A stretch of 64,000 bases of DNA from Allopontixanthobacter sediminis (lineage in GTDB: Bacteria > Pseudomonadota > Alphaproteobacteria > Sphingomonadales > Sphingomonadaceae): positions 196,501-260,500 of the forward strand of contig NZ_WTYL01000003.1 of assembly GCF_009828115.1 (NCBI RefSeq). The letters run 5' to 3'. The position numbers and the translations under genes are program-made. The notes under the pieces are model-generated. The model saw only the letters and a program-made list of their open reading frames with translations, had not been told where the DNA came from and did not search any database. This document shows, in pieces, positions 1 to 64,000 of this stretch. Numbering within the stretch: the stretch's first letter is position 1; the number at the start of each line of letters is the position of its first letter.

Positions 1-1791
1 GCGGTGCTCGATGAAGTTAAGGGTGCGGAAGGCCAGATCATCCTGTTCATCGACGAAATGCACACGCTGATCGGTGCCGGCGCCTCGGAAGGGTCGATGG
101 ATGCTTCCAACCTGCTGAAGCCGGCTCTGTCACGCGGTGAACTCCATTGCATCGGCGCGACCACGCTGGATGAATATCAGAAATATGTCGAGAAGGACCC
201 CGCGCTGCAGCGACGGTTCCAGCCGGTCTATATCGAGGAACCCAGCGTCGAGGACACGATCTCCATCTTGCGCGGAATCAAGGACAAGTATGAGCTACAC
301 CATGGGGTTCGGATCACCGACAATGCGATTGTTGCGGCGGCGCAGCTGAGCAATAGGTATATCTCCAACCGCTTCCTGCCCGACAAGGCGATCGATCTGA
401 TGGACGAGGCGGCGAGCCGGATCCGGATGGAGGTGGAGTCGAAGCCGGAGGAGATCGAGGGTCTCGACCGCCGGATTATCCAGCTGAAGATCGAGGAATC
501 GGCCCTCACCAAGGAGAGCGACCAGGCTTCCAAGGATCGGCTGAGCGCCCTGCGCGAGGAACTGGCCAATCTGGAGCAGCAAAGTTCCGAACTGACTACC
601 CGCTGGCAGAACGAGCGCGACAAGATCCATGCCGAGAGCAGGCTGAAAGAACAGCTCGACGCGGCGAAGATCGAACTCGAACAGGCTCAGCGCGAAGGTG
701 ACCTCGCCAAGGCTGGCGAGCTGTCTTACGGGCGCATTCCTGAACTCGAGAAGGCGCTGGAGGCGGCGCAGGGTCATACCGAAAACGCGCTGCTACGCGA
801 AGAAGTGACCGAAGACGACATCGCCGGCGTTGTCAGCCGGTGGACCGGCGTGCCGGTCGACCGGATGATGCAGGGCGAGCGGGACAAGTTGCTGGCCATG
901 GAATCGACCATCGGCAAACGGGTCATCGGCCAGGAACAGGCGGTCAACGCTGTATCGAAGGCGGTGCGCCGCGCACGGGCCGGATTGCAGGACCCGGGCA
1001 GGCCCTTGGGCAGCTTCCTGTTCCTCGGCCCCACCGGTGTCGGCAAGACCGAACTGACCAAGGCGCTGGCCGAATTCCTGTTTGACGACGATTCGGCGAT
1101 GGTCCGGATCGACATGAGCGAATTCATGGAGAAGCATGCGGTCGCCAGGCTGATCGGTGCACCTCCCGGCTATGTCGGATATGAGGAGGGCGGGGTGCTG
1201 ACTGAGGCGGTGCGACGGCGGCCTTATCAGGTCGTGCTGTTCGACGAGGTAGAGAAGGCGCACAACGACGTCTTCAACGTGCTGCTGCAGGTGCTCGATG
1301 ACGGCCGGCTCACAGACGGGCAGGGCCGCGTTGTCGATTTCTCGAATACGCTGATTATCCTCACGTCCAACCTTGGCAGCCAGTATCTGTCGAACCTCGA
1401 GGAAGGCCAGAAGGTCGAGGATGTCGAGCCGCAGGTGATGGACGTGGTGCGCGGGCATTTCCGTCCGGAATTCCTGAACCGGTTGGACGAGATCATCCTG
1501 TTCCACCGCCTGGCGATGGAGCACATGGCCCCGATCGTGGATATCCAGGTCGGCCGGGTGCAGAAACTATTGAAGGACCGCAAGATTACTCTCGACCTGA
1601 CCGAAGCGGCAAGGCGCTGGCTCGGCCGGGTCGGCTATGATCCGGTCTACGGCGCGCGGCCTCTGAAGCGAGCGGTCCAGCGCTACCTGCAGGACCCGCT
1701 GGCCGACATGATTTTGCGCGGCGAAGTTCCCGACGGCAGCACGGTCGAGATCGACGAGGGCGACGGTGCGCTGGAGATGGCCGTCACTTAA
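1..1791 (+). CDS. clpB: ATP-dependent chaperone ClpB, 3' part
   Basis: This is the C-terminal two thirds of ClpB, the AAA+ disaggregase that works with DnaK in the cytoplasm. The frame is open from base 1, so the start and first Walker A motif lie outside the window. Seen here are the first-domain Walker B (LFIDE, about residue 15 of the fragment), the GATTLDEY motif, a long charged coiled-coil middle domain (about 150-260), the second Walker [10 protein letters not shown] (about 345), the second Walker B VVLFDE (about 412), the sensor LTSN (about 455) and a C-terminal GARPLKR. The coiled-coil middle domain separates ClpB from ClpA and ClpC. A strong terminator follows the stop codon. Confidence 0.97.
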
Positions 1792-1866
1792 GGATACGGC
1801 GGGGGCGGTCGTTCCAGGACACCCGCCTCGGCCAATCCGGAAAACGAACAATTGCCTAACAAAAAA

Positions 1867-1888
1867 GGGCCCCGGTTTCCCGGGGCCC
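1867..1888. terminator. Bidirectional rho-independent terminator
   Basis: A perfect 9-bp GC stem (GGGCCCCGG / CCGGGGCCC) with a TTTC loop is flanked by A6 on the left and TTCTTTT on the right. It therefore has a U-run in both directions and serves the convergent clpB and TonB receptor genes. The minus-strand U-run is the better one. Confidence 0.9.
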
Positions 1889-1914
1889 TTTCTTTTGAGC
1901 AATGCTCGGTATGA

Positions 1915-4900
1915 TCAGAGCGCGAAGTTCACGTTAGCGAACCACGTACGGCCCCGGTAATCATAACCGGAATAGAGCGGTGCGTTACCGACCGTGTTGA
2001 AGCCGATTGCAGTGATTTCCGGCGGTGCGGTGTTGAACAGGTTACGAACACCAAAGGTGAATTCGAACTGGTCAACATCGACCTGGACCGAAGCAGAGTG
2101 CAGGAAGTAATCATCGGTTTCGAGCAGGTACTGGTCACGGAAAGCCTGAACCGTATCCGGGTCGGTTTCGCCGGTCAGTTCGTCGAAGGCGAAGAACTCG
2201 TAGGTCTTGTTCTTGTCACCATCCGTCCAATCGATCCCGTAACGGAACGTCACGTTGTCGATCGCATAGGTAACGTCGAAGCTACCCACCCAGTCAGGCT
2301 GCGTCACGATGCCATTGGCGTCGGTCAGGAACTCTTCCGGGAACAGACGGGTCGACTGCTCGGTGTACTTCGTGACGTTCGCATTCAGTACGAAACGTCC
2401 GTCGAACAGATCACGTGCGTAACGGGCGTTGAATTCATAACCCTTCACGATGTCTTCCGACAGGTTCACGAAGCTGCTGATCACCGTCAGACGCTGGTTG
2501 GCGTCACGGGTAACGAAGCGGCAGAAACCGGCATTCGGATCGAAGTTCACATCAGAGTAGCAACGGTTCAGGATGGTCCCGCCCGCGAGATCTGATACGC
2601 CGTTGTCAACCTTGATGTCGAAGTAATCGAGTGACAGCGAAACGGTACCGATCGAAGCTGGCAGCGGTGGGCTGACAACTGCGCCAACGGTCCAGTTCTT
2701 AGAGGTTTCCGCCGACAGGCCTGCTTCGGCACCGCCGACCCGGAAGACGCTGATTCCGCTGGTTTGCGTAAAGCCAACAGGCAGACCGATCGAGGCGCAG
2801 TTAGCCGCAATGATCTGCTGGTTGGGCGATTGCGCGCCAGGAGCAGGAAGATCGTCGCAAGGGTCGCTACCGGAACCAAGGAAGCCACTGGTGGCACCAA
2901 GGAACTGCTCAGCCAAGGCCGGAGCACGGTAGGAGGTGCCGTAGCTGCCGCGAAGGGCGAAACCACGAATTGGCTCCCACTCGCCGCCGATCTTGTACGT
3001 GGTATCGGAACCATACGATGCATAATCCGTGTACCGGGCCGACGCGTTGAGGTTCAGGCGGTAGAAGAACGGTACATCGGCCAGGATCGGCACGAAGACT
3101 TCGCCGAAGACTTCCTTGACGTTGTCGTTGCCGACCGTCGGCGTGCCGGCAGTGAGACCGAACAGGTTGCCGTTGATCGAGTTGGCATCCGGCTGGTCGT
3201 TGATGCTCTGCTTGCGGTATTCAGCACCAAGAGCAAGCTGAACATCGCCGCCGGGCATGGCGAAGATCGGACCATCGATGTTGAAGGCGAAGGTCGTTTC
3301 ACGGAACTGCGTCTCACCGATTGTGTTGACCAAGATGTAATCCTTGAAATCCTGCGGAAGGATCCCCCCGATTACGTCTGCACTAAGAGCCGGTGCTGCC
3401 ACGCAGTTGGGATTGATACCCTGAGATGCGCAGCTGAACGAACCGTCTGTGTTCTGCACGACGTCGAGCGAAGCTGCCAGACGGTCGGTGAGGAACGATT
3501 CGATTTCGTAGGTACCATCGTTCCACGACTTGCCGACATAGGCATCGTAACGCCAACCTTCGAGGAAGAAGTCGCCGCGAAGGCCTGCGCCTGCGCGGAC
3601 GTAGTCAACCTGTTGGGCGGAATCCGTGAGACCGAAGCCGATGAAGCCACGGGCCGCAACAGTCCGACCGTTCGAGGTGGGGTTGGCAGCAAGGAAGACA
3701 CCATTACGCAGGTTCGTCGGAAGCAACGGACTGCCGGTGACATAATCGAGCGACAGCTGACGGTACAGCGGCGAGGCCGAGTTCCGACGCGTGCCGAGTA
3801 GTTCGCCGTAAAGTTCGGCGTTGCCGAGCGTTCCGAGGTCGTAGCTTGCGGACAGATAGCCGGTGTAGATTTCGGCTTGGGTAATCAGCGGTTCTTCTTC
3901 CTGAGCCGGGTCAAGGGTATCGCGGCTGTAGAAATCGACACCGAGATAGCCTGGGAACGGACCAGTGGTCTGGCCGGGCGCTGGAACGAAACGGTTGAAA
4001 CGTCCTACGGCGCCGGTCGTACGGCTCACGGCATCGCGAGTTGGGGCGCCAAGGGTGTTGATTGTCACGCCGCCATTGTCCAGCGTGAAGCAGCCTGTGC
4101 CGTCGAAACCGACGCCATCAGCGGAGCCGAATTCGGAACCTTCCCCATCAAGGAAGCCGCCAATCGGGCAATCGAAGAATGGCACGTCGTTGCGGGCCAG
4201 CTTGTTGCGCTTGCGGTATTCAACCGAGCCCACGATGCTGAGACGGTCCGTCTGGAAACCGAACGATGCCGCAACGCGGGTATCGATACCGGCACCCACT
4301 TCGGGAACGTTGGTCTGAGCTTCGATCTGGAAACCACGAAGCTGCTGGTCGGTGATGATGTTGACAACACCGGCGACTGCGTCCGAACCGTAAACGGACG
4401 AAGCGCCCGCTTTCAGGACTTCGATGCGGTCGACGATTGCGGTCGGCAGGACGTTAAGGTCGGCTGCGAGAACCGAACCACGCGTACCGCCCGGAGCAAG
4501 CCGGCGACCATTCAGAAGAATGAGCGTACGTGAAGGGCCGAGGCCGCGAAGGCCGAGAGTATTGGCACCGGTGCCGCCGTCGGTTACAAAACCGCCGAAG
4601 AAGTTGTTGATCTGGCCGGAACCCTGGGTCACCGCATTGCTCTGCAACGCGTCAGTCGCGCTGTTGAAGCCTGCCTGGGTGATTTCTTCCGAGGTGATCA
4701 CGGTGATTGGTTCGGCGGTCGTGAATTCGTCACGACGGATACGCGTGCCGGTAACGACAATAGCGCCGGCGACCGGAGCTTCTTCGGTTACCGTTACTGG
4801 TGCTTCGTCATCGGCATCCTGCGCATAGGCGGGCGACGCGAAGGTAGCCAGTGTTACCGCTGCAAGGCCTGCGCCTGCGAACAGGCGTCCCTTGCCAACG

Positions 4901-4926
4901 TTCAAGTTGGTGAGAGTATTTTTCAT
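1915..4926 (-). CDS. TonB-dependent outer-membrane receptor
   Basis: A 1003-residue TonB-dependent receptor that would import a substrate across the outer membrane using TonB energy. The start is set at the ATG of MKNTLTNLN because a signal peptide ending SPAYAQ follows directly and a GGGGGA lies upstream. An upstream in-frame ATG would only add 14 residues ahead of the signal. The plug domain begins near residue 58 with VVTGTRIRR and PITVITSEEI, and contains typical LRGLGPSRTLILLNGRR and SSVYGSDAVAGVVNIIT segments. The C-terminal barrel ends in an aromatic-rich strand (WFANVNFAL). Family and length match the large receptors common in sphingomonads. The substrate cannot be read from the sequence. 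It is related to the receptor at 9827-12997. Confidence 0.93.
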   Translation of the reverse strand: MKNTLTNLNVGKGRLFAGAGLAAVTLATFASPAYAQDADDEAPVTVTEEAPVAGAIVVTGTRIRRDEFTTAEPITVITSEEITQAGFNSATDALQSNAVTQGSGQINNFFGGFVTDGGTGANTLGLRGLGPSRTLILLNGRRLAPGGTRGSVLAADLNVLPTAIVDRIEVLKAGASSVYGSDAVAGVVNIITDQQLRGFQIEAQTNVPEVGAGIDTRVAASFGFQTDRLSIVGSVEYRKRNKLARNDVPFFDCPIGGFLDGEGSEFGSADGVGFDGTGCFTLDNGGVTINTLGAPTRDAVSRTTGAVGRFNRFVPAPGQTTGPFPGYLGVDFYSRDTLDPAQEEEPLITQAEIYTGYLSASYDLGTLGNAELYGELLGTRRNSASPLYRQLSLDYVTGSPLLPTNLRNGVFLAANPTSNGRTVAARGFIGFGLTDSAQQVDYVRAGAGLRGDFFLEGWRYDAYVGKSWNDGTYEIESFLTDRLAASLDVVQNTDGSFSCASQGINPNCVAAPALSADVIGGILPQDFKDYILVNTIGETQFRETTFAFNIDGPIFAMPGGDVQLALGAEYRKQSINDQPDANSINGNLFGLTAGTPTVGNDNVKEVFGEVFVPILADVPFFYRLNLNASARYTDYASYGSDTTYKIGGEWEPIRGFALRGSYGTSYRAPALAEQFLGATSGFLGSGSDPCDDLPAPGAQSPNQQIIAANCASIGLPVGFTQTSGISVFRVGGAEAGLSAETSKNWTVGAVVSPPLPASIGTVSLSLDYFDIKVDNGVSDLAGGTILNRCYSDVNFDPNAGFCRFVTRDANQRLTVISSFVNLSEDIVKGYEFNARYARDLFDGRFVLNANVTKYTEQSTRLFPEEFLTDANGIVTQPDWVGSFDVTYAIDNVTFRYGIDWTDGDKNKTYEFFAFDELTGETDPDTVQAFRDQYLLETDDYFLHSASVQVDVDQFEFTFGVRNLFNTAPPEITAIGFNTVGNAPLYSGYDYRGRTWFANVNFAL

Positions 4927-5230
4927 AGTAGATCCAGTCCCCCTGAGGATGGCCGGAAAACCCGGCATCTAGGATAAAAGTCGAACAAACAGGTTCAGCG
5001 ACACGGGGCCGTGCTGAATCCGCTCTGCCGAGGGATGGGGCACAGGGGGACTAGTCGCAAATGAAATCAAACCGCAACATTGACTTTAAGGTGTCGCTGT
5101 TGCGCTGCAGCAACAGTCACAACGGAGCACCACTTTGTCGATAATTTTCGCAATCTAAGGAGTTCGCGAACGCTGTCCGGCGATGTGCCGAACTTGGGAC
5201 CACCCGTCTGCAACGCGCCGTCTGGCCTGA
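4927..5230. promoter_or_regulatory. Upstream region of the TonB receptor
   Basis: No gene is seen in these 304 bases. The stretch holds two dyads. One is TTCAGC...GCTGAA around 4993-5017, with an ACGG/CCGT inner stem, inside the likely leader of the receptor mRNA. The other is CTGTTGC / GCAACAG at 5097-5116, which contains TGCGCTGCAGCA. A closely similar 12-mer lies upstream of the second receptor. I infer a regulator site, but no regulator is identified. Confidence 0.4.
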
Positions 5231-5797
5231 TCAGCGAATGCGCCGGCCCTTCACGCCTAGCTGGTCGTTGACCCTGATGAAGTAACTGCCAAGAGCCGCC
5301 TTCCGGAATTCCACCGGCTGTCCCGGCTCAGGATCGAGCAAGCGCCTGGGTGCTTCATCGATCTGCCACAAGGCACCTTCAGCAGTCTGGATGACCCATC
5401 CTTGGCGGGTCCTGGTGGCTGATGTGATAGTGCTTTGGAGGACTTCCAGTTCCTCTGTGTCGCTTTCGTCGCGCTTTTTAAAGATGCCGAGGTCGGGAAC
5501 CGAGAGCCCGAAAAACTTGCGGCGTGTTTCCCGCACGTCGGCGCGGTCCACGACCTGAAGATCGCCTTCTTCGTTCGCCTTGAGCATGCGCGAGACTGCG
5601 CTGTCGAAGCAGGCGAGCCGCGCCGAATCGGCCGCCTCTGCCTGGCAGGATTTAAGCAAATCGAGATATTCGACATTCTCCCCGCCCTGGGTCGCGGCGG
5701 CATCTTGCGCGGCTGCAGGCGGGGACACAGCAGCCAGGGTCGTGAGCGCGAAACCAAGGGTGAGGGCATTCACGGGCCGAATTCGCATCAATTTCAT
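5231..5797 (-). CDS. Exported hypothetical protein with a C-x(n)-ARLACFD motif
   Basis: A 188-residue protein with an N-terminal signal peptide (hydrophobic core about residues 10-25, ending PAAAQ), so probably periplasmic. After the signal comes a short segment with two cysteines, SCQAEAADSARLACFD. This type of short segment recurs in many proteobacterial exported proteins of unknown role. A central charged linker with KKRDESDTEE follows. The rest, with TRTRQGWVIQTAEGALWQI, looks like a small beta-rich domain. The start is supported by AGGA seven bases upstream of the ATG. I do not recognise a specific function. It lies on the same strand as the receptor, 300 bases ahead of it. Confidence 0.75.
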   Translation of the reverse strand: MKLMRIRPVNALTLGFALTTLAAVSPPAAAQDAAATQGGENVEYLDLLKSCQAEAADSARLACFDSAVSRMLKANEEGDLQVVDRADVRETRRKFFGLSVPDLGIFKKRDESDTEELEVLQSTITSATRTRQGWVIQTAEGALWQIDEAPRRLLDPEPGQPVEFRKAALGSYFIRVNDQLGVKGRRIR

Positions 5798-6023
5798 GGA
5801 ACTATCCTGTCCTGGTTTGCCGGGGAAGATGGCGCGGAACCTTCACGGTTCTCGATTTGCCGGATTTCAGGCAGTTGCCCCAATTCTGAGGTTTCTTCAA
5901 TCCTTGGCCGTTGTTCAATCTGCGTTGATAATGCGCGAGGGACCCAGGATCCCTTGTTTATCTTTGACTGATATCTGACCCGGTGGCAAAAGTCGGCATT
6001 CAGTCATCGCGTGGGGATATTGT

Positions 6024-6299
6024 ATGAGTTTTTCAGGTCTTGCCTCAGTTCTGATCATTGCGGCCGCTTCCGCCAATCCGGCGGCGGCCACTCCGCAACC
6101 ACCAAGCCAGCCAGCCACTGCCGAAGCTGCGCCTGCCGAAGCGAAGCCCGAAAAGATGATCTGCCACCAAGACAAGGTCATCGGTTCCCGGGTCAGCGCT
6201 AAAAAGGTCTGCAAGACCGCATCGCAGTGGGCGGCGGAAAAGCAGGATGCGCGTGAAGCAACCGAAAAGGTGCAGTCCGCCCGGTGGAAATCGGAATAG
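6024..6299 (+). CDS. Small exported hypothetical protein
   Basis: A 91-residue protein preceded by GGGGA at good spacing. The first 20 or so residues are hydrophobic (a possible signal peptide), followed by a Pro/Ala/Glu-rich linker to about residue 45. The conserved-looking end carries two cysteines (MICHQDKVIGSRVSAKKVC) and then an amphipathic charged helix (TASQWAAEKQDAREATEKVQ). The C-x(n)-GSR-x(n)-K-x-C pattern recalls a small periplasmic family I have seen in sphingomonads. No function is assigned. It is transcribed away from the gene at 5231-5797. Confidence 0.7.
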   Translation: MSFSGLASVLIIAAASANPAAATPQPPSQPATAEAAPAEAKPEKMICHQDKVIGSRVSAKKVCKTASQWAAEKQDAREATEKVQSARWKSE

Positions 6300-6329
6300 G
6301 TCTACGGCAACTATCGCAAAGCCGACGGT

Positions 6330-8213
6330 TTATTCGGTTTCATAGCCCATTTTTTCGGCCCATGGCCGCAGGATTGGCATTACCGGTGACAAGTGATCGG
6401 CATAGCGGCGCCAACGGTAACGTGCGCGCGAGTAAAGTTCTTCGCCGATCTGCGAATAGCTGGCCGTACGGACCCGGCCGCGCGTCCGGGCCGTTGCGGT
6501 ATGATCGAGCAATTGGTCGTCCCAGTCGAGATCCAGCCATTCGAGCAACGGCGAAAGTTCCGTTTGCGGGCCGACCACCAGTCGTTCGTAACGCACCCGG
6601 TGAACGTCAACCGGGAAGAGTTGCAGGCTGCATTCCCATGCCGAAAAGACCGTATCATAGGTCAGTGCAGCTTCTTGCAATGAGGTGAAACTGCGCATGG
6701 CGAAATTCATCTGGAAATTCGCCATGAAACAGCTGAACACGACATCGTAGGGATGGCGTTCCGCCATGATGATCTTCGCGTTGGGGAACAGCCGGTGGAT
6801 GAAGGGAATACGGTCCATGTTCAGGGGGTGCTTGTCCACCAGCCAGCGGGTGTCGTCCCAACCGTACTCCCGCGCGAATTCGAAATAAGCTGCGCGAAGT
6901 TCGCCGATCCGCCCGGGCGTGAGAGCGGCTATATCGTCTTCCCCGACCAGACGGCGAGTACGCGCTGTCATCGGACGTTCTTCAAGTACCGACAGCCCCG
7001 GCTGACCCATCAGCATCGTATCGAGCAGGGTTGTGCCGGAGCGGGGAAAACCGACCAGGAACACAGGATCGCGGGGTTCCTGCGGTACGTCGACATCGTT
7101 CCAGCCTTGCGCCCACGAATCCGTCCAGCCCGACATCGTTTCCTGCAGTTGTTCGCGGTAGGTCAAGCCCGCGGCAGGCGGCGTTGCCGCCAAGGCTTCT
7201 TCGTTCATGCGGGTGAACGCGGAAAACGCTGCATCTGCATCGCCAAGGCGGTCGGCAATCCCGCCGACAAGATGGAAGCGTCGCATCGGATGGATTGATT
7301 CGGGGATCTTTTCCGCGAACGCTGCCGCGTCTTCGAAGCGGTCCTGGCGGCGTGCGAGCCAGGCGGAAAGGAAGGCGGTCTCGGCGCCCATTTTCCGATC
7401 TTCCACCCGCTCGACCAGGTTTGCCAGATCGTCGACCCGGTTAAGGCTTTCGTAGATCACTCCAAGTTCGATGTAGCCGTCGCTGTTGTCACCCGGCAGC
7501 GCGATTGCTTCCTCCAACCGGGCGATCGCCGCTTCGGGCTCGTCAAGGCGGGCGTGGGTAATGCCCAATTCGATAAGGACACGCTGGTTGTCCGGCGCGA
7601 TCCGGTGTGCATCGAGCAGCGCTGTGAGACGGGGCCGGTATCGCTCGGCTGTGTTCAGGACGTCAGCCAGGTTCAAATAGATCGAAACCTCCGACGGAGC
7701 TATCGAGATCGCGCGCTCGAACGCCTCGATTGCTCCGTCATGGTCGCCGGTCCTCGCGAGGATATTTCCAAGGTTGTTCCAACTGGCCAGATCGTCCGGG
7801 TCCGCAGCAATCGCCCTGCGGTAGGCCGCTGCCGCCGCTTCGAGGTCATTTGCTTGCTGGCGGATGTAGCCGTCAATTCGCGCCAGGTCAGGGTGGGCCG
7901 CACCATCGGCTATCCGCAGGGCGTCTTCGGCCCGGCCCGTTTCCAGCAGCGCTCGTGCAAGATTGACGCGGCTGGGGTGGTCGGCCGGATTGATCGCAAT
8001 CAAGGCCTCCAGATGCGGGATTGCCCGGGCCGGTAAACCTAGGCGAAGCGCTGCAAGGCTTGCCACCGCGTGATAGGGCGCACGGTCCGCTGCCGAAGCT
8101 GCACCGGCCTCAGCGATTTCGAGCGCACCGGAGTTATCGGCCATGCTTAGCCGTTCCATCGCGGCGATCAATTGCCGGGGCGGCTGGTTCAATGTGCTCG
8201 TGGAATCCGTCAT
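6330..8213 (-). CDS. TPR-repeat sulfotransferase family protein
   Basis: A 627-residue two-part protein. Residues about 10-330 are tetratricopeptide repeats (for example ASWNNLGNILARTGDHDGAI). From about residue 381 a sulfotransferase domain begins with the PAPS 5'-phosphosulfate loop VGFPRSGTTLLDTML, followed by LVDKHPLNMDRIPFI and NAKIIMAERHPYDVVFS, which would contribute to binding the 3'-phosphate. The arrangement matches bacterial TPR proteins with a tyrosylprotein-sulfotransferase-like domain, which would move sulfate from PAPS to a protein or small molecule. No signal peptide is seen. The start overlaps the stop of the preceding oxygenase gene by four bases, so the two are translationally coupled and probably act together. 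The substrate is unknown. Confidence 0.88.
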   Translation of the reverse strand: MTDSTSTLNQPPRQLIAAMERLSMADNSGALEIAEAGAASAADRAPYHAVASLAALRLGLPARAIPHLEALIAINPADHPSRVNLARALLETGRAEDALRIADGAAHPDLARIDGYIRQQANDLEAAAAAYRRAIAADPDDLASWNNLGNILARTGDHDGAIEAFERAISIAPSEVSIYLNLADVLNTAERYRPRLTALLDAHRIAPDNQRVLIELGITHARLDEPEAAIARLEEAIALPGDNSDGYIELGVIYESLNRVDDLANLVERVEDRKMGAETAFLSAWLARRQDRFEDAAAFAEKIPESIHPMRRFHLVGGIADRLGDADAAFSAFTRMNEEALAATPPAAGLTYREQLQETMSGWTDSWAQGWNDVDVPQEPRDPVFLVGFPRSGTTLLDTMLMGQPGLSVLEERPMTARTRRLVGEDDIAALTPGRIGELRAAYFEFAREYGWDDTRWLVDKHPLNMDRIPFIHRLFPNAKIIMAERHPYDVVFSCFMANFQMNFAMRSFTSLQEAALTYDTVFSAWECSLQLFPVDVHRVRYERLVVGPQTELSPLLEWLDLDWDDQLLDHTATARTRGRVRTASYSQIGEELYSRARYRWRRYADHLSPVMPILRPWAEKMGYETE

Positions 8214-9739
8214 TCAGGTAAACTCTGTTTGGGCCGGGCGATATCGAACGCGATGGTCAGGCGTTCTCCCGATGAAAAGGGACGCGTACCATGCCACATG
8301 GTCGACGGAAATAGGACAAGCTTGCCCGGCGCGGGTTCGATCAATTCGATAGGTTTCAGATCCGGCACCAGTTCGCGGCACTCTCCCAACGATAGCCAGC
8401 CCGCCGTGTCTTTCCCCGATGCGGAGCGGCCCACACTTTCCGGCAGCGCGATATATAATGCGGAACTGATCCACCCGTGGCTATGGACGTGGTCACTATG
8501 GTAGCCCGCTCCGAACAGGCGAACCGACCATGATCCCGCGACACGTTGTGGTTTCCGTTCGGTGATCAAAGTGGGGTGGCCGTTACGGGCAGGCGGAAAC
8601 TGCGCGACATGTGTCCTGACCGTGTCCAGTATCGTCTGCCTCAGCGGGCGGATCAATTCGTCATCGCGAAGCAGCAGGTTTCCGTCCGTCTGGGTGCCGC
8701 CGCGTACCGATTGGTCAAGCGGAGCTGCGGACGCGAAATGGAGCGACCGCAAATGTTCGGCGAGCGCGGCCCAATCGGCGACGGAAGCAGAAAGGTCGTA
8801 TGTCCGGACCAACTCCTTGTCACCTTCCAGCCAGGCGTGGCGTTGATCGCTGGTAAGTCGCCACACCAGGGATATGTAAGGCCAGAGCTGATTTTGATGG
8901 TCAGCCGGCATCCACTGTTCGAGGAGCCCTGCGGCGTCGTCGATCCTGCCGGCCCGGATCATATGACGTGCACGAAACGAAACGGCGTTGATGTCGGGCG
9001 GGGGCGGGACGGACGCAAACAGGCCTTCCGCGCGAAGGTGATCGCCGCTTTCGGAAGCCACATGCGCGGCGATATCCTGCGACCAGGCCTCGTCGCCGAT
9101 CTGTGCAGCGGCGGATCGTATCGCTGCTTCGGCCCCGGATAAGTTGCGCGCTTCGAGCAGGGTGTAAACTCGCAATTCGTGCAGCGGCCGATGCATTGGA
9201 AAGCGTTGGAGCGCCTGCTCGATCGATCTTAGCGAATCCCGCCCGCATTGGCCGGCAAGCCGCGCTAGCGAGCGATGACCGTCGATCCATTGCGGGTTAT
9301 CTACCAGCACGCCCGCCATGTATTCTGCCGCGGCCCCAGCCTGCCCCTCCTGCGTCAATGCCGCTGTCCGGCCCAGTATCGCCGAAGCGTCGTTGGGGGC
9401 AAGCTGGATAGCCTTGTCGAACAGGGATACACTCGAATGCCCTGCCTCCAACGCGGCGCGAGCATGCGAATGGGCGATTAGCGGGTCGTGAGGGGCCAGG
9501 CGGGCGGCTGCTGCAAAAGCGCCGAGCGCAAGACGGCTATCGCCGGAAGCGCGGGCTGCAAGTCCGACCAGCTGCTGCATGCGGGGATCATCCGGGAATT
9601 TTCGTGCGGCAGCGATGGCAGAGGGCAGCAGGATCTCCGCAAAATCTTCGCGTAGCAGGCGGATGCCAAGTTCGAATGCCTTGGCAGGATCGCCAATCGG
9701 AAAATCACGGACTAAGGCGCGCGCCTGATCGTGGTTCAT
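8210..9739 (-). CDS. TPR protein with putative 2OG-Fe(II) oxygenase domain
   Basis: About 509 residues. An upstream in-frame TTG exists, but the ATG of MNHDQARAL is preferred, with GAGG ahead of it. Residues about 10-300 are degenerate tetratricopeptide repeats. The C-terminal part carries SVRGGTQTDGNLL and then a double-stranded beta-helix pattern: GYHSDHVHSHGWISSALYI for the first iron ligands, and KLVLFPSTMWHGTRPF and ERLTIAFD for the distal histidine and the 2-oxoglutarate-binding arginine. This matches the putative 2OG-Fe(II) oxygenase family seen next to TPR proteins. The likely reaction is hydroxylation of an unknown protein or metabolite. It sits between a TonB receptor gene and a TPR sulfotransferase gene, overlapping the latter by four bases. 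Confidence 0.87.
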   Translation of the reverse strand: MNHDQARALVRDFPIGDPAKAFELGIRLLREDFAEILLPSAIAAARKFPDDPRMQQLVGLAARASGDSRLALGAFAAAARLAPHDPLIAHSHARAALEAGHSSVSLFDKAIQLAPNDASAILGRTAALTQEGQAGAAAEYMAGVLVDNPQWIDGHRSLARLAGQCGRDSLRSIEQALQRFPMHRPLHELRVYTLLEARNLSGAEAAIRSAAAQIGDEAWSQDIAAHVASESGDHLRAEGLFASVPPPPDINAVSFRARHMIRAGRIDDAAGLLEQWMPADHQNQLWPYISLVWRLTSDQRHAWLEGDKELVRTYDLSASVADWAALAEHLRSLHFASAAPLDQSVRGGTQTDGNLLLRDDELIRPLRQTILDTVRTHVAQFPPARNGHPTLITERKPQRVAGSWSVRLFGAGYHSDHVHSHGWISSALYIALPESVGRSASGKDTAGWLSLGECRELVPDLKPIELIEPAPGKLVLFPSTMWHGTRPFSSGERLTIAFDIARPKQSLPE

Positions 9740-9780
9740 CGCAACCAATCCTCGACAGGGGTGTCCTGCACAAACAGAAA

Positions 9781-9802
9781 CGGCGGGCCAAATGGCCCGC
9801 CG
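9781..9802 (-). terminator. Hairpin between receptor and oxygenase genes, possible partial terminator
   Basis: A perfect 9-bp stem (CGGCGGGCC / GGCCCGCCG) with a 4-base loop lies in the 87-base gap between the receptor stop and the oxygenase start. Read on the minus strand it is followed by TTTCTGTTTG. This could attenuate transcription, so that the two TPR genes are made in lower amounts than the receptor. Confidence 0.7.
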
Positions 9803-9826
9803 TCTCCTTTTTCATTCGGGTAACGC

Positions 9827-12800
9827 TTAGAAATCGAGCGTCACACCAGCGTAGATATACCGTCCGAGCGCATCATAAACCTGCGCGAACACGTTTCCGT
9901 TACAGAAACCGGCAGGGCAGGACTGCGAACCGGTGGTTGGCGGTGCCTTGTCGAACACGTTGTTCGCGCCAAGACGGAAGTCGAAATTGTCGCCAACTTC
10001 CCAGTTGAAGGTGAGATCGAAGTAGCTGATCGAATCGAAACCAGCGTTACCGGGACGGGCAATGCCGCCTGGAGCCGGGCCGCTGGCAGCGGTGCTTCCG
10101 AGGTTGGTATTGTCTTCGAGAGCGTCGAGAGTGACGTTACCGAAATACCTCCAACGAACCGATGCACCCATCCCGCTTGGCAGGTCGAAGCCCACGCGGG
10201 CCGTGTGACGCCATTCAGGGGTCGGTGTACCGCAGGTGTTGCCGTACAGACCAACGCAGTCATAGGTCTGGTCCTGGCCGGGGACGGTTACCCCGGTATC
10301 AAGCACCAATTCGTCCAGCCACGTACCGACGAAACTCAGGCTCAGGCGGCCTGCGTTGCCGACCTGGGTCCGGTAGCTGGCGTTGACGTCGACACCCGAG
10401 GTCGAGAGACCACCGATGTTCTGCTGCAGGTTGGTCACGAAACCGCCGGAAGAACGCCACAGCGAACCTGACGGGTCGCGGTTTACCAGCGAACAGAATT
10501 CCGGATCGGCCGTTGCGGTACACGCTGCGACGATCGTATCTGCGCCAATTCCCTGGATCGCATCTTCAATCTTGATGTTGAAGTAGTCGACGCTGAGAGC
10601 GAGGCCGGGGACGAAGGTTGGCGTAAGCACTGCACCGACAGTGTAGGTGTCGGCGGTTTCAGGCAGCAGGTTCGGGTTACCGCCGATCAGGCCGTTGTAC
10701 TGATCCGCAGGGTTCGGAGCGACCGTCTGGCCAACCGAAAGACCCTGAGCAAGACAGCCCGTGTCAGCAGCCGTGATCGCGAAGCCCGAGCATGGATCGG
10801 TCGAACCATCGAGCGCTACACGCTGCGGAGCGAACAGATCCTGGACTGTCGGTGCACGAACAGCACGGTTGTAACCACCGCGGAGACGGATGTCAGGGAT
10901 CGGGGCGAATTCGCCTTCGATCTTGTAGGTGTCAGTTGTGGCACCCGTGCTGTAATCCGAATAGCGGTAGCCGCCGGTGATGCTGAAGTCATAAACCCAG
11001 CTATTGCGAGCGATCGGCACGTTAATTTCGGTGAAGAATTCCTTCACGTCGAACGAACCCGATACCGGCAGGGTTGGCGCACCCTGACCAGCGAGATCGC
11101 CGGTCTGGAACGCGGTGTCGGAACTGAATTCCAGCTTTTCCTTGCGGTATTCAGCACCGAACACGACGCCTACGCCGTCATCCGCCCAAGGCGACTTGAA
11201 GCCGTACTGGCCCAGCGCACCCGAGACATAACCCGAAATGACTTGCTCGGTCACAATCCCGCGCGAGAAGCCCGGAGTGGAGAGATAGGCAATCGATTCA
11301 GGCGAAGGTGTAGTCGTGCCAGGTGAGAAGATATCCCATGGCACGCAGTTTGGATCGGTTCCGTCCAGCGCCGAGCGGCAGACAGGGTTGCCGTTAACAT
11401 CGTTCACCACGTCAAGCGCACGATTGATCCGGGTGACCGAGAAGTCATTCAGATAGGTCTGTGCGAAGTTGGTACGACCGTACTGGTAATAGGTATCATA
11501 CGACCATACCGGGCTGAGATCGCCCTTGACGCCGAGTACGGCGCGGTAGCTGGTGTGCTGAAGATCGTCCTGACGCGGACCACCTTCGACGTTCCGGCGC
11601 AGGACTTGCGCGAAACCGCGGTTATAGGTTGCACCAGTCGTCGGATCGATGAAATCGAACGGCGTGGTCCCGAGCAGAGGTTCTCCAAGGCCGCGGTCGA
11701 TACGGGCCTGGTTTTCAGCAGCAGCGTTACCGACTACGAAGAACGCATCACCCGGAGCCGGGCTGACGAGAAGGTTTTCGTCATCGCAGATAAGAGCCAG
11801 CTGCGAAGCACCCAGCAGCGGGTTGTCGCAGTTGAGCGACAGCGAGTTGCCGAAGTCACCCGATGGAGCGATCTGGGCGACCGTGCGGTCGTCCATGAAC
11901 ATGAATTCCATGTACGGCTTGATCGCGTCGGAGATTTCGTAATCCGCGAAGACGCCGGCCGTATAACGTTCGTCAGGACGCTGGAAGTAGTTCGTCGGCG
12001 CGAAGTTGAACGGAGTGAAACCAGGCGCAATGCCGCGGTTTGGAGCGAACTGATAGGTCAGCGAAGTGAAGTTGGCGGTCCGTGGATCGTCGCTGTCGTA
12101 TGCAAACAGTGTACCGGTTGGCGAAGTGGCCGAGCCACCGCAGCTGTAGAGCTGGCCGTCCGCATCGAACTGCGCCTTGGTCCGGCCAGAAAGTGCGCAA
12201 GCCGAATAGTCACGGCTTGCCTGCACGACCGGGTTGATCTTGCGATAGCCGACATAGGCACTTACCCGGCCGCGGCCGTCATCAAAGCTGGAACCGAACG
12301 CGAGCGTGGCGTCGAAAGTTCCGCCATCCGTCGACATCCCGCGGGGATAGCCAAATCCGCGCGCATCGAGCGGATCGGTGTAGGCGCTGTTGTTACGGTT
12401 GTCATGATTGTAGACCGAATACTGGGTGTCGAGCTTGAAGCCTTCGAAATCGGTATCCAGCACGAAGTTGACCACACCGGCCACGGCGTCCGCACCATAA
12501 ACCGACGAAGCACCGCCGGTCAGCACGTCGACGCGTTCGATCATTGCGGCCGGGATCACGTTGATGTCGGCTGCAGAGGTCGTTGGATCGCCTGGTACCA
12601 AGCGGCGGCCATTGACGAGAACCAGCGTCCGCTCGGAACCGAGGCCGCGAAGGTTAAGTGTTGCGGTACCGGTCGAACCGTTGGAGACATTGGAACCCTG
12701 CGCGGCAAATACCTGCGGCAGCGAGTTCACCAGATCTTCAACTCGGGTCGTGCCGGTCTGGGTGATTTCTTCGGCTGAAACCACAGTGATCGGGCTTGCC

Positions 12801-12997
12801 GATTCAAGGTTCGCCTGACGGATACGAGTGCCGGTAACAACAATCGGGTCGCCGACTTCTGTCTGGACACCGGTTGCAGACGTCACGCCAACATTGGTAT
12901 CATCGTCGGTTGTCTGACCAAACGCCGGGGCGCTGATCATCGCGATACCGAGAGCTAGCGGAGCAACGCCAGCCTTGAGTGAGATGGATTTTTTCAT
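9827..12997 (-). CDS. TonB-dependent outer-membrane receptor
   Basis: A 1056-residue receptor with a signal peptide (MKKSISLKAG..., cleaved after SAPAFG) and the ATG placed just after AAGGGGACC. The plug starts near residue 50 (DPIVVTGTRIRQ, PITVVSAEEITQ) and includes LRGLGSERTLVLVNGRR and SSVYGADAVAGVVNFVLD. The barrel contains GGYNRAVRAPTVQDLF and ends YIYAGVTLDF with a terminal aromatic, as needed for BAM insertion. It is a paralogue of the receptor at 1915-4926. The two TPR genes for an oxygenase and a sulfotransferase follow on the same strand, suggesting that the three handle one substrate or one surface modification. The ligand is not readable. Confidence 0.93.
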   Translation of the reverse strand: MKKSISLKAGVAPLALGIAMISAPAFGQTTDDDTNVGVTSATGVQTEVGDPIVVTGTRIRQANLESASPITVVSAEEITQTGTTRVEDLVNSLPQVFAAQGSNVSNGSTGTATLNLRGLGSERTLVLVNGRRLVPGDPTTSAADINVIPAAMIERVDVLTGGASSVYGADAVAGVVNFVLDTDFEGFKLDTQYSVYNHDNRNNSAYTDPLDARGFGYPRGMSTDGGTFDATLAFGSSFDDGRGRVSAYVGYRKINPVVQASRDYSACALSGRTKAQFDADGQLYSCGGSATSPTGTLFAYDSDDPRTANFTSLTYQFAPNRGIAPGFTPFNFAPTNYFQRPDERYTAGVFADYEISDAIKPYMEFMFMDDRTVAQIAPSGDFGNSLSLNCDNPLLGASQLALICDDENLLVSPAPGDAFFVVGNAAAENQARIDRGLGEPLLGTTPFDFIDPTTGATYNRGFAQVLRRNVEGGPRQDDLQHTSYRAVLGVKGDLSPVWSYDTYYQYGRTNFAQTYLNDFSVTRINRALDVVNDVNGNPVCRSALDGTDPNCVPWDIFSPGTTTPSPESIAYLSTPGFSRGIVTEQVISGYVSGALGQYGFKSPWADDGVGVVFGAEYRKEKLEFSSDTAFQTGDLAGQGAPTLPVSGSFDVKEFFTEINVPIARNSWVYDFSITGGYRYSDYSTGATTDTYKIEGEFAPIPDIRLRGGYNRAVRAPTVQDLFAPQRVALDGSTDPCSGFAITAADTGCLAQGLSVGQTVAPNPADQYNGLIGGNPNLLPETADTYTVGAVLTPTFVPGLALSVDYFNIKIEDAIQGIGADTIVAACTATADPEFCSLVNRDPSGSLWRSSGGFVTNLQQNIGGLSTSGVDVNASYRTQVGNAGRLSLSFVGTWLDELVLDTGVTVPGQDQTYDCVGLYGNTCGTPTPEWRHTARVGFDLPSGMGASVRWRYFGNVTLDALEDNTNLGSTAASGPAPGGIARPGNAGFDSISYFDLTFNWEVGDNFDFRLGANNVFDKAPPTTGSQSCPAGFCNGNVFAQVYDALGRYIYAGVTLDF

Positions 12998-13289
12998 TTG
13001 GAATAGGTCCCCTTGAAAAAGCCGTTTCTAAGGCCTCTAACTTACGAGCTTGGCAGAACGAAAAGTGTTCGAACTAACCTGCTGCAGTGCACACCGGTTG
13101 CGTTAATCGACCGTCAATCGCAATGGAATTTAACCCGTTTGCCGAGTTTGCAAATGTCGTGTGTCTTTCGTGCAACGCGCGCATTTGGTAGGGTTGGCAG
13201 GCTCGGAAACGCATATCTGCAGTCCGCCACTTGACCGCTCAACCGCTGGTTCCTAACCGACGGGCCAAATAAAACTTAAGGAGCCTGAA
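12998..13289. promoter_or_regulatory. Divergent promoter region, TonB receptor and thiolase
   Basis: This 292-base gap separates two divergent operons. At 13078-13095 it holds CCTGCTGCAGTGCACACC, which on the minus strand contains TGCACTGCAGCA. A near copy (TGCGCTGCAGCA) lies upstream of the other receptor. AAGGAG stands nine bases before the thiolase start. No open frame here looks real. Confidence 0.4.
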
Positions 13290-14462
13290 ATGACCGCTGC
13301 CTATATTGTCGACGCCGTCAGAACCGCCGGAGGGCGCCGCGGGGGCCGACTGGCCGAGGTCCATCCGGTCGATCTGGCGGCTGCCTCGCTGGATGCGCTG
13401 GTGGCGCGTTGCGGGATCGATCCGGCAACGGTTGAAGACGTCATCATGGGCTGTGTCAGCCAGGCTGGGGAACAGGCCATGCAGGTCGGTCGCAATGCGG
13501 TTCTGGCCAGCAAGCTGCTGCCGGAATCGACGCCCGCGGTCTCGATCGACCGGCAGTGCGGATCGTCGCAGCAGGCAATCCAGTTCGCCGCTCAGGCCGT
13601 GATGTCCGGTACCCAGGATGTGGTTATCGCCGCCGGTGTCGAGAGCATGAGCCGCGTGCCTATGGGCTCGACCGCCAGCTTTCACATGAAAGAAGGCCTC
13701 GGGATGTACAAATCCCCGGGCCTGGAGGAAAAATACCCCGGCATCATGTGGTCGCAGTTCATGGGCGCGGAAATGCTGGTGGACAAGCACGGCTTCACCA
13801 AGGACGATCTTGACCGCTTTGCCTACGAAAGCCACCGCAAGGCGATCGCCGCCACGCAGGCGGGCGCGTTTGACGCGGAAATCGTCCCTATCACCATCGA
13901 TACACCCGAAGGCGAACAACAGCACACCGTTGACGAGGGCATCCGGTTCGAGGCGACATTGGAAAGCATCGCGTCGGTCAAGCTGCTGAGCGAAAAGGGC
14001 CGGATCACCGCTGCATCCGCCAGCCAGATTTGCGACGGTTCCAGCGCGGCGCTGATCGTGTCGGAGAAAGTGCTGAAGGAGCATGGCCTGACCCCGCTCG
14101 CGCGGATCCACAATTTGACCGTGACCGCCGGCGATCCGGTGATCATGCTGGAAGAACCGCTATTCGCTACCGACCGTGCCTTGCAGCGGGCTGGCATGTC
14201 GATCTACGACATCGACCTTTTCGAAGTGAACGAAGCGTTTGCCTCTGTTCCTTTGGCGTGGCTCAAGCACACCGGTGCGGATCCCGAAAAGCTCAACGTG
14301 AACGGCGGGGCGATCGCGCTGGGTCATCCGCTCGGTGCGTCGGGCACCAAGTTAATGGCGACCTTGCTGCATGCGCTGAAGGCCCGCGGCAAGCGCTACG
14401 GTTTGCAGACGATGTGCGAAGGCGGCGGCGTTGCCAACGTCACCATCGTGGAAGCGCTCTAG
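13290..14462 (+). CDS. Acetyl-CoA C-acyltransferase (thiolase family)
   Basis: A 390-residue thiolase that cleaves 3-ketoacyl-CoA to acetyl-CoA and a shortened acyl-CoA, or runs the reverse condensation. The acyl-accepting cysteine is in DRQCGSSQQA (about residue 90). The general-base histidine is in GGAIALGHPLGASG (about 346) and the second cysteine in MCEGGGVANV (about 376). Full length for the family, with AAGGAG before the ATG. It is the first gene of a run with an SDR dehydrogenase and a crotonase, so a degradative role is more likely than polyhydroxyalkanoate synthesis. The C-terminal loop CEGGGVAN differs from the commoner C-x-G-G-G-x-G form, which is seen in some acetyl-CoA acetyltransferase subgroups. 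Confidence 0.93.
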   Translation: MTAAYIVDAVRTAGGRRGGRLAEVHPVDLAAASLDALVARCGIDPATVEDVIMGCVSQAGEQAMQVGRNAVLASKLLPESTPAVSIDRQCGSSQQAIQFAAQAVMSGTQDVVIAAGVESMSRVPMGSTASFHMKEGLGMYKSPGLEEKYPGIMWSQFMGAEMLVDKHGFTKDDLDRFAYESHRKAIAATQAGAFDAEIVPITIDTPEGEQQHTVDEGIRFEATLESIASVKLLSEKGRITAASASQICDGSSAALIVSEKVLKEHGLTPLARIHNLTVTAGDPVIMLEEPLFATDRALQRAGMSIYDIDLFEVNEAFASVPLAWLKHTGADPEKLNVNGGAIALGHPLGASGTKLMATLLHALKARGKRYGLQTMCEGGGVANVTIVEAL

Positions 14463-14507
14463 ACGAACGCCATACAGGCGCACAAAAAATTGAAAACAAA
14501 GGGATTT

Positions 14508-15296
14508 ATGGATATGTTCTTGGATAGCAACACTGCCGCGGTCGTTACCGGCGCGGCATCGGGTCTCGGCGAAGCAACTGCGCGTGCGCTCGCAGCCAAA
14601 GGCGTGAAGGTCGCAATTTTCGATCTTCAGGAAGAAAAGGGCAAGCAGGTGGCGGCGGACATTGGCGGCATTTTCTGTGAAGTGAATGTCACGGACGATG
14701 CCTCGGTCGATGCCGGTTTCGCCAAGGCACGCGAAGCGCACGGTCAGGAACGCATCTTGGTCAACTGCGCCGGGGTCGGCAATGCGATCAAGACTGCTAG
14801 CCGGTCCAAGACCGACGGTTCGATCAAGCATTTTCCCCTCGATGCGTTCAATTTCATTATCCAGATCAACCTCGTCGGCACGTTCCGCTGCCTCGCCAAA
14901 TCGGCGGCCGGGATGTTGACCCTCGATCCGCTTGAAGACGGCGCCCGCGGTGCGATCGTGAACACGGCCAGCGTCGCTGCCGAAGATGGCCAGATGGGGC
15001 AGGCCGCCTACTCCGCATCCAAGGGCGGGGTGGTCGGAATGACCCTGCCGATCGCACGCGACCTGATGAGCGAAGGCATCCGGGTGAACACCATCCTGCC
15101 AGGGATCTTCAACACCCCGCTGATGAACGCCGCCCCCGATGCGGTGAAGGACGCGCTGGCGGCGTCGGTGCCGTTCCCCAAGCGCCTCGGGTATCCCGAG
15201 GAATATGCGCAACTGGCGCTGGCGATGATCGGAAACGGTTACTTCAACGGTGAAGATGTGCGTCTCGACGGCGGTATTCGGATGGCGCCGCGCTGA
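14508..15296 (+). CDS. SDR family oxidoreductase, probable 3-hydroxyacyl-CoA dehydrogenase
   Basis: A classical short-chain dehydrogenase of 262 residues. The ATG at MDMFLDSN is chosen because AAAGGG stands just upstream; an earlier in-frame TTG is less likely. The NAD-binding motif TGAASGLG is at the N-terminus, NCAGVG follows the central strand, and the catalytic serine, tyrosine and lysine are in NTASVAAEDG and AYSASKGG (Tyr about 167, Lys about 171). The long insert, with RSKTDGSIKHFPLDAFN, resembles type II 3-hydroxyacyl-CoA dehydrogenases. Its place between a thiolase and a crotonase fits oxidation of 3-hydroxyacyl-CoA. Confidence 0.9.
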   Translation: MDMFLDSNTAAVVTGAASGLGEATARALAAKGVKVAIFDLQEEKGKQVAADIGGIFCEVNVTDDASVDAGFAKAREAHGQERILVNCAGVGNAIKTASRSKTDGSIKHFPLDAFNFIIQINLVGTFRCLAKSAAGMLTLDPLEDGARGAIVNTASVAAEDGQMGQAAYSASKGGVVGMTLPIARDLMSEGIRVNTILPGIFNTPLMNAAPDAVKDALAASVPFPKRLGYPEEYAQLALAMIGNGYFNGEDVRLDGGIRMAPR

Positions 15297-15329
15297 TCGG
15301 ACCGGATTGACGGCGACAAGGAGAGCGCG

Positions 15330-16202
15330 ATGGGCGAGTTCAGCCAGATCAAATACGAGGTCGACGGCCCGATCGCGACCATCACGCTCAACCGGCCGGA
15401 AAAAATGAACGCCTACACCCGGCACATGATGCGCGAAATCTGCGCGGCAATGGATCTGGCAGACGGCGACGACGCGGTGCGGGCGGTAATCTTTACCGGT
15501 GCAGGAAACGGGGCTTTCTGTGCGGGAGCGGACTTGACGCCCGAAGGCGGGGGAGGGCCGTTTTCCAGCGACGATCCGGTTGACGATCTGGGGGACGACA
15601 GTGTCCGCGATGGCGGCGGGCGCCTGACACTGCGTTTGTTCCAGTCGACCAAGCCCCTAATTTGCGCCTGTAACGGGGTTGCCGTGGGGGTGGGGGCGAC
15701 CATGCAACTGGCAATGGATTTCCGGCTGGCTGCGGACACCGCGCGTTACGGATTTGTCTTTGCACGGCGCGGCATCGTGCCCGAGGCGTCGTCCAGTTGG
15801 TTCCTCCCGAAGCTGGTGGGTATTTCGCAGGCCTTGGAATGGTGCATGACCGGGCGCGTATTCGGAGCGGACGAGGCGCTGCGCGGCGGGCTTGTGCGGT
15901 CCGTTCACCCGGCGGCGGAATTGCTCGGCACAGCGCGGGCATTGGCGCTCGAAATCGCAGACAACACGTCCGCTGTGTCAATCGCCATGACCCGGGCGAT
16001 GCTGTGGCGCCTGTCCTCCGCTGAACACCCGATGACGGCGCACCGCGTGGACAGCCGGTCGATATTCCGGCTTTCCAAATCCGCGGATGCGCAGGAGGGC
16101 ATCCAGAGCTTCCTTGAAAAGCGCGAGCCCGAATTCCCCTGCAAAGTAACCAGCGACATGCCCGATTTTTATCCATGGTGGGACGAGCCCGAATACCGCT
16201 AG
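15330..16202 (+). CDS. Enoyl-CoA hydratase/isomerase (crotonase) family protein
   Basis: A 290-residue crotonase that would add water to an enoyl-CoA in the cytoplasm. The family patterns are IATITLNRPEKMNAYT near the start, the oxyanion-hole stretch GAFCAGADLTPEGG, CACNGVAVGVGATMQLAMD, and FARRGIVPEASSSWFLPKLVG with the catalytic-position glutamate near residue 151. A glycine/aspartate-rich insert follows the oxyanion hole. It is the third gene of the run. No acyl-CoA dehydrogenase or ligase gene is nearby, so the first oxidation step must be encoded elsewhere. Confidence 0.92.
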   Translation: MGEFSQIKYEVDGPIATITLNRPEKMNAYTRHMMREICAAMDLADGDDAVRAVIFTGAGNGAFCAGADLTPEGGGGPFSSDDPVDDLGDDSVRDGGGRLTLRLFQSTKPLICACNGVAVGVGATMQLAMDFRLAADTARYGFVFARRGIVPEASSSWFLPKLVGISQALEWCMTGRVFGADEALRGGLVRSVHPAAELLGTARALALEIADNTSAVSIAMTRAMLWRLSSAEHPMTAHRVDSRSIFRLSKSADAQEGIQSFLEKREPEFPCKVTSDMPDFYPWWDEPEYR

Positions 16203-16275
16203 TGGTGAACTTATCCCGCATCATCGCAGACCCGGTACCTTGTTTTCCCGCCCTGCTTCGTTAGGAATCAAGTGG

Positions 16276-16764
16276 ATGCCAGATACCGCTTCCCAAGCCT
16301 TGAGCCTTGCGCAGTTCCTGCCGTACCAGCTTTCGATAACGTCGAACGCTGTCAGCAACCGGATTGCCGAGGTTTATCGCAGCGAGTTCGGACTTAAAGT
16401 CACCGAATGGCGGGTGATGGCGGTGCTCGGGGATAGCGGTCCCCTGACCCAGAGAAGGCTGACCGATCTCACAGTGATGGACAAGGTGGCGGTCAACCGC
16501 GCCTGCAAAGTCCTCGAAGACCGCGACCTGATCAGCCGGGAGCCGAATGCCGACGACGGACGTTCCCACTTGCTGGCGCTGACCGATGCTGGCTGGAAAG
16601 TGCACGACCGGATCGTTCCGATGGCGCGGGCGATGGAGAGCCGGCTAATGGAACCGCTCGACGACGCCGAGCGCCGGGTGTTCATTTCCCTGTTGAAACG
16701 ACTACGAGACCAATCGGAAGAAATCGGTCCCGCAGTCGCCACTGGCAACTGCGGGACCAAGTAA
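16276..16764 (+). CDS. MarR family transcriptional regulator
   Basis: A 162-residue winged-helix regulator starting at the ATG of MPDTASQAL; a TTG 36 bases upstream is not preferred. Family features are a first dimerisation helix, the EWRVMAVLGDSGPLTQRRL entry to the recognition helix, KVAVNRACKVLEDRDLI as the DNA-reading helix, and the wing SREPNADDGRSHLLALTD with the conserved Asp-Gly-Arg. It lies just downstream of the acyl-CoA genes, so it probably controls that operon in response to an acyl-CoA or aromatic ligand. Its last residues are encoded by a terminator-like hairpin. Confidence 0.92.
   Translation: MPDTASQALSLAQFLPYQLSITSNAVSNRIAEVYRSEFGLKVTEWRVMAVLGDSGPLTQRRLTDLTVMDKVAVNRACKVLEDRDLISREPNADDGRSHLLALTDAGWKVHDRIVPMARAMESRLMEPLDDAERRVFISLLKRLRDQSEEIGPAVATGNCGTK
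16726..16758. terminator. Hairpin inside the end of the MarR gene
   Basis: A perfect 11-bp stem (GGTCCCGCAGT / ACTGCGGGACC) with an 11-base loop covers the last codons of the regulator and ends just before its TAA. The U-runs are weak on both sides (AAGTAATTTC; GATTTCTTCC on the minus strand). It may end transcription for this operon and for the convergent tadC. Confidence 0.6.
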
Positions 16765-16801
16765 TTTCAGGATGCTGGCCGATTGCTCGGTCTGCTTTGT
16801 G

Positions 16802-17809
16802 TTATTTCGGCGTGCCGTCCGAGAAGGCATCGCTGATCGAACAGGCCGCGGGGCCAAGGATCACAACGAACAGCACCGGCAGGATGAACAGGATCAATGG
16901 AATGGTCATGATTGCTGGCAGGCGGGCTGCCTTTTCTTCTGCGCGCATCATCCGCTCGTTGCGGAATTCGGCCGACAGCACGCGCAGTGCCGACGCCAGC
17001 GGCGTACCATAACGTTCGGTCTGGACCATGGTGGTAACCACGCCCTTCACAGATTCTAGGTCGACGCGATAAGCCAGGTTGTTGAAAGCCATCTTGCGCT
17101 CGGTCAGGAAGGACAACTCAATTGCGGTTAAGGCGAATTCGTCGCCCAGTTCGGGATAGGCCCGTCCCAGTTCCTTGGCCACGCGGTTGAACGCAGCATC
17201 GACCGTCAAACCGGCTTCGGCGCAGATGACCAGCAGGTCGAGTGCGTCGGGCAAACCTTTGCGGACCAAGTCGGTGCGCTTCTTGGCCTTGTTCTGCAAG
17301 TACACTTCGGGACCTTTATATCCCGCAAGGAGCGAAACGGCGAACCCGCCGAAACGTTTGAAGCTGCCCCATTCGGGGAAAATGTCGGACAAGTAGAACA
17401 CGTAGGCACCGATCGCACCAAGTATGATCGGCAAGATCATCCGGGCAAGAATGACCACCACGGCCAGTTCCTTGTTACGGATCCCGGCGTGTGCCAGCTT
17501 TTGCTGGACCGCTTCGATCTGGCTCTGCTGCAGAACCTTAAGACCGGAAAGCGTGTCCTTGACGCGCTCCGTACCTTCGGTTTTGCGCAGCAGGCTGGTT
17601 CGTTTCTTCGCGCTGGATTTGACAATCCCGGCCTTCAGTTCGTCGCGACGGGCGTTAAGAGCCTTCACGCGGCTGGCCATCGGGTCCCTGACAGTAACAG
17701 CGGCGTAAATGGCGAGAACCACTGCAAAGGCGGCAACGCCGGCCATGATCGTGCCTACTAAGAGCACGTCGAAGCCGAGCAGTGTTGGTCCGGGCGGGGT
17801 GTTGATCAT
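16802..17809 (-). CDS. tadC: Tad pilus inner-membrane protein TadC
   Basis: A type II secretion F-domain membrane protein of about 335 residues, the second of the two platform proteins of the Tad (Flp) pilus. The start is the ATG of MINTPPGPTL, because the 20 residues encoded ahead of it are not hydrophobic and overlap tadB. There is a membrane segment near the N-terminus, a cytoplasmic F domain with DALDLLVICAEAGLTVDAAF and GTPLASALRVLSAEFR, and two C-terminal membrane helices (IMTIPLILFILPVLFVVILGP). It is the last gene of the cluster and converges with the MarR gene. Confidence 0.92.
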   Translation of the reverse strand: MINTPPGPTLLGFDVLLVGTIMAGVAAFAVVLAIYAAVTVRDPMASRVKALNARRDELKAGIVKSSAKKRTSLLRKTEGTERVKDTLSGLKVLQQSQIEAVQQKLAHAGIRNKELAVVVILARMILPIILGAIGAYVFYLSDIFPEWGSFKRFGGFAVSLLAGYKGPEVYLQNKAKKRTDLVRKGLPDALDLLVICAEAGLTVDAAFNRVAKELGRAYPELGDEFALTAIELSFLTERKMAFNNLAYRVDLESVKGVVTTMVQTERYGTPLASALRVLSAEFRNERMMRAEEKAARLPAIMTIPLILFILPVLFVVILGPAACSISDAFSDGTPK

Positions 17810-17825
17810 TTTCTGTGTTCCTCGC

Positions 17826-18797
17826 TCAGATCTCGAAGCTAACCATTTTAGCCATGATGAAAGCCCCAAGGGACATCCAGACGGCGCCGCCCATACCGAT
17901 CACCATCAGACGTTCGTCGGTAAAGAAGGTCCCGATGTACTTCGGGTTGATCCACCAGATCATGCCAAAGACAATAAACGGAAGGGCGCCCACGATATAC
18001 GCGGAAGCCTTGGATTCCGAGCTCATGGCGCGGATCTTGAGCTTCATCTGCGCACGTTTGCGGAGCACGTCACCAAGATTCGAGAGGGTTTCCGCCAGGT
18101 TGCCGCCGGTTTCCCGCTGGATTGCCAGGGTAATGCAGAAGAAGTTGAATTCCGCAATGCCCAGACGGTCGGCAGTTTCCTGTAGCGCTTCCTCCATTGT
18201 TCGCCCGATCCGGATACGTTCGACGACGCCTTTGAATTCCAGGCCGACCGGGCCGGGAACTTCCTGAGCGACAACGCCTAGCGTTTCAGTTACTGGCAGG
18301 CCGGAGCGCAGGCCCCGAACGAGCAGATCGATAGCGTCGGGAAATTTGGTGTTGAACTGGCCTGTGCGCCGCTTGATGTGAAAATTGACCACCATGTGCG
18401 GGAGGCCCGCGCCAACGAAGAACCCGAGGCCGAGCGCGAGCAGGGAGGCTCCTGACTGGAGAAACACTATCACCGCCACCATCAGCCCGAGGCCGAGCGA
18501 GGTATAAAGATATTGGCTTACGGTCCAGGTCTTGCCAGAGCGATCCAGCCGTCCAGCAAGGGCTTCCATGCGTGATCCGGAACCGGCCACTTTGAAAGCC
18601 TTCGGCTTGCGCGCCGCAATCGCCTTCTTGAGCTGCGATTCAACTTTTGTGTCCGTGCTCTGGGAATGGCGGAAGCGCACGGCTTCGAGCCGGCGATGGC
18701 TGGCTTTGCCAACCGATGGTCCGGCCACCAGCACGTATGCGATCGCCATAAGAGCGAACACTCCGCAGATAACCAGCACTAGCGGTAAAGTGGCCAT
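17826..18797 (-). CDS. tadB: Tad pilus inner-membrane protein TadB
   Basis: A 323-residue F-domain protein, partner of TadC in the inner-membrane platform of the Tad pilus. An N-terminal membrane segment (LVLVICGVFALMAIAYVLVAG) is followed by two central hydrophobic segments (about residues 95-135). The F domain has DAIDLLVRGLRSGLPVTETL, EVPGPVGLEFKGVVERIRIG and TLAIQRETGGNLAETLSNL, and C-terminal helices end it. The tadC start lies 16 bases beyond the stop. Normally the ATPase gene cpaF sits immediately upstream. Here the preceding gene is cpaE, only 84 bases away. Confidence 0.92.
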   Translation of the reverse strand: MATLPLVLVICGVFALMAIAYVLVAGPSVGKASHRRLEAVRFRHSQSTDTKVESQLKKAIAARKPKAFKVAGSGSRMEALAGRLDRSGKTWTVSQYLYTSLGLGLMVAVIVFLQSGASLLALGLGFFVGAGLPHMVVNFHIKRRTGQFNTKFPDAIDLLVRGLRSGLPVTETLGVVAQEVPGPVGLEFKGVVERIRIGRTMEEALQETADRLGIAEFNFFCITLAIQRETGGNLAETLSNLGDVLRKRAQMKLKIRAMSSESKASAYIVGALPFIVFGMIWWINPKYIGTFFTDERLMVIGMGGAVWMSLGAFIMAKMVSFEI

Positions 18798-18881
18798 GGT
18801 AATGTCCAGCCTTTCCTACAATTCACAAAAATCGAACGACGGGCTGCCGCGCCTGAATGGTCCGGCAGTCCCACCGCCGGC

Positions 18882-20162
18882 TCACTCGGCAGGAGCCGAT
18901 ACCTTCTTTTCTTTCTTGGCCAACAACGACTTGAGATCGAAATTGCCGAGCAGGCTTTTCTTCTCTGGCTTGGCACCTTCGGCCAACTCGTCGCTGGAAC
19001 CGACGATATAATCGCCCAGCTGGCGGATGACCGCGCTCGACTTGTTCGAACGGTTAGCATCCGCAAAGGTCTGGCCCAGCTTGGCAGCGTTCGCTGCGGC
19101 CTTCGCGTCGTACGGGATCGTGAAGTCGATTTTCCGTTCGATCGATGCTTCGAAATCGGCCTTGCTGATCTCCATGATCGATGACTGGACCTTGTTGGCA
19201 ACGATCACCGGATGCGCATGAGACGCATTGGTTTTCAGCCAGGACAATATCCGGATCGTGTCGCGGGCTGACGCCAGCGTCATGTCCGTAGCGAGCACCA
19301 CGACGTTCACATCTGCCAGCAAGTGCGGGAAGTTGATCAGCATGTTGCGTGGCAAGTCGATCATTGTCATTTCGAACGCCTGGCGGAATTCTTCCTCCAG
19401 CTGCACGAATGCAGCCCCGTCGGTCATCAGCGGCGAGTTGATCGGCGCTTCTGCGGACAGGATCGCCAGGTTTTCGCCGGCTCGGATCATGGCGCGTTCG
19501 ATGAACAGTCCGTCGATCCGGCTTGGATTATCTATCGCATCCGTCAATCCGCGGCCCGGTTCAAGATCCAGCGCCAAGGCGCCGGTGCCGAAATGGACAT
19601 CGAGGTCGAGCAGCGCCGTCGGCATCTTGTGTTCGGAAGCGAACAGCCACGCAAGCGAGGTCGCCAGCATCGACGCGCCGACACCGCCCCGGGTCCCGAC
19701 AACTGCGGTCGAGATGTGCCGCTTGGCAGCATCGGGATCGCTGTGCTTGGGCGAAGAAAACACCGCCTGGGCCTGTGTCAGGGAATCACGCAGCTGGCCC
19801 GCAGAAAGCGGTTTCAGTAGGTAATCGTGGATCCCACTACCGAGAAGGTCGCGGTACAGCCGTACGTCATTGACCTGGCCGATGGCAATCACCACCGTGC
19901 CGGGTTCGCAGACCTCTGCGAGGGCGTTGATGTCGTTCAACGGATCGCCGCTTTCGGACAGGTCGACCATCAGGATGTTCGGGCTGGCCGCAACCGATAG
20001 AGACTGGACCGCGTTGCGCAGGCCGCCCTTGTTACATTTTTCCGGCTGCCAGCCGAGTTCGATCACTACCGGCCGCAGGACATCCAGGGCAGCTTCATCA
20101 CAGATGAAGGCAGCAAAGGGGTCGCGGTTGCCAGCAGCGCCAGGTTTCCATGGAGCGTTCAT
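18882..20162 (-). CDS. cpaE: Pilus assembly protein CpaE/TadZ
   Basis: A 426-residue protein that in known systems places the Tad machine at a cell pole. The ATG of MNAPWKPG is chosen, with AAGGGG upstream; a TTG precedes it directly. The N-terminal 130 residues form a receiver-like domain (NILMVDLSESGDPLND, SGIHDYLLKPLSAGQL). From about residue 145 there is a MinD/ParA-type ATPase with VVGTRGGVGASMLATSLAW as the P-loop; the signature lysine of deviant Walker A motifs is not visible there. ALLDLDVHFGTGALAL and MIDLPRNM follow. Like many TadZ proteins it may bind ATP without being a strong ATPase. Confidence 0.92.
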   Translation of the reverse strand: MNAPWKPGAAGNRDPFAAFICDEAALDVLRPVVIELGWQPEKCNKGGLRNAVQSLSVAASPNILMVDLSESGDPLNDINALAEVCEPGTVVIAIGQVNDVRLYRDLLGSGIHDYLLKPLSAGQLRDSLTQAQAVFSSPKHSDPDAAKRHISTAVVGTRGGVGASMLATSLAWLFASEHKMPTALLDLDVHFGTGALALDLEPGRGLTDAIDNPSRIDGLFIERAMIRAGENLAILSAEAPINSPLMTDGAAFVQLEEEFRQAFEMTMIDLPRNMLINFPHLLADVNVVVLATDMTLASARDTIRILSWLKTNASHAHPVIVANKVQSSIMEISKADFEASIERKIDFTIPYDAKAAANAAKLGQTFADANRSNKSSAVIRQLGDYIVGSSDELAEGAKPEKKSLLGNFDLKSLLAKKEKKVSAPAE

Positions 20163-20173
20163 CAAAATTCCCC

Positions 20174-20818
20174 TTATTCTGCGCCTGAGGTGGTCTGCGC
20201 TAGGCCACCTTCACCGGTTGGTACTTGTTTGCGATAGCTCGCAATTGCCTTCGTAGACGTGGTGACCACGGTCTCGCCCGTACCCTTCTGACCGGTAATC
20301 AGGTCTTCAGGGTTGGCGACCATCGCCGCGAGATTGCTGTTGGTCGCGCAGCCGTAATTCGCGCGTGTAGCGTTGTTGAAATTGGCGTCGGACGTTTCCG
20401 ACCAGTCCGGACAGCCCGGAACCGATGCGGTGGATCGTGTGACCACGACCCGGGCCGCGCCGGGTTCTACGTAACCCGCCGTCACCGGTGCGCCCTCTTC
20501 GACCAGCACGCCATGGCGCCCGGCCAGTTTGCTGACCACTTCGCGCGTGGCCTGGCTCATCATCGGGTCATCGATCGAGATCCGGTCGCCATAGCGCAGA
20601 TCAAGGGTTTCGAACCACGCTGCAAGCCGCTGCTGTTCGGAGATCGAGAGGCCGCCGGCCCCGGCCTGGACGTCGAGGGTGAAATTGGTCCGTTCGACAA
20701 CCGGTTGGCGCATGCTGTCGAGGCCGCGATTGCTCGGCATTCCGCCGCAAGCGCTTAGAGCCAGTCCCAGCGAGAGCGCGAGAACGCCAGTCAGTTTGCG
20801 ATGTGTTGCAATAGGCAT
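20174..20818 (-). CDS. cpaD: Pilus assembly lipoprotein CpaD
   Basis: A protein of about 214 residues matching the CpaD outer-membrane lipoprotein of Tad systems. The ATG of MPIATHRK is preferred because GAAAGGTG stands upstream and a lipoprotein signal (LALSLGLALSAC) follows at once. The mature part contains FTLDVQAGAGGLSISEQQRL and SVPGCPDWSETSDANFNNATRANYGCATNSNLAAM, the typical CpaD core with paired cysteines. It lies directly between cpaC and cpaE and probably helps the secretin localise or assemble. Confidence 0.93.
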   Translation of the reverse strand: MPIATHRKLTGVLALSLGLALSACGGMPSNRGLDSMRQPVVERTNFTLDVQAGAGGLSISEQQRLAAWFETLDLRYGDRISIDDPMMSQATREVVSKLAGRHGVLVEEGAPVTAGYVEPGAARVVVTRSTASVPGCPDWSETSDANFNNATRANYGCATNSNLAAMVANPEDLITGQKGTGETVVTTSTKAIASYRKQVPTGEGGLAQTTSGAE

Positions 20819-20832
20819 TGTGTTCACCTTTC

Positions 20833-22413
20833 TCACTTGAGGCTGAAGCCGGGAACGGCGGATGCATCGGCAGTGCGTTCGTTGCTATGCTTGGTTTTCC
20901 GCGCATCCGCCGAACGTTCGTCTGGCTGCCCGTCCGGGCCTGTGCCGGTCGGGTCATACCCGGACACCGATGGGGACGCGGCATCTTGGCCGCGCACGGT
21001 CGGCACCGGGCGGCTTCCACCGCTGATACCGTCATTGTCCTGGAAGCCCAGCAGGCTCTGAAGTTCGGTTGCGGCGCGGAAGCCGTCCGTAGGCAATTTG
21101 ATTTGGCTCGCATCGACGGGTTGCACCAGATACGGTGTCACGATGATGACCAGTTCGGTTTCACCGCGGCGGAACGAACGCGAACGGAACAGATTGCCCA
21201 GGATCGGCAAGTCGCCGGCACCAGGTGTCTTGTCGATCGTGTTCTGTGCGTTGTTGCTCATCAGGCCAGCGATCATGAAGCTCTGGCCGGAGCCAAGCTC
21301 CACGGTCGTTTCTGCCCGGCGCACTGTCAGTGCCGGGATCGTAAAGCCTTCGATCGTGATGGCACCTTGCGAGGACAATTCGGAAACCTCAGGACGCACG
21401 CGGATGGAGATCCGGCCATTGGCAAGGACGGTCGGAGTGTAGGCCAGACTTACCCCGAATTTGCGGAATTCGATCGACGTCGTGCCAAGGCCGCCGCTGC
21501 TTGGGATCGGAAACTCACCGCCCGCAAGGAAGTCAGCAGTTTCGCCGGAAAGGGCGGTCAGGTTTGGTTGTGACAGAGTGGTAACCAGGCCCTCGGTCTC
21601 AGCCAGATCCAGTGCGGCCCCCAAGTCGAGGCCCAGAAAGCGGCCAAAGCCGGCAATTGTCGAACCCACGGGATTGGAAGTAACCACGGATGTACCAGGC
21701 GTTGCCTCGGTTACGCCGCCGAAAAGCGGCCCCCCGGGCGTGTATTGCGTAATCGCTCCGCGCCCTTGCCCGATGCCGAACTTGAAGCCACTGCTACTGT
21801 CAGCGCTGACCAGGTTGGTGCCGATGGTGCGAACCAGCGAACGGCTGACTTCGGCGAACCGGACCTGCAAATTGACCTGAAGCGGGGTCGCCATTTTCAG
21901 ACGGCTGATGACATTGCTGTCTTCGCCGACGAACGCCTGCACCAGTCGTTCGGCTTCGGCGGCATCTTCCGGTGCCGCGACGGTCCCGGTCAGCAGAACG
22001 GTGTTGGTGCCCATGGTGGAAACCGAGATTTTCGCTTCGGGCATAGCCATGTTCAGCATCTGGTCGACACTGTCGAGGTTTGAACCAACGCGGATGTTGG
22101 CCGACCATACGATGTCGCCGGCCGCGTTGCTGGCATAGACTGTGGTCTCGCCGCCCGCTTTGGCAAACAGGTAAAGTTGGCGCTGGGACTTGACCTGCAC
22201 GTCGGCAATCGCTTCGTTGGCGACAAACACATCGGCCATTGAACCGGGAACCGTGACCAGTTCGCCGCGGCCGATGGACAGGACGATATCCTGCGCTGGG
22301 CTACGGACGGACTGGGCGTATGCGGTGCCTGCTTCCATCCCGGTGATCCCGCCGGCAAACGGCGCAACAGCGATGGCGGAAAGCAGCAAGGTAGCTGTCA
22401 GACGGCGTTTCAT
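20833..22413 (-). CDS. cpaC: Outer-membrane secretin CpaC/RcpA
   Basis: A secretin of about 526 residues forming the outer-membrane channel for the Tad pilus. The ATG of MKRRLTATL is chosen because a signal peptide follows (ending GTAYAQ); an ATG 63 bases upstream overlaps the end of cpaB and would bury the signal. After the signal come an N-terminal domain (LSIGRGELVTVPG), a BON-like segment (AKISVSTMGTNTVLLTGTV) and the secretin core with NLTALSGETADFLAGGEFPIP and GQSFMIAGLMSN. The C-terminal tail is rich in Pro, Gly and Ser. The stop is 14 bases before the cpaD start. Confidence 0.94.
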   Translation of the reverse strand: MKRRLTATLLLSAIAVAPFAGGITGMEAGTAYAQSVRSPAQDIVLSIGRGELVTVPGSMADVFVANEAIADVQVKSQRQLYLFAKAGGETTVYASNAAGDIVWSANIRVGSNLDSVDQMLNMAMPEAKISVSTMGTNTVLLTGTVAAPEDAAEAERLVQAFVGEDSNVISRLKMATPLQVNLQVRFAEVSRSLVRTIGTNLVSADSSSGFKFGIGQGRGAITQYTPGGPLFGGVTEATPGTSVVTSNPVGSTIAGFGRFLGLDLGAALDLAETEGLVTTLSQPNLTALSGETADFLAGGEFPIPSSGGLGTTSIEFRKFGVSLAYTPTVLANGRISIRVRPEVSELSSQGAITIEGFTIPALTVRRAETTVELGSGQSFMIAGLMSNNAQNTIDKTPGAGDLPILGNLFRSRSFRRGETELVIIVTPYLVQPVDASQIKLPTDGFRAATELQSLLGFQDNDGISGGSRPVPTVRGQDAASPSVSGYDPTGTGPDGQPDERSADARKTKHSNERTADASAVPGFSLK

Positions 22414-22477
22414 GGAGGTGCCCCTTGATTTCGTGCCATTGATCTGGCGGGCGAGAATTGGTGTTGCTCGGCTCATC

Positions 22478-23479
22478 TCAGTTTCTCCCCACAGGAACTT
22501 CGACGGTTGCTTTGCCGCGGGTTACTCGAACCACTGGGCCTGTCGGCCGAGCTGGCTCGCCAGGACGAGTGTAGGTTTCGCCGCCAGCTGCCTGCGGAGT
22601 CTTCGCTGTAGGAACGGTCCGCCGCTGGAAACGCGATACATCGCTTCCGGTAACGAAGGTCGAACCCTGGTCGCTGGGACGAGATACCGCCTTGGCCAGG
22701 ATCATTTCTTCTTCTTCCGGCGTGGCGTTATCGGGAACCTTGATATCCCCGGCGGCAATGGCGCGGTCGAGCTCGGCCTGGTTGTCAGCGATGGAACGCA
22801 GCGACAGGCTGAGTGAGCCAATAGTTTGTGCCACAGCGATCTTCTCGGCGATCTTCGGGGTTACTTCGAGAGTTACGGTGCGGAACTGGCGGACCACTGT
22901 CTTGCCTTCGACCGTTTCCTGGGTGGTCGACTGGTCGGTCGCGAGAACCCGCATGTTGCGGAGGAAAGTTTCGGCCGCTTTCAGGTCGGCGCCGTCATCG
23001 TCACCAGCGACCGTCTGGGTCAGCACGATGTCGACCCGGTCGCCCGGAAACACGAAGCCAGCAACGCCGGTCTTGGCGGACACCGGAACGGTAACCGCCC
23101 GCATGCCGGGACCGAGAGCCGCTGCGAGGAAGCCGCGGTCACCCGGAGCCACTAGCGATCCCTGGGTAACCGGCTCGCCGGCAGAGATCTGGTAGCGGAC
23201 AACCGTGCCCAGCAGCTTGGTGATGTCGGACTCGCCATCAAGAAAGTAGGCGTCCTGGACCAGTTCTTCCGGCCACTGCTGGAAGCTGATTGAATCCGCC
23301 GTGATGATCGTGCCGACCGGGAGGCCTCGTTGCGCGACCAGAACCTTGGGCCCTTGGGGTACTGCTGCAGCCTGGGCTACAGGTGCAGAATTCCCTGCGA
23401 ACATGCTCCGCGCTGCAAGTGCCGTGCCGACCGCAATGATCAGCGCGCAAAGCAAAAGAGCGAGTTTCTTCCTATCCAT
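22478..23479 (-). CDS. cpaB: Flp pilus assembly protein CpaB/RcpC
   Basis: A 333-residue protein with an N-terminal membrane anchor (KLALLLCALIIAVGTALAA). An SAF-type domain follows, with VLVAQRGLPVGTIITADSI and YQISAGEPVTQGSL, then GMRAVTVPVSAKTGVAGFVFPGDRVDIVLTQ, typical of CpaB/RcpC. It is a periplasmic part of the Tad system thought to work with the secretin. The C-terminus is long and proline-rich. It lies between cpaA and cpaC. Confidence 0.94.
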   Translation of the reverse strand: MDRKKLALLLCALIIAVGTALAARSMFAGNSAPVAQAAAVPQGPKVLVAQRGLPVGTIITADSISFQQWPEELVQDAYFLDGESDITKLLGTVVRYQISAGEPVTQGSLVAPGDRGFLAAALGPGMRAVTVPVSAKTGVAGFVFPGDRVDIVLTQTVAGDDDGADLKAAETFLRNMRVLATDQSTTQETVEGKTVVRQFRTVTLEVTPKIAEKIAVAQTIGSLSLSLRSIADNQAELDRAIAAGDIKVPDNATPEEEEMILAKAVSRPSDQGSTFVTGSDVSRFQRRTVPTAKTPQAAGGETYTRPGEPARPTGPVVRVTRGKATVEVPVGRN

Positions 23480-23566
23480 GGCTGTTAAGCCCCCTCATTC
23501 GGCCCGCAGAAAAAGTCGTATGGGCGTTGTGTTGTGGTAGTTACGTGACGTTGGTTAAAATCCGGT

Positions 23567-24064
23567 TTACCCCACCGTCGCGCCGACGGCGGTGCCGGCG
23601 GCAGGCAGGTAATGAACGCTGATGACCCACAGGCCGGCAGCGGAAATTGCGACGCCATACGGGATGGCCAGTCGGTCGCGCTGGCGGCGAGCGATATGCC
23701 AAGCTCCCATCACGATCGTCAGTATGCCGCCAAGCAGCGCCATGATGATCACCATTTCGAGAAACCACTCCGGCTTTACCCACAGTGCAAGCGCGGTAAG
23801 CAATTTGACATCACCGCCGCCCATCGCGCCTAACGCGAACAGACCCGCCAGAATTGCGAAGGCGCCAAGCGCGACACCGAGTTGCATGGCCACATCGGGC
23901 CACAGTGCCAATCCGCCGCTCCACCAGAAAAGCGGGGCGGCAAGTACGATGCTGGCGTTGAGCCAATTGTTGATCTGGCGCCGCCGAATATCGGTGAATG
24001 CCGCGATCAGCAGCGCGATTGCCAAGGCAATCAGCAATCCGTAGTGGAAATATTCGTTTAGCAC
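23567..24064 (-). CDS. cpaA: Prepilin peptidase CpaA (A24 family)
   Basis: A small polytopic peptidase of about 165 residues that would trim Flp-type prepilins in the inner membrane. The two aspartates of the family are visible, one in AAFTDIRRRQINNWLN near the N-terminus and one in the GGGD motif of GAMGGGDVKLLTALALW. Hydrophobic segments fill the rest. The start is probably the GTG of VLNEYFHYG with GGGGG upstream; a TTG 12 bases earlier is the alternative. It is the first gene of the minus-strand Tad cluster. No pilin gene for it to act on is visible in the window. Confidence 0.9.
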   Translation of the reverse strand: MLNEYFHYGLLIALAIALLIAAFTDIRRRQINNWLNASIVLAAPLFWWSGGLALWPDVAMQLGVALGAFAILAGLFALGAMGGGDVKLLTALALWVKPEWFLEMVIIMALLGGILTIVMGAWHIARRQRDRLAIPYGVAISAAGLWVISVHYLPAAGTAVGATVG

Positions 24065-24120
24065 TGAAGCCCCCAAAATCCCTATGGAAGGCTTCTTACT
24101 GATGATGGCTTACCAAATAG

Positions 24121-24140
24121 TAACCAACCGTTGGAGGTTA
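24121..24140. promoter_or_regulatory. Dyad in the cpaA/hydrolase divergent region
   Basis: TAACC and GGTTA flank an inner CC...GG, giving a 20-base imperfect palindrome in the short gap between cpaA and the hydrolase. Its right half contains the GGAGG of the hydrolase. It could be an operator for either side. Confidence 0.35.
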
Positions 24141-24142
24141 GC

Positions 24143-25153
24143 ATTAGGCAATACGATACACCCGCGGTGAACCCTGATGGCGGAGGCCCGGCGATTGATC
24201 GGCGCGCAATCCCGGTGAACGCGACCGAAAGCGCGTGGGGCGCGCCAGACGGCCACCAAATTCGCCGGATCGACTGGCCCTCCGGTGCGGCAGGCGAAAA
24301 CGCCCCGCCGCGAGGCTCGATCCTGTTTGTGCCAGGCCGCGGAGATGCTTACGAAAAATACCTCGAAACGCTGGAGCAGTGGTCTCGGGCAGGGTGGCGG
24401 GTAACCGCGGCGGACTGGCGAGGGCAAGCCGGTTCGGGCCGCCTCGGCAACGATCCGGTTACCGGGCACATCGGGGATTTCTCGACCTGGATCGACGATA
24501 TTGCCGCGTTCTGGACCGATTGGAAAACGGCTACTCCCGGGCCGCATGTAATCGCCGGCCATTCAATGGGGGGCCATCTGGTGCTCAGGGCATTGGCTGA
24601 ACACCGGGTCGATGCTGACGCAGTGGTGTTGTCGGCACCGATGTTGGGATATGTCGGCACTGTGCTTCCTTTGCGAGTCATGCACGGGGCGGCGAAGATA
24701 ATGGCGCGGCTGGGGGACCGTACACGTCCGGCCTGGAAATGGAGCGAAAAACCCGGAGAGGTTCCCGCGGGACGGATCGACTTGCTGACGCATGACAAGG
24801 ACCGTTACGAGGACGAATTGTGGTGGCGTCAGCAGCGGCCTGAACTGGTAATGGGGCCGGGCAGTTGGGGCTGGGTCGAACGCAGCTACGCCTCGATCCG
24901 CGGACTGGACAGGCCCGGTGTGCTCGAAGCGGTGACCACACCTGTGCTGCTGATCGGCACCACCAACGACAGGCTGGTTGAAATGGCTGCGATCGAACGC
25001 GCTGCGAACCGCTTGCCGCACGGAGAACTGCTCCGGCTCGGCAAGGAGGCGAGGCACGAGGTTCTTCGTGAAGTGGACGATGTGCGCGACCGTGTGATGG
25101 CGGCGATTGCCGACTTTCTTGACCGGGTCGTTCCCGTGCATGACGCGTCATGA
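24143..25153 (+). CDS. Alpha/beta hydrolase, lysophospholipase-like
   Basis: A serine hydrolase of about 336 residues. The nucleophile is in AGHSMGGHLVLRAL (about residue 140), the oxyanion region in ILFVPGRGDAYEKY, and the lid and base pattern in VTAADWRGQAGSGRLG. The late acid and histidine are probably in LLIGTTNDRLV and ARHEVLRE. This pattern matches the monoglyceride lipase / lysophospholipase (PldB-like) group. The start is unclear. GGAGGT at 24133 points to an in-frame ATT at 24143. A TTG lies at 24131 and GTG codons at 24167 and 24212, and no ATG is near. The substrate is unknown. Confidence 0.85.
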   Translation: MRQYDTPAVNPDGGGPAIDRRAIPVNATESAWGAPDGHQIRRIDWPSGAAGENAPPRGSILFVPGRGDAYEKYLETLEQWSRAGWRVTAADWRGQAGSGRLGNDPVTGHIGDFSTWIDDIAAFWTDWKTATPGPHVIAGHSMGGHLVLRALAEHRVDADAVVLSAPMLGYVGTVLPLRVMHGAAKIMARLGDRTRPAWKWSEKPGEVPAGRIDLLTHDKDRYEDELWWRQQRPELVMGPGSWGWVERSYASIRGLDRPGVLEAVTTPVLLIGTTNDRLVEMAAIERAANRLPHGELLRLGKEARHEVLREVDDVRDRVMAAIADFLDRVVPVHDAS

Positions 25154-25174
25154 ATTGGCAGGGAATAGGCCATC

Positions 25175-26272
25175 TTGGCTGACGCATACGATTTCGCGAT
25201 TATCGGGGCCGGGATGGCAGGCGCCAGCCTGGCCGCCGAACTCGCCGCCTGTGGCCGGGTGCTGGTGCTGGAGGCCGAGGACCGGCCAGGCTACCACGCA
25301 ACTGGCCGGTCGGCAGCGTTTTGGGAGGAATGCTACGGCGGTCCGGGGGTAGTGCCGCTTACGCTCGCTTCGGGTCCGTACCTGCAAAGCCACGGGTTCT
25401 TGTCGCAGATCGGCGCTCTTTATATCGGGCGGGACGAGGACGCGGGCTTGCTCGATGACTTCATGGAACGGTTTGCGAATAGCGGAGCGACCATTGAACG
25501 GCTCGGCGCAGCCGAAGTATCGGCGCGTGTTCCGGGACTGCTGCCGGCGTGGACCGGCGGCGTCTGGGAACCCGCCTGCGCCGATATCGATGTCGCGGGT
25601 CTGCACGGACATTATCTCGGGATGATGCGCAAGGGCGGGGTCAAACTCGTAACCCGGGCGCGCTTGGCCGCAGCCCGGCACGACGCCCAAGGATGGCTGC
25701 TGACAACGACAGCCGGCGCGGAATATACGGCAAGCGTGGTCATCAACGCCGCGGGCGCGTGGGCAGACGAGGTTGCGCAAGTTGCGGGGGTAGAGCCGCT
25801 CGGCATTTCGCCGATGCGGCGGACAGTAGCCCAATTGAGGGTCGACCCGCCGCCGCCCGAACACTTGCCACTGGTGCTGGACATTGCCGGCAATTTCTAC
25901 TTTCGCGCGGAAAACGGGCGGCTGTGGCTTAGCCCCCATGACGAGCACCCGTCGCCGCCGTGCGACGCGGCGCCTGATGAATTCTCTGTTGCCACGGCGA
26001 TCGAGCGACTGGAACGGGTCACGGATTGGCGGGTGGAGCATGTCGAACATAAATGGGCCGGTTTGCGCAGTTTTGCTCCGGACCGGCTGCCGGTATACGG
26101 CTTCGATACGCGGCAGCCCAATTTCTTCTGGTTTGCCGGTCAGGGCGGGTTCGGCATTCAGACCGCACCCGCCGCAGCGCGACTGGCGTCGCAAGTCATT
26201 GGGAATAAAACGCAAGAGGCAATGACGAAGGGACTTGATCCGTCTAAATATTCACCAGGACGGTTTAGCTAG
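25175..26272 (+). CDS. FAD-dependent oxidoreductase, DAO family
   Basis: A 365-residue flavoprotein with the dinucleotide-binding motif DFAIIGAGMAGASLAAEL at the N-terminus and ARPGYHATGRSAAF-like flavin contacts nearby (the sequence has DRPGYHATGRSAAF). VINAAGAWADEVAQVAG and a C-terminal FFWFAGQGGFGIQTAPA segment are typical of the glycine oxidase / D-amino-acid dehydrogenase family. It probably oxidises an amine or amino acid. The start is a TTG with CAGGGA upstream and no better codon. It follows the hydrolase by 21 bases, so the two may be cotranscribed. Confidence 0.88.
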   Translation: MADAYDFAIIGAGMAGASLAAELAACGRVLVLEAEDRPGYHATGRSAAFWEECYGGPGVVPLTLASGPYLQSHGFLSQIGALYIGRDEDAGLLDDFMERFANSGATIERLGAAEVSARVPGLLPAWTGGVWEPACADIDVAGLHGHYLGMMRKGGVKLVTRARLAAARHDAQGWLLTTTAGAEYTASVVINAAGAWADEVAQVAGVEPLGISPMRRTVAQLRVDPPPPEHLPLVLDIAGNFYFRAENGRLWLSPHDEHPSPPCDAAPDEFSVATAIERLERVTDWRVEHVEHKWAGLRSFAPDRLPVYGFDTRQPNFFWFAGQGGFGIQTAPAAARLASQVIGNKTQEAMTKGLDPSKYSPGRFS

Positions 26273-26332
26273 ATTTATTTTTATCAGCAGTTAAATTACT
26301 CTCGCTAATTCGCAAGTAGGGGAGGCGGCTGG

Positions 26333-26515
26333 ATGGCCCACCATTTCAAGATCAAGAAAAACAAGGCCGGCGAATTCGTGGCCTATTTCATGTACAATTC
26401 GGAAGCGATTTTCTGGACCGAAGGCTATGCAAGCCGGGCGAGTGCGAAAAACGCTATTTCCTCGATCCAGAAAAATGGCCCCGGCGCAGAGATTGTGGAC
26501 GAGACCGCGGCCTGA
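26333..26515 (+). CDS. YegP family protein (DUF1508)
   Basis: A 60-residue protein with one copy of the small beta-beta-alpha fold: FKIKKNKAGEFVAYFMYNSE, then EGYASRASAKNAISSIQKN. This is the DUF1508 repeat; Escherichia coli YegP has two copies. GGAGGC precedes the ATG. The biochemical role of the family is not established. It converges with rnhA. Confidence 0.88.
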   Translation: MAHHFKIKKNKAGEFVAYFMYNSEAIFWTEGYASRASAKNAISSIQKNGPGAEIVDETAA

Positions 26516-26540
26516 CATTTCCGATCAGGGAAGGGCCCGC

Positions 26541-26996
26541 CTAGCTGGCTCTTCCCGCCACGGCCTGAGCCTGCTCGGCAGCATCGCTGGCTAGCCGGTC
26601 GACGCGGTCATTCTCCGGATGGCCATTATGGCCTTTCACCCAGTGCCAGTCGACCTGGTGATGCTTTACCGCTTCGATCAATTCGTGCCACAGGTCCTCG
26701 TTACGGACCGGCTTCTTGCTAGCCGTCTTCCAGCCATTGCGTTGCCAGCCGTCGATCCACTTGGTCATGCCGTCGAGCACATACTTGCTGTCGGTATAAA
26801 GATCGATCGCGCAAGGTTCGATCAGTGCGTTCAAGGCCCGGATAACGGCGGTCATTTCCATCCGGTTGTTGGTGGTGTCAGCTTCGGAGCCCGCAATTTC
26901 TTTCTCGTGCTTGCCCATTCGCAGCAGTGCGCCCCAGCCGCCTGGGCCGGGATTGCCCTTGCAGGCGCCATCGGTGAAAATCTCAACGTGCTTCAT
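26541..26996 (-). CDS. rnhA: Ribonuclease HI
   Basis: A 151-residue enzyme that cuts the RNA strand of RNA-DNA hybrids, removing primers and R-loops. All acidic residues of the metal site are visible in [27 protein letters not shown] and LYTDSKYV, with the last in NDRVDRLA. The basic handle [12 protein letters not shown] is present. Length is standard. It is last in an ispH-thrB-rnhA run, a gene order known from alphaproteobacteria. Confidence 0.97.
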
Positions 26997-27011
26997 CGGT
27001 CCGTCCTTGCC

Positions 27012-28016
27012 TCAACCGGCCGGTGAGGGGAAGATGCTGCGACCATTCTGACTGTAGAATTCCAGCCGCCGGATAAAATCCACCGGATCCTTGCGTTCCA
27101 CAAGCGCATCGCCCGGAGTGTTTATCCAGTCGAACGACCGGGTCGCGGCGAACCGCATCGCCGCCCCCTGCGCCAGCAGCGGCATTGCGCTGCGTTCCGC
27201 GTCGGATAGCGGCCGGACGGTTTCGTAGCCAGCCATCAGCGCTTTGCCAATTTCCGGCCTGAAAACGCGTCCTCCCTTGTCGAAGCACCAGGCCGCATGA
27301 GTCACAGCCAGATCATAGGCAATGATGTCGGTGCAGGCGAAGTAGAAATCTATCAGGCCGGAGACGCGGTTGCCCAGCATCAGGACATTGTCCGGAAACA
27401 GATCGGCATGGATTGTCCCCCGCGGAAGGTGCTCGGGCCATTCCGCCCGAAACTGCGGCATGTATCGGTCCACCGCCGCTGGAAGGTCGCGATCGATGTC
27501 GCCCAAATGGTCCCCGCATTGGTCGAACAGGGTCTTCCAGTCGTCCGGACGCAGGTCATTCGTCCGGGACGCGATGAAATCCGCCGAAGCCAGGTGGATT
27601 CCGGCCAGCGCCCGTCCCACGGCATTTGCCTGCGCTTCGCTCGGATTGTCTATCGAAACGCCCGGAAGAAACTCGATCATGGCGACCGCCTTACCATCTA
27701 CCAGGCGCGACGCTCCGCCAGAGCGGTCGTGGATCGTTCGCGGAACCGGGCTACCCGCTGCGGACAGATGGTCGAGCAAGGCGAGGAAGAACGGCAAATC
27801 GCCCAGTTCGATCCGCCGCTCGTACATTGTCAGGATGAACCGGGTTTGCGGCTTGTTGTTCGAATCCAGCGCGCCGGCGGAGCCGGTCGTTTCGATAAGC
27901 CAGTTGCTGTTGGAGACGCCTTCCGCAATGCCCTTTGCCGATACCAGTTCGCCCACGTCATACTCGGCGATCAGCGCTGCAAAATCTCCCGCGCCAAGGT
28001 GGGTGTATACCGCCAA
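27012..28016 (-). CDS. thrB: Homoserine kinase, type II (ThrB, APH fold)
   Basis: A 334-residue kinase that phosphorylates L-homoserine for threonine synthesis. It is of the aminoglycoside-phosphotransferase fold used by alphaproteobacteria, not the GHMP type. The catalytic loop is GTIHADLFPDNVL and the metal-binding segment GLIDFYFACTDIIAYDLAV. It starts with a TTG, matched by the family's usual MAVYT N-terminus, 13 bases after the ispH stop. The rnhA start is 15 bases beyond its stop. Confidence 0.95.
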   Translation of the reverse strand: MAVYTHLGAGDFAALIAEYDVGELVSAKGIAEGVSNSNWLIETTGSAGALDSNNKPQTRFILTMYERRIELGDLPFFLALLDHLSAAGSPVPRTIHDRSGGASRLVDGKAVAMIEFLPGVSIDNPSEAQANAVGRALAGIHLASADFIASRTNDLRPDDWKTLFDQCGDHLGDIDRDLPAAVDRYMPQFRAEWPEHLPRGTIHADLFPDNVLMLGNRVSGLIDFYFACTDIIAYDLAVTHAAWCFDKGGRVFRPEIGKALMAGYETVRPLSDAERSAMPLLAQGAAMRFAATRSFDWINTPGDALVERKDPVDFIRRLEFYSQNGRSIFPSPAG

Positions 28017-28029
28017 CCGCCTGGCCCGC

Positions 28030-29025
28030 CTATTCGGTCAGCTGGCGCGGCAGCTTGAAGACCATCTTTTCCACCGCGCTGACCAGCGTATGTTCTTCTA
28101 CCGTCCGCCACTCCGACAAGCGGTCGACAACCTCGCGGACGAGCTTTTCCGGAGCGGACGCGCCCGCCGTCAGGCCGAGCGTACCGACGCCCTCGAGCCA
28201 TGCGCGATCGATATCGTCGGCGCGCTGGATCAACCGGGCCTCGGTGCCGCATTTCTCCGCAACTTCGACCAGCCTCACGGAATTGGAACTGTTGGGCGAA
28301 CCGATCACCAGCACCAGATCGCTGCCGGGTGCGATTTCCTTCACCGCGGCCTGCCGGTTGGATGTAGCGTAGCAAATGTCTTCCGCTTTCGGTCCGACAA
28401 TCTGGGGGAATTTCAGCCGGATAGCCTCGACCATCGCAGCTGTGTCATCGACCGAGAGGGTCGTCTGCGTCAGGAACGACAATTCCGTGCCTGGTGCAAA
28501 CTCGAGTAGCTCCACATCCTTCATCGTTTCCACCAGGGTCATCTGCCCTTCGGGAACCTGGCCCATGGTGCCGATGACCTCAGGGTGGCCGCGATGGCCG
28601 ATGAACAGGATGTGCCGACCGGCCTCGATCTGGCGTTCGGCCTGACGGTGCACTTTGCTGACCAGCGGGCAGGTCGCGTCGAGATAATCCAGCCCGCGCC
28701 GCTGCGCTTCTTGCGGCACCGATTTGGGCACGCCGTGCGCGCTGAACACTACCGGGGCACCATCCGGTACCTCATCCAGCTCTTCTACGAAGATCGCGCC
28801 TTTGGCCTTGAGACCTTCGACAACGTATTGATTGTGGACAATCTCGTGGCGAACATAGACCGGGCTGCCATACCGCTCGAGCGAGCGTTCCACGATCTCG
28901 ATCGCGCGGTCCACACCGGCGCAAAATCCGCGTGGTGCGGCGATCAGCAGGGTGAGCGCGGGGCGCACGTCCGTGTCCGAACCGGAAGCGGAGCCAGGGC
29001 GGGCGTTATGCAAGGGAGCGTTCAT
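28030..29025 (-). CDS. ispH: 4-hydroxy-3-methylbut-2-enyl diphosphate reductase
   Basis: A 331-residue iron-sulfur enzyme that makes IPP and DMAPP in the last step of the MEP isoprenoid pathway. Three cysteines for the cluster are visible in [30 protein letters not shown] and [27 protein letters not shown] and the C-terminal GASAPEKLV segment bind the diphosphate. The N-terminal 25 residues are a variable extension ahead of the conserved core. It is first in the minus-strand operon with thrB and rnhA. Confidence 0.97.
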
Positions 29026-29121
29026 GTCTCCGCCTCTAGCGCTTTGCGGTCCAGCCCGCTAGGGCCACGTTATTCGCTGGCCCGCGCGAGCGACTTATTT
29101 CGAATGCCTGAGGATCTCCCG

Positions 29122-29784
29122 ATGACGCCTAACCGCCCGTTTCTACTGACTGTCCTTCCTCTCGCTGGGGCTGCTGCCATGTTGGCCGGATGTTCGCGGG
29201 AAGGCGAGCTCGTCATCAACCAGGGCGTCGGGATCGCCGCGATTCGTTCGGTCTGTCCTGCTGTCGGGGTGCCCGATTTCACCGGAAACGTTACCACCTT
29301 CCAGTCCGCAGGGGACAAGACGGTCGCCAATATGGACGTCACCGCCTCCATCACCAACGTACGCAGCACGTGCAACGACACCAGCGAAAAGGTCTACTCG
29401 GAAGCGACGTTCGACGTTTTGGCCCGGCGGACCAACACGTCCGGTGCGCGCCGGGTTGAACTCCCGTACTATTCCGCAGTGCTGCGCGGCGGCAGTGCCG
29501 TCCAGGCCAAGCGAATCGGCACCGTGGTGATCGACTTCGCCGATGGCCAGGAACGCGCGCAGGCCAGTGCCAAGGCCGGCGCCTTTGTCGACCGCGCCGA
29601 AGCCACCTTGCCCGCGGAAATACGCGAGCAGATCACTCGCCGCCGCCGCCCTGGGGATGTCGACGCCGCGCTCGATCCGCTGGCCGATCCGCAGGTCAAG
29701 GCTGCCCTGGCGCGCGCGACATTCGAATTGCTGGTCGGCTTCCAGTTGACCGAGGAACAGCTGGGTTACAACGCCACCCGTTAA
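29122..29784 (+). CDS. Putative lipoprotein
   Basis: A protein of about 220 residues with a lipoprotein signal peptide (FLLTVLPLAGAAAMLAGC), so probably membrane-anchored in the periplasm. The ATG of MTPNRPF has GAGGAT upstream. A second ATG 18 bases earlier is possible. The mature part has VNQGVGIAAIRSVCPAVGVPDFTG near the start, then regular beta-rich stretches and a C-terminal helix (EIREQITRRRRPGD, then VKAALARATFELLVGFQL). It resembles conserved sphingomonad lipoproteins of unknown role. No function is assigned. Confidence 0.8.
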   Translation: MTPNRPFLLTVLPLAGAAAMLAGCSREGELVINQGVGIAAIRSVCPAVGVPDFTGNVTTFQSAGDKTVANMDVTASITNVRSTCNDTSEKVYSEATFDVLARRTNTSGARRVELPYYSAVLRGGSAVQAKRIGTVVIDFADGQERAQASAKAGAFVDRAEATLPAEIREQITRRRRPGDVDAALDPLADPQVKAALARATFELLVGFQLTEEQLGYNATR

Positions 29785-29883
29785 CTCCCGGCGCGGCGGC
29801 CCTGCCATCAAGCTAGTGCGACCGCGCAGGTTTAGCGCCGCGGATGCTTGCGATTCCGGCGGGTTCGTCTAACCGCTCTGGTC

Positions 29884-31647
29884 ATGTCGAAACCAACCGA
29901 AGCCGCGCCGCTGCAAACGCTCCACTCCGCCTTCGCGGAGAAGGTGGGCGCGATCCTGAACGCCCTCGAGATGGAGGGGGCATTGCCGCCCGGCAGCTCC
30001 CGTTCGAACGTCGCGGTGGAGCCGCCGCGCGATCCCAGTCACGGCGATCTCGCAACCAACGCTGCCATGGTACTGGCGAAGCAGGCCAAGACCAATCCGC
30101 GCGACCTAGCGGTGAAGATTGCCGAGAAGCTCAAAGCCGACCCGGACGTCGAATCGGCGGAGATTGCCGGCCCCGGGTTCATCAACATGCGGCTGTCGGA
30201 TGCGGCATGGCGCGCCGAGTTGCTAGCGATCGCGACCTTGGGCAGCGATTACGGCCGCTCCGACGTTGGCGACGGCGTTACGGTCAACATCGAATATGTT
30301 TCGGCCAACCCGACCGGGCCGATGCATATGGGCCATTGCCGCGGCGCGGTGGTTGGCGACGCGCTGGCGACCTTGCTGGAGTTCGCCGGGAACAAGGTCA
30401 TCCGCGAATATTACGTCAACGATGCCGGATCGCAGGTCGATACGCTCGCGCGGTCCGTGCACCTGCGTTACCGCGAGGCGCTCGGCGATGCCATCGGCGC
30501 CATTCCCGAGGGTCTGTACCCTGGTGACTATCTGGTGCCGGTCGGCGAGGCCTTGGCAAAGGAGCTCGGCGAACGGTTCAAGGATGCCGATGAGGAGCAC
30601 TGGTTGCCGGTATTCCGTGCTCACGCGGTCGATGCGATGATGGACATGATCCGCGCCGACCTTGCGCTGTTGGGTATCAAGCATGACGTATTCTCGTCCG
30701 AGGCGGCACTGCAAATCGCGGGCAAGCCGGCCGAAGCGGAGGCGTGGCTGCGCCAGCACGATTTGGTTTACGACGGGGTTCTGGAAGCGCCCAAGGGCAA
30801 GGTTCTCGACGATTGGGAAGCGGTCGAACTCCCGCTGTTCCGGTCCACCCGCTTCGGCGACGATCAGGACCGGCCAATCAGGAAGTCGGACGGAAACTGG
30901 ACCTATTTCGGGGCCGATCTCGCCTACCACATGCAGAAGGCCGAAAACGCCGACGCGCTGATCGACATCTGGGGGGCCGATCATTCGGGCACGGTCAAGC
31001 GGATCAAGGCTGCCGTGGCGGCGCTGGCAGAAGGTCAACACAAGGCGATCCCGTTCGACGTCAAGCTGGTCCAGATGGTCCAGCTGATGCGCGCTGGCGA
31101 CCCGGTAAAGATGTCGAAACGCTCGGGCAATTTCATCACCATCGCCGACATGGTGGAGGAAGTGGGCAAGGATGTCGTCCGCTTCACCATGCTCAGCCGT
31201 AAACCCGAAGCGCAGATGGAGTTCGACTTCGCCAAAGTGGTGGAGGCTTCGAAGGACAATCCGGTGTTTTACGTGCAATATGCCAGCGCGCGGATCCATT
31301 CGACCTTGCGGAAAGGCGCTGCCGAAGGCTTCGCGCCGTCGCCTGATCACATCGCCGCCCTCGGTGCGGAGGAACTTGAACTGGTCAAGCACGCCGCACA
31401 GTTTCCCCGCGTGGTGGAGGCCGCAGCGCACGCCCGCGAACCGCACCGGTTGGCGTTCTATCTGTATGAACTCGCAGGGGAGTTTCATGCTTATTGGAAT
31501 TTGGGTAATGATAACACGTTAAAGCGGTTCATCGTGGCACAGGACGCCGATTTGAGCGGGGCAAGGCTTTTCCTTGCCAGCCAGATCGGGCAGGTCCTGC
31601 GCAATGGTCTCGCCCTGCTTGGGGTGGAGGCAGTGGAGGAGATGTAA
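29884..31647 (+). CDS. argS: Arginyl-tRNA synthetase
   Basis: A 587-residue class I synthetase that charges tRNA-Arg. The start is the ATG of MSKPTEAAP; frame-open sequence upstream lacks family similarity. The HIGH motif appears as NPTGPMHMGHCRGAVVGD, the KMSKS loop as DPVKMSKRSGNFITIAD, with an N-terminal Add-1 domain and a C-terminal DALR anticodon-binding domain ending in QVLRNGLALLGVEA. It leads a long plus-strand run (SPOR protein, nagZ, scpA, scpB, tat), with the next start only 3 bases away. Confidence 0.97.
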   Translation: MSKPTEAAPLQTLHSAFAEKVGAILNALEMEGALPPGSSRSNVAVEPPRDPSHGDLATNAAMVLAKQAKTNPRDLAVKIAEKLKADPDVESAEIAGPGFINMRLSDAAWRAELLAIATLGSDYGRSDVGDGVTVNIEYVSANPTGPMHMGHCRGAVVGDALATLLEFAGNKVIREYYVNDAGSQVDTLARSVHLRYREALGDAIGAIPEGLYPGDYLVPVGEALAKELGERFKDADEEHWLPVFRAHAVDAMMDMIRADLALLGIKHDVFSSEAALQIAGKPAEAEAWLRQHDLVYDGVLEAPKGKVLDDWEAVELPLFRSTRFGDDQDRPIRKSDGNWTYFGADLAYHMQKAENADALIDIWGADHSGTVKRIKAAVAALAEGQHKAIPFDVKLVQMVQLMRAGDPVKMSKRSGNFITIADMVEEVGKDVVRFTMLSRKPEAQMEFDFAKVVEASKDNPVFYVQYASARIHSTLRKGAAEGFAPSPDHIAALGAEELELVKHAAQFPRVVEAAAHAREPHRLAFYLYELAGEFHAYWNLGNDNTLKRFIVAQDADLSGARLFLASQIGQVLRNGLALLGVEAVEEM

Positions 31648-31650
31648 CGA

Positions 31651-32394
31651 ATGTCGGGTTTCGAGGGAGACGGCCGCGAAAGCGACGAGCCGATTGAAAC
31701 CGGCGCGGGAGCGGAAAATTCCGCTGATGACGCCGAAGAACTGTCCCTGGTCGAAGATGACGAGCCGCTTCCATGGCTTGAATCGAGCGACTACGGAGAC
31801 GAGGACGAGGGTGTCGACACAAGCCGTATTGTCGGTTTTGTCCTGATCGCGGCGCTGGCGCTGCTGGCGTTGTTCGGGGCGATCTGGTTCTTCTCCAATC
31901 GCACTTCCGATAGCGGGTTGGTCGCCGACGGCAGCACCATCGAAGCTCCGCCGGGACCAGTCAAGGAACGACCGGAAGATCCCGGTGGCCGCAATTTCGC
32001 GGGGACGGGCGATGTCGCGCCCGCAGTGGGCGAAGGCCAGTCCCGCGAAGGCCGGATTGCCGAGAAGATTGTCCCCAAACCAAGCGTTTCGACGATAAAG
32101 CCAGCCGACGCGGCTCCGGCGGATGGGAAAACGTCATCGGCGGCGGCGCCAGCGGCAGCAAGCGGCATAGCCGTCCAGGTTGGCGCCTATTCGAACAAGG
32201 CGGATGCGGAAGCGGGCTGGAATGCCCTCAACCGCCAGACCGACGCTCTGCAGGGCTATAATCACCGGATTGTCGAAGGGGTGGCTGATATCGGTACGGT
32301 CTACCGGCTCCAGGCGATCGCAGGGAATTCTGCTGGGGCGAGAGGCCTCTGCGAAAAACTTCGCGCTGATGGACTTGCCTGCCAAGTCAAATAG
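31651..32394 (+). CDS. SPOR domain-containing membrane protein
   Basis: A 247-residue bitopic protein: an acidic N-terminal cytoplasmic tail of about 60 residues, one membrane helix (VLIAALALLALFGAIWFF, about 65-84), a Pro/Ala/Gly-rich periplasmic linker, and a SPOR domain (about 172-247) beginning AVQVGAYSNKADAEAGW. SPOR domains bind denuded glycan strands at the division septum. Its place between argS and nagZ is the usual one in this bacterial group. A role in cell division or wall remodelling is likely. Confidence 0.92.
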   Translation: MSGFEGDGRESDEPIETGAGAENSADDAEELSLVEDDEPLPWLESSDYGDEDEGVDTSRIVGFVLIAALALLALFGAIWFFSNRTSDSGLVADGSTIEAPPGPVKERPEDPGGRNFAGTGDVAPAVGEGQSREGRIAEKIVPKPSVSTIKPADAAPADGKTSSAAAPAAASGIAVQVGAYSNKADAEAGWNALNRQTDALQGYNHRIVEGVADIGTVYRLQAIAGNSAGARGLCEKLRADGLACQVK

Positions 32395-32427
32395 CTGGCG
32401 CGCCAACGGCTCAGACTGCTGAATTTG

Positions 32428-32456
32428 GGGGCCGGAAGCATGCAGTTTCCGGCCCC
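32428..32456 (+). terminator. Terminator after the SPOR gene
   Basis: A perfect 10-bp stem (GGGGCCGGAA / TTCCGGCCCC) with a 9-base loop is followed by TTCGCTTT. It lies 33 bases after the SPOR stop and 93 bases before nagZ, so nagZ may also have its own promoter. Confidence 0.7.
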
Positions 32457-32548
32457 TTCGCTTTACCGCATCCGAAAGCCGCCGGGTATCCACATTGCCG
32501 GTGCGGTGAAACCTTGCGAAACATCCGTATTCCTGCGACTTTCACAGC

Positions 32549-33568
32549 ATGACACCTGCCATTTTCGGTATCTCCGGCCATAGTCTTACCGCAGAAGAGC
32601 GCGCGTTCTTCGGCGAGGCCGATCCGGCGGGCTACATCCTGTTCGGGCGCAATTGCGATACGCCAGAACAAGTTCGCTCGCTAACGGACGAGTTGCGCGA
32701 ACTCCACGGGCGGGACCGGTTGTTCATCTGTATCGATCAGGAAGGCGGCCGCGTCGCGCGCCTGCGCCCGCCGCATTGGGCGGGCTTTCCGGCTGGCGAG
32801 GTGTTCGACCGCCTGTACGATATCGCCCCTGCAACCGCGATCGAAGCGGCGCGGGCGAATGCCGAGGCACTAGGCATTGAATTGTCGCACGCCGGCATCA
32901 CCGTCGACTGCCACCCGCCGCTCGATGTCCGCCAGCCCGGCGCGCATGACGTGATCGGCGACCGTGCGCTTGGCTCCGAACCCCTGCGGGTGGCCGCGCT
33001 GGGCCGCGCGATCCTCGACGGTTTGGCCCGCGCAGGTGTGGCAGGCTGCATCAAACACATGCCCGGACATGGCCGGACCACCACCGACACGCATAAGGAA
33101 ATGCCGACTGTCACCGCCAGCGAAGCGGAGCTGGAGATCGATCTCGCCCCGTTCAAGGCGCTGGCAGACGCCCCCATCGGTATGACCGGCCATCTGCTGT
33201 TTACGGAGTGGGATGCTGAGAATGCGGCGACGTTTTCGCCCTATGTTATCGAGACCATCATTCGCCAGCGGATCGGTTTCGATGGGCTTCTGCTGACCGA
33301 TGACATCGATATGGAAGCTCTTTCCGGGACTATTCCGGAACGCTCTGGACGGGCGCTTGCGGCCGGCTGCGACCTGGTGCTCAATTGCTGGGCGAGAATG
33401 GACGATATGCGCGGGATTGCCGAACGACTGCCAGCGATGCCGGGCAAGACGGCCCAGCGGCTCGAGCGGGCGCTGGCCGTCACGCGCATCGACGGACCTC
33501 AGAACGACAAGACGGAACTGCTGGCGCGGCGGGATGCGCTGCTCGCGGCAGCGGGGGTTGCCGCATGA
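32549..33568 (+). CDS. nagZ: Beta-N-acetylhexosaminidase NagZ
   Basis: A 339-residue GH3 enzyme that removes GlcNAc from anhydromuropeptides in cytoplasmic peptidoglycan recycling. The family motif appears as KHMPGHGRTTTDTHKEMP, giving the catalytic His-Asp dyad. CIDQEGGRVARLRPP binds the sugar and the nucleophile aspartate is in TDDIDMEALSG. No signal peptide, as expected. Its stop overlaps the scpA start by four bases. Confidence 0.96.
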   Translation: MTPAIFGISGHSLTAEERAFFGEADPAGYILFGRNCDTPEQVRSLTDELRELHGRDRLFICIDQEGGRVARLRPPHWAGFPAGEVFDRLYDIAPATAIEAARANAEALGIELSHAGITVDCHPPLDVRQPGAHDVIGDRALGSEPLRVAALGRAILDGLARAGVAGCIKHMPGHGRTTTDTHKEMPTVTASEAELEIDLAPFKALADAPIGMTGHLLFTEWDAENAATFSPYVIETIIRQRIGFDGLLLTDDIDMEALSGTIPERSGRALAAGCDLVLNCWARMDDMRGIAERLPAMPGKTAQRLERALAVTRIDGPQNDKTELLARRDALLAAAGVAA

Positions 33569-34374
33569 ACGCTCCGGATATGGTGCTTGATCTTCAGGGG
33601 CATGACCCGGACGAAGATGAATGGACCGGCCCCGGATCAGCGCCGGACGATGACGCTGCGCTTTATCTCGAACTTGACGGGTGGGAGGGACCGCTGGACC
33701 TTCTGCTCGACCTCGCCCGTCGACAGAAAGTTGATTTGCGTTCGATCTCGATCCTCGAGCTGGTCGACCAATATCTAGTCTACATCAACCGGGCAGAAGC
33801 CATGCGGCTCGAACTGGCGGCCGATTATCTGGTGATGGCAGCGTGGCTGGCCTATCTCAAATCGTCACTGCTGCTGCCGAAGGAAGAGCAGGAAGAACCG
33901 GGCCCGGAAGAATTGGCCTTGCGGTTGCAGCTACGTCTCCAGCGGCTGGGCGCCATGCGGGAAGCGGCCGCCCGGCTGATGGCGCAGGACCGGATCGGGC
34001 GCGATGTGTTCTTGCGCGGATCGCCAGAGGGTTTGCGGATCGATCGCCGGACACAGTGGGGATGCGACTGGTTCGCGCTGGTCCAGGCCTACGGGCAGGT
34101 CAAGGCGCGGACGGCCCCGGCGGTGCACATGGTCCGCAATCGCCCGGTGATGACTTTGGAAAGCGCGGTCGACCGGGTTTCGGCAATGTTGGGCGTCACG
34201 CTCGACTGGATACTGCTGGAAGAATTCCTGCCGCCCCATGCCGAACCGCGCCTGCGCCGGTCAGCGCTCGCGTCTAGCTTCGTCGCGGCGCTGGAATTGG
34301 CCCGAACCGGGCGCGCGGAATTGGCGCAGGACGTGATTTTCGGCCCGCTACGTTTGCGGCGGGTCCCCGCGTGA
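33565..34374 (+). CDS. scpA: Segregation and condensation protein A
   Basis: A 269-residue kleisin that joins SMC and ScpB in the chromosome-condensing complex. After an acidic N-terminal tail of about 45 residues the kleisin core begins with WEGPLDLLLDLARRQKVDL. The middle has AADYLVMAAWLAYLKSSLLLP, and the C-terminal winged helix ends it. The ATG overlaps the nagZ stop, which rules out a much longer open frame. scpB follows with a four-base GTGA overlap. Confidence 0.95.
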   Translation: MNAPDMVLDLQGHDPDEDEWTGPGSAPDDDAALYLELDGWEGPLDLLLDLARRQKVDLRSISILELVDQYLVYINRAEAMRLELAADYLVMAAWLAYLKSSLLLPKEEQEEPGPEELALRLQLRLQRLGAMREAAARLMAQDRIGRDVFLRGSPEGLRIDRRTQWGCDWFALVQAYGQVKARTAPAVHMVRNRPVMTLESAVDRVSAMLGVTLDWILLEEFLPPHAEPRLRRSALASSFVAALELARTGRAELAQDVIFGPLRLRRVPA

Positions 34375-34994
34375 ATTCCGGCCCGGGGGAATTGCAGCGA
34401 GCAGTGGAGGCGACCCTGTTTGCTTCCGAGACGCCTATGAGCGTGGAAGCCCTGGCAGCCCATCTGGGCGCTGCGGCGCTCGCCGATATTCGGGCAGCCT
34501 TGCAAGATATCGCCGCCGATTATGCGCCGCGCGGCGTTCACCTGGTCGAGCGGGCCAAGCGCTGGCATTTCGAAACCGCGCCGGACCTTGCCCATTTGCT
34601 GCGGCGCGAACGGGAGCAGGTCCGCCGGTTGTCGCGCGCGGCCACCGAAGTGCTCGCGATCATCGCCTATCACGAGCCGGTCAGCCGAGCCGAGATCGAA
34701 TCGATTCGCGGGGTGCAGACGGCCAAGGGCACGCTGGATGTCCTTCTGGAAGCGGGATGGGCAAGAGTTGCGGGGCGCCGCGAGGTGCCGGGCCGTCCGG
34801 TCATCTACGCTACGACTCCAGAGTTCCTTGAGCACTTCGGCCTCGCATCGCGCCGGGACCTGCCGGGTATCGACGAACTGCGCGCAACCGGGTTGCTTGA
34901 TCCGGTAGACGATGCCTATGATGCGCTGACCGGCCTGGAAGAGGGCTTCGACGTTACGGAAGCGCCGGACACCGCCATCCCCCAGGCAGAGTGA
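34371..34994 (+). CDS. scpB: Segregation and condensation protein B
   Basis: A 207-residue ScpB with two winged-helix domains: LQRAVEATLFASETPMSVEAL opening the first, and SRAATEVLAIIAYHEPVSRAEIESIRG in the second, with KGTLDVLLEAGWARVAGRREVPGRPVIYATTPEFLEHFGL. It forms a dimer that binds ScpA on the SMC heads. The start is a GTG overlapping the scpA stop. The C-terminal tail is acidic. Confidence 0.96.
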   Translation: MNSGPGELQRAVEATLFASETPMSVEALAAHLGAAALADIRAALQDIAADYAPRGVHLVERAKRWHFETAPDLAHLLRREREQVRRLSRAATEVLAIIAYHEPVSRAEIESIRGVQTAKGTLDVLLEAGWARVAGRREVPGRPVIYATTPEFLEHFGLASRRDLPGIDELRATGLLDPVDDAYDALTGLEEGFDVTEAPDTAIPQAE

Positions 34995-35080
34995 CCGCGG
35001 AATTGCAGCGCTTGAAACGGCGCTGGAATATGCACCGGTAAGCGCCTATATTGCCATCACACTCAATCGGAAGGTTCATC

Positions 35081-35329
35081 ATGTCGCTCGGCCCCTGGCA
35101 GCTTATTATCATTGCGCTGGTTATCCTCGTCCTGTTCGGGCGTGGCCGGATTTCCGAAATGATGGGTGATTTCGGCAAGGGGATCAAAAGCTTCAAGCAG
35201 GGCATGAACGAAGAAGACACTGCGCCAGGCAAATCGGCCCAGCGCATCGAAGGGCCGGCCGCGGACGCCAAGCCGGCGACCACTGCGACGACGGAAGACC
35301 CCGCGAAGAAATCCGATACCCTGGGATAA
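35081..35329 (+). CDS. tatA: Sec-independent translocase protein TatA
   Basis: An 82-residue TatA with one N-terminal membrane helix (LIIIALVILVLFGRGRI), the conserved FG at the hinge, the amphipathic helix (FGKGIKSFKQGM) and an acidic/alanine-rich tail. It forms the pore-related oligomer of the twin-arginine export system. The ATG of MSLGPWQL is chosen, since ten upstream in-frame residues do not match the family. tatB and tatC follow. Confidence 0.95.
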   Translation: MSLGPWQLIIIALVILVLFGRGRISEMMGDFGKGIKSFKQGMNEEDTAPGKSAQRIEGPAADAKPATTATTEDPAKKSDTLG

Positions 35330-35377
35330 TCCGCTTCCCGATTTTTTGGCCCCTGATCGTTAAGGCGAGCCGCTTAA

Positions 35378-35797
35378 ATGTTTGATATTGGTGCAAGCGA
35401 ATTGCTGGTCATCGTGATCGTGGCCGTGCTGGTCATCGGTCCCAAGGACCTGCCGCTCGCATTGCGCACGGCCGGGCGTTGGATCGGGAAGATCCGCCGC
35501 GTTTCCGCCCAGTTCCGTTCCGGTTTCGATGCCATGGTGCGCGAAGCTGAAATGGAGGAGATGGAAAAGAAGTGGCGCGAACAGAATGCCAAAATCATGG
35601 CTGAAAATCCTGACAATGCCGGGGGCGAGGGTGGGCCTGCCGAGATCGGCCCAGAGATGACCCCGCTGTCCGCCACTGCCGAGGGTAAAACCGGAGTGAC
35701 TCAAAAATCTCATCCGGATGCGAGCGCCGCTCAACAGGACGTCGAGGCGGACAAGGATGAACCCTTGTTGCCGCTCGGCAAGCCGGAAGGTCAATAG
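35378..35797 (+). CDS. tatB: Sec-independent translocase protein TatB
   Basis: A 139-residue TatB: MFDIGASELLVIVIVAVLVIGPKDLP is the membrane helix with the family's GPK hinge, followed by an amphipathic helix (ALRTAGRWIGKIRRVSAQFRSG) and a long variable acidic tail. It works with TatC as the receptor for twin-arginine signal peptides. It lies between tatA and tatC. Confidence 0.95.
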   Translation: MFDIGASELLVIVIVAVLVIGPKDLPLALRTAGRWIGKIRRVSAQFRSGFDAMVREAEMEEMEKKWREQNAKIMAENPDNAGGEGGPAEIGPEMTPLSATAEGKTGVTQKSHPDASAAQQDVEADKDEPLLPLGKPEGQ

Positions 35798-35803
35798 ACA
35801 GCC

Positions 35804-36613
35804 GTGGCGATAAAGATTCGCGATATCGACGAAACGCAGGCTCCGTTGCTCGATCACCTGATCGAGCTTCGAAGCCGCCTGATGCGCTGCGTGCTGGCGC
35901 TCGTGGTGGCCTTTGCGGGCTGTTTTGTTTACGCCAACGAGATTCTCGGATTCCTAGTCCGCCCGCTGACGGAGGCGTTTCCCCCGGGAACCGGCCAGTT
36001 GATCTTCACCCAGCTTTACGAAGTGTTCTTCGTCGAGTTGAAGGTAGCGCTGTTTGCAGGGTTTTTCGTGAGCTTCCCGATCATCGCCAACCAGCTATGG
36101 GCGTTCGTCGCGCCCGGTTTGTATGTGAAGGAAAAGAAAGCATTCCTGCCGTTTCTAATCGCGACCCCCGTGCTGTTCACGGCGGGCGCATCGCTCGCGT
36201 ATTTCGTGGTGATGCCGACCGCCTTCAAATTCTTCCTTGGTTATGAAGGCTCGGCCGGCGGGCTGAAGATCGAGGCACTGCCATCCGCAGGTGAGTATCT
36301 GGCGCTGGTGATGCAATTCATCCTCGCGTTCGGGATCAGCTTCCTGCTGCCGGTGCTGCTGCTGCTGCTGAACCGTGCGGGTATCGTCTCCCGCTCACAA
36401 TTGGTCGGCGCGCGGCGCTATATTATTGTCCTGGTGCTGATCGTGTCGGCGGTGGTGACGCCGCCTGATCCAGGGTCTCAGTTGATCCTGGCGGTGCCGC
36501 TGCTGCTGCTGTTCGAAGGATCGCTGGGTATCATGTGGCTAGGCGAACGGCGTGACCGCAAGGCAGTGGAAGCAGAGTCTGCTGAAACTACCGAAAAACC
36601 CAACACTCCCTAA
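35804..36613 (+). CDS. tatC: Sec-independent translocase protein TatC
   Basis: A 269-residue inner-membrane protein with six membrane helices. The family pattern LLDHLIELRSRLMRCVLALVV is at the N-terminus, with FTQLYEVFFVELKVALFAGFF and FVAPGLYVKEKKAFLPF in the middle and PDPGSQLILAVPLLLLFEGSL near the end. It recognises twin-arginine signals together with TatB. The start is a GTG six bases after the tatB stop. A bidirectional terminator follows. Confidence 0.97.
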   Translation: MAIKIRDIDETQAPLLDHLIELRSRLMRCVLALVVAFAGCFVYANEILGFLVRPLTEAFPPGTGQLIFTQLYEVFFVELKVALFAGFFVSFPIIANQLWAFVAPGLYVKEKKAFLPFLIATPVLFTAGASLAYFVVMPTAFKFFLGYEGSAGGLKIEALPSAGEYLALVMQFILAFGISFLLPVLLLLLNRAGIVSRSQLVGARRYIIVLVLIVSAVVTPPDPGSQLILAVPLLLLFEGSLGIMWLGERRDRKAVEAESAETTEKPNTP

Positions 36614-36706
36614 GTATAACGCTCGGAGAATTCTTTTGCCGCGCGCGGCACATAATACGGAACTTGCGCGGGCGACTTTGTGTAAATCGGGATTGGACAC
36701 AAAAAA

Positions 36707-36726
36707 ACGGGGCCGTATGGCCCCGT
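36707..36726. terminator. Bidirectional terminator after tatC
   Basis: An 8-bp stem (ACGGGGCC / GGCCCCGT) with a GTAT loop is flanked by A7 on the left and TTTT on the right. It separates tatC from the convergent small gene at 36751-36981. Confidence 0.88.
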
Positions 36727-36750
36727 TTTTAGTGTCTATGTCAGTACGCC

Positions 36751-36981
36751 TTAGGCGCTGATTGGATCGTCGTCATTGCCGCCGGCAGCGATCACGATAC
36801 CAGCGATAACGGCTGCAGCAGCCAGAAGCGCGATAATGATGCCCGAACCACCTTCAAGGTCGCTCTCTTCCTGAGCAACAGGAGCGGAAACGCGATCGAC
36901 ACTGGCCGAAGGCGCAGCAAGTGCTGGCGAAGCAGCGAGTGAAAGAGCAGCCGTAGCGGCAAGCAAATTACGGAATTTCAT
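36751..36981 (-). CDS. Small exported membrane protein, hypothetical
   Basis: A 76-residue protein with a clear signal peptide (LLAATAALSLAASPALA). A short Ser/Glu-rich segment (DRVSAPVAQEESDLEGG) comes next, then one membrane-spanning stretch (IIIALLAAAAVIAGIVIAAGG) and an acidic tail ending DDDPISA. Many sphingomonads have such peptides. No function is known to me. TTAACTCTCCTTAG-type context gives AAGGAGAG before the ATG, so it is well translated, and a strong terminator follows. Confidence 0.8.
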   Translation of the reverse strand: MKFRNLLAATAALSLAASPALAAPSASVDRVSAPVAQEESDLEGGSGIIIALLAAAAVIAGIVIAAGGNDDDPISA

Positions 36982-37244
36982 AGATTAACTCTCCTTAGAG
37001 GGGCATTTTTTCAAAACTCGGTGTCCTGTTAGGACAAGTGACCTTGGGTGGCAACCCCGCTGGGTTGAAAAGAACCGTGATGTGCCAAAATTGTGACACC
37101 ATTTCGGCCCTTTACTGTCGCAACCCGGCAAACCAAACGGTTTGTCCTTAGGCTGATCACTGTAAGGGACGCGCAGTGCTCCAGTTCCTGACATTCGGGA
37201 CACTAGCGCAAATATCCAAAGAAAGTCCTAATCCGACCGTCTGG

Positions 37245-38963
37245 TTATCGCCGGCTGCCCCCTTTTTCTTCCGAATCATAGACCCTTTCGCCTCCCACCC
37301 ACGTCTGCAGCACCTGGGTGGCCCGAATTTCTTCCGGCGAGGCTAACAGCAGATCGCGGTCGACCAGCACGAAATCGGCCCGCTCGCCTTCCACCAGTCG
37401 GCCGAAGCGTCCTTCGGCAAAGCCTGCAAAAGCGCCGCCATAAGTAAACGCAGTCAGCGCCTGTTCGCGTGTGACCCGTTCCTGAGGCTGCCAGCCGCCG
37501 AAAGGCTGGCTCGCAGCGTCTGTCCGGGTAAACGCGGCGGCGAGGCCCGCGAAAGGATCGATCGATTCGACCGGAGCGTCCGAACCGAACGCCAGCGGTG
37601 CGCCTGCATCGGCGATACTGTTCCACGCATAGGCCCCGGCGAGCCGGCCTTGGCCAAGCCGGGCTTCCGCCATCGTCCTGTCCGATGTCTGGTGTACCGG
37701 CTGCATCGACGCGATGATCCCGTGCTTGCCGAACAGCGCGAGTTCTGCGGGATCGACAATCTGGGCATGCTCGACCCGCCAGCGCCGGTCGCCTTCGTAG
37801 GTACCGGACATATCCTCGATCGCCCCCAGCACCTCGGAATTTGCGGCATCGCCGATCGCGTGGATCGCGACCTGAAATTTGTCCAACGCGGCGCGGCTCA
37901 TCAAATTGCGTAGCTGCGAGGAGTTCATCGACGGTAGCCCGACATTGCCGGCATCGTCCGCATAGGGCTGTTTGAGCCACGCACCGCGCGAACCCAAGGC
38001 ACCGTCGAGATACAGCTTAACGCCGTTGAGGCGCAGCCTGTCGTTATAAAGCCACGGCGAAGGCCCAGGCCCGCCGATCAGTTCCATCGCATCGACACCG
38101 CCGGCGTACGACATGATCCGCATCTTGAGCGCGCCTTTGTCGCCTGCTCGACGAAAACTCTGCCAATCCTCGATGCTGGTGCCCATGTCCGCGACTGCGG
38201 TGACTCCGTTTCGAAGCATGATCTCCTGCGCTTCCTGCAGGGCGAGGTCGCGGTCCTCAGGCCGGGGTCGCGGCACTTTCGCGGCGACCATGCTCATGGC
38301 TTCGTCGACAAAAATGCCTGAGGGTGCCCGCGAGCCGGAAGCACGCTCGATCCTGCCGCCCGCCGGGTCCTTGCTGGCGGCGGTCACCCCGGCAAGGTTG
38401 ATTGCAGCGCTGTTGGCCCATCCGGCATGGCCGTCTACCCGCTCTAGCCAGACTGGACGGTCGGAAACGACGGCGTCCAGTTCGGCAGCGGTGGGAAATC
38501 GGCCGAGACCCCATTTCTCCTGGTTCCAGCCGGTGCCGACAATCCAGCGGCGCCCGGGGTTTTCCGCGGCGTAAGTGGCGATCTTCGCTTGCGCTTCGGC
38601 GAGCGACGCGGTGTCGGACAGGTCGAGCGTCAGCGCGGCAAATCCCACGCCCAGGACGTGAGCATGGGCGTCGATCATCCCGGGAATGACGAACTGCCCC
38701 TTTCCGTCGAGCAGGTAATCGACCCCGCTGGGGCGCTGGTCCCCGCGCTTCAGGACCAGTTTGACCTTGCCGTCATCATCGATCCACAGGCCGGTGAAGC
38801 GGTCGACCTTGCCATCCTCGTCGATAGTGATGCCTTGCACGTTGTCGACCAGCGTATCCGCCGCGGCCGGTGCGGCAATTCCGAGCGCCAACGCAGCGGC
38901 GGAGCATGAAAAGACGTAAGCAAGGCGGTCTGCGGTCATGGGGGACATCGGGGTTCGTTCCAT
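37245..38963 (-). CDS. Exported amidohydrolase family protein (YtcJ-like)
   Basis: A metal-dependent hydrolase of about 572 residues of the amidohydrolase superfamily, with an N-terminal signal-like hydrophobic stretch (AYVFSCSAAALALGIAAPAAA). The metal site starts with VIPGMIDAHAHVLGVG. AIHAIGDAANSEVL gives another histidine, VEHAQIVDP another, and APLAFGSDAPVESIDPF the late aspartate. This matches YtcJ-like exported amidohydrolases of unknown natural substrate. The ATG overlaps the stop of the upstream dehydrogenase by one base (TGATG), so the two are coupled; a TTG sits directly before it. Confidence 0.9.
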   Translation of the reverse strand: MERTPMSPMTADRLAYVFSCSAAALALGIAAPAAADTLVDNVQGITIDEDGKVDRFTGLWIDDDGKVKLVLKRGDQRPSGVDYLLDGKGQFVIPGMIDAHAHVLGVGFAALTLDLSDTASLAEAQAKIATYAAENPGRRWIVGTGWNQEKWGLGRFPTAAELDAVVSDRPVWLERVDGHAGWANSAAINLAGVTAASKDPAGGRIERASGSRAPSGIFVDEAMSMVAAKVPRPRPEDRDLALQEAQEIMLRNGVTAVADMGTSIEDWQSFRRAGDKGALKMRIMSYAGGVDAMELIGGPGPSPWLYNDRLRLNGVKLYLDGALGSRGAWLKQPYADDAGNVGLPSMNSSQLRNLMSRAALDKFQVAIHAIGDAANSEVLGAIEDMSGTYEGDRRWRVEHAQIVDPAELALFGKHGIIASMQPVHQTSDRTMAEARLGQGRLAGAYAWNSIADAGAPLAFGSDAPVESIDPFAGLAAAFTRTDAASQPFGGWQPQERVTREQALTAFTYGGAFAGFAEGRFGRLVEGERADFVLVDRDLLLASPEEIRATQVLQTWVGGERVYDSEEKGGSRR

Positions 38964-39862
38964 CAAGTGTTTCCTCGCGGCAGGCGGCGGATCAGCGAAC
39001 TTGTGTCGAGCCTGCCCCCGCCGGTCTGTTGAATTTCAGCATAGAATTTGTCGACCATCGCAGTCACCGGCGACTCGAGGCCCAGCCGGTCGGCTTCCTC
39101 AAGCGCGTAACCAAGGTCCTTGCGCATCCAGTCGACTGCGAAACCGAAATCGAATTCGTCCTTAACCATGGTCGGCCAGCGGTTTTCCATCTGCCAGCTT
39201 TGCGCGGCCCCGCCGGATATCGCCTCCAGAACCTTGTCGGTATCAAGGCCCGCGGCGACCGTCAGGCGGATCGCTTCGCTGAGCCCCTGGAGGATGCCCG
39301 CGATACACATCTGGTTGGCCATCTTGGCCGTCTGACCAGCGCCGCATGCCCCGACATGGACGATCCGCGCGCCATAAGCGCCCATCACCGGGCGGGCGCG
39401 CTCGAACGCTTCCCCGGTTCCGCCGCACATGACCGCCAGCTTGCCGCTGACCGCGCCCGCCTGTCCGCCGGAGACCGGGGCGTCGAGGGTCATGAAACCC
39501 TGCTCGCCTGCCGCCGCCCCCAATTCCCGCGCCCTGTTTGCCGAAACGGTGGTGTGATCGATGAACAACGCACCCGGCTCAATGGCCGAGAATGCCCCGT
39601 CGGCGCCGAGGGTAACCTCGCGGAGATCCTCGTCATTGCCGACGCAGGTAATGACGATCTCCGCACCTTGCGCTGCGAGGGCAGGGGTGGCGGCGATTTC
39701 TGCGCTACGGCCCCGGTTGCCTTGTTCCTCCAGCCAGCTTTCCGCCCGGCTCCGGGTGCGGTTGAACACAGCGAGGCGATTGCCGGCAGAGAGCAAGTGG
39801 CCTGCCATCGGCCCGCCCATCACGCCCAGCCCGATGAATGCGACTTTACCTTGTACGATCAT
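38963..39862 (-). CDS. NAD(P)-dependent dehydrogenase, 3-hydroxyisobutyrate dehydrogenase family
   Basis: A 299-residue beta-hydroxyacid dehydrogenase. The Rossmann motif VAFIGLGVMGGPMAGHLL is at the N-terminus and the substrate loop is DAPVSGGQAGAVSGKLAVM. The catalytic lysine is in AGQTAKMANQM. The conserved C-terminal helix carries KDLGYALEEADRLG. It could oxidise 3-hydroxyisobutyrate (valine breakdown) or reduce tartronate semialdehyde, and the sequence alone does not decide. The ATG of MIVQGKVAF is chosen; the much longer open frame upstream lies antisense to ilvA. Confidence 0.93.
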   Translation of the reverse strand: MIVQGKVAFIGLGVMGGPMAGHLLSAGNRLAVFNRTRSRAESWLEEQGNRGRSAEIAATPALAAQGAEIVITCVGNDEDLREVTLGADGAFSAIEPGALFIDHTTVSANRARELGAAAGEQGFMTLDAPVSGGQAGAVSGKLAVMCGGTGEAFERARPVMGAYGARIVHVGACGAGQTAKMANQMCIAGILQGLSEAIRLTVAAGLDTDKVLEAISGGAAQSWQMENRWPTMVKDEFDFGFAVDWMRKDLGYALEEADRLGLESPVTAMVDKFYAEIQQTGGGRLDTSSLIRRLPRGNT

Positions 39863-39913
39863 CGGGGCGGAATGCGTCAAGACGCCGCGCAAAGCAAATC
39901 CATTGGCCGAAAA

Positions 39914-39919
39914 TATAAT
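39914..39919 (+). promoter_or_regulatory. Possible -10 element for the threonine ammonia-lyase gene
   Basis: A perfect TATAAT stands 64 bases ahead of the ATG in the 120-base divergent gap. No clear -35 hexamer is found at 16-18 bases, so the call is tentative. Confidence 0.4.
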
Positions 39920-39982
39920 GGCATTGGCAGGAAAATGCTGGCGCCTGTTTCCCCGCTGCAACAATTCGCCTATCGGAATGCC

Positions 39983-41278
39983 ATGAACACCAGTCCTTCC
40001 CTGTCGCCCGTAAACGCGAACCCTGCTGCTACGGCGCCCCGCGATCACCCCTGCGACGCGCCGATCGAGGCCCTGTCGATCGAGAGCATTCGCGCGGCTG
40101 CGGAACGGATCAAGGACGCGGTGGTGCGCACGCCCACGATGCACAGCATCACCCTGTCGCAAATGACCGGCGCGGAGATCTGGCTGAAATTCGAGAACCT
40201 GCAATTCACAGCCGCGTATAAGGAACGCGGTGCGCTCAATGCGCTGCTGCTGATGGACCCGGAGCGCAGGGCGCGGGGCGTGATCGCGGCTTCGGCCGGC
40301 AACCATTCGCAGGGGCTCAGCTTTCACGGGCGGCGGCTGGGCGTGCCGGTGACAATCGTCATGCCGCGCACCACGCCGACGGTCAAAGTCATGCAGACGG
40401 AAAGCGTTGGCGGCCAGGTCGTACTTGAAGGCGAGACGTTCGACGAAGCCTACGCCCATGCGCGCAAGCTGGAGATCGAGCTCGGACTTACCTTCGTCCA
40501 TCCGTTCGATGATCCCGATGTCGCGTCGGGCCAGGGAACGGTCGCGCTGGAAATGTTCGAGGATGCGCCCGATCTCGATTGCATCGTCACCCCGATTGGC
40601 GGCGGCGGGCTGATTTCCGGAATGGCTACGGTTGCGCGCGCGCTGAAGCCCGACATGAAGGTATACGGTGTCCAGGCGGCTCTGTTTCCATCGATGTACG
40701 CCAAGATAAAAGGCACCGAAATGCCGTGTAGCGGGGATACGCTGGCGGAAGGTATCGCAGTCAAATATCCCGGCGAGTTCACGTCGCGGGTCGTTGCCGA
40801 CCGGGTCGACGATATCCTGCTGGTAGACGAAGCGGCGCTCGAGAAGGCGGTTTCGCTATTGCTGCAGATCGAGAAGACCGTGGTCGAAGGAGCCGGGGCT
40901 GCAGGCCTCGCTGCAGTGCTCGCGCATCCGGAGAAATTCGCCGGCCGCAAGATCGGGCTCGTCCTGTGTGGCGGCAATATCGACACGCGGCTGCTGGCAA
41001 ACGTGCTGCTACGCGATCTTGCTCGCTCTGGCCGTTTGGCGCGCCTGCGCATCACCCTGCAGGATCGCCCCGGTTCGCTCTACAAGGTCATGAGCGCGTT
41101 CCACGAGCACAACGTCAATATCATCGAGATCTATCACCAGCGGATTTTCACCAACCTGCCAGCCAAGGGCTTGATCACCGATATCGAGTGCGAAGCGCGT
41201 GACCGGGAACAGCTCGACGCACTGGTGCAGTCGCTGCGAACCTCCGGCTACGTGGTCAATCCGGTGGAACTGGACTGA
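39983..41278 (+). CDS. ilvA: Threonine ammonia-lyase with C-terminal ACT domain
   Basis: A 431-residue PLP enzyme that turns threonine into 2-oxobutyrate for isoleucine synthesis. The PLP lysine is in FTAAYKERGALNALLL. Phosphate binding uses GGGGLISG, and SAGNHSQGLSFHG holds the substrate. The last 75 residues form an ACT-like domain (RLRITLQDRPGSLYKVMSAF), giving possible amino-acid feedback. A variable 30-residue N-terminal tail precedes the core. The layout is that of single-ACT lyases common in alphaproteobacteria, which may be biosynthetic or catabolic. The long open frame upstream of the ATG is not coding. Confidence 0.94.
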   Translation: MNTSPSLSPVNANPAATAPRDHPCDAPIEALSIESIRAAAERIKDAVVRTPTMHSITLSQMTGAEIWLKFENLQFTAAYKERGALNALLLMDPERRARGVIAASAGNHSQGLSFHGRRLGVPVTIVMPRTTPTVKVMQTESVGGQVVLEGETFDEAYAHARKLEIELGLTFVHPFDDPDVASGQGTVALEMFEDAPDLDCIVTPIGGGGLISGMATVARALKPDMKVYGVQAALFPSMYAKIKGTEMPCSGDTLAEGIAVKYPGEFTSRVVADRVDDILLVDEAALEKAVSLLLQIEKTVVEGAGAAGLAAVLAHPEKFAGRKIGLVLCGGNIDTRLLANVLLRDLARSGRLARLRITLQDRPGSLYKVMSAFHEHNVNIIEIYHQRIFTNLPAKGLITDIECEARDREQLDALVQSLRTSGYVVNPVELD

Positions 41279-41341
41279 CAGCGGGAGATTTCGCCCGAAT
41301 GGCGCCGGTCATATTCCGGAAACTGTGCAAAATAAGAAACG

Positions 41342-41364
41342 CTTAACCGTATTAGATGGTTAAG
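41342..41364. repeat. Inverted repeat in the ilvA-bpt gap
   Basis: CTTAACC and GGTTAAG are perfect 7-base inverted arms around a 9-base spacer, followed by GACCTTTTA. It is too AT-rich for a strong terminator. It may be a weak terminator of ilvA or a regulator site ahead of the transferase gene. Confidence 0.4.
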
Positions 41365-41453
41365 GACCTTTTACTGGCGGTTATCAAATGGCATAGTCCG
41401 GAGGCAGATCGCGCCGACCGAGCGATTCCCTGCCGAAAGGATTTTCAGCTGCC

Positions 41454-42296
41454 GTGACGGCCCACGTTCGCTTCCCTCGCTTCTTCGTGACGACGCCCGC
41501 GCCGTGTCCCTATTTGCCGGGTCGCAGCGAGCGCAAGGTGTTCACGGAACTGAAGGGTCCGAACTCGGACCAGCTGAACGAAGCGCTGGGCCGAATCGGA
41601 TTTCGCCGAAGCCAGACGGTCGCTTACCGCCCGAGCTGCAGCAATTGCAGCGCCTGTGTGTCGGTGAGGGTGATCACTGACGAGTTTGAGCCATCTTCTA
41701 CCCAGCGCAAGAATTTGCGGCGCAACAGCGACCTGGTGACCACCGAATGTCGCCCGTGGGCCACCGAGGAACAATTCGAACTCTTGCAGCGTTATCTCGG
41801 TGTTCGCCACCCGGGTGGCGGCATGGCCTCGATGGATGAGATTGACTATGCAGATATGGTGGAACATACGCCCGTCTCGAGCTATGTTATTGAATATAGA
41901 GAGCCTTCGGAAGATGGGGAACCGGGCCGATTGATTGGGGCTTGTCTAACGGATCGTCAGAGCGACGGCTTGTCGATGATCTACAGTTTTTATGATCCTG
42001 AACACGAGGCACGGTCCGGGCTTGGCAATTACATTATCCTTGATCACATCCGCCGTGCGGCGGAACAGGGTCTGCCTTATGTCTACCTCGGCTATTGGGT
42101 CGAAGGTTCGGATCGCATGCGGTATAAGATCCGCTATCGTCCGATGGAGCGGCTCACCCGTGACGGTTGGCAGCAATTCTCACCCGATCAGCAAAGTGAT
42201 CTCATTTCCGACACCTTCAGCGGTGTGGAGCGGGATGCCGCAGCCGTCTCCAGTCCGGCCAAGGACGGCACCCAGGACCAATACAACCTTAAATAG
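41454..42296 (+). CDS. bpt: Aspartate/glutamate leucyltransferase or arginyltransferase (Bpt/Ate family)
   Basis: A 280-residue aminoacyl-tRNA-protein transferase that would add leucine (bacterial Bpt type) to proteins with N-terminal acidic residues, marking them for ClpS/ClpAP. Family features are [16 protein letters not shown], the cysteine cluster [12 protein letters not shown] and [10 protein letters not shown]. The acyltransferase core has [27 protein letters not shown] and [24 protein letters not shown]. The start is GTG. The C-terminal coding end overlaps the presumed start of the tamA gene. Confidence 0.93.
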
Positions 42297-44520
42297 CATC
42301 GCTTTAAATGGCATAGCACGCGTTTGGCGACTGCCATGCGCGTTCGCCGGACTGCTAATTGTCAGCGGGTCGCTATCCGCGTCTGCCGCGCTGGCGCAAG
42401 ACACCCAGGCGCCGCCCCGGCTGGAAGACCTGATCCCCGATTCTGCGGTTGAAAATCCGGAGGACTGGGCTGACGACATCGATACGGCAAATACTCCGGT
42501 AGATGAACTTTCGGAACCGGTGCTCGAACCCAATTCACCCTTGGCGGAATTGCCTGCGATGGAAGTTCCGTGGCCAGACGAGCAATTGGAACTGCCGGAA
42601 CTGGTTCGCCTTCCGCGGGATGAAACGATCGAATTCGCCGAAGTGGAAGGTATCGAGGGGCAAGAAACGGATGACGAGTTCGCGGCGCTCGCCGATGCCC
42701 AGTTGGAGCAGGTCAACGACCAGCTGACACTCGCATTTCCGGTCGAAGCTGCATCTTTCCCGGTAAGGGAGGAATTCGTCAGCCGGTTCAAAGCGCTGTC
42801 CACGATCGAAAGCCTGTCGGACGAAGAAGGCTCGATCGCGCAATTGGCCGCACGGGCGCGGGCGGACGAGGAACTGCTTGAACAATTGCTCGAAATCTAC
42901 GGCTATTACGACGCCCAGATCATTCGCTCGGTATCGGGTCGCACCGGGCGCCGCGAGCAAGCGGCCGGGTCGGAAGCTCCTCCTGAACGCGCGGCGCAGG
43001 CGAAGCCCTCGGTGCGGTTCGACATCATTCCCGGTCCCCTGTTCCGGTTTGGTGCCATCAACCTGGGCGAGCTGAGCCAGGCACCCGACGCGGGCGCTTT
43101 GCGCCAGGCATTCGAAATTAACACCGGCGATCCGCTTTCGAGCGATGCCATCGTCGAGGAGCAGATCGATCTCGACGTCGCGCTCGGCGAGACTGGTTAT
43201 CCGTTCGCGGAAATCAATGAACCGGAACTGCTGGTAGACCACGCCCGGACCGAGGGCGATCTGACGATGATCGTACTGCCCAAGGGCAAGTATGTCTTCG
43301 GGAACGTCATCAGTGACATGCCGGAATTCCTTTCCAGCAAGCACCTAGAGACAATCGCCCGTTTCGATGAAGGCGATGTCTATCAGCGCAGCCTTGCGCT
43401 CGATCTTCGGCGCGCGATCACCGCCACCGGCTTGGTATCGACGGTCGTGGTGACGCCGCGTGAAGTGACCCCGCCATCGGGCGACCAGCCGGGCGTCGTG
43501 GCGATGGATGTAGCGCTGACCGAGGCGCCCCTGCGGACCATAGCTGGCGCGATCGGTTACGGCACTGAAGAGGGTATTCGCGTCGCCGCCAGTTGGGAAC
43601 ACCGCAACCTGTTCCCTTCCGAAGGCGCGCTGCGCCTGCGCGGTATCATCGGTACCCAGGAACAGCTGGCGGGGATAACTTTCCGCAAGAACAATTTTGG
43701 CGGACGTGACCGGGTGCTGACGCTGGATGCGTACGCCTCCACGGTCGACAATAACGCCTTCGACGCCAACACCGCCGCGCTTGTGGGTACATACGAGCGC
43801 GTGTCCAACCTGCTGTTCCAGAAGCCGTTCAGCTGGGGCGTCGGTTTCGAATTGCTGGCGACAGCCGAACGGCCCGCCGGGGTCGACGGTCTGCAGGAAG
43901 AACGGCAGACCTACTTCATCGCCGCCTTGCCGGTACGGGGCCTGATCGATTCCACGGATGACCTGCTCGACCCGACCGAAGGATTCCGGCTGGGCGCACG
44001 GCTGTCGCCAGAGATTTCGCGGAGCGAGGGGACGGAGAGCTTCTACCTCCGCAGCCAGGTCGATGCGAGTTACTACAAACAGATAAATGACAAGGTCGTG
44101 CTGGCGACCCGTGCTCGCTTCGGCAGCATCCCAGGAACTGCGCTGCAGAATATCGCACCGTCACGCCGCTTTTACGCAGGCGGCGGCAGTTCGGTCCGCG
44201 GTTATGGCTACCAGGCCATCGGACCGCAGGACACGCTGGGCGAACCAAGCGGCGGACGCTCGCTGGTCGAGCTGTCGTTCGAAGCGCGCATCAAGACCGG
44301 CTTTTTCGATGGTGCCCTTGCTGTGGTGCCATTTGTCGACGCTGGCTCGGTCGGAACCGGCCCGACGCCCGATTTCGATGATATCCGCATCGGGGCGGGT
44401 GTCGGGGTGCGCTATTACACCGGCTTCGGGCCGATCCGCGTCGATGTCGCGACGCCCATCAATCCAGGCCCCAATGACAGCCCGATCGCGGTCTACGTTT
44501 CGCTTGGTCAGGCTTTCTGA
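42235..44520 (+). CDS. tamA: Outer-membrane assembly protein TamA-like (BamA superfamily)
   Basis: An outer-membrane protein of about 761 residues. After a signal-like stretch ([19 protein letters not shown]) there is a long acidic Pro/Glu linker of about 130 residues. POTRA-type domains follow, with [22 protein letters not shown] and [17 protein letters not shown] 16-strand surface-antigen barrel ends it, with the [13 protein letters not shown] loop of Omp85 proteins and final VYVSLGQAF. The start is unusual: between 42296 and the signal there is no in-frame ATG, GTG or TTG, so the ATG at 42235 (GGAG upstream) is used, overlapping bpt by 62 bases. tamB follows with TGATG coupling. Confidence 0.88.
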
Positions 44521-47500
44521 TGGTTGACGGCGTGGATGAAGTCGAGGGTCAGGAAGTCGGTCATCAGGATCCGGCAACGAGCCCGGCACGGCGCAGCCGT
44601 AGCCGCCGGATTACGCGGTGGGTCGTAGGTGCTCTCGCAGCGCTGGCGATACTGCTGATAGCCGCGTTCGCGGTGCTCAACAGCCCGATCGGCAAGCGGT
44701 TCATTGCCGACCAGATCGCCCAGGTGGCACCTGCGTCGGGACTCCGGTTCGAAGTCGGCCGCATTGACGGTGATATTTTTGGCGAGGCGGTGCTGCATGA
44801 TGTCGTGCTGCTTGATCCCAAGGGAAGATTCCTGACGATTCCGGTTGTGGAACTGGACTGGCGGCCGCTTAGCTGGATCACCAAGGGGCTGGACATCCGC
44901 AATCTTACGGCACGTCGCGGCGATTTGCTGCGCATGCCGGAATTGCTTCCGGGAGATCCGGACGCTCCGATCCTCCCCGATTTCGACATCCGGATCGACC
45001 GGTTCGTGATCGACGACCTGACCCTGGCGCCGGGCATCGCAGGAGAAGAGGCGCAGCGGGTCAACTTGACTGCCCAGACGGATATCCGCGACGGACGGGT
45101 GTTCGTGAAAGCCGATGGCCGGCTCGGCCAGCGGGACCGGATATACGCCCTGATCGACGCGGAGCCCGATGGCGACAAATTCGATATCGAGATGGATTAC
45201 ATCGCCCCGCAGGACGGCGTGCTGGCGGGTATGCTGGGCGCGGATGCGCCGTACCGCGGGGTCATTACCGGTGACGGGACCTGGAGCAGCTGGAAGGGTG
45301 CATTGCTGGTCCGGCGAGCCGAGGAGCGCGCTGCGGCCTTCATGATTACCAACCGCGCTGGCGAGTATACGATTTCCGGACAAGCCTATCCTGAGCCCTG
45401 GCTGACGGGGTTGCCCGCCAGCGCGTTGGGCGAAGCAGTCGGCTTGATTGCCAGGGGCACCCTCGAAGACAGTGTGCTGGACGGCAACGTCTGGCTATTC
45501 GGCCAAGCGGTTGAAGCGACAGCCGCCGGCGTCGTCGATCTCGCTGGCAACGCGTTCCAAACTCTTGAAATTGGTGCGCGGCTGACGGATCCTGCGTTGC
45601 TCGGAAGTGATCTGCGGCTCGAAGGTGCCTCGCTTAGTGCGACGCTGGACGGCGCATTCCGCGACCTGTCGATCCCGCACGAACTTGCGGTCGAGCGGTT
45701 TGTTTCGGGCGAAACGGTGATTACCGGCATCACCCAACAGGGCACCGCAACCTATGACGGAACTCGGTGGGTGCTACCGCTTACGGCAGAGGTGGAGCGG
45801 GTTTCTACTGGCACTGCTCTGCTGGACCCGCGGCTGGTTGGCGGACGCTTGAACGGAACGGTGTTTTATACCGGCAACCGCGTGCTGTCGGACGATCTCG
45901 TGATAGATTTCGGCGACCTGACGGCGCGCCTCGCACTCCAAGGCGACGTTGAACGAGGCACCTATGCGTTGGCGGGACCCGTCAATGTCACGGGTCTGCC
46001 GCTCGAGAATGTCGGCAATGTGAGCGGCACGGCAAAGATCCTGCTTACCCTGCCGGCATCGGCTCCGTGGACCTTGGCGGCCGATTTCAACGGTCGTATT
46101 CCCAACGTAACCAACGCTACGCTGGCCAATCTTGCTGGCGAGGCGATTGCGTTTCGCGGCGGGGTAACTCTGGGCGGTGCGTCCGCCGGAGGGCTGACGC
46201 CGATCACGTTCCGCAACGTGGTGGTCGGTGCGAGCAAGTTGTCACTTCGAATGAATGGCCGCGTGGCAGGCGGGACGACCACGCTCGCCGGTTCGGGCAA
46301 CCACACGCAATACGGCGACTTCACCGTCGAGGCGGCGGTGACTGACGCCGGACCCGAAGCTGTGCTGGTGTTCGCCAACCCCTTGCCGGCCGCAGGCTTG
46401 ACGGACGTGCGCGTCGCGATAGCGCCGACCGAAGAAGGCTTCGCTATCGATACGGAAGGCGGATCGCTGCTCGGGCCGTTCGCCGGGCAACTGGGACTTT
46501 ATGCGCCCGAAGGCGGCCCGACCCGGATCGCGGTAGAGACGCTGACAGTCTGGAAAACTGCGATCACCGGTGACATTACCTTGTCGGACGCTGGCGCGTC
46601 GGGTGCGCTGGCTCTATCCGGCGGCGGACTGGACGGCACTATAGCACTGTCACCGCGCAGCGGCGGGCAGGCGTTCGATGTCGACATTCGAGCCAGACGC
46701 GCGTCCTTTGGCGGCGAGACTCCAATCTCCATCGCCCGGGCTGACATCGAAGCGAGCGGGTTGTTTCGATCGAGCGATAACGCGCTGGAAACGCGCAGCA
46801 CCATCACCGGCAATATTTTCGCCGAGGGCATCAGCTACGGAAACCTGTTCATCGGACGGTTGGCAGCCAGGGCGGACCTGACCAATGGGCAAGGGCCGAT
46901 TACCGCATCGCTGTCCGGGCGAAGGGGTGGGCGGTTCAACCTGCAGCTCAACGCCAACGTCGCAAGTGACCGGATCGATCTGGTCGCCCGGGGAGATTTC
47001 GCCGGACGCCGGATCGGGATGCCGCGCCGTGCGGTCCTGACCAAGCTCGACGATGGCGGATGGAGACTGGCTCCGTCGCAGATTTCGTTCGGACGCGGGT
47101 TTGCGATCGCGGAGGGACGTTTCGGTGGCCGCGGCCCGACGGAGCTAGAATTGAAGCTGGCAAACATGCCGCTGTCGCTGGTGGACATCGCCGTCGCGGA
47201 TTTCGGTCTTGGTGGGACCATTTCCGGGATCATCGATTATCGCGGTCAGGCAGGGCAACTTCCGGCGGGTAGCGCCCGGCTGAAGATCGATAATCTCAGC
47301 CGCTCCGGCCTGGTGCTCACCTCCCGGCCAATCGATGTCCTGCTGGTTTCCCGCCTGACCGGACAGCAACTCGAGACGCGGGCAGTGATCGACGAGGGCG
47401 GAGAGCGCCGTGGGCGGATGCAGGCGCGCATTACCGATATGCCCGCGTCGGGCGATCTTCTCAGCCGGCTCGAAGCGGGCGACCTTTTCGCGCAGTTGCG

Positions 47501-48767
47501 CTTCGCCGGACCGGCGGATGCTTTGTGGCGGCTTTCGGCAATCGAGACTTTCGACCTGACCGGTCCGGTGTCCGTAGCGGCCGACGTGACCGGATCGCTT
47601 AACAATCCGCGGGTCCGCGGATCGGTATCCAGTGACAATTTGCGGATGCAGAGCGCGCTGTCGGGGACTGACGTGAACAATATCACGTTGCGCGGTAGCT
47701 TTGCCGGTTCGCTGCTCCGCCTTAACCGGTTCAGCGGTACAGCGGTAAACGGGGGAAGCGTCAGCGGCAGCGGAACGGTCGATCTCGGAGAACTGACGAC
47801 GTCCGGCCCGAAGATCGACATCAAGATTGCCGCCAAAAACGCGCGCTTGCTCGACGCCGCCGGGCTCAGTGCGACCGTGACCGGACCGCTGCGGATCATT
47901 TCCAGCGGTTCGGGTGGAACCATCGCCGGCCGGCTCTTGATAAATCGTGCGGCCTGGACGCTGGGCAGCGCAGCCTCGGCGGAAGATCTGCCGCAAATCA
48001 AGACCACCCAGATCAACACCGCAGCCGATATCGCCCCGTCGCGGGTGCGTTCGAATCCGTGGCGGTACCTGATCGATGCCCGCGCGCCGAGCCGGGTGGA
48101 CGTCGACGGGATGGGCCTCGACAGTGAATGGTCCGCCGATATCATCCTGCGCGGAACGACCAGCGACCCGAGAATTGGCGGAGAAGCGAATGTCATCCGC
48201 GGCAGTTACAGCTTTGCCGGCACGCGGTTCGAACTGACCAGGGGGGAGATCGATTTCGATGCAAACGTGCCGATCGACCCTCGAGTAGATATCGAGGCCG
48301 AGACTTCGGCCGACGGGATCGATGTCACCGTGAGCGTCGAGGGCAACGCCCTGCAGCCCGAGATCACCTTCACTTCCACGCCGCCTCTTCCGGAGGAAGA
48401 AATCCTGTCGCGGCTGCTGTTTGGCGGTTCGATTACCGAATTGTCCGCCACGGACGCGCTCCAGTTGGGGGCCGCCTTGGCGAGCTTGCGCGGCGGCGGG
48501 GGCATGGATCCGATAAACCAGTTGCGGACCGCGATCGGTCTCGACCGGTTGAGGATCGTCAGCGCCGATCCGGCGCTCGGACGGGGAACCGCCGTGGCAG
48601 TCGGCAAGAACATCGGCCGACGTTTCTACGTCGAGATTATAACCGACGGCGGCGGTTACAGCGCCACGGAAGCGGAATTCCGGGTGACCAGCTGGCTGTC
48701 GTTGCTTGCGAGCATTTCCACAATCGGGCGCGAGAGCGTGTCGGCGGAGATCAGCAAGGACTACTGA
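44520..48767 (+). CDS. tamB: Translocation and assembly module protein TamB
   Basis: A 1415-residue inner-membrane-anchored protein with one N-terminal membrane helix (WVVGALAALAILLIAAFAVLN) followed by a very long beta-rich periplasmic part, the AsmA/TamB-type groove. The C-terminal DUF490 domain is recognisable from DIILRGTTSDPRIGGEANVI, RGEIDFDANVPIDPRVDIEAE and LPEEEILSRLLFGGSITELS. TamB partners TamA and is now also linked to phospholipid transport to the outer membrane. Its ATG overlaps the tamA stop. It ends converging with the lysozyme gene. Confidence 0.95.
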   Translation: MVDGVDEVEGQEVGHQDPATSPARRSRSRRITRWVVGALAALAILLIAAFAVLNSPIGKRFIADQIAQVAPASGLRFEVGRIDGDIFGEAVLHDVVLLDPKGRFLTIPVVELDWRPLSWITKGLDIRNLTARRGDLLRMPELLPGDPDAPILPDFDIRIDRFVIDDLTLAPGIAGEEAQRVNLTAQTDIRDGRVFVKADGRLGQRDRIYALIDAEPDGDKFDIEMDYIAPQDGVLAGMLGADAPYRGVITGDGTWSSWKGALLVRRAEERAAAFMITNRAGEYTISGQAYPEPWLTGLPASALGEAVGLIARGTLEDSVLDGNVWLFGQAVEATAAGVVDLAGNAFQTLEIGARLTDPALLGSDLRLEGASLSATLDGAFRDLSIPHELAVERFVSGETVITGITQQGTATYDGTRWVLPLTAEVERVSTGTALLDPRLVGGRLNGTVFYTGNRVLSDDLVIDFGDLTARLALQGDVERGTYALAGPVNVTGLPLENVGNVSGTAKILLTLPASAPWTLAADFNGRIPNVTNATLANLAGEAIAFRGGVTLGGASAGGLTPITFRNVVVGASKLSLRMNGRVAGGTTTLAGSGNHTQYGDFTVEAAVTDAGPEAVLVFANPLPAAGLTDVRVAIAPTEEGFAIDTEGGSLLGPFAGQLGLYAPEGGPTRIAVETLTVWKTAITGDITLSDAGASGALALSGGGLDGTIALSPRSGGQAFDVDIRARRASFGGETPISIARADIEASGLFRSSDNALETRSTITGNIFAEGISYGNLFIGRLAARADLTNGQGPITASLSGRRGGRFNLQLNANVASDRIDLVARGDFAGRRIGMPRRAVLTKLDDGGWRLAPSQISFGRGFAIAEGRFGGRGPTELELKLANMPLSLVDIAVADFGLGGTISGIIDYRGQAGQLPAGSARLKIDNLSRSGLVLTSRPIDVLLVSRLTGQQLETRAVIDEGGERRGRMQARITDMPASGDLLSRLEAGDLFAQLRFAGPADALWRLSAIETFDLTGPVSVAADVTGSLNNPRVRGSVSSDNLRMQSALSGTDVNNITLRGSFAGSLLRLNRFSGTAVNGGSVSGSGTVDLGELTTSGPKIDIKIAAKNARLLDAAGLSATVTGPLRIISSGSGGTIAGRLLINRAAWTLGSAASAEDLPQIKTTQINTAADIAPSRVRSNPWRYLIDARAPSRVDVDGMGLDSEWSADIILRGTTSDPRIGGEANVIRGSYSFAGTRFELTRGEIDFDANVPIDPRVDIEAETSADGIDVTVSVEGNALQPEITFTSTPPLPEEEILSRLLFGGSITELSATDALQLGAALASLRGGGGMDPINQLRTAIGLDRLRIVSADPALGRGTAVAVGKNIGRRFYVEIITDGGGYSATEAEFRVTSWLSLLASISTIGRESVSAEISKDY

Positions 48768-48780
48768 CGAAAGCCTGGCT

Positions 48781-49386
48781 TCAGCTTCCGGAGTACAGCT
48801 TCGCTTCTTCCGCGCGGCGGCGGACCAGGCCCTTCATCACCCGTCCGCCAGCACGGTTCCGCCGAGAGAATTCCGCCAGCGCGCCGCGGTAATCCTGCGC
48901 GCGGTGTAGTCGTGCCAGGGTGGCCCGGCGGATTGCGCCAGTATTGTAATGCAAGCATACCAGCGCATCGAATTGTGGTTGCGAGGTGGGCGCGCCGACC
49001 AAGGCGTCACTGACATCGGCCGCATAGCGGAGGAGGTCGGCGACGAGGCGGTCATCGCATTCTTGTTGGGACCAGACAGTGTCTTGAGCGACGCCCGCGC
49101 CGGTCGCACCCCAACCGATTGTCCAAGGCGCGCCGCCAGTTCCCGGATCGGGATAGGCCTCGAACATGCCATCACGGCGGATCCGTGCGCAGCCTTCAAA
49201 TGTCTTGATAAGTGCCACGCCCGCGGGCGAAATTAGCCGGGCTCCAGGCTTTTGCCGAGAGACGCCGCAGTCTGCCTCCACGGATGCTACCCGGTCGATG
49301 GCCTGATCCAGCTTGGCCACGTCCGCTTGTACCAGCTTGCGGCCAAGGATGCCGCGAACCGAATCGAAAATTACCTTGCGGTCCAT
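48781..49386 (-). CDS. GH24 lysozyme-like protein
   Basis: A protein of about 201 residues with a phage-type (GH24) lysozyme domain, which cuts peptidoglycan glycan strands. The catalytic glutamate is in LIKTFEGCARIRRDG, and EAYPDPGTGGAPWTIGWGAT carries the rest of the active site. FDALVCLHYNTGAIRRATLARLH and FSRRNRAGGRVMKGLVRRR are typical later parts. The first 60 residues (MDRKVIFDSVRGILGRKL) form an extra helical region. No signal peptide is obvious. No other phage gene is nearby, so this looks like a resident cell-wall or defence lysozyme. The start is the ATG with GAGAGGG upstream. Confidence 0.88.
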   Translation of the reverse strand: MDRKVIFDSVRGILGRKLVQADVAKLDQAIDRVASVEADCGVSRQKPGARLISPAGVALIKTFEGCARIRRDGMFEAYPDPGTGGAPWTIGWGATGAGVAQDTVWSQQECDDRLVADLLRYAADVSDALVGAPTSQPQFDALVCLHYNTGAIRRATLARLHRAQDYRGALAEFSRRNRAGGRVMKGLVRRRAEEAKLYSGS

Positions 49387-49480
49387 GGAGCTTGCCCTCT
49401 CATCTACTGGAAGGGTCAGAGCAATAGGCACGTTAGTGTTCTGTAGGAAAACCATTTCATCGCAGTAGCCCCATGAGCTT

Positions 49481-49530
49481 GTAAAGAACTCTTGACTGAC
49501 AAGAGCTCTTTACAGTAAAGAGCTCTTTAC
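49481..49530. promoter_or_regulatory. Palindromic operator array ahead of the XRE regulator
   Basis: GTAAAGAACTCTT (49481-49493) and AAGAGCTCTTTAC (49501-49513) form an inverted pair with one mismatch. A perfect 16-base palindrome GTAAAGAGCTCTTTAC follows at 49515-49530. The motif is thus present as four half-sites within 50 bases, ending 20 bases before the regulator ATG. A TTGACT at 49492-49497 could be a -35 element inside it. Autoregulation by the XRE protein is the simplest reading. Confidence 0.75.
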
Positions 49531-49550
49531 AAGCTGCAACGGGAATTTGG

Positions 49551-49760
49551 ATGCTCAACCGGGTCAAGGAATTTCGCGAAGGAAGCGGCTGGAGCCAGGG
49601 CGAACTGGCGCGCCGGCTGGGAGTTTCGCGGCAGACCATCAACGCGGTCGAGACTGACAAATACGATCCCAGCCTGCCGCTCGCGCTGCGAATGGCCAAG
49701 CTGTTCGGCGCTGCTGTGCCAGATTTGTTTATCGATGAGTGGGAGCCACAAGGGGAATGA
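49551..49760 (+). CDS. Small XRE-type helix-turn-helix regulator
   Basis: A 69-residue protein that is almost only a Cro/CI-type DNA-binding domain: WSQGELARRLGVSRQTINAVETDKYDPSLPLALRMAKLFG, where VSRQTINAVE is the recognition helix. A short acidic tail ends it. It is similar to the YozG-like small regulators found next to membrane proteins. It overlaps the following membrane gene by four bases and is preceded by palindromes matching the expected site size. It probably represses its own operon. Confidence 0.92.
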   Translation: MLNRVKEFREGSGWSQGELARRLGVSRQTINAVETDKYDPSLPLALRMAKLFGAAVPDLFIDEWEPQGE

Positions 49761-50422
49761 TGATGACCAGGGAACACGGAGATATTGCAAAGGCGCCGTT
49801 CAAGTGGCGGAAACTCATTACGTCGGTGCTGATTGGCGGCGTTGCCGGTTTTCTGGCGGCGTCCGGGTTCATGCAACTGGTTGATAGCGAAGCGCTCGGT
49901 AGGCTGAACGCCTCGCGCGAAATCGCTGGTTTGGTCGGCATTCTCTATCTGATGACCGGAGCATTTGTAGGAATTGGCGCGATCAATCCCGGCGTCGGTG
50001 CACGCTTCCTCAATGTGGAGGATGCCGACGAACTTCGCGAACAGCGCAAGGTGTTGGGGCTAAGCGCGCTCGGGATGATCGCATTCGGCGCGGTGCTGGT
50101 GATCCTTGCCTTGGCGGCGCCAATTGGTCCGATCCCGCCAGGGTTTGCCTTGGCAGGGGTAATTGCACTGATGGTGTTCTCGTTCATTACCGGTGCGCGT
50201 CAGACCCGGTTGACGGATGAGTTGATGAAGGCGGTCTCCCGAGAATCGACCTCGTTGGCCTTTTACCTGCTGTTCCTGTTCGGCGGGGGATGGGCGGCTT
50301 TGGCCCATCTGGGCTATGCGGCAGGTCCTGCCATGCTCGACTGGATCACGATGTTCGCGGCCCTGATGCTCATTTCGGCATTCTGGGTATGCGGCCGCCG
50401 CGGGATGCTGATGCCGCGCTGA
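49757..50422 (+). CDS. Membrane protein paired with the XRE regulator, hypothetical
   Basis: An integral membrane protein of about 221 residues with around six hydrophobic segments: ITSVLIGGVAGFLAASGFM, IAGLVGILYLMTGAFVGIGA, ALGMIAFGAVLVILALAA, FALAGVIALMVFSFITG, TSLAFYLLFLFGGGWAAL and MFAALMLISAFWVCG. A charged loop with FLNVEDADELREQRKVL lies between the second and third. Three ATG codons stand in tandem at 49757-49765, and AAGGGG fits the last of them best. I do not recognise a function. The coupling to a small XRE regulator is a pattern seen in several bacteria without a described role. Confidence 0.8.
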   Translation: MMMTREHGDIAKAPFKWRKLITSVLIGGVAGFLAASGFMQLVDSEALGRLNASREIAGLVGILYLMTGAFVGIGAINPGVGARFLNVEDADELREQRKVLGLSALGMIAFGAVLVILALAAPIGPIPPGFALAGVIALMVFSFITGARQTRLTDELMKAVSRESTSLAFYLLFLFGGGWAALAHLGYAAGPAMLDWITMFAALMLISAFWVCGRRGMLMPR

Positions 50423-50591
50423 GAACGTCCGGATCGGAGCGGTCCTGACGGATTTGTGCACGCCGTGATTTTCACAGGCCTCGAGCCTGTAACAGTGATA
50501 TCCTGCAAAAGCGTGTCGCTCGATAGCTCCTCGCCTGCGGTACAGAAACCTGAAGGCAGCACAGGAGCGGTCATTGATCTTGAAACGAAGA

Positions 50592-50619
50592 GTGGCGACC
50601 GGGGGTACCCGGCCGCCAC
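50592..50619. terminator. Terminator between the membrane protein and glnA
   Basis: On the minus strand a stem of 12 pairs with one G-U (GTGGCGGCCGGG / CCCGGTCGCCAC) and a TACC loop is preceded by GAGAAAA and followed by CTCTTCGTTT. It fits glnA termination. On the plus strand the hairpin has one A-C mismatch and ends in TTTT. Confidence 0.75.
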
Positions 50620-50657
50620 TTTTCTCCGATTTCGCAGCATTCGTCCGAGACTGTTGC

Positions 50658-52067
50658 TCAGGCGCTATAGTACATGTCGTATTCGACCGGGCACGGGGTG
50701 GTTTCCATGCGCAGCACTTCCGACCATTTGAGCTCCATATAGGCTTCGATCTGGTCTTTCGAGAAAACGTCACCCTTGAGCAGGAAGTCGTGATCGGCTT
50801 CAAGTGATTCCAGGGCTTCCCGGAGCGAACCGCAGACGGTCGGCACTTCGGCCAGTTCGGCTGGTGGCAAGTCGTACAGGTTCTTGTCCATCGCTTCGCC
50901 GGGGTGGATCTTGTTCGCGATCCCGTCGAGCCCGGCCATCAGCAGCGCTGCCGAGGACAGGTAGGGGTTGGCGAGCGGATCGGGGAAGCGGAATTCCACG
51001 CGCTTCGCCTTTTCGCCTGCACCGTAAGGAATGCGGCACGATGCGGAACGGTTGCGGGCCGAATACGCCAGCAGCACCGGGGCTTCGAACCCGGGCACCA
51101 GGCGCTTGTAGCTGTTGGTGGTCGGATTGGTGAACGCGTTGAGCGCCTTGGCGTGCTTGATCACGCCGCCGATGTAATAAAGGCAGGTGTCCGACAGTCC
51201 CGCATAACCGTTACCGGCGAAGGTGTTCTTGCCTTCGTTCCAGATCGACATGTGGGTGTGCATGCCCGATCCGTTATCTTCCTTGATCGGCTTGGGCATG
51301 AAAGTGGCCGTCTTGCCGTAAGCGTGCGCAACCTGCTGGACCACATATTTGTAAATCTGCATGTTGTCGGCGGTTTCCAGCAAGGTTCCGAAGGTAACCC
51401 CCAGTTCGTGCTGTGCCGATGCCACTTCGTGGTGATGCTTGTCGCAGGGCAGGCCCATTTCCAGCATCGTGCTGACCATTTCGCCGCGGATGTCGACGGC
51501 GCTATCGACCGGAGCGACGGGGAAGTAGCCGCCCTTCGCGCGCGGGCGGTGGCCCATGTTGCCGCTTTCGTATTCCTTGCCGGAATTGGTCGGCAACTCG
51601 ATATCGTCGATCGCGAAGCCCGACGCGGCATAGCCGTCTTCAAAGCGGACATCGTCGAACATGAAGAACTCGGCTTCCGCGCCGACATAGATCGTATCGC
51701 CGAGGCCAGTCGTCTTTACATAGGCCTGTGCGCGCTTTGCGGTCGAGCGCGGATCGCGGCCGTAGAGTTCGCCGGTCGAGGGTTCGACGATATCGCAGAA
51801 CAGGATCATCATCGGCGTCGCGCTGAACGGGTCAATGTACACGCGGTCGAGGTCGGGGCGCAGGATCATGTCGGATTCGTTGATGACCTTCCAGCCTTCG
51901 ATGGAAGAGCCATCGAACATCAAACCGTCATCGAGTTCATCCTCCCCCAGGACGCCGGCGACCATCGTGAGGTGCTGCCATTTGCCCTTGGGGTCGGTGA
52001 AGCGCAGGTCCACCCATTCGATTTCTTCGTCCTTGATTTGCTTCAGGACTTCTTTCGCAGTCGCCAT
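50658..52067 (-). CDS. glnA: Glutamine synthetase type I
   Basis: A 469-residue GSI-beta enzyme that makes glutamine from glutamate and ammonia. Visible landmarks are [31 protein letters not shown] and the ATP/Mg site [17 protein letters not shown]. The glutamate-binding [12 protein letters not shown] and [26 protein letters not shown] follow. The tyrosine in [12 protein letters not shown] is where adenylylation happens in the family, so GlnE/PII control is expected. SD AGAGGGAA. It lies downstream of glnB in the same direction. Confidence 0.98.
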
Positions 52068-52188
52068 TTGTATTCCCTCTTGAACGTCCAGGGCTTGATG
52101 GGTTACCGGCCTCGGCCCGCCCCTTAGGGCCGCGCGGTTTGACTAGATAGCTGGGGTGCCGGACCCGCCGGAACGGATCTTCACCCCC

Positions 52189-52539
<351 letters not shown>

Positions 52540-52627
52540 CTAAGCATCAAACCGGCTCTGTCACGGCGGGCCGGTATCCCAACGTTTCGCCTCGCGAGTG
52601 CCAATCCTTCTCTAATTCAGAAAAGTA

Positions 52628-52645
52628 ATCCAAGAATCGTGCCAA
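52628..52645 (-). promoter_or_regulatory. Possible sigma-54 promoter for glnB
   Basis: Read on the minus strand, TTGGCACG-ATTC-TTGGAT resembles the -24/-12 consensus TTGGCACG-N4-TTGCW with one mismatch in the -12 part. It is about 100 bases ahead of glnB. NtrC control would fit the genes, but the site is inferred. Confidence 0.35.
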
Positions 52646-52823
52646 GGCATGGAAGCTCAGGGGTAACGCAAACTGCGCGATTGCCAAAGCCCGTATTGCC
52701 AGTGGTCCACACAGGATAAGTGCGGTCTGCGCAGAGACACGCTGGGGCGGGATCGCTCGAGATTGCCCAAAATAAGGGCGGGTTCTGCCTAATTTTGAGG
52801 CAGCGCGCGTCGCACTCGGTTTA

Positions 52824-53765
52824 TCAGGTGGATGTTGTAAGGGAGAGACCGGTTTCTTCCGGAAGGCCGGACATCAGGTTGAGTGACTGAACCGCGGCGC
52901 CGCTGGCGCCTTTGCCGAGGTTGTCCAATTTCGCGATCAACCGTGCCTGCGTTCCGTCCGCACTGCCGAAAACGTGCAGGTCCATCCCGTCCGAAGGGGC
53001 GGCATCCTTGCGGAGCAACAATTCATCCGGAGCATTTCCAAGCGGTGACACGCGGACGATCGCCGATCCGGTATAGAATTCGCTCAGTGCGCGGTGCATC
53101 TCGGCAGCCGTACCGGCTCCGCACATGGCGCCAAGGGCCAGCGGAACATCGACCGCCATACCGCGGTGCGCATCAATCACTGCGGGCGAGAACAGCGGTT
53201 CATGAGCCAGGTCGGCATAACGCTGCATCTCGGCCAAATGCTTGTGACCCAGACCAAGGCCATAACCGCGCCAGGCTATGCCCGGGTCAGCCGCGAACCG
53301 GTCGATGAGCGCGTTGCCGCCGCCGGAATAGCCGGACACTGCGTTAACGCTGAACGCCCAGTCGGCGGGGAGCAAACCCGCGCGGATCAGAGGTGCGACC
53401 AGCGCGAGGAACCCGGTGGGATAGCAGCCAGGGTTGGAAACACGTTTGGCCGCCGCGATCTGTTCACGCCCGATCAGTTCCTGGAAACCGTAGGTCCACC
53501 CCTCGGCCACACGGTGCGCGGTGGAGGCGTCGATCACCTTGGTGCGGGGGTTGTCGATCAGCGCCACCGCTTCGCGCGCGGCGTCATCGGGGAGGCACAA
53601 GATCGCAACGTCGCAGTCGTTGATCGCTTCCCGCCGGGCCGACGCGTCCTTGCGCAGTTCGCCGGGCAGGGTGAGGAGGGAAAATTCCTCGCGGCCAGCC
53701 AGCCGCTGGCGGATTTCAAGGCCGGTCGTCCCTGCGGCGCCGTCGATAAAAACGCTGGTTGTCAT
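52824..53765 (-). CDS. argC: N-acetyl-gamma-glutamyl-phosphate reductase, type 2
   Basis: A 313-residue NADPH enzyme of arginine synthesis that reduces N-acetylglutamyl phosphate. The start is the ATG of MTTSVFIDGAAGTTG, the Rossmann motif. The active cysteine is in VSNPGCYPTGFLAL. The short length and DCDVAILCLPDDAAREAV match the type 2 AGPR form. Its ATG overlaps the stop of the SH3 protein gene by four bases. Confidence 0.95.
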   Translation of the reverse strand: MTTSVFIDGAAGTTGLEIRQRLAGREEFSLLTLPGELRKDASARREAINDCDVAILCLPDDAAREAVALIDNPRTKVIDASTAHRVAEGWTYGFQELIGREQIAAAKRVSNPGCYPTGFLALVAPLIRAGLLPADWAFSVNAVSGYSGGGNALIDRFAADPGIAWRGYGLGLGHKHLAEMQRYADLAHEPLFSPAVIDAHRGMAVDVPLALGAMCGAGTAAEMHRALSEFYTGSAIVRVSPLGNAPDELLLRKDAAPSDGMDLHVFGSADGTQARLIAKLDNLGKGASGAAVQSLNLMSGLPEETGLSLTTST

Positions 53766-54241
53766 AAACCCGGTTCGGCGAGTTGGGCGGTCGGGACATA
53801 GCCCGTCGGACCGTCCGGACCAACGCAGCCCCACGACCACGCGCCCGCATGGTCGAGCACTTCGAACGAACTGCCGGCAGGTAATGTGGCAACGGTCCTG
53901 GCATCTGCGCTTGCAGTCAGTTTGAGCGCCGCATCCGCAGCGCCGATCCGGTACAATTGCGGGACGACGTAATGCGCCACCAGGTAGCGGTCGGCCAGCG
54001 CGATATGGGCCAGGTCGCCTCGCAGCGGGAGCGTTCCCGGGGCCGGGCGCACGACCGGGCCATCAAGGGTGAGCAAGCCCTCGGGCAGTTCATAATCGCC
54101 AACCATATTCACCGGATCGATCTGCCCCGCCATTCGATTGCTGTCGTTGCCCCGCGAGAGGAGTTGCGCGCGCTTAGCCCCTTGCACGGCTGCGGGCAAG
54201 CGTGGGGCCGTTTCACGCCGGTGCGGAACCGTTGCGGCCAT
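53762..54241 (-). CDS. SH3-domain protein, possible truncated NlpC/P60 peptidase
   Basis: A protein of about 159 residues. The start is the ATG of MAATVPHRRE, overlapping pepA by 29 bases. The middle (LPLRGDLAHIALADRYLVAHYVVPQLYRI) and the SH3-like end (SADARTVATLPAGSSFEVLDHAGAWSWGCVGPDGPTGYVPTAQL) closely match the N-terminal half of sphingomonad C40 peptidases, which follow pepA genes. Those enzymes then continue into a catalytic NlpC/P60 domain with a cysteine. Here the frame stops right after the SH3 domain and argC starts. The protein thus has no visible catalytic residue. Confidence 0.75.
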   Translation of the reverse strand: MAATVPHRRETAPRLPAAVQGAKRAQLLSRGNDSNRMAGQIDPVNMVGDYELPEGLLTLDGPVVRPAPGTLPLRGDLAHIALADRYLVAHYVVPQLYRIGAADAALKLTASADARTVATLPAGSSFEVLDHAGAWSWGCVGPDGPTGYVPTAQLAEPGL

Positions 54242-55631
54242 ACCGGCGCTGGAGCATGCGGAAGGCCGCGCGAAGCCCATAGGCCGCGCCGCCTTTCGGC
54301 CGCCCGGGCTTAGCGAAGGGGCGCCATGCGAAGGTGTCGAAATGGGCCCAGTCAATCGGCGTGCCGTCTTTCTGGTCGCCGACGAACTTGTCGAGAAACA
54401 GGCCCGCGACACTCGCCCCGGCGAAGGAATTGGTGTGCGAGTTGTTGATGTCGGCAATGTCCGATTTCAGCCATTCGGCGTAAGCTTCGGGCAGGGGCAT
54501 CCGCCACGGCGGATCGTCGCATTCGGCGCCTGCATCCAGCAGTTCCTTAGCGGTATTATCCCGCCGGGTCATCAGAGCGGGATAGTCCGGACCCAAGGCA
54601 ACCCGTGCCGCGCCGGTCAAGGTCGCGAAATCGATAATCAGTTCCGGATATTCCTCGCTCGCCTTGGCCAGGGCATCGCCAAGGACCAGGCGGCCTTCCG
54701 CGTCAGTGTTGCCGATCTCGACCGTCAGTCCCTTGCGGCTCCTGAGGACGTCGCCGGGGCGGAAAGCGTTGCCGGAAATCGCATTTTCGACCGCCGGGAC
54801 CAGCAGGTGAAGCCTGACCGGCAGGCCGCTGCCCATGATCAGGTCGGCCAAAGCCAACGCATGGGCCGCGCCGCCCATATCCTTCTTCATCAGCAGCATG
54901 CCGGCGGACGATTTGACGTCCAGCCCGCCGGAATCGAAGCACACTCCCTTGCCGACGATCGCCAGCCGCGGAGACTCGGGTTTGCCCCACACCAGTTCGA
55001 TCAGCCGGGGCGCGTGGCTGCGCGCGGCAGCGCGTCCAACGGCATGGATCATCGGATGTTCGCGTTCGAGTGCGTCGCCTTTGGTGACGGTCAGTTCTGC
55101 GCTATATTTCTTGGCCAAACCGGCGGCTATGTCTTCAAGCGCAGCCGGGCCCATATCTTCGGCCGGGGTGTTGACCAGATCGCAGACCATGTTGACGGCC
55201 CTGGCTTCGGCAAGGGCAGGGTCGATAGCGCCGACCTGCTTCGACAGCAGGATACGCGGGCCGGATTCCTCGGCGTCCGACTTGTAGCGGGTGAAACTGT
55301 ATTGAGCGGTCTGCCACCCGAAAATCGCTGGCCCGGGGTCCCGATCCGCCAGCCGGTAAGTGCCCGGCGGCAATTCTTCCGCCAGTTTGCCCAGGCACCA
55401 GCTGGAGAGGGTATCGGGATTGGCAACGCCGCCAACCGCGAACCAATCGTCACCGTCGGGAATGATCCCGACCTGATAGCCGCTTCCATCGAACTTCTGT
55501 GCCGCCAGTGCTGCGCGCTGTCCGCCGGACAGTGTCCTCGCCCAGCTGTCAAAGGCCTCTTTGTTGACTAGGTGGATGCGGATAGCGTCCTGTTCGCGGT
55601 CGGCTTGGATCAAATCGGGTTTATTGCTCAT
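54213..55631 (-). CDS. Leucyl aminopeptidase family protein (M17)
   Basis: A 472-residue metallo-aminopeptidase that removes N-terminal residues from peptides. The ATG of MSNKPDLIQ is chosen, with AAAGGCG upstream. The C-terminal M17 domain has VGKGVCFDSGGLDVKSSAGMLLMKKDMGGAAH with metal-binding lysine and aspartates, and NTDAEGRLVLGDALAKA with the catalytic arginine and glutamate. The N-terminal domain is weakly conserved. It belongs to the PepB-like branch of the family found in sphingomonads. The SH3 protein gene follows with an overlap. Confidence 0.93.
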   Translation of the reverse strand: MSNKPDLIQADREQDAIRIHLVNKEAFDSWARTLSGGQRAALAAQKFDGSGYQVGIIPDGDDWFAVGGVANPDTLSSWCLGKLAEELPPGTYRLADRDPGPAIFGWQTAQYSFTRYKSDAEESGPRILLSKQVGAIDPALAEARAVNMVCDLVNTPAEDMGPAALEDIAAGLAKKYSAELTVTKGDALEREHPMIHAVGRAAARSHAPRLIELVWGKPESPRLAIVGKGVCFDSGGLDVKSSAGMLLMKKDMGGAAHALALADLIMGSGLPVRLHLLVPAVENAISGNAFRPGDVLRSRKGLTVEIGNTDAEGRLVLGDALAKASEEYPELIIDFATLTGAARVALGPDYPALMTRRDNTAKELLDAGAECDDPPWRMPLPEAYAEWLKSDIADINNSHTNSFAGASVAGLFLDKFVGDQKDGTPIDWAHFDTFAWRPFAKPGRPKGGAAYGLRAAFRMLQRRYGRNGSAPA

Positions 55632-55679
55632 GGGAACGCCTTTACACACCAAGCGCTGAATTGGGCGAGGAGAATTTCC

Positions 55680-56486
55680 ATGAGTCGACAGTTGACTGTT
55701 CTTGCTTCTGCGGGGGCCGCCTTGGTTGCGCTTGCGGCCTGTTCTCCCGTGGCGGAGCCGGTTGAGCCAAGCCAATCAGGCGAGGGGAACACAACTGCCA
55801 CAGCCCGCGCCTCAACTGTCGAAGGCGTCTCGGTCGAGGAGGAGACGGACCTTTTTTCCTACAAGTTTGCCTATCCGGCGGAGGTCAGCGCGATCCCGAC
55901 GCTGGCACGCGAAATCGAAAGCCGGGCAGACAAGATCAAATTGGAAATGCAGTCCGATGCCCGGAGCGACCGGACCGCAGCGGCTGACGGAGGCTTTCCT
56001 TTTCGGCAGCATAGCCTTTCTGCGGAATGGAAAGTGGTGGCCGACTTGCCCGACTGGCTCAGCCTGACCAATGAATTCGCGACCTACACCGGCGGGGCGC
56101 ACGGAAATTACGGGGTCACATCGCTGGTGTGGGACAAGCCGGCAGGCCAGACCATGGAGGGGGTGGAGATGTTCACTTCACCGGGAGCGCTTACGGAAGC
56201 GGTCGCGGAGACCTATTGCCCAGCACTCGACCGCCAGCGGCAGCAGAAGAACGGCATGGCACCGGATCCGACCGGCACTTTCGGCCAATGCCCCGGCGTG
56301 TCTGAACTGACGATCATTCCCGGATCGTCGAACGGCCGCACGTTCGACCGGGTCGGGTTCTACGCCGGCCCTTACGTCGCAGGCTCCTATGCGGAAGGAA
56401 GCTACGAAGTGACCCTGCCGGTTGATGCCAAGATATTCGCCGCCGTGAAGCCCGAATTTCGCGATGCCTTTTCGTCGGCACGGTAG
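55680..56486 (+). CDS. DUF4163/DUF3298-type lipoprotein
   Basis: A 268-residue lipoprotein with signal peptide and lipobox (VLASAGAALVALAAC). After a Ser/Glu-rich linker the DUF4163-like segment (ETDLFSYKFAYPAEVSAIPTL) is followed by a DUF3298-like core with EFATYTGGAHGNYGVTSLVWD, the usual YTGGAHG motif, and later GVSELTIIPGSSNGRTFDRVGFYAGPYVAGSYAEG. Such domains occur in RsiV and PdaC, which bind lysozyme or peptidoglycan. The role here is unknown; binding to a wall component is a reasonable guess. Confidence 0.85.
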   Translation: MSRQLTVLASAGAALVALAACSPVAEPVEPSQSGEGNTTATARASTVEGVSVEEETDLFSYKFAYPAEVSAIPTLAREIESRADKIKLEMQSDARSDRTAAADGGFPFRQHSLSAEWKVVADLPDWLSLTNEFATYTGGAHGNYGVTSLVWDKPAGQTMEGVEMFTSPGALTEAVAETYCPALDRQRQQKNGMAPDPTGTFGQCPGVSELTIIPGSSNGRTFDRVGFYAGPYVAGSYAEGSYEVTLPVDAKIFAAVKPEFRDAFSSAR

Positions 56487-56516
56487 GCTCTCGCAATTTC
56501 CGGCAACCATCGCTAC

Positions 56517-57353
56517 ATGGACCTGATGACCGAATATCAAGTGATTGAAAGTTCCGACACCGTCCTGCGAGACGGCACTATCAAGCTCCACGGACCCGAG
56601 GGTTTCGAGGGAATGCGCCGCGCGGGGGCGCTGGCGGCGGACATCCTCGACGCAATGGTGCCGCTGGTCGTGCCGGGCGTGACAACAGCGGAACTCGACG
56701 ATGCGGTGCGCGAAATGACGCTGGCGGGCGGCGCGGTACCGGCAACGCTCGGATATCGCGGCTACACTCATAGCTGCTGCATTTCGATCAACCACGTGAT
56801 CTGCCACGGCATCCCGTCTGAGAAGGCATTGAAGGACGGCGATATCGTCAACATCGACGTGACCCCGCTGCTGGACGGATGGCACGGCGATACCAGCCGG
56901 ATGTACCTTGTCGGCGATGTCCCTCTGAAAGCGCGAAAGCTGGTCGACGTGACCCACGAATGCCTGATGCTGGGGATCGAACAGGTCAAACCTGGCGCGC
57001 GGCTAGGCGATATCGGCGCGGTGATCGAGGCGCATGCGCGGGAACATCGTTATTCTACGGTGCGCGAATTCTGCGGACATGGTCTTGGCCGGTTGTTCCA
57101 TGATGCGCCTGAAGTAATCCATGCGGCGAAGGCTGGAACCGGCCCGGAACTGAAGCCGGGAATGTTCTTCACCATCGAACCGATGATCAACGCGGGCAAG
57201 CCGTGGGCCAAGGTGCTGAAGGACGGCTGGACGGCGGTAAGCCGGGACAAGTCGCTGTCCGCGCAGTTCGAGCATTCGCTTGGCGTGACCGAAACCGGCG
57301 TGGAAATTTTCACCAAGAGCCGGCGGGGCCTCGACAAGCCGCCGTATAGCTGA
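56517..57353 (+). CDS. map: Methionine aminopeptidase type I
   Basis: A 278-residue enzyme that removes the initiator methionine. Metal ligands are visible in VNIDVTPLLDGWHGDTSRMY (two aspartates), FCGHGLGRLFHDAP (histidine), FTIEPMINAG (glutamate) and QFEHSLGVTETG (glutamate). The substrate-binding histidine is in YTHSCCISINHVICHGIP. The first 20 residues are a variable extension; a second ATG nine bases on is possible. It converges with ccmB. Confidence 0.96.
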   Translation: MDLMTEYQVIESSDTVLRDGTIKLHGPEGFEGMRRAGALAADILDAMVPLVVPGVTTAELDDAVREMTLAGGAVPATLGYRGYTHSCCISINHVICHGIPSEKALKDGDIVNIDVTPLLDGWHGDTSRMYLVGDVPLKARKLVDVTHECLMLGIEQVKPGARLGDIGAVIEAHAREHRYSTVREFCGHGLGRLFHDAPEVIHAAKAGTGPELKPGMFFTIEPMINAGKPWAKVLKDGWTAVSRDKSLSAQFEHSLGVTETGVEIFTKSRRGLDKPPYS

Positions 57354-57357
57354 GGCG

Positions 57358-58011
57358 TTATCCTTCGCGCGCGGCGCGGATTGCTGCTCCGGCAGCGAAG
57401 GGTGTCATTGCTACCAGGACTAGGCTGATCGCGGCTGCCAGCGCAATCCCGGCGCCATCCGGCCGCGACAGGCTGCCCGCTCCAAAGATCAGGATCGGGA
57501 CAGCTAGCGGGATTAGCAACAGGCCTGAGAGCGCCGCTCCGCCGCGGAGACCGGCGGTAAGGGCCGCGATCATCACTCCGATTGCCGCCAGTCCCGGAGT
57601 GCCGGCCAGCAGGCCGAGCAGGACTTTGCGCAGGGTTTCACCGTCCAGCGAAAGCAGCGCCGCGGCGGGAATTGCGGCCAGCAGCAGCAGCGGCGCGAAG
57701 CTGAGCCAGTGCGCCGCCATCCGAACCGCCAGCGCCAGCTCTTCCGAAATACCGCGCAGCGCCAATTGGTCGAACACGCCCTGTTCCAGGTCGGGCGCCA
57801 CCAGCCGGTCGAGCGGCAAGATCGCCGCCAGCAACGCCGCCACCCAGATCACGCCGCCGCCTGTCCGTGCCAGCAATTGCGCGTCCGGCCCGACGGCAAA
57901 AGGATACAGCATCGCCACCGCCAGGAAAAACAGGAGCGGGAGGATCGATCCGCCGCGTTTCCCGCCCGGCATCAGCAGCGCGAGATCGCGCAGGAATAGC
58001 CGCCCGATCAC
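57358..58011 (-). CDS. ccmB: Heme exporter protein CcmB
   Basis: A 217-residue membrane protein with about six hydrophobic segments, the permease part of the CcmAB transporter in cytochrome c maturation. [42 protein letters not shown] is the standard opening, and GVFDQLALRGISEELALAVRMAAHW the conserved middle. The start is a GTG overlapping the ccmA stop by four bases. ccmC, often next, is not here; map lies at the other end. Confidence 0.94.
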   Translation of the reverse strand: MIGRLFLRDLALLMPGGKRGGSILPLLFFLAVAMLYPFAVGPDAQLLARTGGGVIWVAALLAAILPLDRLVAPDLEQGVFDQLALRGISEELALAVRMAAHWLSFAPLLLLAAIPAAALLSLDGETLRKVLLGLLAGTPGLAAIGVMIAALTAGLRGGAALSGLLLIPLAVPILIFGAGSLSRPDGAGIALAAAISLVLVAMTPFAAGAAIRAAREG

Positions 58012-58598
58012 GGCACGAACTCCGCCAGTTGCAGCGTACTTGCCATCGGGAGCGCCATCGGCTGGTGCGATGCGACCACCGCGATTCCGCCCGCCGCGCA
58101 GTGATTTGCGACCATTATCTCCGTCAGGGCAACGCCAGCGGTGTCGAGACCGTTGAGGGGTTCGTCGAGCAGCCAGATCGGGGCCTGCTGGCCTTTCATC
58201 CGGGCGAGTGCCGCCCGCTTCCGTTGGCCGGTCGACAGGAACCGGACGGGCACTTCTAGCAAGTCGGACAGGCCGACATGACCGGTGCAGGCAGCACGTT
58301 CCTGCGTCGCGACACCGTCAAGGTCAGCCCAGAACGCGAGCGCGCTTCCGAGCGAAAGCTGGGGATCGAGAGCGGGCCTTTCATCGAGCAGCGCCACGCT
58401 GCCCGTCCGGTTGACCTCACCTGAGAAAGGACGCAGCAGCCCAGCTAGGATACGCATCAGGCTCGTCTTGCCGATGCCGTTGGGCCCCGCAACATGGCAC
58501 GCCTCGCCGGGCTCCAACGCTAGGTCAACTCCGCGAAACAGCAAGCGCTCACCGCGGCGACAGGCGAGATTGCTCGCGCTAAGATGACAGGCTTGCAT
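58008..58598 (-). CDS. ccmA: Heme ABC exporter ATP-binding protein CcmA
   Basis: A 196-residue ATPase, short as usual for CcmA. Walker A is [17 protein letters not shown], the signature [14 protein letters not shown] and Walker [14 protein letters not shown]. With CcmB it powers release of holo-CcmE during cytochrome c maturation. The ATG has GGCGGAG just upstream. It is the first gene of the two-gene run. Confidence 0.95.
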
Positions 58599-58663
58599 GC
58601 TCCGCCGCGATAGGTGAAACCTGCGGGCGTAACAAGCACACGAACTTTACCGGGAAAACATCC

Positions 58664-58954
58664 ATGGCAATTGCCCAACTAACCGCAGACGAACGCGCCG
58701 CAGCGATGGAAGCCTTGCCGCACTGGTCGGTCTCCCGCGAAGGCCTGGCAATCGAGCGCAAGTTCGAGTTCGGCGATTTCGTCGAAGCCTTCGGGTTCAT
58801 GACCCGCACGGCGATCCTGGCGGAAAAGGCGGACCACCATCCGGAATGGTTCAACGTCTATAACAAGGTCGAAATCACCCTCACGACGCACGACGCCGGC
58901 GGGCTATCCAAGCGCGATGTCGCGCTGGCCAAGCAGATCGACGAGCTGGTTTAG
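58664..58954 (+). CDS. phhB: 4a-hydroxytetrahydrobiopterin dehydratase
   Basis: A 96-residue pterin carbinolamine dehydratase that regenerates the pterin cofactor of aromatic amino-acid hydroxylases. The catalytic histidines are in [23 protein letters not shown], and [17 protein letters not shown] closes the fold. No phenylalanine hydroxylase gene is in the window. Members also act in molybdopterin-related roles. It is transcribed away from ccmA. Confidence 0.94.
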
Positions 58955-58960
58955 GCCGCT

Positions 58961-59770
58961 TTATCGGGCCACCAGAGGACGGCGGGAGTTCTTCATCTGT
59001 CGGCGCAGGCGTTCGGGCATCCAGCGTGATCCGAACGCCAATTGCTTGGCGGTCTTGCCCACGGTGGTGTGCAGTTTCTCGCCGTGCACCGCGTCCCACG
59101 CCGCCTGCGCCACTTCCAGCACTGGGGTGATTTCGAGACCGGCATCCCGCACGATGGTTTCGATTGCCTGGTTGGTCGCGGCGTTGGGTGCATGTTTCAA
59201 CAGCGGTGTGTCGATAAAGCTGGGCATCAGGGACCGTGACTTGATTCCGTCCTCTGCCCATTCGCCGTCGAGCGCCTCGGTGATTGCCCGCACCCCGAAC
59301 TTGGTCGCGGAATAGACCGAACTGCCCGCTGTGCCGTAAATTCCCGCCGCGCTCGATGTGTTGAGCAGGCAGCTGCCCGGCGCGGTCTTCTGGAGATGAG
59401 GATAGACCGCCTGCGCGCCGAACAGAACACCCTTCAGGTTGATGTCGAGACAGCGCTCGATCTCGCCGACGGTGTTGTCCGCCAGCACACCGCCCAGCGG
59501 GATACCGGCGTTGTTGACCATCACGTCGATCCGCCCGCCCGCAGCGGTGGCGAAGGCACCTAGCGCCTCATCCCATGCCGCGCGCTCGCGGACGTCGAAT
59601 TTGTGGGAGTAGCAGAAACCGTTGCCGATCAGCCGCTCGGTTTCTTTCATTCCGGCTGCATCGACATCGCCGAGACCGACGAACCAGCCGCGTTCGGCAA
59701 AATACAGCGCGATGGCGCGTCCGATGCCGGATCCGCCGCCGGTGATGAAAATTGCTTTTTTCTGTGTCAT
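58961..59770 (-). CDS. SDR family NAD(P)-dependent oxidoreductase
   Basis: A 269-residue short-chain dehydrogenase with the dinucleotide motif ITGGGSGIGRAIALYFAE, the NNAG motif and catalytic residues in NTSSAAGIYGTAGSSVYSATKFGVRAIT (Ser, Tyr, Lys). The C-terminal part (KQLAFGSRWMPERLRRQMKNSRRPL) is basic. It resembles SDRs that reduce or oxidise hydrophobic alcohols, but the substrate is unknown. Confidence 0.92.
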   Translation of the reverse strand: MTQKKAIFITGGGSGIGRAIALYFAERGWFVGLGDVDAAGMKETERLIGNGFCYSHKFDVRERAAWDEALGAFATAAGGRIDVMVNNAGIPLGGVLADNTVGEIERCLDINLKGVLFGAQAVYPHLQKTAPGSCLLNTSSAAGIYGTAGSSVYSATKFGVRAITEALDGEWAEDGIKSRSLMPSFIDTPLLKHAPNAATNQAIETIVRDAGLEITPVLEVAQAAWDAVHGEKLHTTVGKTAKQLAFGSRWMPERLRRQMKNSRRPLVAR

Positions 59771-59860
59771 GCCGTCCCGCTCCCGTAATACTTATAGTGG
59801 CCGCGGGTAGCCGCTACTGACACGTTTGTCAGCACACAAGATGTTCGCCGATGCAAGGTA

Positions 59861-59904
59861 GCGCGGCGATCCGGAGAACTTGCTTGTTCCCCGAATCGCC
59901 GCGC
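59861..59904. repeat. Long hairpin between the S9 peptidase and the SDR gene
   Basis: A perfect 10-bp stem base GCGCGGCGAT / ATCGCCGCGC is extended by a GAAC / GTTC inner pair with a short mismatched region between, spanning 59861-59904. No T-run follows on either strand. It lies 27 bases past the minus-strand stop of the S9 peptidase, so it may protect the mRNA 3' end or help end transcription. Confidence 0.6.
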
Positions 59905-59930
59905 CCATATCCCGCTCTCGCCCGTGGCAA

Positions 59931-62006
59931 CTAGCCCCCGAGTGCGTCCTCGAGGCCTTGCACGAAATCGGCGCCTTCAACAATTTTCGCTGTCGATTCC
60001 TTGACCGTGTCACCGATCGGTTCCGCACGTCCGCCGAGGCATGTTGCGAGGAAATTCTCGGTGATCGCGCTGAAGGCGATGTTGTTCGATGGTTTGGCAA
60101 AGCCGTGCCCTTCGTCGGGGTAGAGAACGTAGGTGACCGGAATGCCCTTTTCCTTCATCGCAGCAACGATCTGGTCACTTTCTGCCTGGTTGACGCGCGG
60201 ATCGTTTGCGCCTTGGCCGATCAGCAGCGGCTTGGTGATCTTGTCCGCGCTGTAAAGGGGGGAACGTTCCTTCAGCATCGCGAGACCTTCGGGAGTGTTG
60301 GGGTTGCCCATGCGTTCGTGGAACTGCGCAATTAGCGGCTCCCAATACGGAGGGATGGTCTTGAGCAGGGTTTCGAGGTTCGACGGCCCGACAATGTCCA
60401 CTCCGCACGCGAATTCTTCGGGAGTGAAGGCGAGGCCGGCCAGGGTCGCGTAGCCGCCGTAAGAGCCGCCCATGATCGCAACCTTGTCTTCCGGGGTAAT
60501 CCCCTGTTTGACTGCCCAGTCGGTGGCATCGATCAAATCGTCATGCATCTTCTTGCCCCATTCCAGGTCGCCGGCAGAGATGAACTCCTTGCCGAACCCG
60601 GTCGAGCCGCGGAAGTTGACGCTCATCACCGCATAGCCGCGGTTGGCGAGCCATTGGTGATAGGAATTGAACCCGAAACCATCGCGCGCCCACGGCCCGC
60701 CATGGACCAGCATGACCATCGGCACCGGGGCATCGGGGACACCGTCGGCGTTGCTGTCGCTGCCGGGCGGCAAGGTCAGGTAGCTGGGCAGGGTAAGGCC
60801 ATCGCGCGAGGTGATCTCCAGCGTGTGCATCGGCTGCAGCGGAGCGCCGACCAGTTCGGGTCGGGTGGTATAGAATTCGTTCAGCGTGCCCGCCGTCCGG
60901 TCATACAGATAGGTCTTGCTCGGAGAAGTCAGCGGGTCGTTCCAGACGATCCATTTGTCGTCCGCCTTGGTCCGGGACTGGACCCCGAATTCACCGTCCA
61001 GCTTGCTGTCGAGGAATTCAAGGCTGGCCTTTACGTCCGGATCGGTGGCGGTCCATTCGGTGGTAAGATAAGTGAAGCTGTAGGCTTCCAACTCGCCGGT
61101 CTTCGGGTCGGACATGGCACCGCCGATGTCGGCCTTGTCATTCTCCGCGATCAGGCGCTTCTCGCCCGTTGCGGTGTCCTGCGCGATGAGTGCCGCGGTG
61201 TTCCGTCCTCGGCTGTCGATCCAGTACAGCGTCTTGCCGTCGTTGGTGAAGCCGGCGGGCTGGGTGGTCAGCGAATCCGCGAGCGCGGTGGAATCGCTTG
61301 GCTCGGCCGCCACCTGTCCGTCGGAGATCGGGAAGAAATCCATTCCGCCCGACGCGTTCGGGCGCAGTGCCATGCGCAGGTTCAATTCATCGTCGGCGAG
61401 GAAGCCGGCAAAGCTGTTGTTCTCCATCACCAATGATAATTCGCCGGTGGAGAGGTCAAGCAGGTGGACGTCATGAAAGCGCGCATCGCGGTTGTTGACC
61501 CCGACCAGCATCTTGTCCGGTTTTGCAAAGGATGTGCCGACGACCTGGACACGCGTTTTTTCGAACGGCGTCAGCGTGGTTTCCTTGCCGGTCGCAAGGT
61601 CGATCCCGTACAGCAGGAAATTCTCGTCACCGCCCTTGTCCTGGATATACATCAGGCTCTTGGAATCGCCCGCCCAGAAATACTGGCGGATCGGCCGGTC
61701 GGTCGAACCGGTCATGGGCCGGGCCGTCGACGGATCGTTCGCCGGAGCAATCCAGACGTTCATCACCCCGTCCTTGGGGGCTAGCCAGCTGAGCCACTGC
61801 CCATCGGGGCTGAGCTGACCCGACGACCGGGTCGGATTGCCGAACAGGTCCTCGCGCGGGATCAGCGGTGCGGCGGCGGTCTTGTCGGTCATGGCGGTGT
61901 GGGTTCCTGCGTGATGGTCAGCGCGTGCGGCGGCGGTAATGGTAAGGGCCACCGCGGCCACGGCGCATCCGCCCAGAAGGCGCGAAATCTTAATTGCGGG
62001 TCTCAT
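59931..62006 (-). CDS. Exported S9 family peptidase (prolyl oligopeptidase/acylaminoacyl type)
   Basis: A 691-residue serine peptidase with a signal peptide (LLGGCAVAAVALTITAAARA), so periplasmic. The N-terminal part (about 60-400) is a beta-propeller. The alpha/beta-hydrolase catalytic domain has GGSYGGYATLAGL (nucleophile), GANDPRVNQAESDQIV (aspartate) and PDEGHGFAKPSN (histidine), with LVHGGPWARDGFGF at the oxyanion site. The ATG has GGGAG upstream. The family cleaves short peptides; the preferred residue is not readable. Confidence 0.95.
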   Translation of the reverse strand: MRPAIKISRLLGGCAVAAVALTITAAARADHHAGTHTAMTDKTAAAPLIPREDLFGNPTRSSGQLSPDGQWLSWLAPKDGVMNVWIAPANDPSTARPMTGSTDRPIRQYFWAGDSKSLMYIQDKGGDENFLLYGIDLATGKETTLTPFEKTRVQVVGTSFAKPDKMLVGVNNRDARFHDVHLLDLSTGELSLVMENNSFAGFLADDELNLRMALRPNASGGMDFFPISDGQVAAEPSDSTALADSLTTQPAGFTNDGKTLYWIDSRGRNTAALIAQDTATGEKRLIAENDKADIGGAMSDPKTGELEAYSFTYLTTEWTATDPDVKASLEFLDSKLDGEFGVQSRTKADDKWIVWNDPLTSPSKTYLYDRTAGTLNEFYTTRPELVGAPLQPMHTLEITSRDGLTLPSYLTLPPGSDSNADGVPDAPVPMVMLVHGGPWARDGFGFNSYHQWLANRGYAVMSVNFRGSTGFGKEFISAGDLEWGKKMHDDLIDATDWAVKQGITPEDKVAIMGGSYGGYATLAGLAFTPEEFACGVDIVGPSNLETLLKTIPPYWEPLIAQFHERMGNPNTPEGLAMLKERSPLYSADKITKPLLIGQGANDPRVNQAESDQIVAAMKEKGIPVTYVLYPDEGHGFAKPSNNIAFSAITENFLATCLGGRAEPIGDTVKESTAKIVEGADFVQGLEDALGG

Positions 62007-62082
62007 GTTTAAATACTCCCAGTTGTTATTGCCGGCACTTAAGCAGAATTTTTCGGCATTTGGGAGATTTTCTGCGAACGAC

Positions 62083-62700
62083 CTACAGAGCCGGGTTATT
62101 GTAGCAATGCCAAGTGAAAATGGCGACCGCGCCGCGGTGTGGGCGCCAGGCTTCGGAAATGGCGCGGGCCTGTTTTTCGCTCGGTCGTTCGGGAAGGCCG
62201 AGAATCTTGTGCAGCCCGGCCATGACCGCGAGGTCACCGGCGGGCCAGATATCGGGGCGACCTTCGGCGAACAGCAGATAAATTTCTGCGGACCAGCGGC
62301 CGATGCCTTTGATCCTGACCAGTTCCGCGATTGCTTCCTCGTCATCCTCCGGTAGGTTGTCGAGCGGCAACTCGCCGCTGACCACCAATTCACACAGCGA
62401 GCGGGCATAGCCCTGCTTTTGCCGCGACAGGCCGCAGGCGCGCAAGGTATCGAAATCCTTGTCCAGCAACACCTTCGGATCCATGTCTTCCCCCAGTTCC
62501 GCTTCCAGCTTGCGCCACACTGAGGCAGCGGCTGCAACGCTGACCTGCTGGCCAACGATGGTGCGGAGCAAGGTCTGGTACCCGGTTGGCCGGATCCGCG
62601 GTTCGGGATAATCCGCAGCGGCAAGGGCACGTCCGAACGCCGGTTCGATAGCCGCCACATGGTCGATTCCGTGACGGATCTGTTCTGCACTCAATCCCAC
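62083..62700 (-). CDS. DNA-3-methyladenine glycosylase II (AlkA-type)
   Basis: A 205-residue helix-hairpin-helix glycosylase that removes alkylated bases. The start is a GTG with GGAGG upstream, matching a family-like N-terminus. The HhH motif is [18 protein letters not shown] and the catalytic aspartate is in [16 protein letters not shown]. The N-terminal domain of E. coli AlkA is lacking, as in the shorter members of the family. Confidence 0.92.
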
Positions 62701-62846
62701 GTTTTCAATCCTCCGTCGGTTCCGGATATCGGCCACATTTGCGTCCCACGCCCGGACAAAGTCAGTATTGCCAAAGCGGCGTCCAGTCCTTAGCTCCCGC
62801 CCGGAAGCCGAAAACCAACGGACCAGAACAACAGGAACCACCCATC

Positions 62847-63164
62847 ATGCCGAAGCTGATCGTCGTCAATCGTGCTGGAGAAGAAACCGCCATCGAAGTC
62901 GAAAACGGCCTGACCGTGATGGAGGCAATTCGCGACAACGGGTTCGACGAATTGCTCGCGCTTTGCGGTGGATGTTGTTCCTGCGCGACCTGTCACGTCC
63001 ATGTCGATCCCGAATTCGTCGGCAAGCTGCCGGCATTGTCGGAGGACGAGGACGACCTCCTTGAGAGTTCCGACTATCGCACGGAAAATTCACGCCTCTC
63101 GTGCCAGGTCCCGTTCACTGCCGACCTCGACGGTTTGAGGGTTACGATTGCGCCGGAAGATTGA
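62847..63164 (+). CDS. 2Fe-2S ferredoxin (adrenodoxin type)
   Basis: A 105-residue ferredoxin with the cluster cysteines in [16 protein letters not shown] and, later, RLSCQVPFT. The set C-x5-C-x2-C...C can be made using the first, fourth and fifth of these, with one extra cysteine adjacent. Acidic stretches [10 protein letters not shown] are typical of redox-partner surfaces. It may serve a P450 or an iron-sulfur assembly system; no partner gene is here. Confidence 0.94.
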
Positions 63165-63225
63165 ATTCTCGGTGCCGAAGTGGAATTGCATTGAAGGCGG
63201 GGCAGGCGCGGCCTAACTCGTGGTG

Positions 63226-64000
63226 ATGACATTTTCCTCGGTAAAATCGGACTCCCTCGAACTGATCGGCAACACGCCGATCGTACTGCTGCAAGGGCCA
63301 AGCGAAGCTGCGGGCTGCGAGATTTGGGGCAAGTGCGAATTTGCCAATCCGGGTGCGTCGGTCAAGGACCGCGCGGCCCTTTATATCGTGCGCGACGCGG
63401 AAGCGCGCGGCGCGCTGCAGCCGGGCGGGACCATTGTCGAAGGCACCGCCGGAAATACCGGGATCGGCATTGCGTTGGTCGCCAACGCGCTGGGTTACCG
63501 CACGATCATCGTGATGCCCGAAACACAAAGCCGCGAAAAGATGGATACCTTGCGTGCGCTTGGCGCGGAACTGGTGCTGGTGCCTGCCGCTCCGTTTTCC
63601 AACCCCGGCCATTTCGTCCACACCTCGCGCCGGCTGGCAGAAGAAACCGAAGGCGCGGTCTGGGCGAACCAGTTCGACAACACCGCCAATCGCAAGGCGC
63701 ACATCGACGGTACGGCGGAGGAGATATGGGCACAGATGGACGGCCGGATCGACGGCTTTACCTGCGCTGCCGGAACCGGGGGCACCATTGCGGGCGTCGG
63801 CATGGGGCTGAAAAGCCATGACGAGAACGTCCTCATCGCGCTGACCGACCCACACGGCGCGGCGCTGTACAACTACTACGCCCACGGCGAGCTCAAGGCC
63901 GAGGGCAGTTCGGTGGCGGAGGGGATTGGGCAGGGCCGGATCACCGCCAATCTCGAAGGTGCACCGATCGACACCCAGTTCCGTATCTCGGACGAGGAAG
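63226..64000 (+). CDS. Cysteine synthase family protein, 5' part
   Basis: A PLP enzyme cut by the right edge of the window after 258 codons. The PLP lysine is residue 47 in NPGASVKDRAAL. GTIVEGTAGNTGIGIALVA follows and the phosphate loop is AAGTGGTIAGVG. SLELIGNTPIVLL is the standard N-terminus. It would make cysteine from O-acetylserine and sulfide, or act as a cystathionine-type synthase. The ATG is preceded by GTG in frame. The C-terminus is not visible. Confidence 0.93.
   Translation, partial: MTFSSVKSDSLELIGNTPIVLLQGPSEAAGCEIWGKCEFANPGASVKDRAALYIVRDAEARGALQPGGTIVEGTAGNTGIGIALVANALGYRTIIVMPETQSREKMDTLRALGAELVLVPAAPFSNPGHFVHTSRRLAEETEGAVWANQFDNTANRKAHIDGTAEEIWAQMDGRIDGFTCAAGTGGTIAGVGMGLKSHDENVLIALTDPHGAALYNYYAHGELKAEGSSVAEGIGQGRITANLEGAPIDTQFRISDEE

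Follow-up and report, generated by a model that had tools for sequence, protein, structure and literature searches.

The window, a 64,000-nucleotide stretch of the Allopontixanthobacter sediminis genome, carries three minus-strand open reading frames (ORFs) that encode, in the order of the strand, a TonB-dependent receptor (TBDR), a TPR-2OG oxygenase, and a TPR-sulfotransferase, and the two enzyme genes overlap by 4 nt (8210-8213, ATGA). This three-gene layout with its four-base overlap, described in the initial annotation, is confirmed by the ORFs and their Pfam domains (Table 1). The receptor matches PF07715 at 86.7 bits and PF00593 at 102.8 bits, and its N-terminus, judged by eye, has a signal-like segment. 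The oxygenase ORF opens with a TTG, and the gene probably starts at the downstream ATG because homologues align from there. In the loci compared below, genes were called as the longest ORFs (ATG/GTG/TTG), and starts, gaps, and overlaps beyond those of the window are approximate.

Table 1. Features of the receptor operon, in coordinates of the window.
Feature	Position	Strand	Basis
TonB-dependent receptor, plug and barrel, 1056 aa	9827..12997	-	ORF; PF07715/PF00593
Terminator-like 10-bp GC hairpin between receptor and oxygenase genes	9780..9803		Hairpin search
TPR and 2OG-Fe(II) oxygenase (PF13759), probably 509 aa from ATG 9739	8210..9739	-	ORF (9748-8210, 512 aa from TTG 9748); Pfam; alignment; model
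PF13759 catalytic domain, residues 406-502 counted from TTG	8243..8533	-	Pfam; structural neighbours
H420-x-H422, first part of predicted iron site	8483..8491	-	Invariant in 33 and in 57 aligned sequences
H486, second part of predicted iron site	8291-8293	-	Alignment
TPR and sulfotransferase (PF13469), 627 aa	6330..8213	-	ORF; Pfam; alignment; model
Sulfotransferase catalytic domain, residues 383-566	6516..7067	-	Pfam; TPST1 best sequence and structure match
PAPS 5′ loop of sulfotransferase	7026-7052	-	Within catalytic domain
Predicted catalytic Glu412 of sulfotransferase	6978-6980	-	Within catalytic domain

A hairpin lies between the TBDR gene and the first enzyme gene in 71 of 74 cases. Under a different rule that also requires a T-rich tail, hairpins follow 71/75 enzyme-linked TBDRs and 109/118 other TBDRs, as compared with 18/251 ordinary same-strand gaps. 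The hairpin is thus a general TBDR feature here, since it also follows receptors without an enzyme, and its role as an operon-specific device for stoichiometry was rejected.

The oxygenase matches PF13759 at 67.7 bits (cut-off 27) and one TPR family above its cut-off, others remaining below; it is the only PF13759 match in this genome. PF05118 and the YbiX/PiuC (PKHD) family gave no match in this protein at E 0.001. Its AlphaFold2 model (mean pLDDT 95.9) predicts a double-stranded beta-helix fold for the catalytic domain and, N-terminal to it, a TPR superhelix, an architecture like that of AspH. In a Foldseek search with the whole model, AspH (TPR and oxygenase) is the best match (1.9e-9) and fills the first seven ranks, yet the TM-score is low (0.27-0.34) because the TPR and oxygenase parts are differently arranged, and AspH is absent from the best 50 VIA-align rows despite its top Foldseek rank. 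The structures closest to the oxygenase domain are two uncharacterised PF13759 entries, followed by P4H solved with EF-Tu, PHD2, and OGFOD1; the VIA-align neighbours include 2rg4 (Z 18.2), P4H 4j25 (Z 15.3), PHD2 (Z 14.8), 3bvc, and OGFOD1. H420-x-H422, H486, and R496 are invariant in 33 and in 57 aligned sequences. H417-x-D419 resembles the classical HxD and is shared by the window with its six nearest alignment rows; beyond these, D419 is replaced by N, V, A, and others. HxH is therefore the predicted family-wide iron motif, although the closest relatives may use HxD. In AspH, iron is bound by two histidines only, 679 and 725, and AspH structure titles among the Foldseek matches name the variants H679A and H725A.

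The sulfotransferase matches PF13469 at 117 bits in addition to many TPR families. R391, S392, G393, T395, E412, D460, and R486 are invariant in 42 sequences, and K461 and S494 are at least 90% conserved in the same set; we take these to form the PAPS-binding loop (R391/S392/G393/T395), the 3′-phosphate Arg/Ser pair (R486/S494), and the catalytic Glu and Lys (E412/K461). The initial annotation had reported both catalytic motifs: that of the sulfotransferase stands with these conserved residues, whereas the predicted iron motif shared across the oxygenase family is HxH and not HxD. Sequence comparison relates the sulfotransferase domain to human TPST1 (6.8e-11), and the predicted PAPS and catalytic residues align with those of TPST1. 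In the AlphaFold2 model (mean pLDDT 93.6), the catalytic domain aligns with TPST 5wrj_C at Z 22.1 (rmsd 2.9, 244 residues, 22% identity), and TPST entries occupy the first seven structural rows, ahead of the TPR matches. The next sulfotransferases are the curacin and olefin-synthase enzymes (Z 19.5 and 19.2), so that the modelled domain resembles TPST more closely than it does the natural-product sulfotransferases. The TPR superhelix N-terminal of the domain resembles that of O-GlcNAc transferase. An APS kinase is also encoded in this genome. Two other strong sulfotransferases of the genome (L001 and L003) were considered as replicas of the operon and rejected, as neither showed a TPR region or an oxygenase neighbour within the approximately 3.7 kb inspected by eye at each.

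Association of the enzymes with the receptor was examined in 196 genomes including that of the window, with four TBDR candidates scored per genome. Seventeen single-piece matches, the window included, have an identity of 51% or more to the receptor, and every one belongs to an oxygenase or sulfotransferase locus. For 16 of them the oxygenase is no more than 4 kb away, and for 14 a TPR-sulfotransferase is, one of which (L045) has a distant, oppositely oriented TPR-sulfotransferase. Around five related receptors of lower identity, 39-46% (L118, L119, L125, L127, and L130), no cassette enzyme was found in the 4 kb on either side. The three-gene set, whose co-occurrence with this receptor clade the initial annotation had proposed to check, is real and conserved with the clade.

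Seen from the oxygenase, a TBDR is present within 4 kb in 71/80 named loci (the best 80 of 589 confirmed stretches) and in 67/80 fetched loci (L038-L097 and L138-L157, a better-scoring subset of the matches that partly overlaps the named set), TBDR fragments of up to 250 aa being left out of both counts. All nine named loci without such a receptor are on cut contigs; among the fetched loci, 8/80 showed no TBDR in this range although the sequence there is uncut. This genome encodes 32 plug-domain TBDRs in 3.16 Mb, a density at which, by rough estimate, approximately 12% of randomly chosen genes would have one within 4 kb; the clustering observed in both sets is therefore far above chance. Mantel correlations of the distances are 0.81 for TBDR and oxygenase (n = 69), 0.81 for TBDR and sulfotransferase (n = 52), and 0.78 for oxygenase and sulfotransferase (n = 52), the genomes compared being related and hence not independent samples. 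With clpB as a genome proxy (n = 41), the TBDR-clpB correlation is 0.45 and the partial TBDR-oxygenase correlation is 0.68. Gene orders vary (TBDR-oxygenase-sulfotransferase, TBDR-sulfotransferase-AspH-oxygenase, and divergent), and the receptor link persists across chromosomal places. Oxygenase relatives also occur in genomes without a plug domain (6/25 at class level); thus, the TPR-oxygenase domain pair as such needs no receptor.

When ORFs of at least 100 aa were clustered, the oxygenase, TBDR, TPR-sulfotransferase, and TPR-AspH clusters, together with two of the syntenic chromosomal surroundings, were those present in over 20 of the 80 named loci; the clusters confined to at most 17 loci were identified only in part, and some of the family models built from these loci (OX, ST, TB, ASPH, c13, c20, c42, MT, HAL, and TB2) derive from very few sequences. 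The third TPR enzyme, TPR-AspH, joins TPRs to PF05118; in 35/80 named loci it is found no more than 4 kb from the oxygenase. A PF05118 search of this genome returned no match, yet it returned none in the control genomes either, so absence is not demonstrated. At 13/80 named loci, the oxygenase family accompanies another TBDR family and a tryptophan halogenase, and in annotated representatives of these loci GH32, GH68, GH36, and GH97 genes are nearby. This genome has four TBDR-halogenase loci, two of them beside sugar enzymes, which include GH13/GH97, GH3, Cupin_8, and SapC genes; one of the four shows the full order TBDR-SapC-Cupin_8-tryptophan halogenase. The halogenase was also compared with named protein modifiers of NCBIfam and fell far below the cut-offs of QhpG (37.7 bits, cut-off 240) and LodB (22.7 bits, cut-off 400). 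A YbiX/PiuC-family gene (NF003974) is present at one inspected locus (L049:5925-6587), and a two-sequence model of our own finds others.

Co-inheritance of a sphingomonad receptor with enzymes resembling protein hydroxylases and sulfotransferases suggests that such receptors are chemically finished before installation. Tentatively, at a probability of roughly 0.4, we favor the reading that the operon encodes an outer-membrane receptor together with two finishing enzymes that would work in the cytoplasm on that same receptor. The basis of this reading is the gene order, the co-inheritance with the receptor clade, the conserved catalytic residues, the predicted folds, and the lack of any other equally frequent cluster in the loci. 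The enzymes are read as protein modifiers because the sulfotransferase is nearest to human TPST1 and the oxygenase to AspH, P4H, PHD2, and OGFOD1; the assignment of the TPRs to protein-protein recognition, made in the initial annotation, also fits the nearest structures of the models. Both enzymes would grip the still unfolded receptor chain through their TPR superhelices ahead of Sec export; the oxygenase would hydroxylate one receptor side chain, and a tyrosine or some other hydroxyl would be sulfated by the TPST-like sulfotransferase. These marks would need neither to share a residue nor to depend on each other, and the modified receptor, once exported, would act with its ligand or with TonB unlike the unmodified form. 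We know of no report that a barrel protein of the outer membrane is sulfated prior to export. Receptor alignments revealed no modified residue, either by acidic tyrosines or by columns separating receptors with the sulfotransferase from those without it. No acidic-context tyrosine is specific to the former; the most acidic conserved one, Y353, is present in 100% of 57 receptors with the sulfotransferase and in 96% of 23 without it. Y504 is present in 88% versus 9%, a difference that may simply follow phylogeny, and no separating column was convincing as a candidate site, phylogeny being uncontrolled in this comparison.

The strongest competing explanation, which we regard as rather unlikely, is that the enzymes make or alter the ligand of the receptor, a hydroxylated and sulfated small molecule or peptide (e.g., siderophore-like and perhaps kept at the surface) that is then re-imported. 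Close co-inheritance with one receptor clade would fit a ligand as well, both 2OG oxygenases and sulfotransferases are known in natural-product pathways, to which the curacin and olefin-synthase matches belong, and models of this kind have been listed for CciT-CciO (PMC12004947) and proposed for PiuA-PiuC (PMC12004943) in the parts of these articles available to us. By contrast, no scaffold-making, exporter, or inner-membrane importer gene is found among the clusters in more than 20 of the 80 named loci, and the proximity of the sulfotransferase domain to TPST argues in the same direction. Furthermore, the predicted ligands in the annotated halogenase loci are sugars, and since sugars cannot be brominated, the receptor is favored as the substrate. 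The surface polymer suggested in the initial annotation loses ground likewise, as the cassette is more frequent in the named loci than any polymer or transporter gene. The same annotation had supposed an obligatory sequence in which the hydroxyl made by the oxygenase is then sulfated. The overlapping genes and the covarying oxygenase and sulfotransferase distances are in its favor; however, the oxygenase occurs with a TBDR and without a TPR-sulfotransferase within 4 kb in 49/80 fetched and 27/80 named loci, and genome G157 has a close receptor (L098) with the sulfotransferase, the oxygenase being absent among the matches listed. As either enzyme thus occurs alone with such receptors, a joint pathway on one ligand or polymer is weakened, and we consider the obligatory sequence the least probable of the explanations weighed here.

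Unlikely, and more so than a modified ligand, is a separate secreted substrate, a peptide or protein with its gene elsewhere, which the enzymes would modify and the receptor would sense or import. RaxST, which modifies RaxX, is a precedent, and a TPST-like fold with TPRs would suit peptides. A search for a small substrate in the operon (ORFs of at least 25 aa at 5760-6380) gave one candidate, a small secreted-looking ORF adjoining the sulfotransferase (6024-6299, plus strand), which by eye is related to the small cluster adjoining the cassette in L038, L039, L041, and L045. This ORF is, however, on the opposite strand, and it was rejected as not widely shared, its cluster occurring in four of the 80 loci compared first; the frequent clusters include no further small gene, both statements referring to ORFs of at least 100 aa, so that a shorter precursor could escape. 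Finally, the genes might be adjacent for regulatory reasons only, each enzyme having its own unrelated substrate. Several genomes show the conserved order clpB-TBDR-small gene-cassette-thiolase, a site that could hold hitchhikers, but the enzymes stay linked to the receptor clade in differing chromosomal places and gene orders, which makes this explanation very unlikely.

If the receptor is the substrate, these enzymes would represent a new layer of bacterial protein modification on highly exposed cell proteins, with consequences for nutrient uptake, phage entry, and the entry of siderophore-drugs. A wider generalization, which we hold doubtful, is that bacteria finish their TBDRs chemically: TPR-oxygenases, TPR-AspH, TPR-TPST enzymes, and, at sister loci, tryptophan halogenases and JmjC-like hydroxylases would act in the cytoplasm, each guided to one receptor clade, and add hydroxyl, sulfate, or halogen marks to receptor side chains before export, which would also explain the oxygenases of Fiu, PiuA, and CciT.

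Among known systems, human AspH resembles the oxygenase in joining a TPR superhelix to a 2OG oxygenase, although its catalytic family is PF05118 rather than PF13759 and its parts are differently arranged. TPST1 and TPST2 have the predicted catalytic fold and the PAPS and catalytic residues in common with the sulfotransferase; the present enzyme differs in being bacterial, apparently cytoplasmic, only 22% identical, and preceded by a TPR superhelix. The TBDR-SapC-Cupin_8-tryptophan halogenase loci similarly place a receptor beside putative hydroxylating and aromatic-modifying enzymes, but with other receptor families and other enzymes, the tie being solely through the oxygenase family in the 13 named loci. 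Searches of the open-access literature for such a receptor together with a sulfotransferase, an oxygenase, a hydroxylase, a halogenase, or a modification brought up no work on this operon, and the main text of a 2024 review of TonB-dependent transporters (PMC11658791) lacks such modification terms. The closest parallels are CciT-CciO of Caulobacter, Fiu-YbiX of Escherichia coli, and PiuA-PiuC of Pseudomonas, in which, as here, a TBDR is co-inherited and syntenic with a 2OG oxygenase. According to the portions of the CciT-CciO article available to us, CciT strictly needs the cytoplasmic CciO although the CciT protein is still made, and why a receptor requires a cytoplasmic oxygenase is stated as an open question; the models listed there are that CciO makes the substrate, removes an inhibitor, or oxidizes the substrate, receptor modification not being among them (PMC12004947). 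Those oxygenases are of the YbiX/PiuC type, whereas the present operon combines TPRs with PF13759 and adds a TPR-sulfotransferase, often with TPR-AspH at related loci; the word sulfotransferase is absent from the main text on CciT-CciO (PMC12004947). With the receptor as the gene most often found with these enzymes, and with TPR-bearing relatives of eukaryotic protein hydroxylases and tyrosylprotein sulfotransferase as its candidate partners, the present operon narrows the question raised by CciT-CciO.

ORF and Pfam calls bore out the three-gene set of the initial annotation, comprising a TonB-dependent receptor (TBDR), a TPR-oxygenase and a TPR-sulfotransferase on the same strand, the last two overlapping by 4 nt. 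By eye, a signal peptide is obvious at the N-terminus of the translated receptor and not obvious in either enzyme. The organism's genome (3.16 Mb) encodes one PF13759 match, five PF13469 matches, 32 TBDR plug domains, and an APS kinase, which makes a source of PAPS likely. Several genomes share synteny at the place that separates clpB from the cassette, and the cassette itself varies. The small ORF convergent with the sulfotransferase is related by eye to a small cluster adjoining the cassette in L038, L039, L041, and L045, four of the first 80 loci clustered (ORFs of at least 100 aa). A GC hairpin resembling a terminator stands 3′ of nearly every TBDR gene tested in the fetched loci, with (71/75) or without (109/118) a following enzyme, far above the 18 of 251 other same-strand gaps.

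Features of the receptor operon and its surroundings (window positions)
Feature	Position	Strand	Remarks
TBDR	12997-9827	minus	1056 aa; ORF call and Pfam
Hairpin, 10 bp	9780-9803		receptor-oxygenase gap
TPR protein, C-terminal PF13759 oxygenase domain	8210-9739	minus	ORF opens TTG 9748; homologues start at ATG 9739
Oxygenase/sulfotransferase gene overlap	8210-8213		ATGA
TPR protein, C-terminal PF13469 sulfotransferase domain	8213-6330	minus	ORF call and Pfam
Small secreted-looking ORF	6024-6299	plus	91 aa
Second, different TBDR (1017 aa) and 188-aa protein without Pfam match	1915-5797	minus	between clpB and cassette

The association between receptor and enzymes is real and widespread. Oxygenase, TBDR, and sulfotransferase were each searched for separately in one set of 196 genomes of the order Sphingomonadales. 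The oxygenase was matched in 140, the TBDR (cut-off 1e-100, four candidates scored per genome) in 80, and the sulfotransferase, any relative counted, in 192. All 17 TBDR matches that come in a single piece and are at least 51% identical, including that of the window, are located at an oxygenase or sulfotransferase locus; within 4 kb, 16 have the oxygenase and 14 the TPR-sulfotransferase, which in L045, one of the 14, is distant and oppositely oriented. The one such receptor lacking the oxygenase (genome G157, locus L098) has the sulfotransferase, and the oxygenase search listed no match in that genome. At lower identity the picture is mixed: five TBDRs at 39–46% identity (L118, L119, L125, L127, and L130) lack every one of the enzymes over a distance of 4 kb, and many others have them. 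The enzyme-free receptor of L118 is convergent with a TIR and TPR protein (L118:5729-8008, plus strand). Beside receptors of approximately 33% identity (L122, L124, L129, L132, L133, L135, and L137) lies an unnamed 310–370-aa family, c20, which carries a P-loop that is sulfotransferase-like by eye, has no Pfam or NCBIfam match, and is sometimes accompanied by TPR-AspH, a third enzyme carrying PF05118.

Starting from the oxygenase, 67 of the 80 fetched loci showed a TBDR no more than 4 kb away, the 13 misses comprising four on cut sequence, one Oar-like TonB outer-membrane protein by Pfam (L152), and eight with none detected. Among the named loci, i.e., the best 80 of 589 confirmed stretches in the genome collection, the count was 71 of 80, and all nine misses are on contigs cut within 4 kb. 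Within the same distance, TPR-sulfotransferase, TPR-AspH, and tryptophan halogenase were found in 48, 35, and 13 of these best 80 and in 19, 11, and 2 of the 80 fetched loci, respectively. Two gene orders are common, TBDR-oxygenase-sulfotransferase and TBDR-sulfotransferase-AspH-oxygenase. Gene clusters present in more than 20 of the best 80 were the oxygenase, TBDR, TPR-sulfotransferase, and TPR-AspH, together with two clusters that belong to the syntenic background; no other cluster was as frequent among ORFs of at least 100 aa, the rarer clusters being partly identified.

In a class-level search of 289 genomes, 27 had an oxygenase match at 1e-30, including two of the family to which the window's organism belongs. 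Outside the order, the best match reached at least 199 bits in five genomes (G199, G334, G368, G463, and G466); four of the five have a plug domain close to it, G334 among them at a distance of about 4.3 kb. Most weaker matches (at most 141 bits) cover the C-terminal part only, and the 6 of 25 genomes without any plug domain belong to this group; therefore, the receptor link is a trait of this oxygenase subfamily and not of PF13759 at large. Relatives also occur in very small genomes (G217, G348, and G445; 0.8–1.0 Mb) with one or two plug domains, and distant members may thus have other substrates.

The distances also co-vary. The loci compared were those whose TBDR is at least 40% identical, after removal of near-identical ones. 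Pairwise TBDR distances correlated with those of the oxygenase at r 0.81 (69 loci) and with those of the sulfotransferase at 0.81, and oxygenase distances correlated with sulfotransferase distances at 0.78 (52 loci in both sulfotransferase comparisons). When clpB stood in for the genome (41 loci), the values were 0.45 for TBDR-clpB and 0.52 for oxygenase-clpB, and the partial TBDR-oxygenase correlation given clpB was 0.68; permutation values are not literal because related genomes are not independent.

Both catalytic motifs had been read from the window. In the sulfotransferase, R391, S392, G393, T395, E412, D460, and R486 stay the same in all 42 aligned sequences, K461 and S494 in at least 90% of them, and human TPST1 aligns over the whole domain (6.8e-11). 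The oxygenase motif is present, although not clearly of the classical type. H420, H422, H486, and R496 are invariant in 57 aligned sequences, H417 is nearly so, and the same histidines line up in the PF13759 structure 2rg4; D419 (HSD in the window) is shared with the six nearest rows and replaced farther out by N, V, A, or other residues. The family-wide motif is therefore HxH...H, alongside which HxD may serve in the nearest relatives.

AlphaFold2 models (mean pLDDT 95.9 for the oxygenase and 93.6 for the sulfotransferase) were compared with known structures. For the oxygenase, ranks 1–7 by Foldseek against PDB were human AspH including its TPR domain (best E 1.9e-9); the combination of TPR and oxygenase is alike, although the parts are arranged otherwise, as a TM-score of about 0.3 implies. 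By VIA-align, its catalytic part best matched two PF13759 structures that are uncharacterised, 2rg4 (Z 18.2, rmsd 3.9, 179 aligned) and 3bvc, followed, with many rows of repeat proteins between, by P. putida prolyl-4-hydroxylase (15.3), its EF-Tu complex (14.9), PHD2 (14.8), and OGFOD1 (14.6). The top seven sulfotransferase rows were all TPST entries, and human TPST1 with gastrin peptide, which shares the domain fold at 22% identity, was best (Z 22.1, rmsd 2.9, 244 aligned); TPR matches (19.7), curacin sulfotransferase (19.5), and olefin-synthase sulfotransferase (19.2) ranked below, and the TPR part resembles O-GlcNAc transferase. By these matches, both enzymes resemble protein modifiers in which a superhelix holds the substrate, fold likeness being no proof of substrate.

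Comparable receptor-enzyme pairings occur elsewhere. In L218-type loci (L218:4670-8971 and similar), the neighbours of the oxygenase are a TBDR of another family and a tryptophan halogenase (PF04820), and annotated representatives (L204, L217, L218, L219, and L230) have GH32, GH68, GH36, GH97, alpha-galactosidase, galactokinase-like, ROK-kinase, and MFS genes near by, from which the ligands are inferred to be sugars of the sucrose or raffinose type. The window's own genome has eight strong tryptophan-halogenase matches in four clusters, each adjoining a TBDR: two with sugar enzymes (GH13/GH97 in one, GH3 in the other), one reading TBDR-SapC-Cupin_8-halogenase, and one in which four halogenases accompany a Cupin_8 protein. 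At L246-L249 (clusters C1, C2, and C4), the genes present include SapC, Cupin_8/JmjC-like, and glycoside hydrolase genes. At L282, a gene picked by a small YbiX/PiuC model adjoins another TBDR, so that about 6 of 32 TBDRs of this genome are accompanied in this way. If the ligand is a sugar, the presence of a halogenase does not fit easily with modification of the ligand, and mainly for this reason the receptor is the preferred substrate. Against receptor modification, no candidate residue emerged from receptor alignment columns with versus without the sulfotransferase or from acidic-tyrosine scoring, some related receptors lack the enzymes, and some oxygenase relatives lack receptors.

With the receptor as the preferred substrate, the TPRs of both enzymes would engage the unfolded receptor in the cytoplasm, and the enzymes would add hydroxyl and sulfate, as marks independent of each other, ahead of Sec export. 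The observations behind this model are an operon whose genes are inherited together, conserved catalytic residues, the folds predicted for both enzymes, and the lack of an equally frequent other cluster.

No description of a TPR-oxygenase/TPR-sulfotransferase receptor operon was found in the open-access literature searched; the association appears to be a variant of the TBDR-oxygenase pair with a putative function. The nearest described system is CciT-CciO of Caulobacter, in which the receptor CciT strictly and specifically needs the oxygenase CciO and is still produced without it; among the authors' models are production of the substrate by CciO, removal of an inhibitor, and oxidation of the substrate (PMC12004947; companion paper, PMC12004943).
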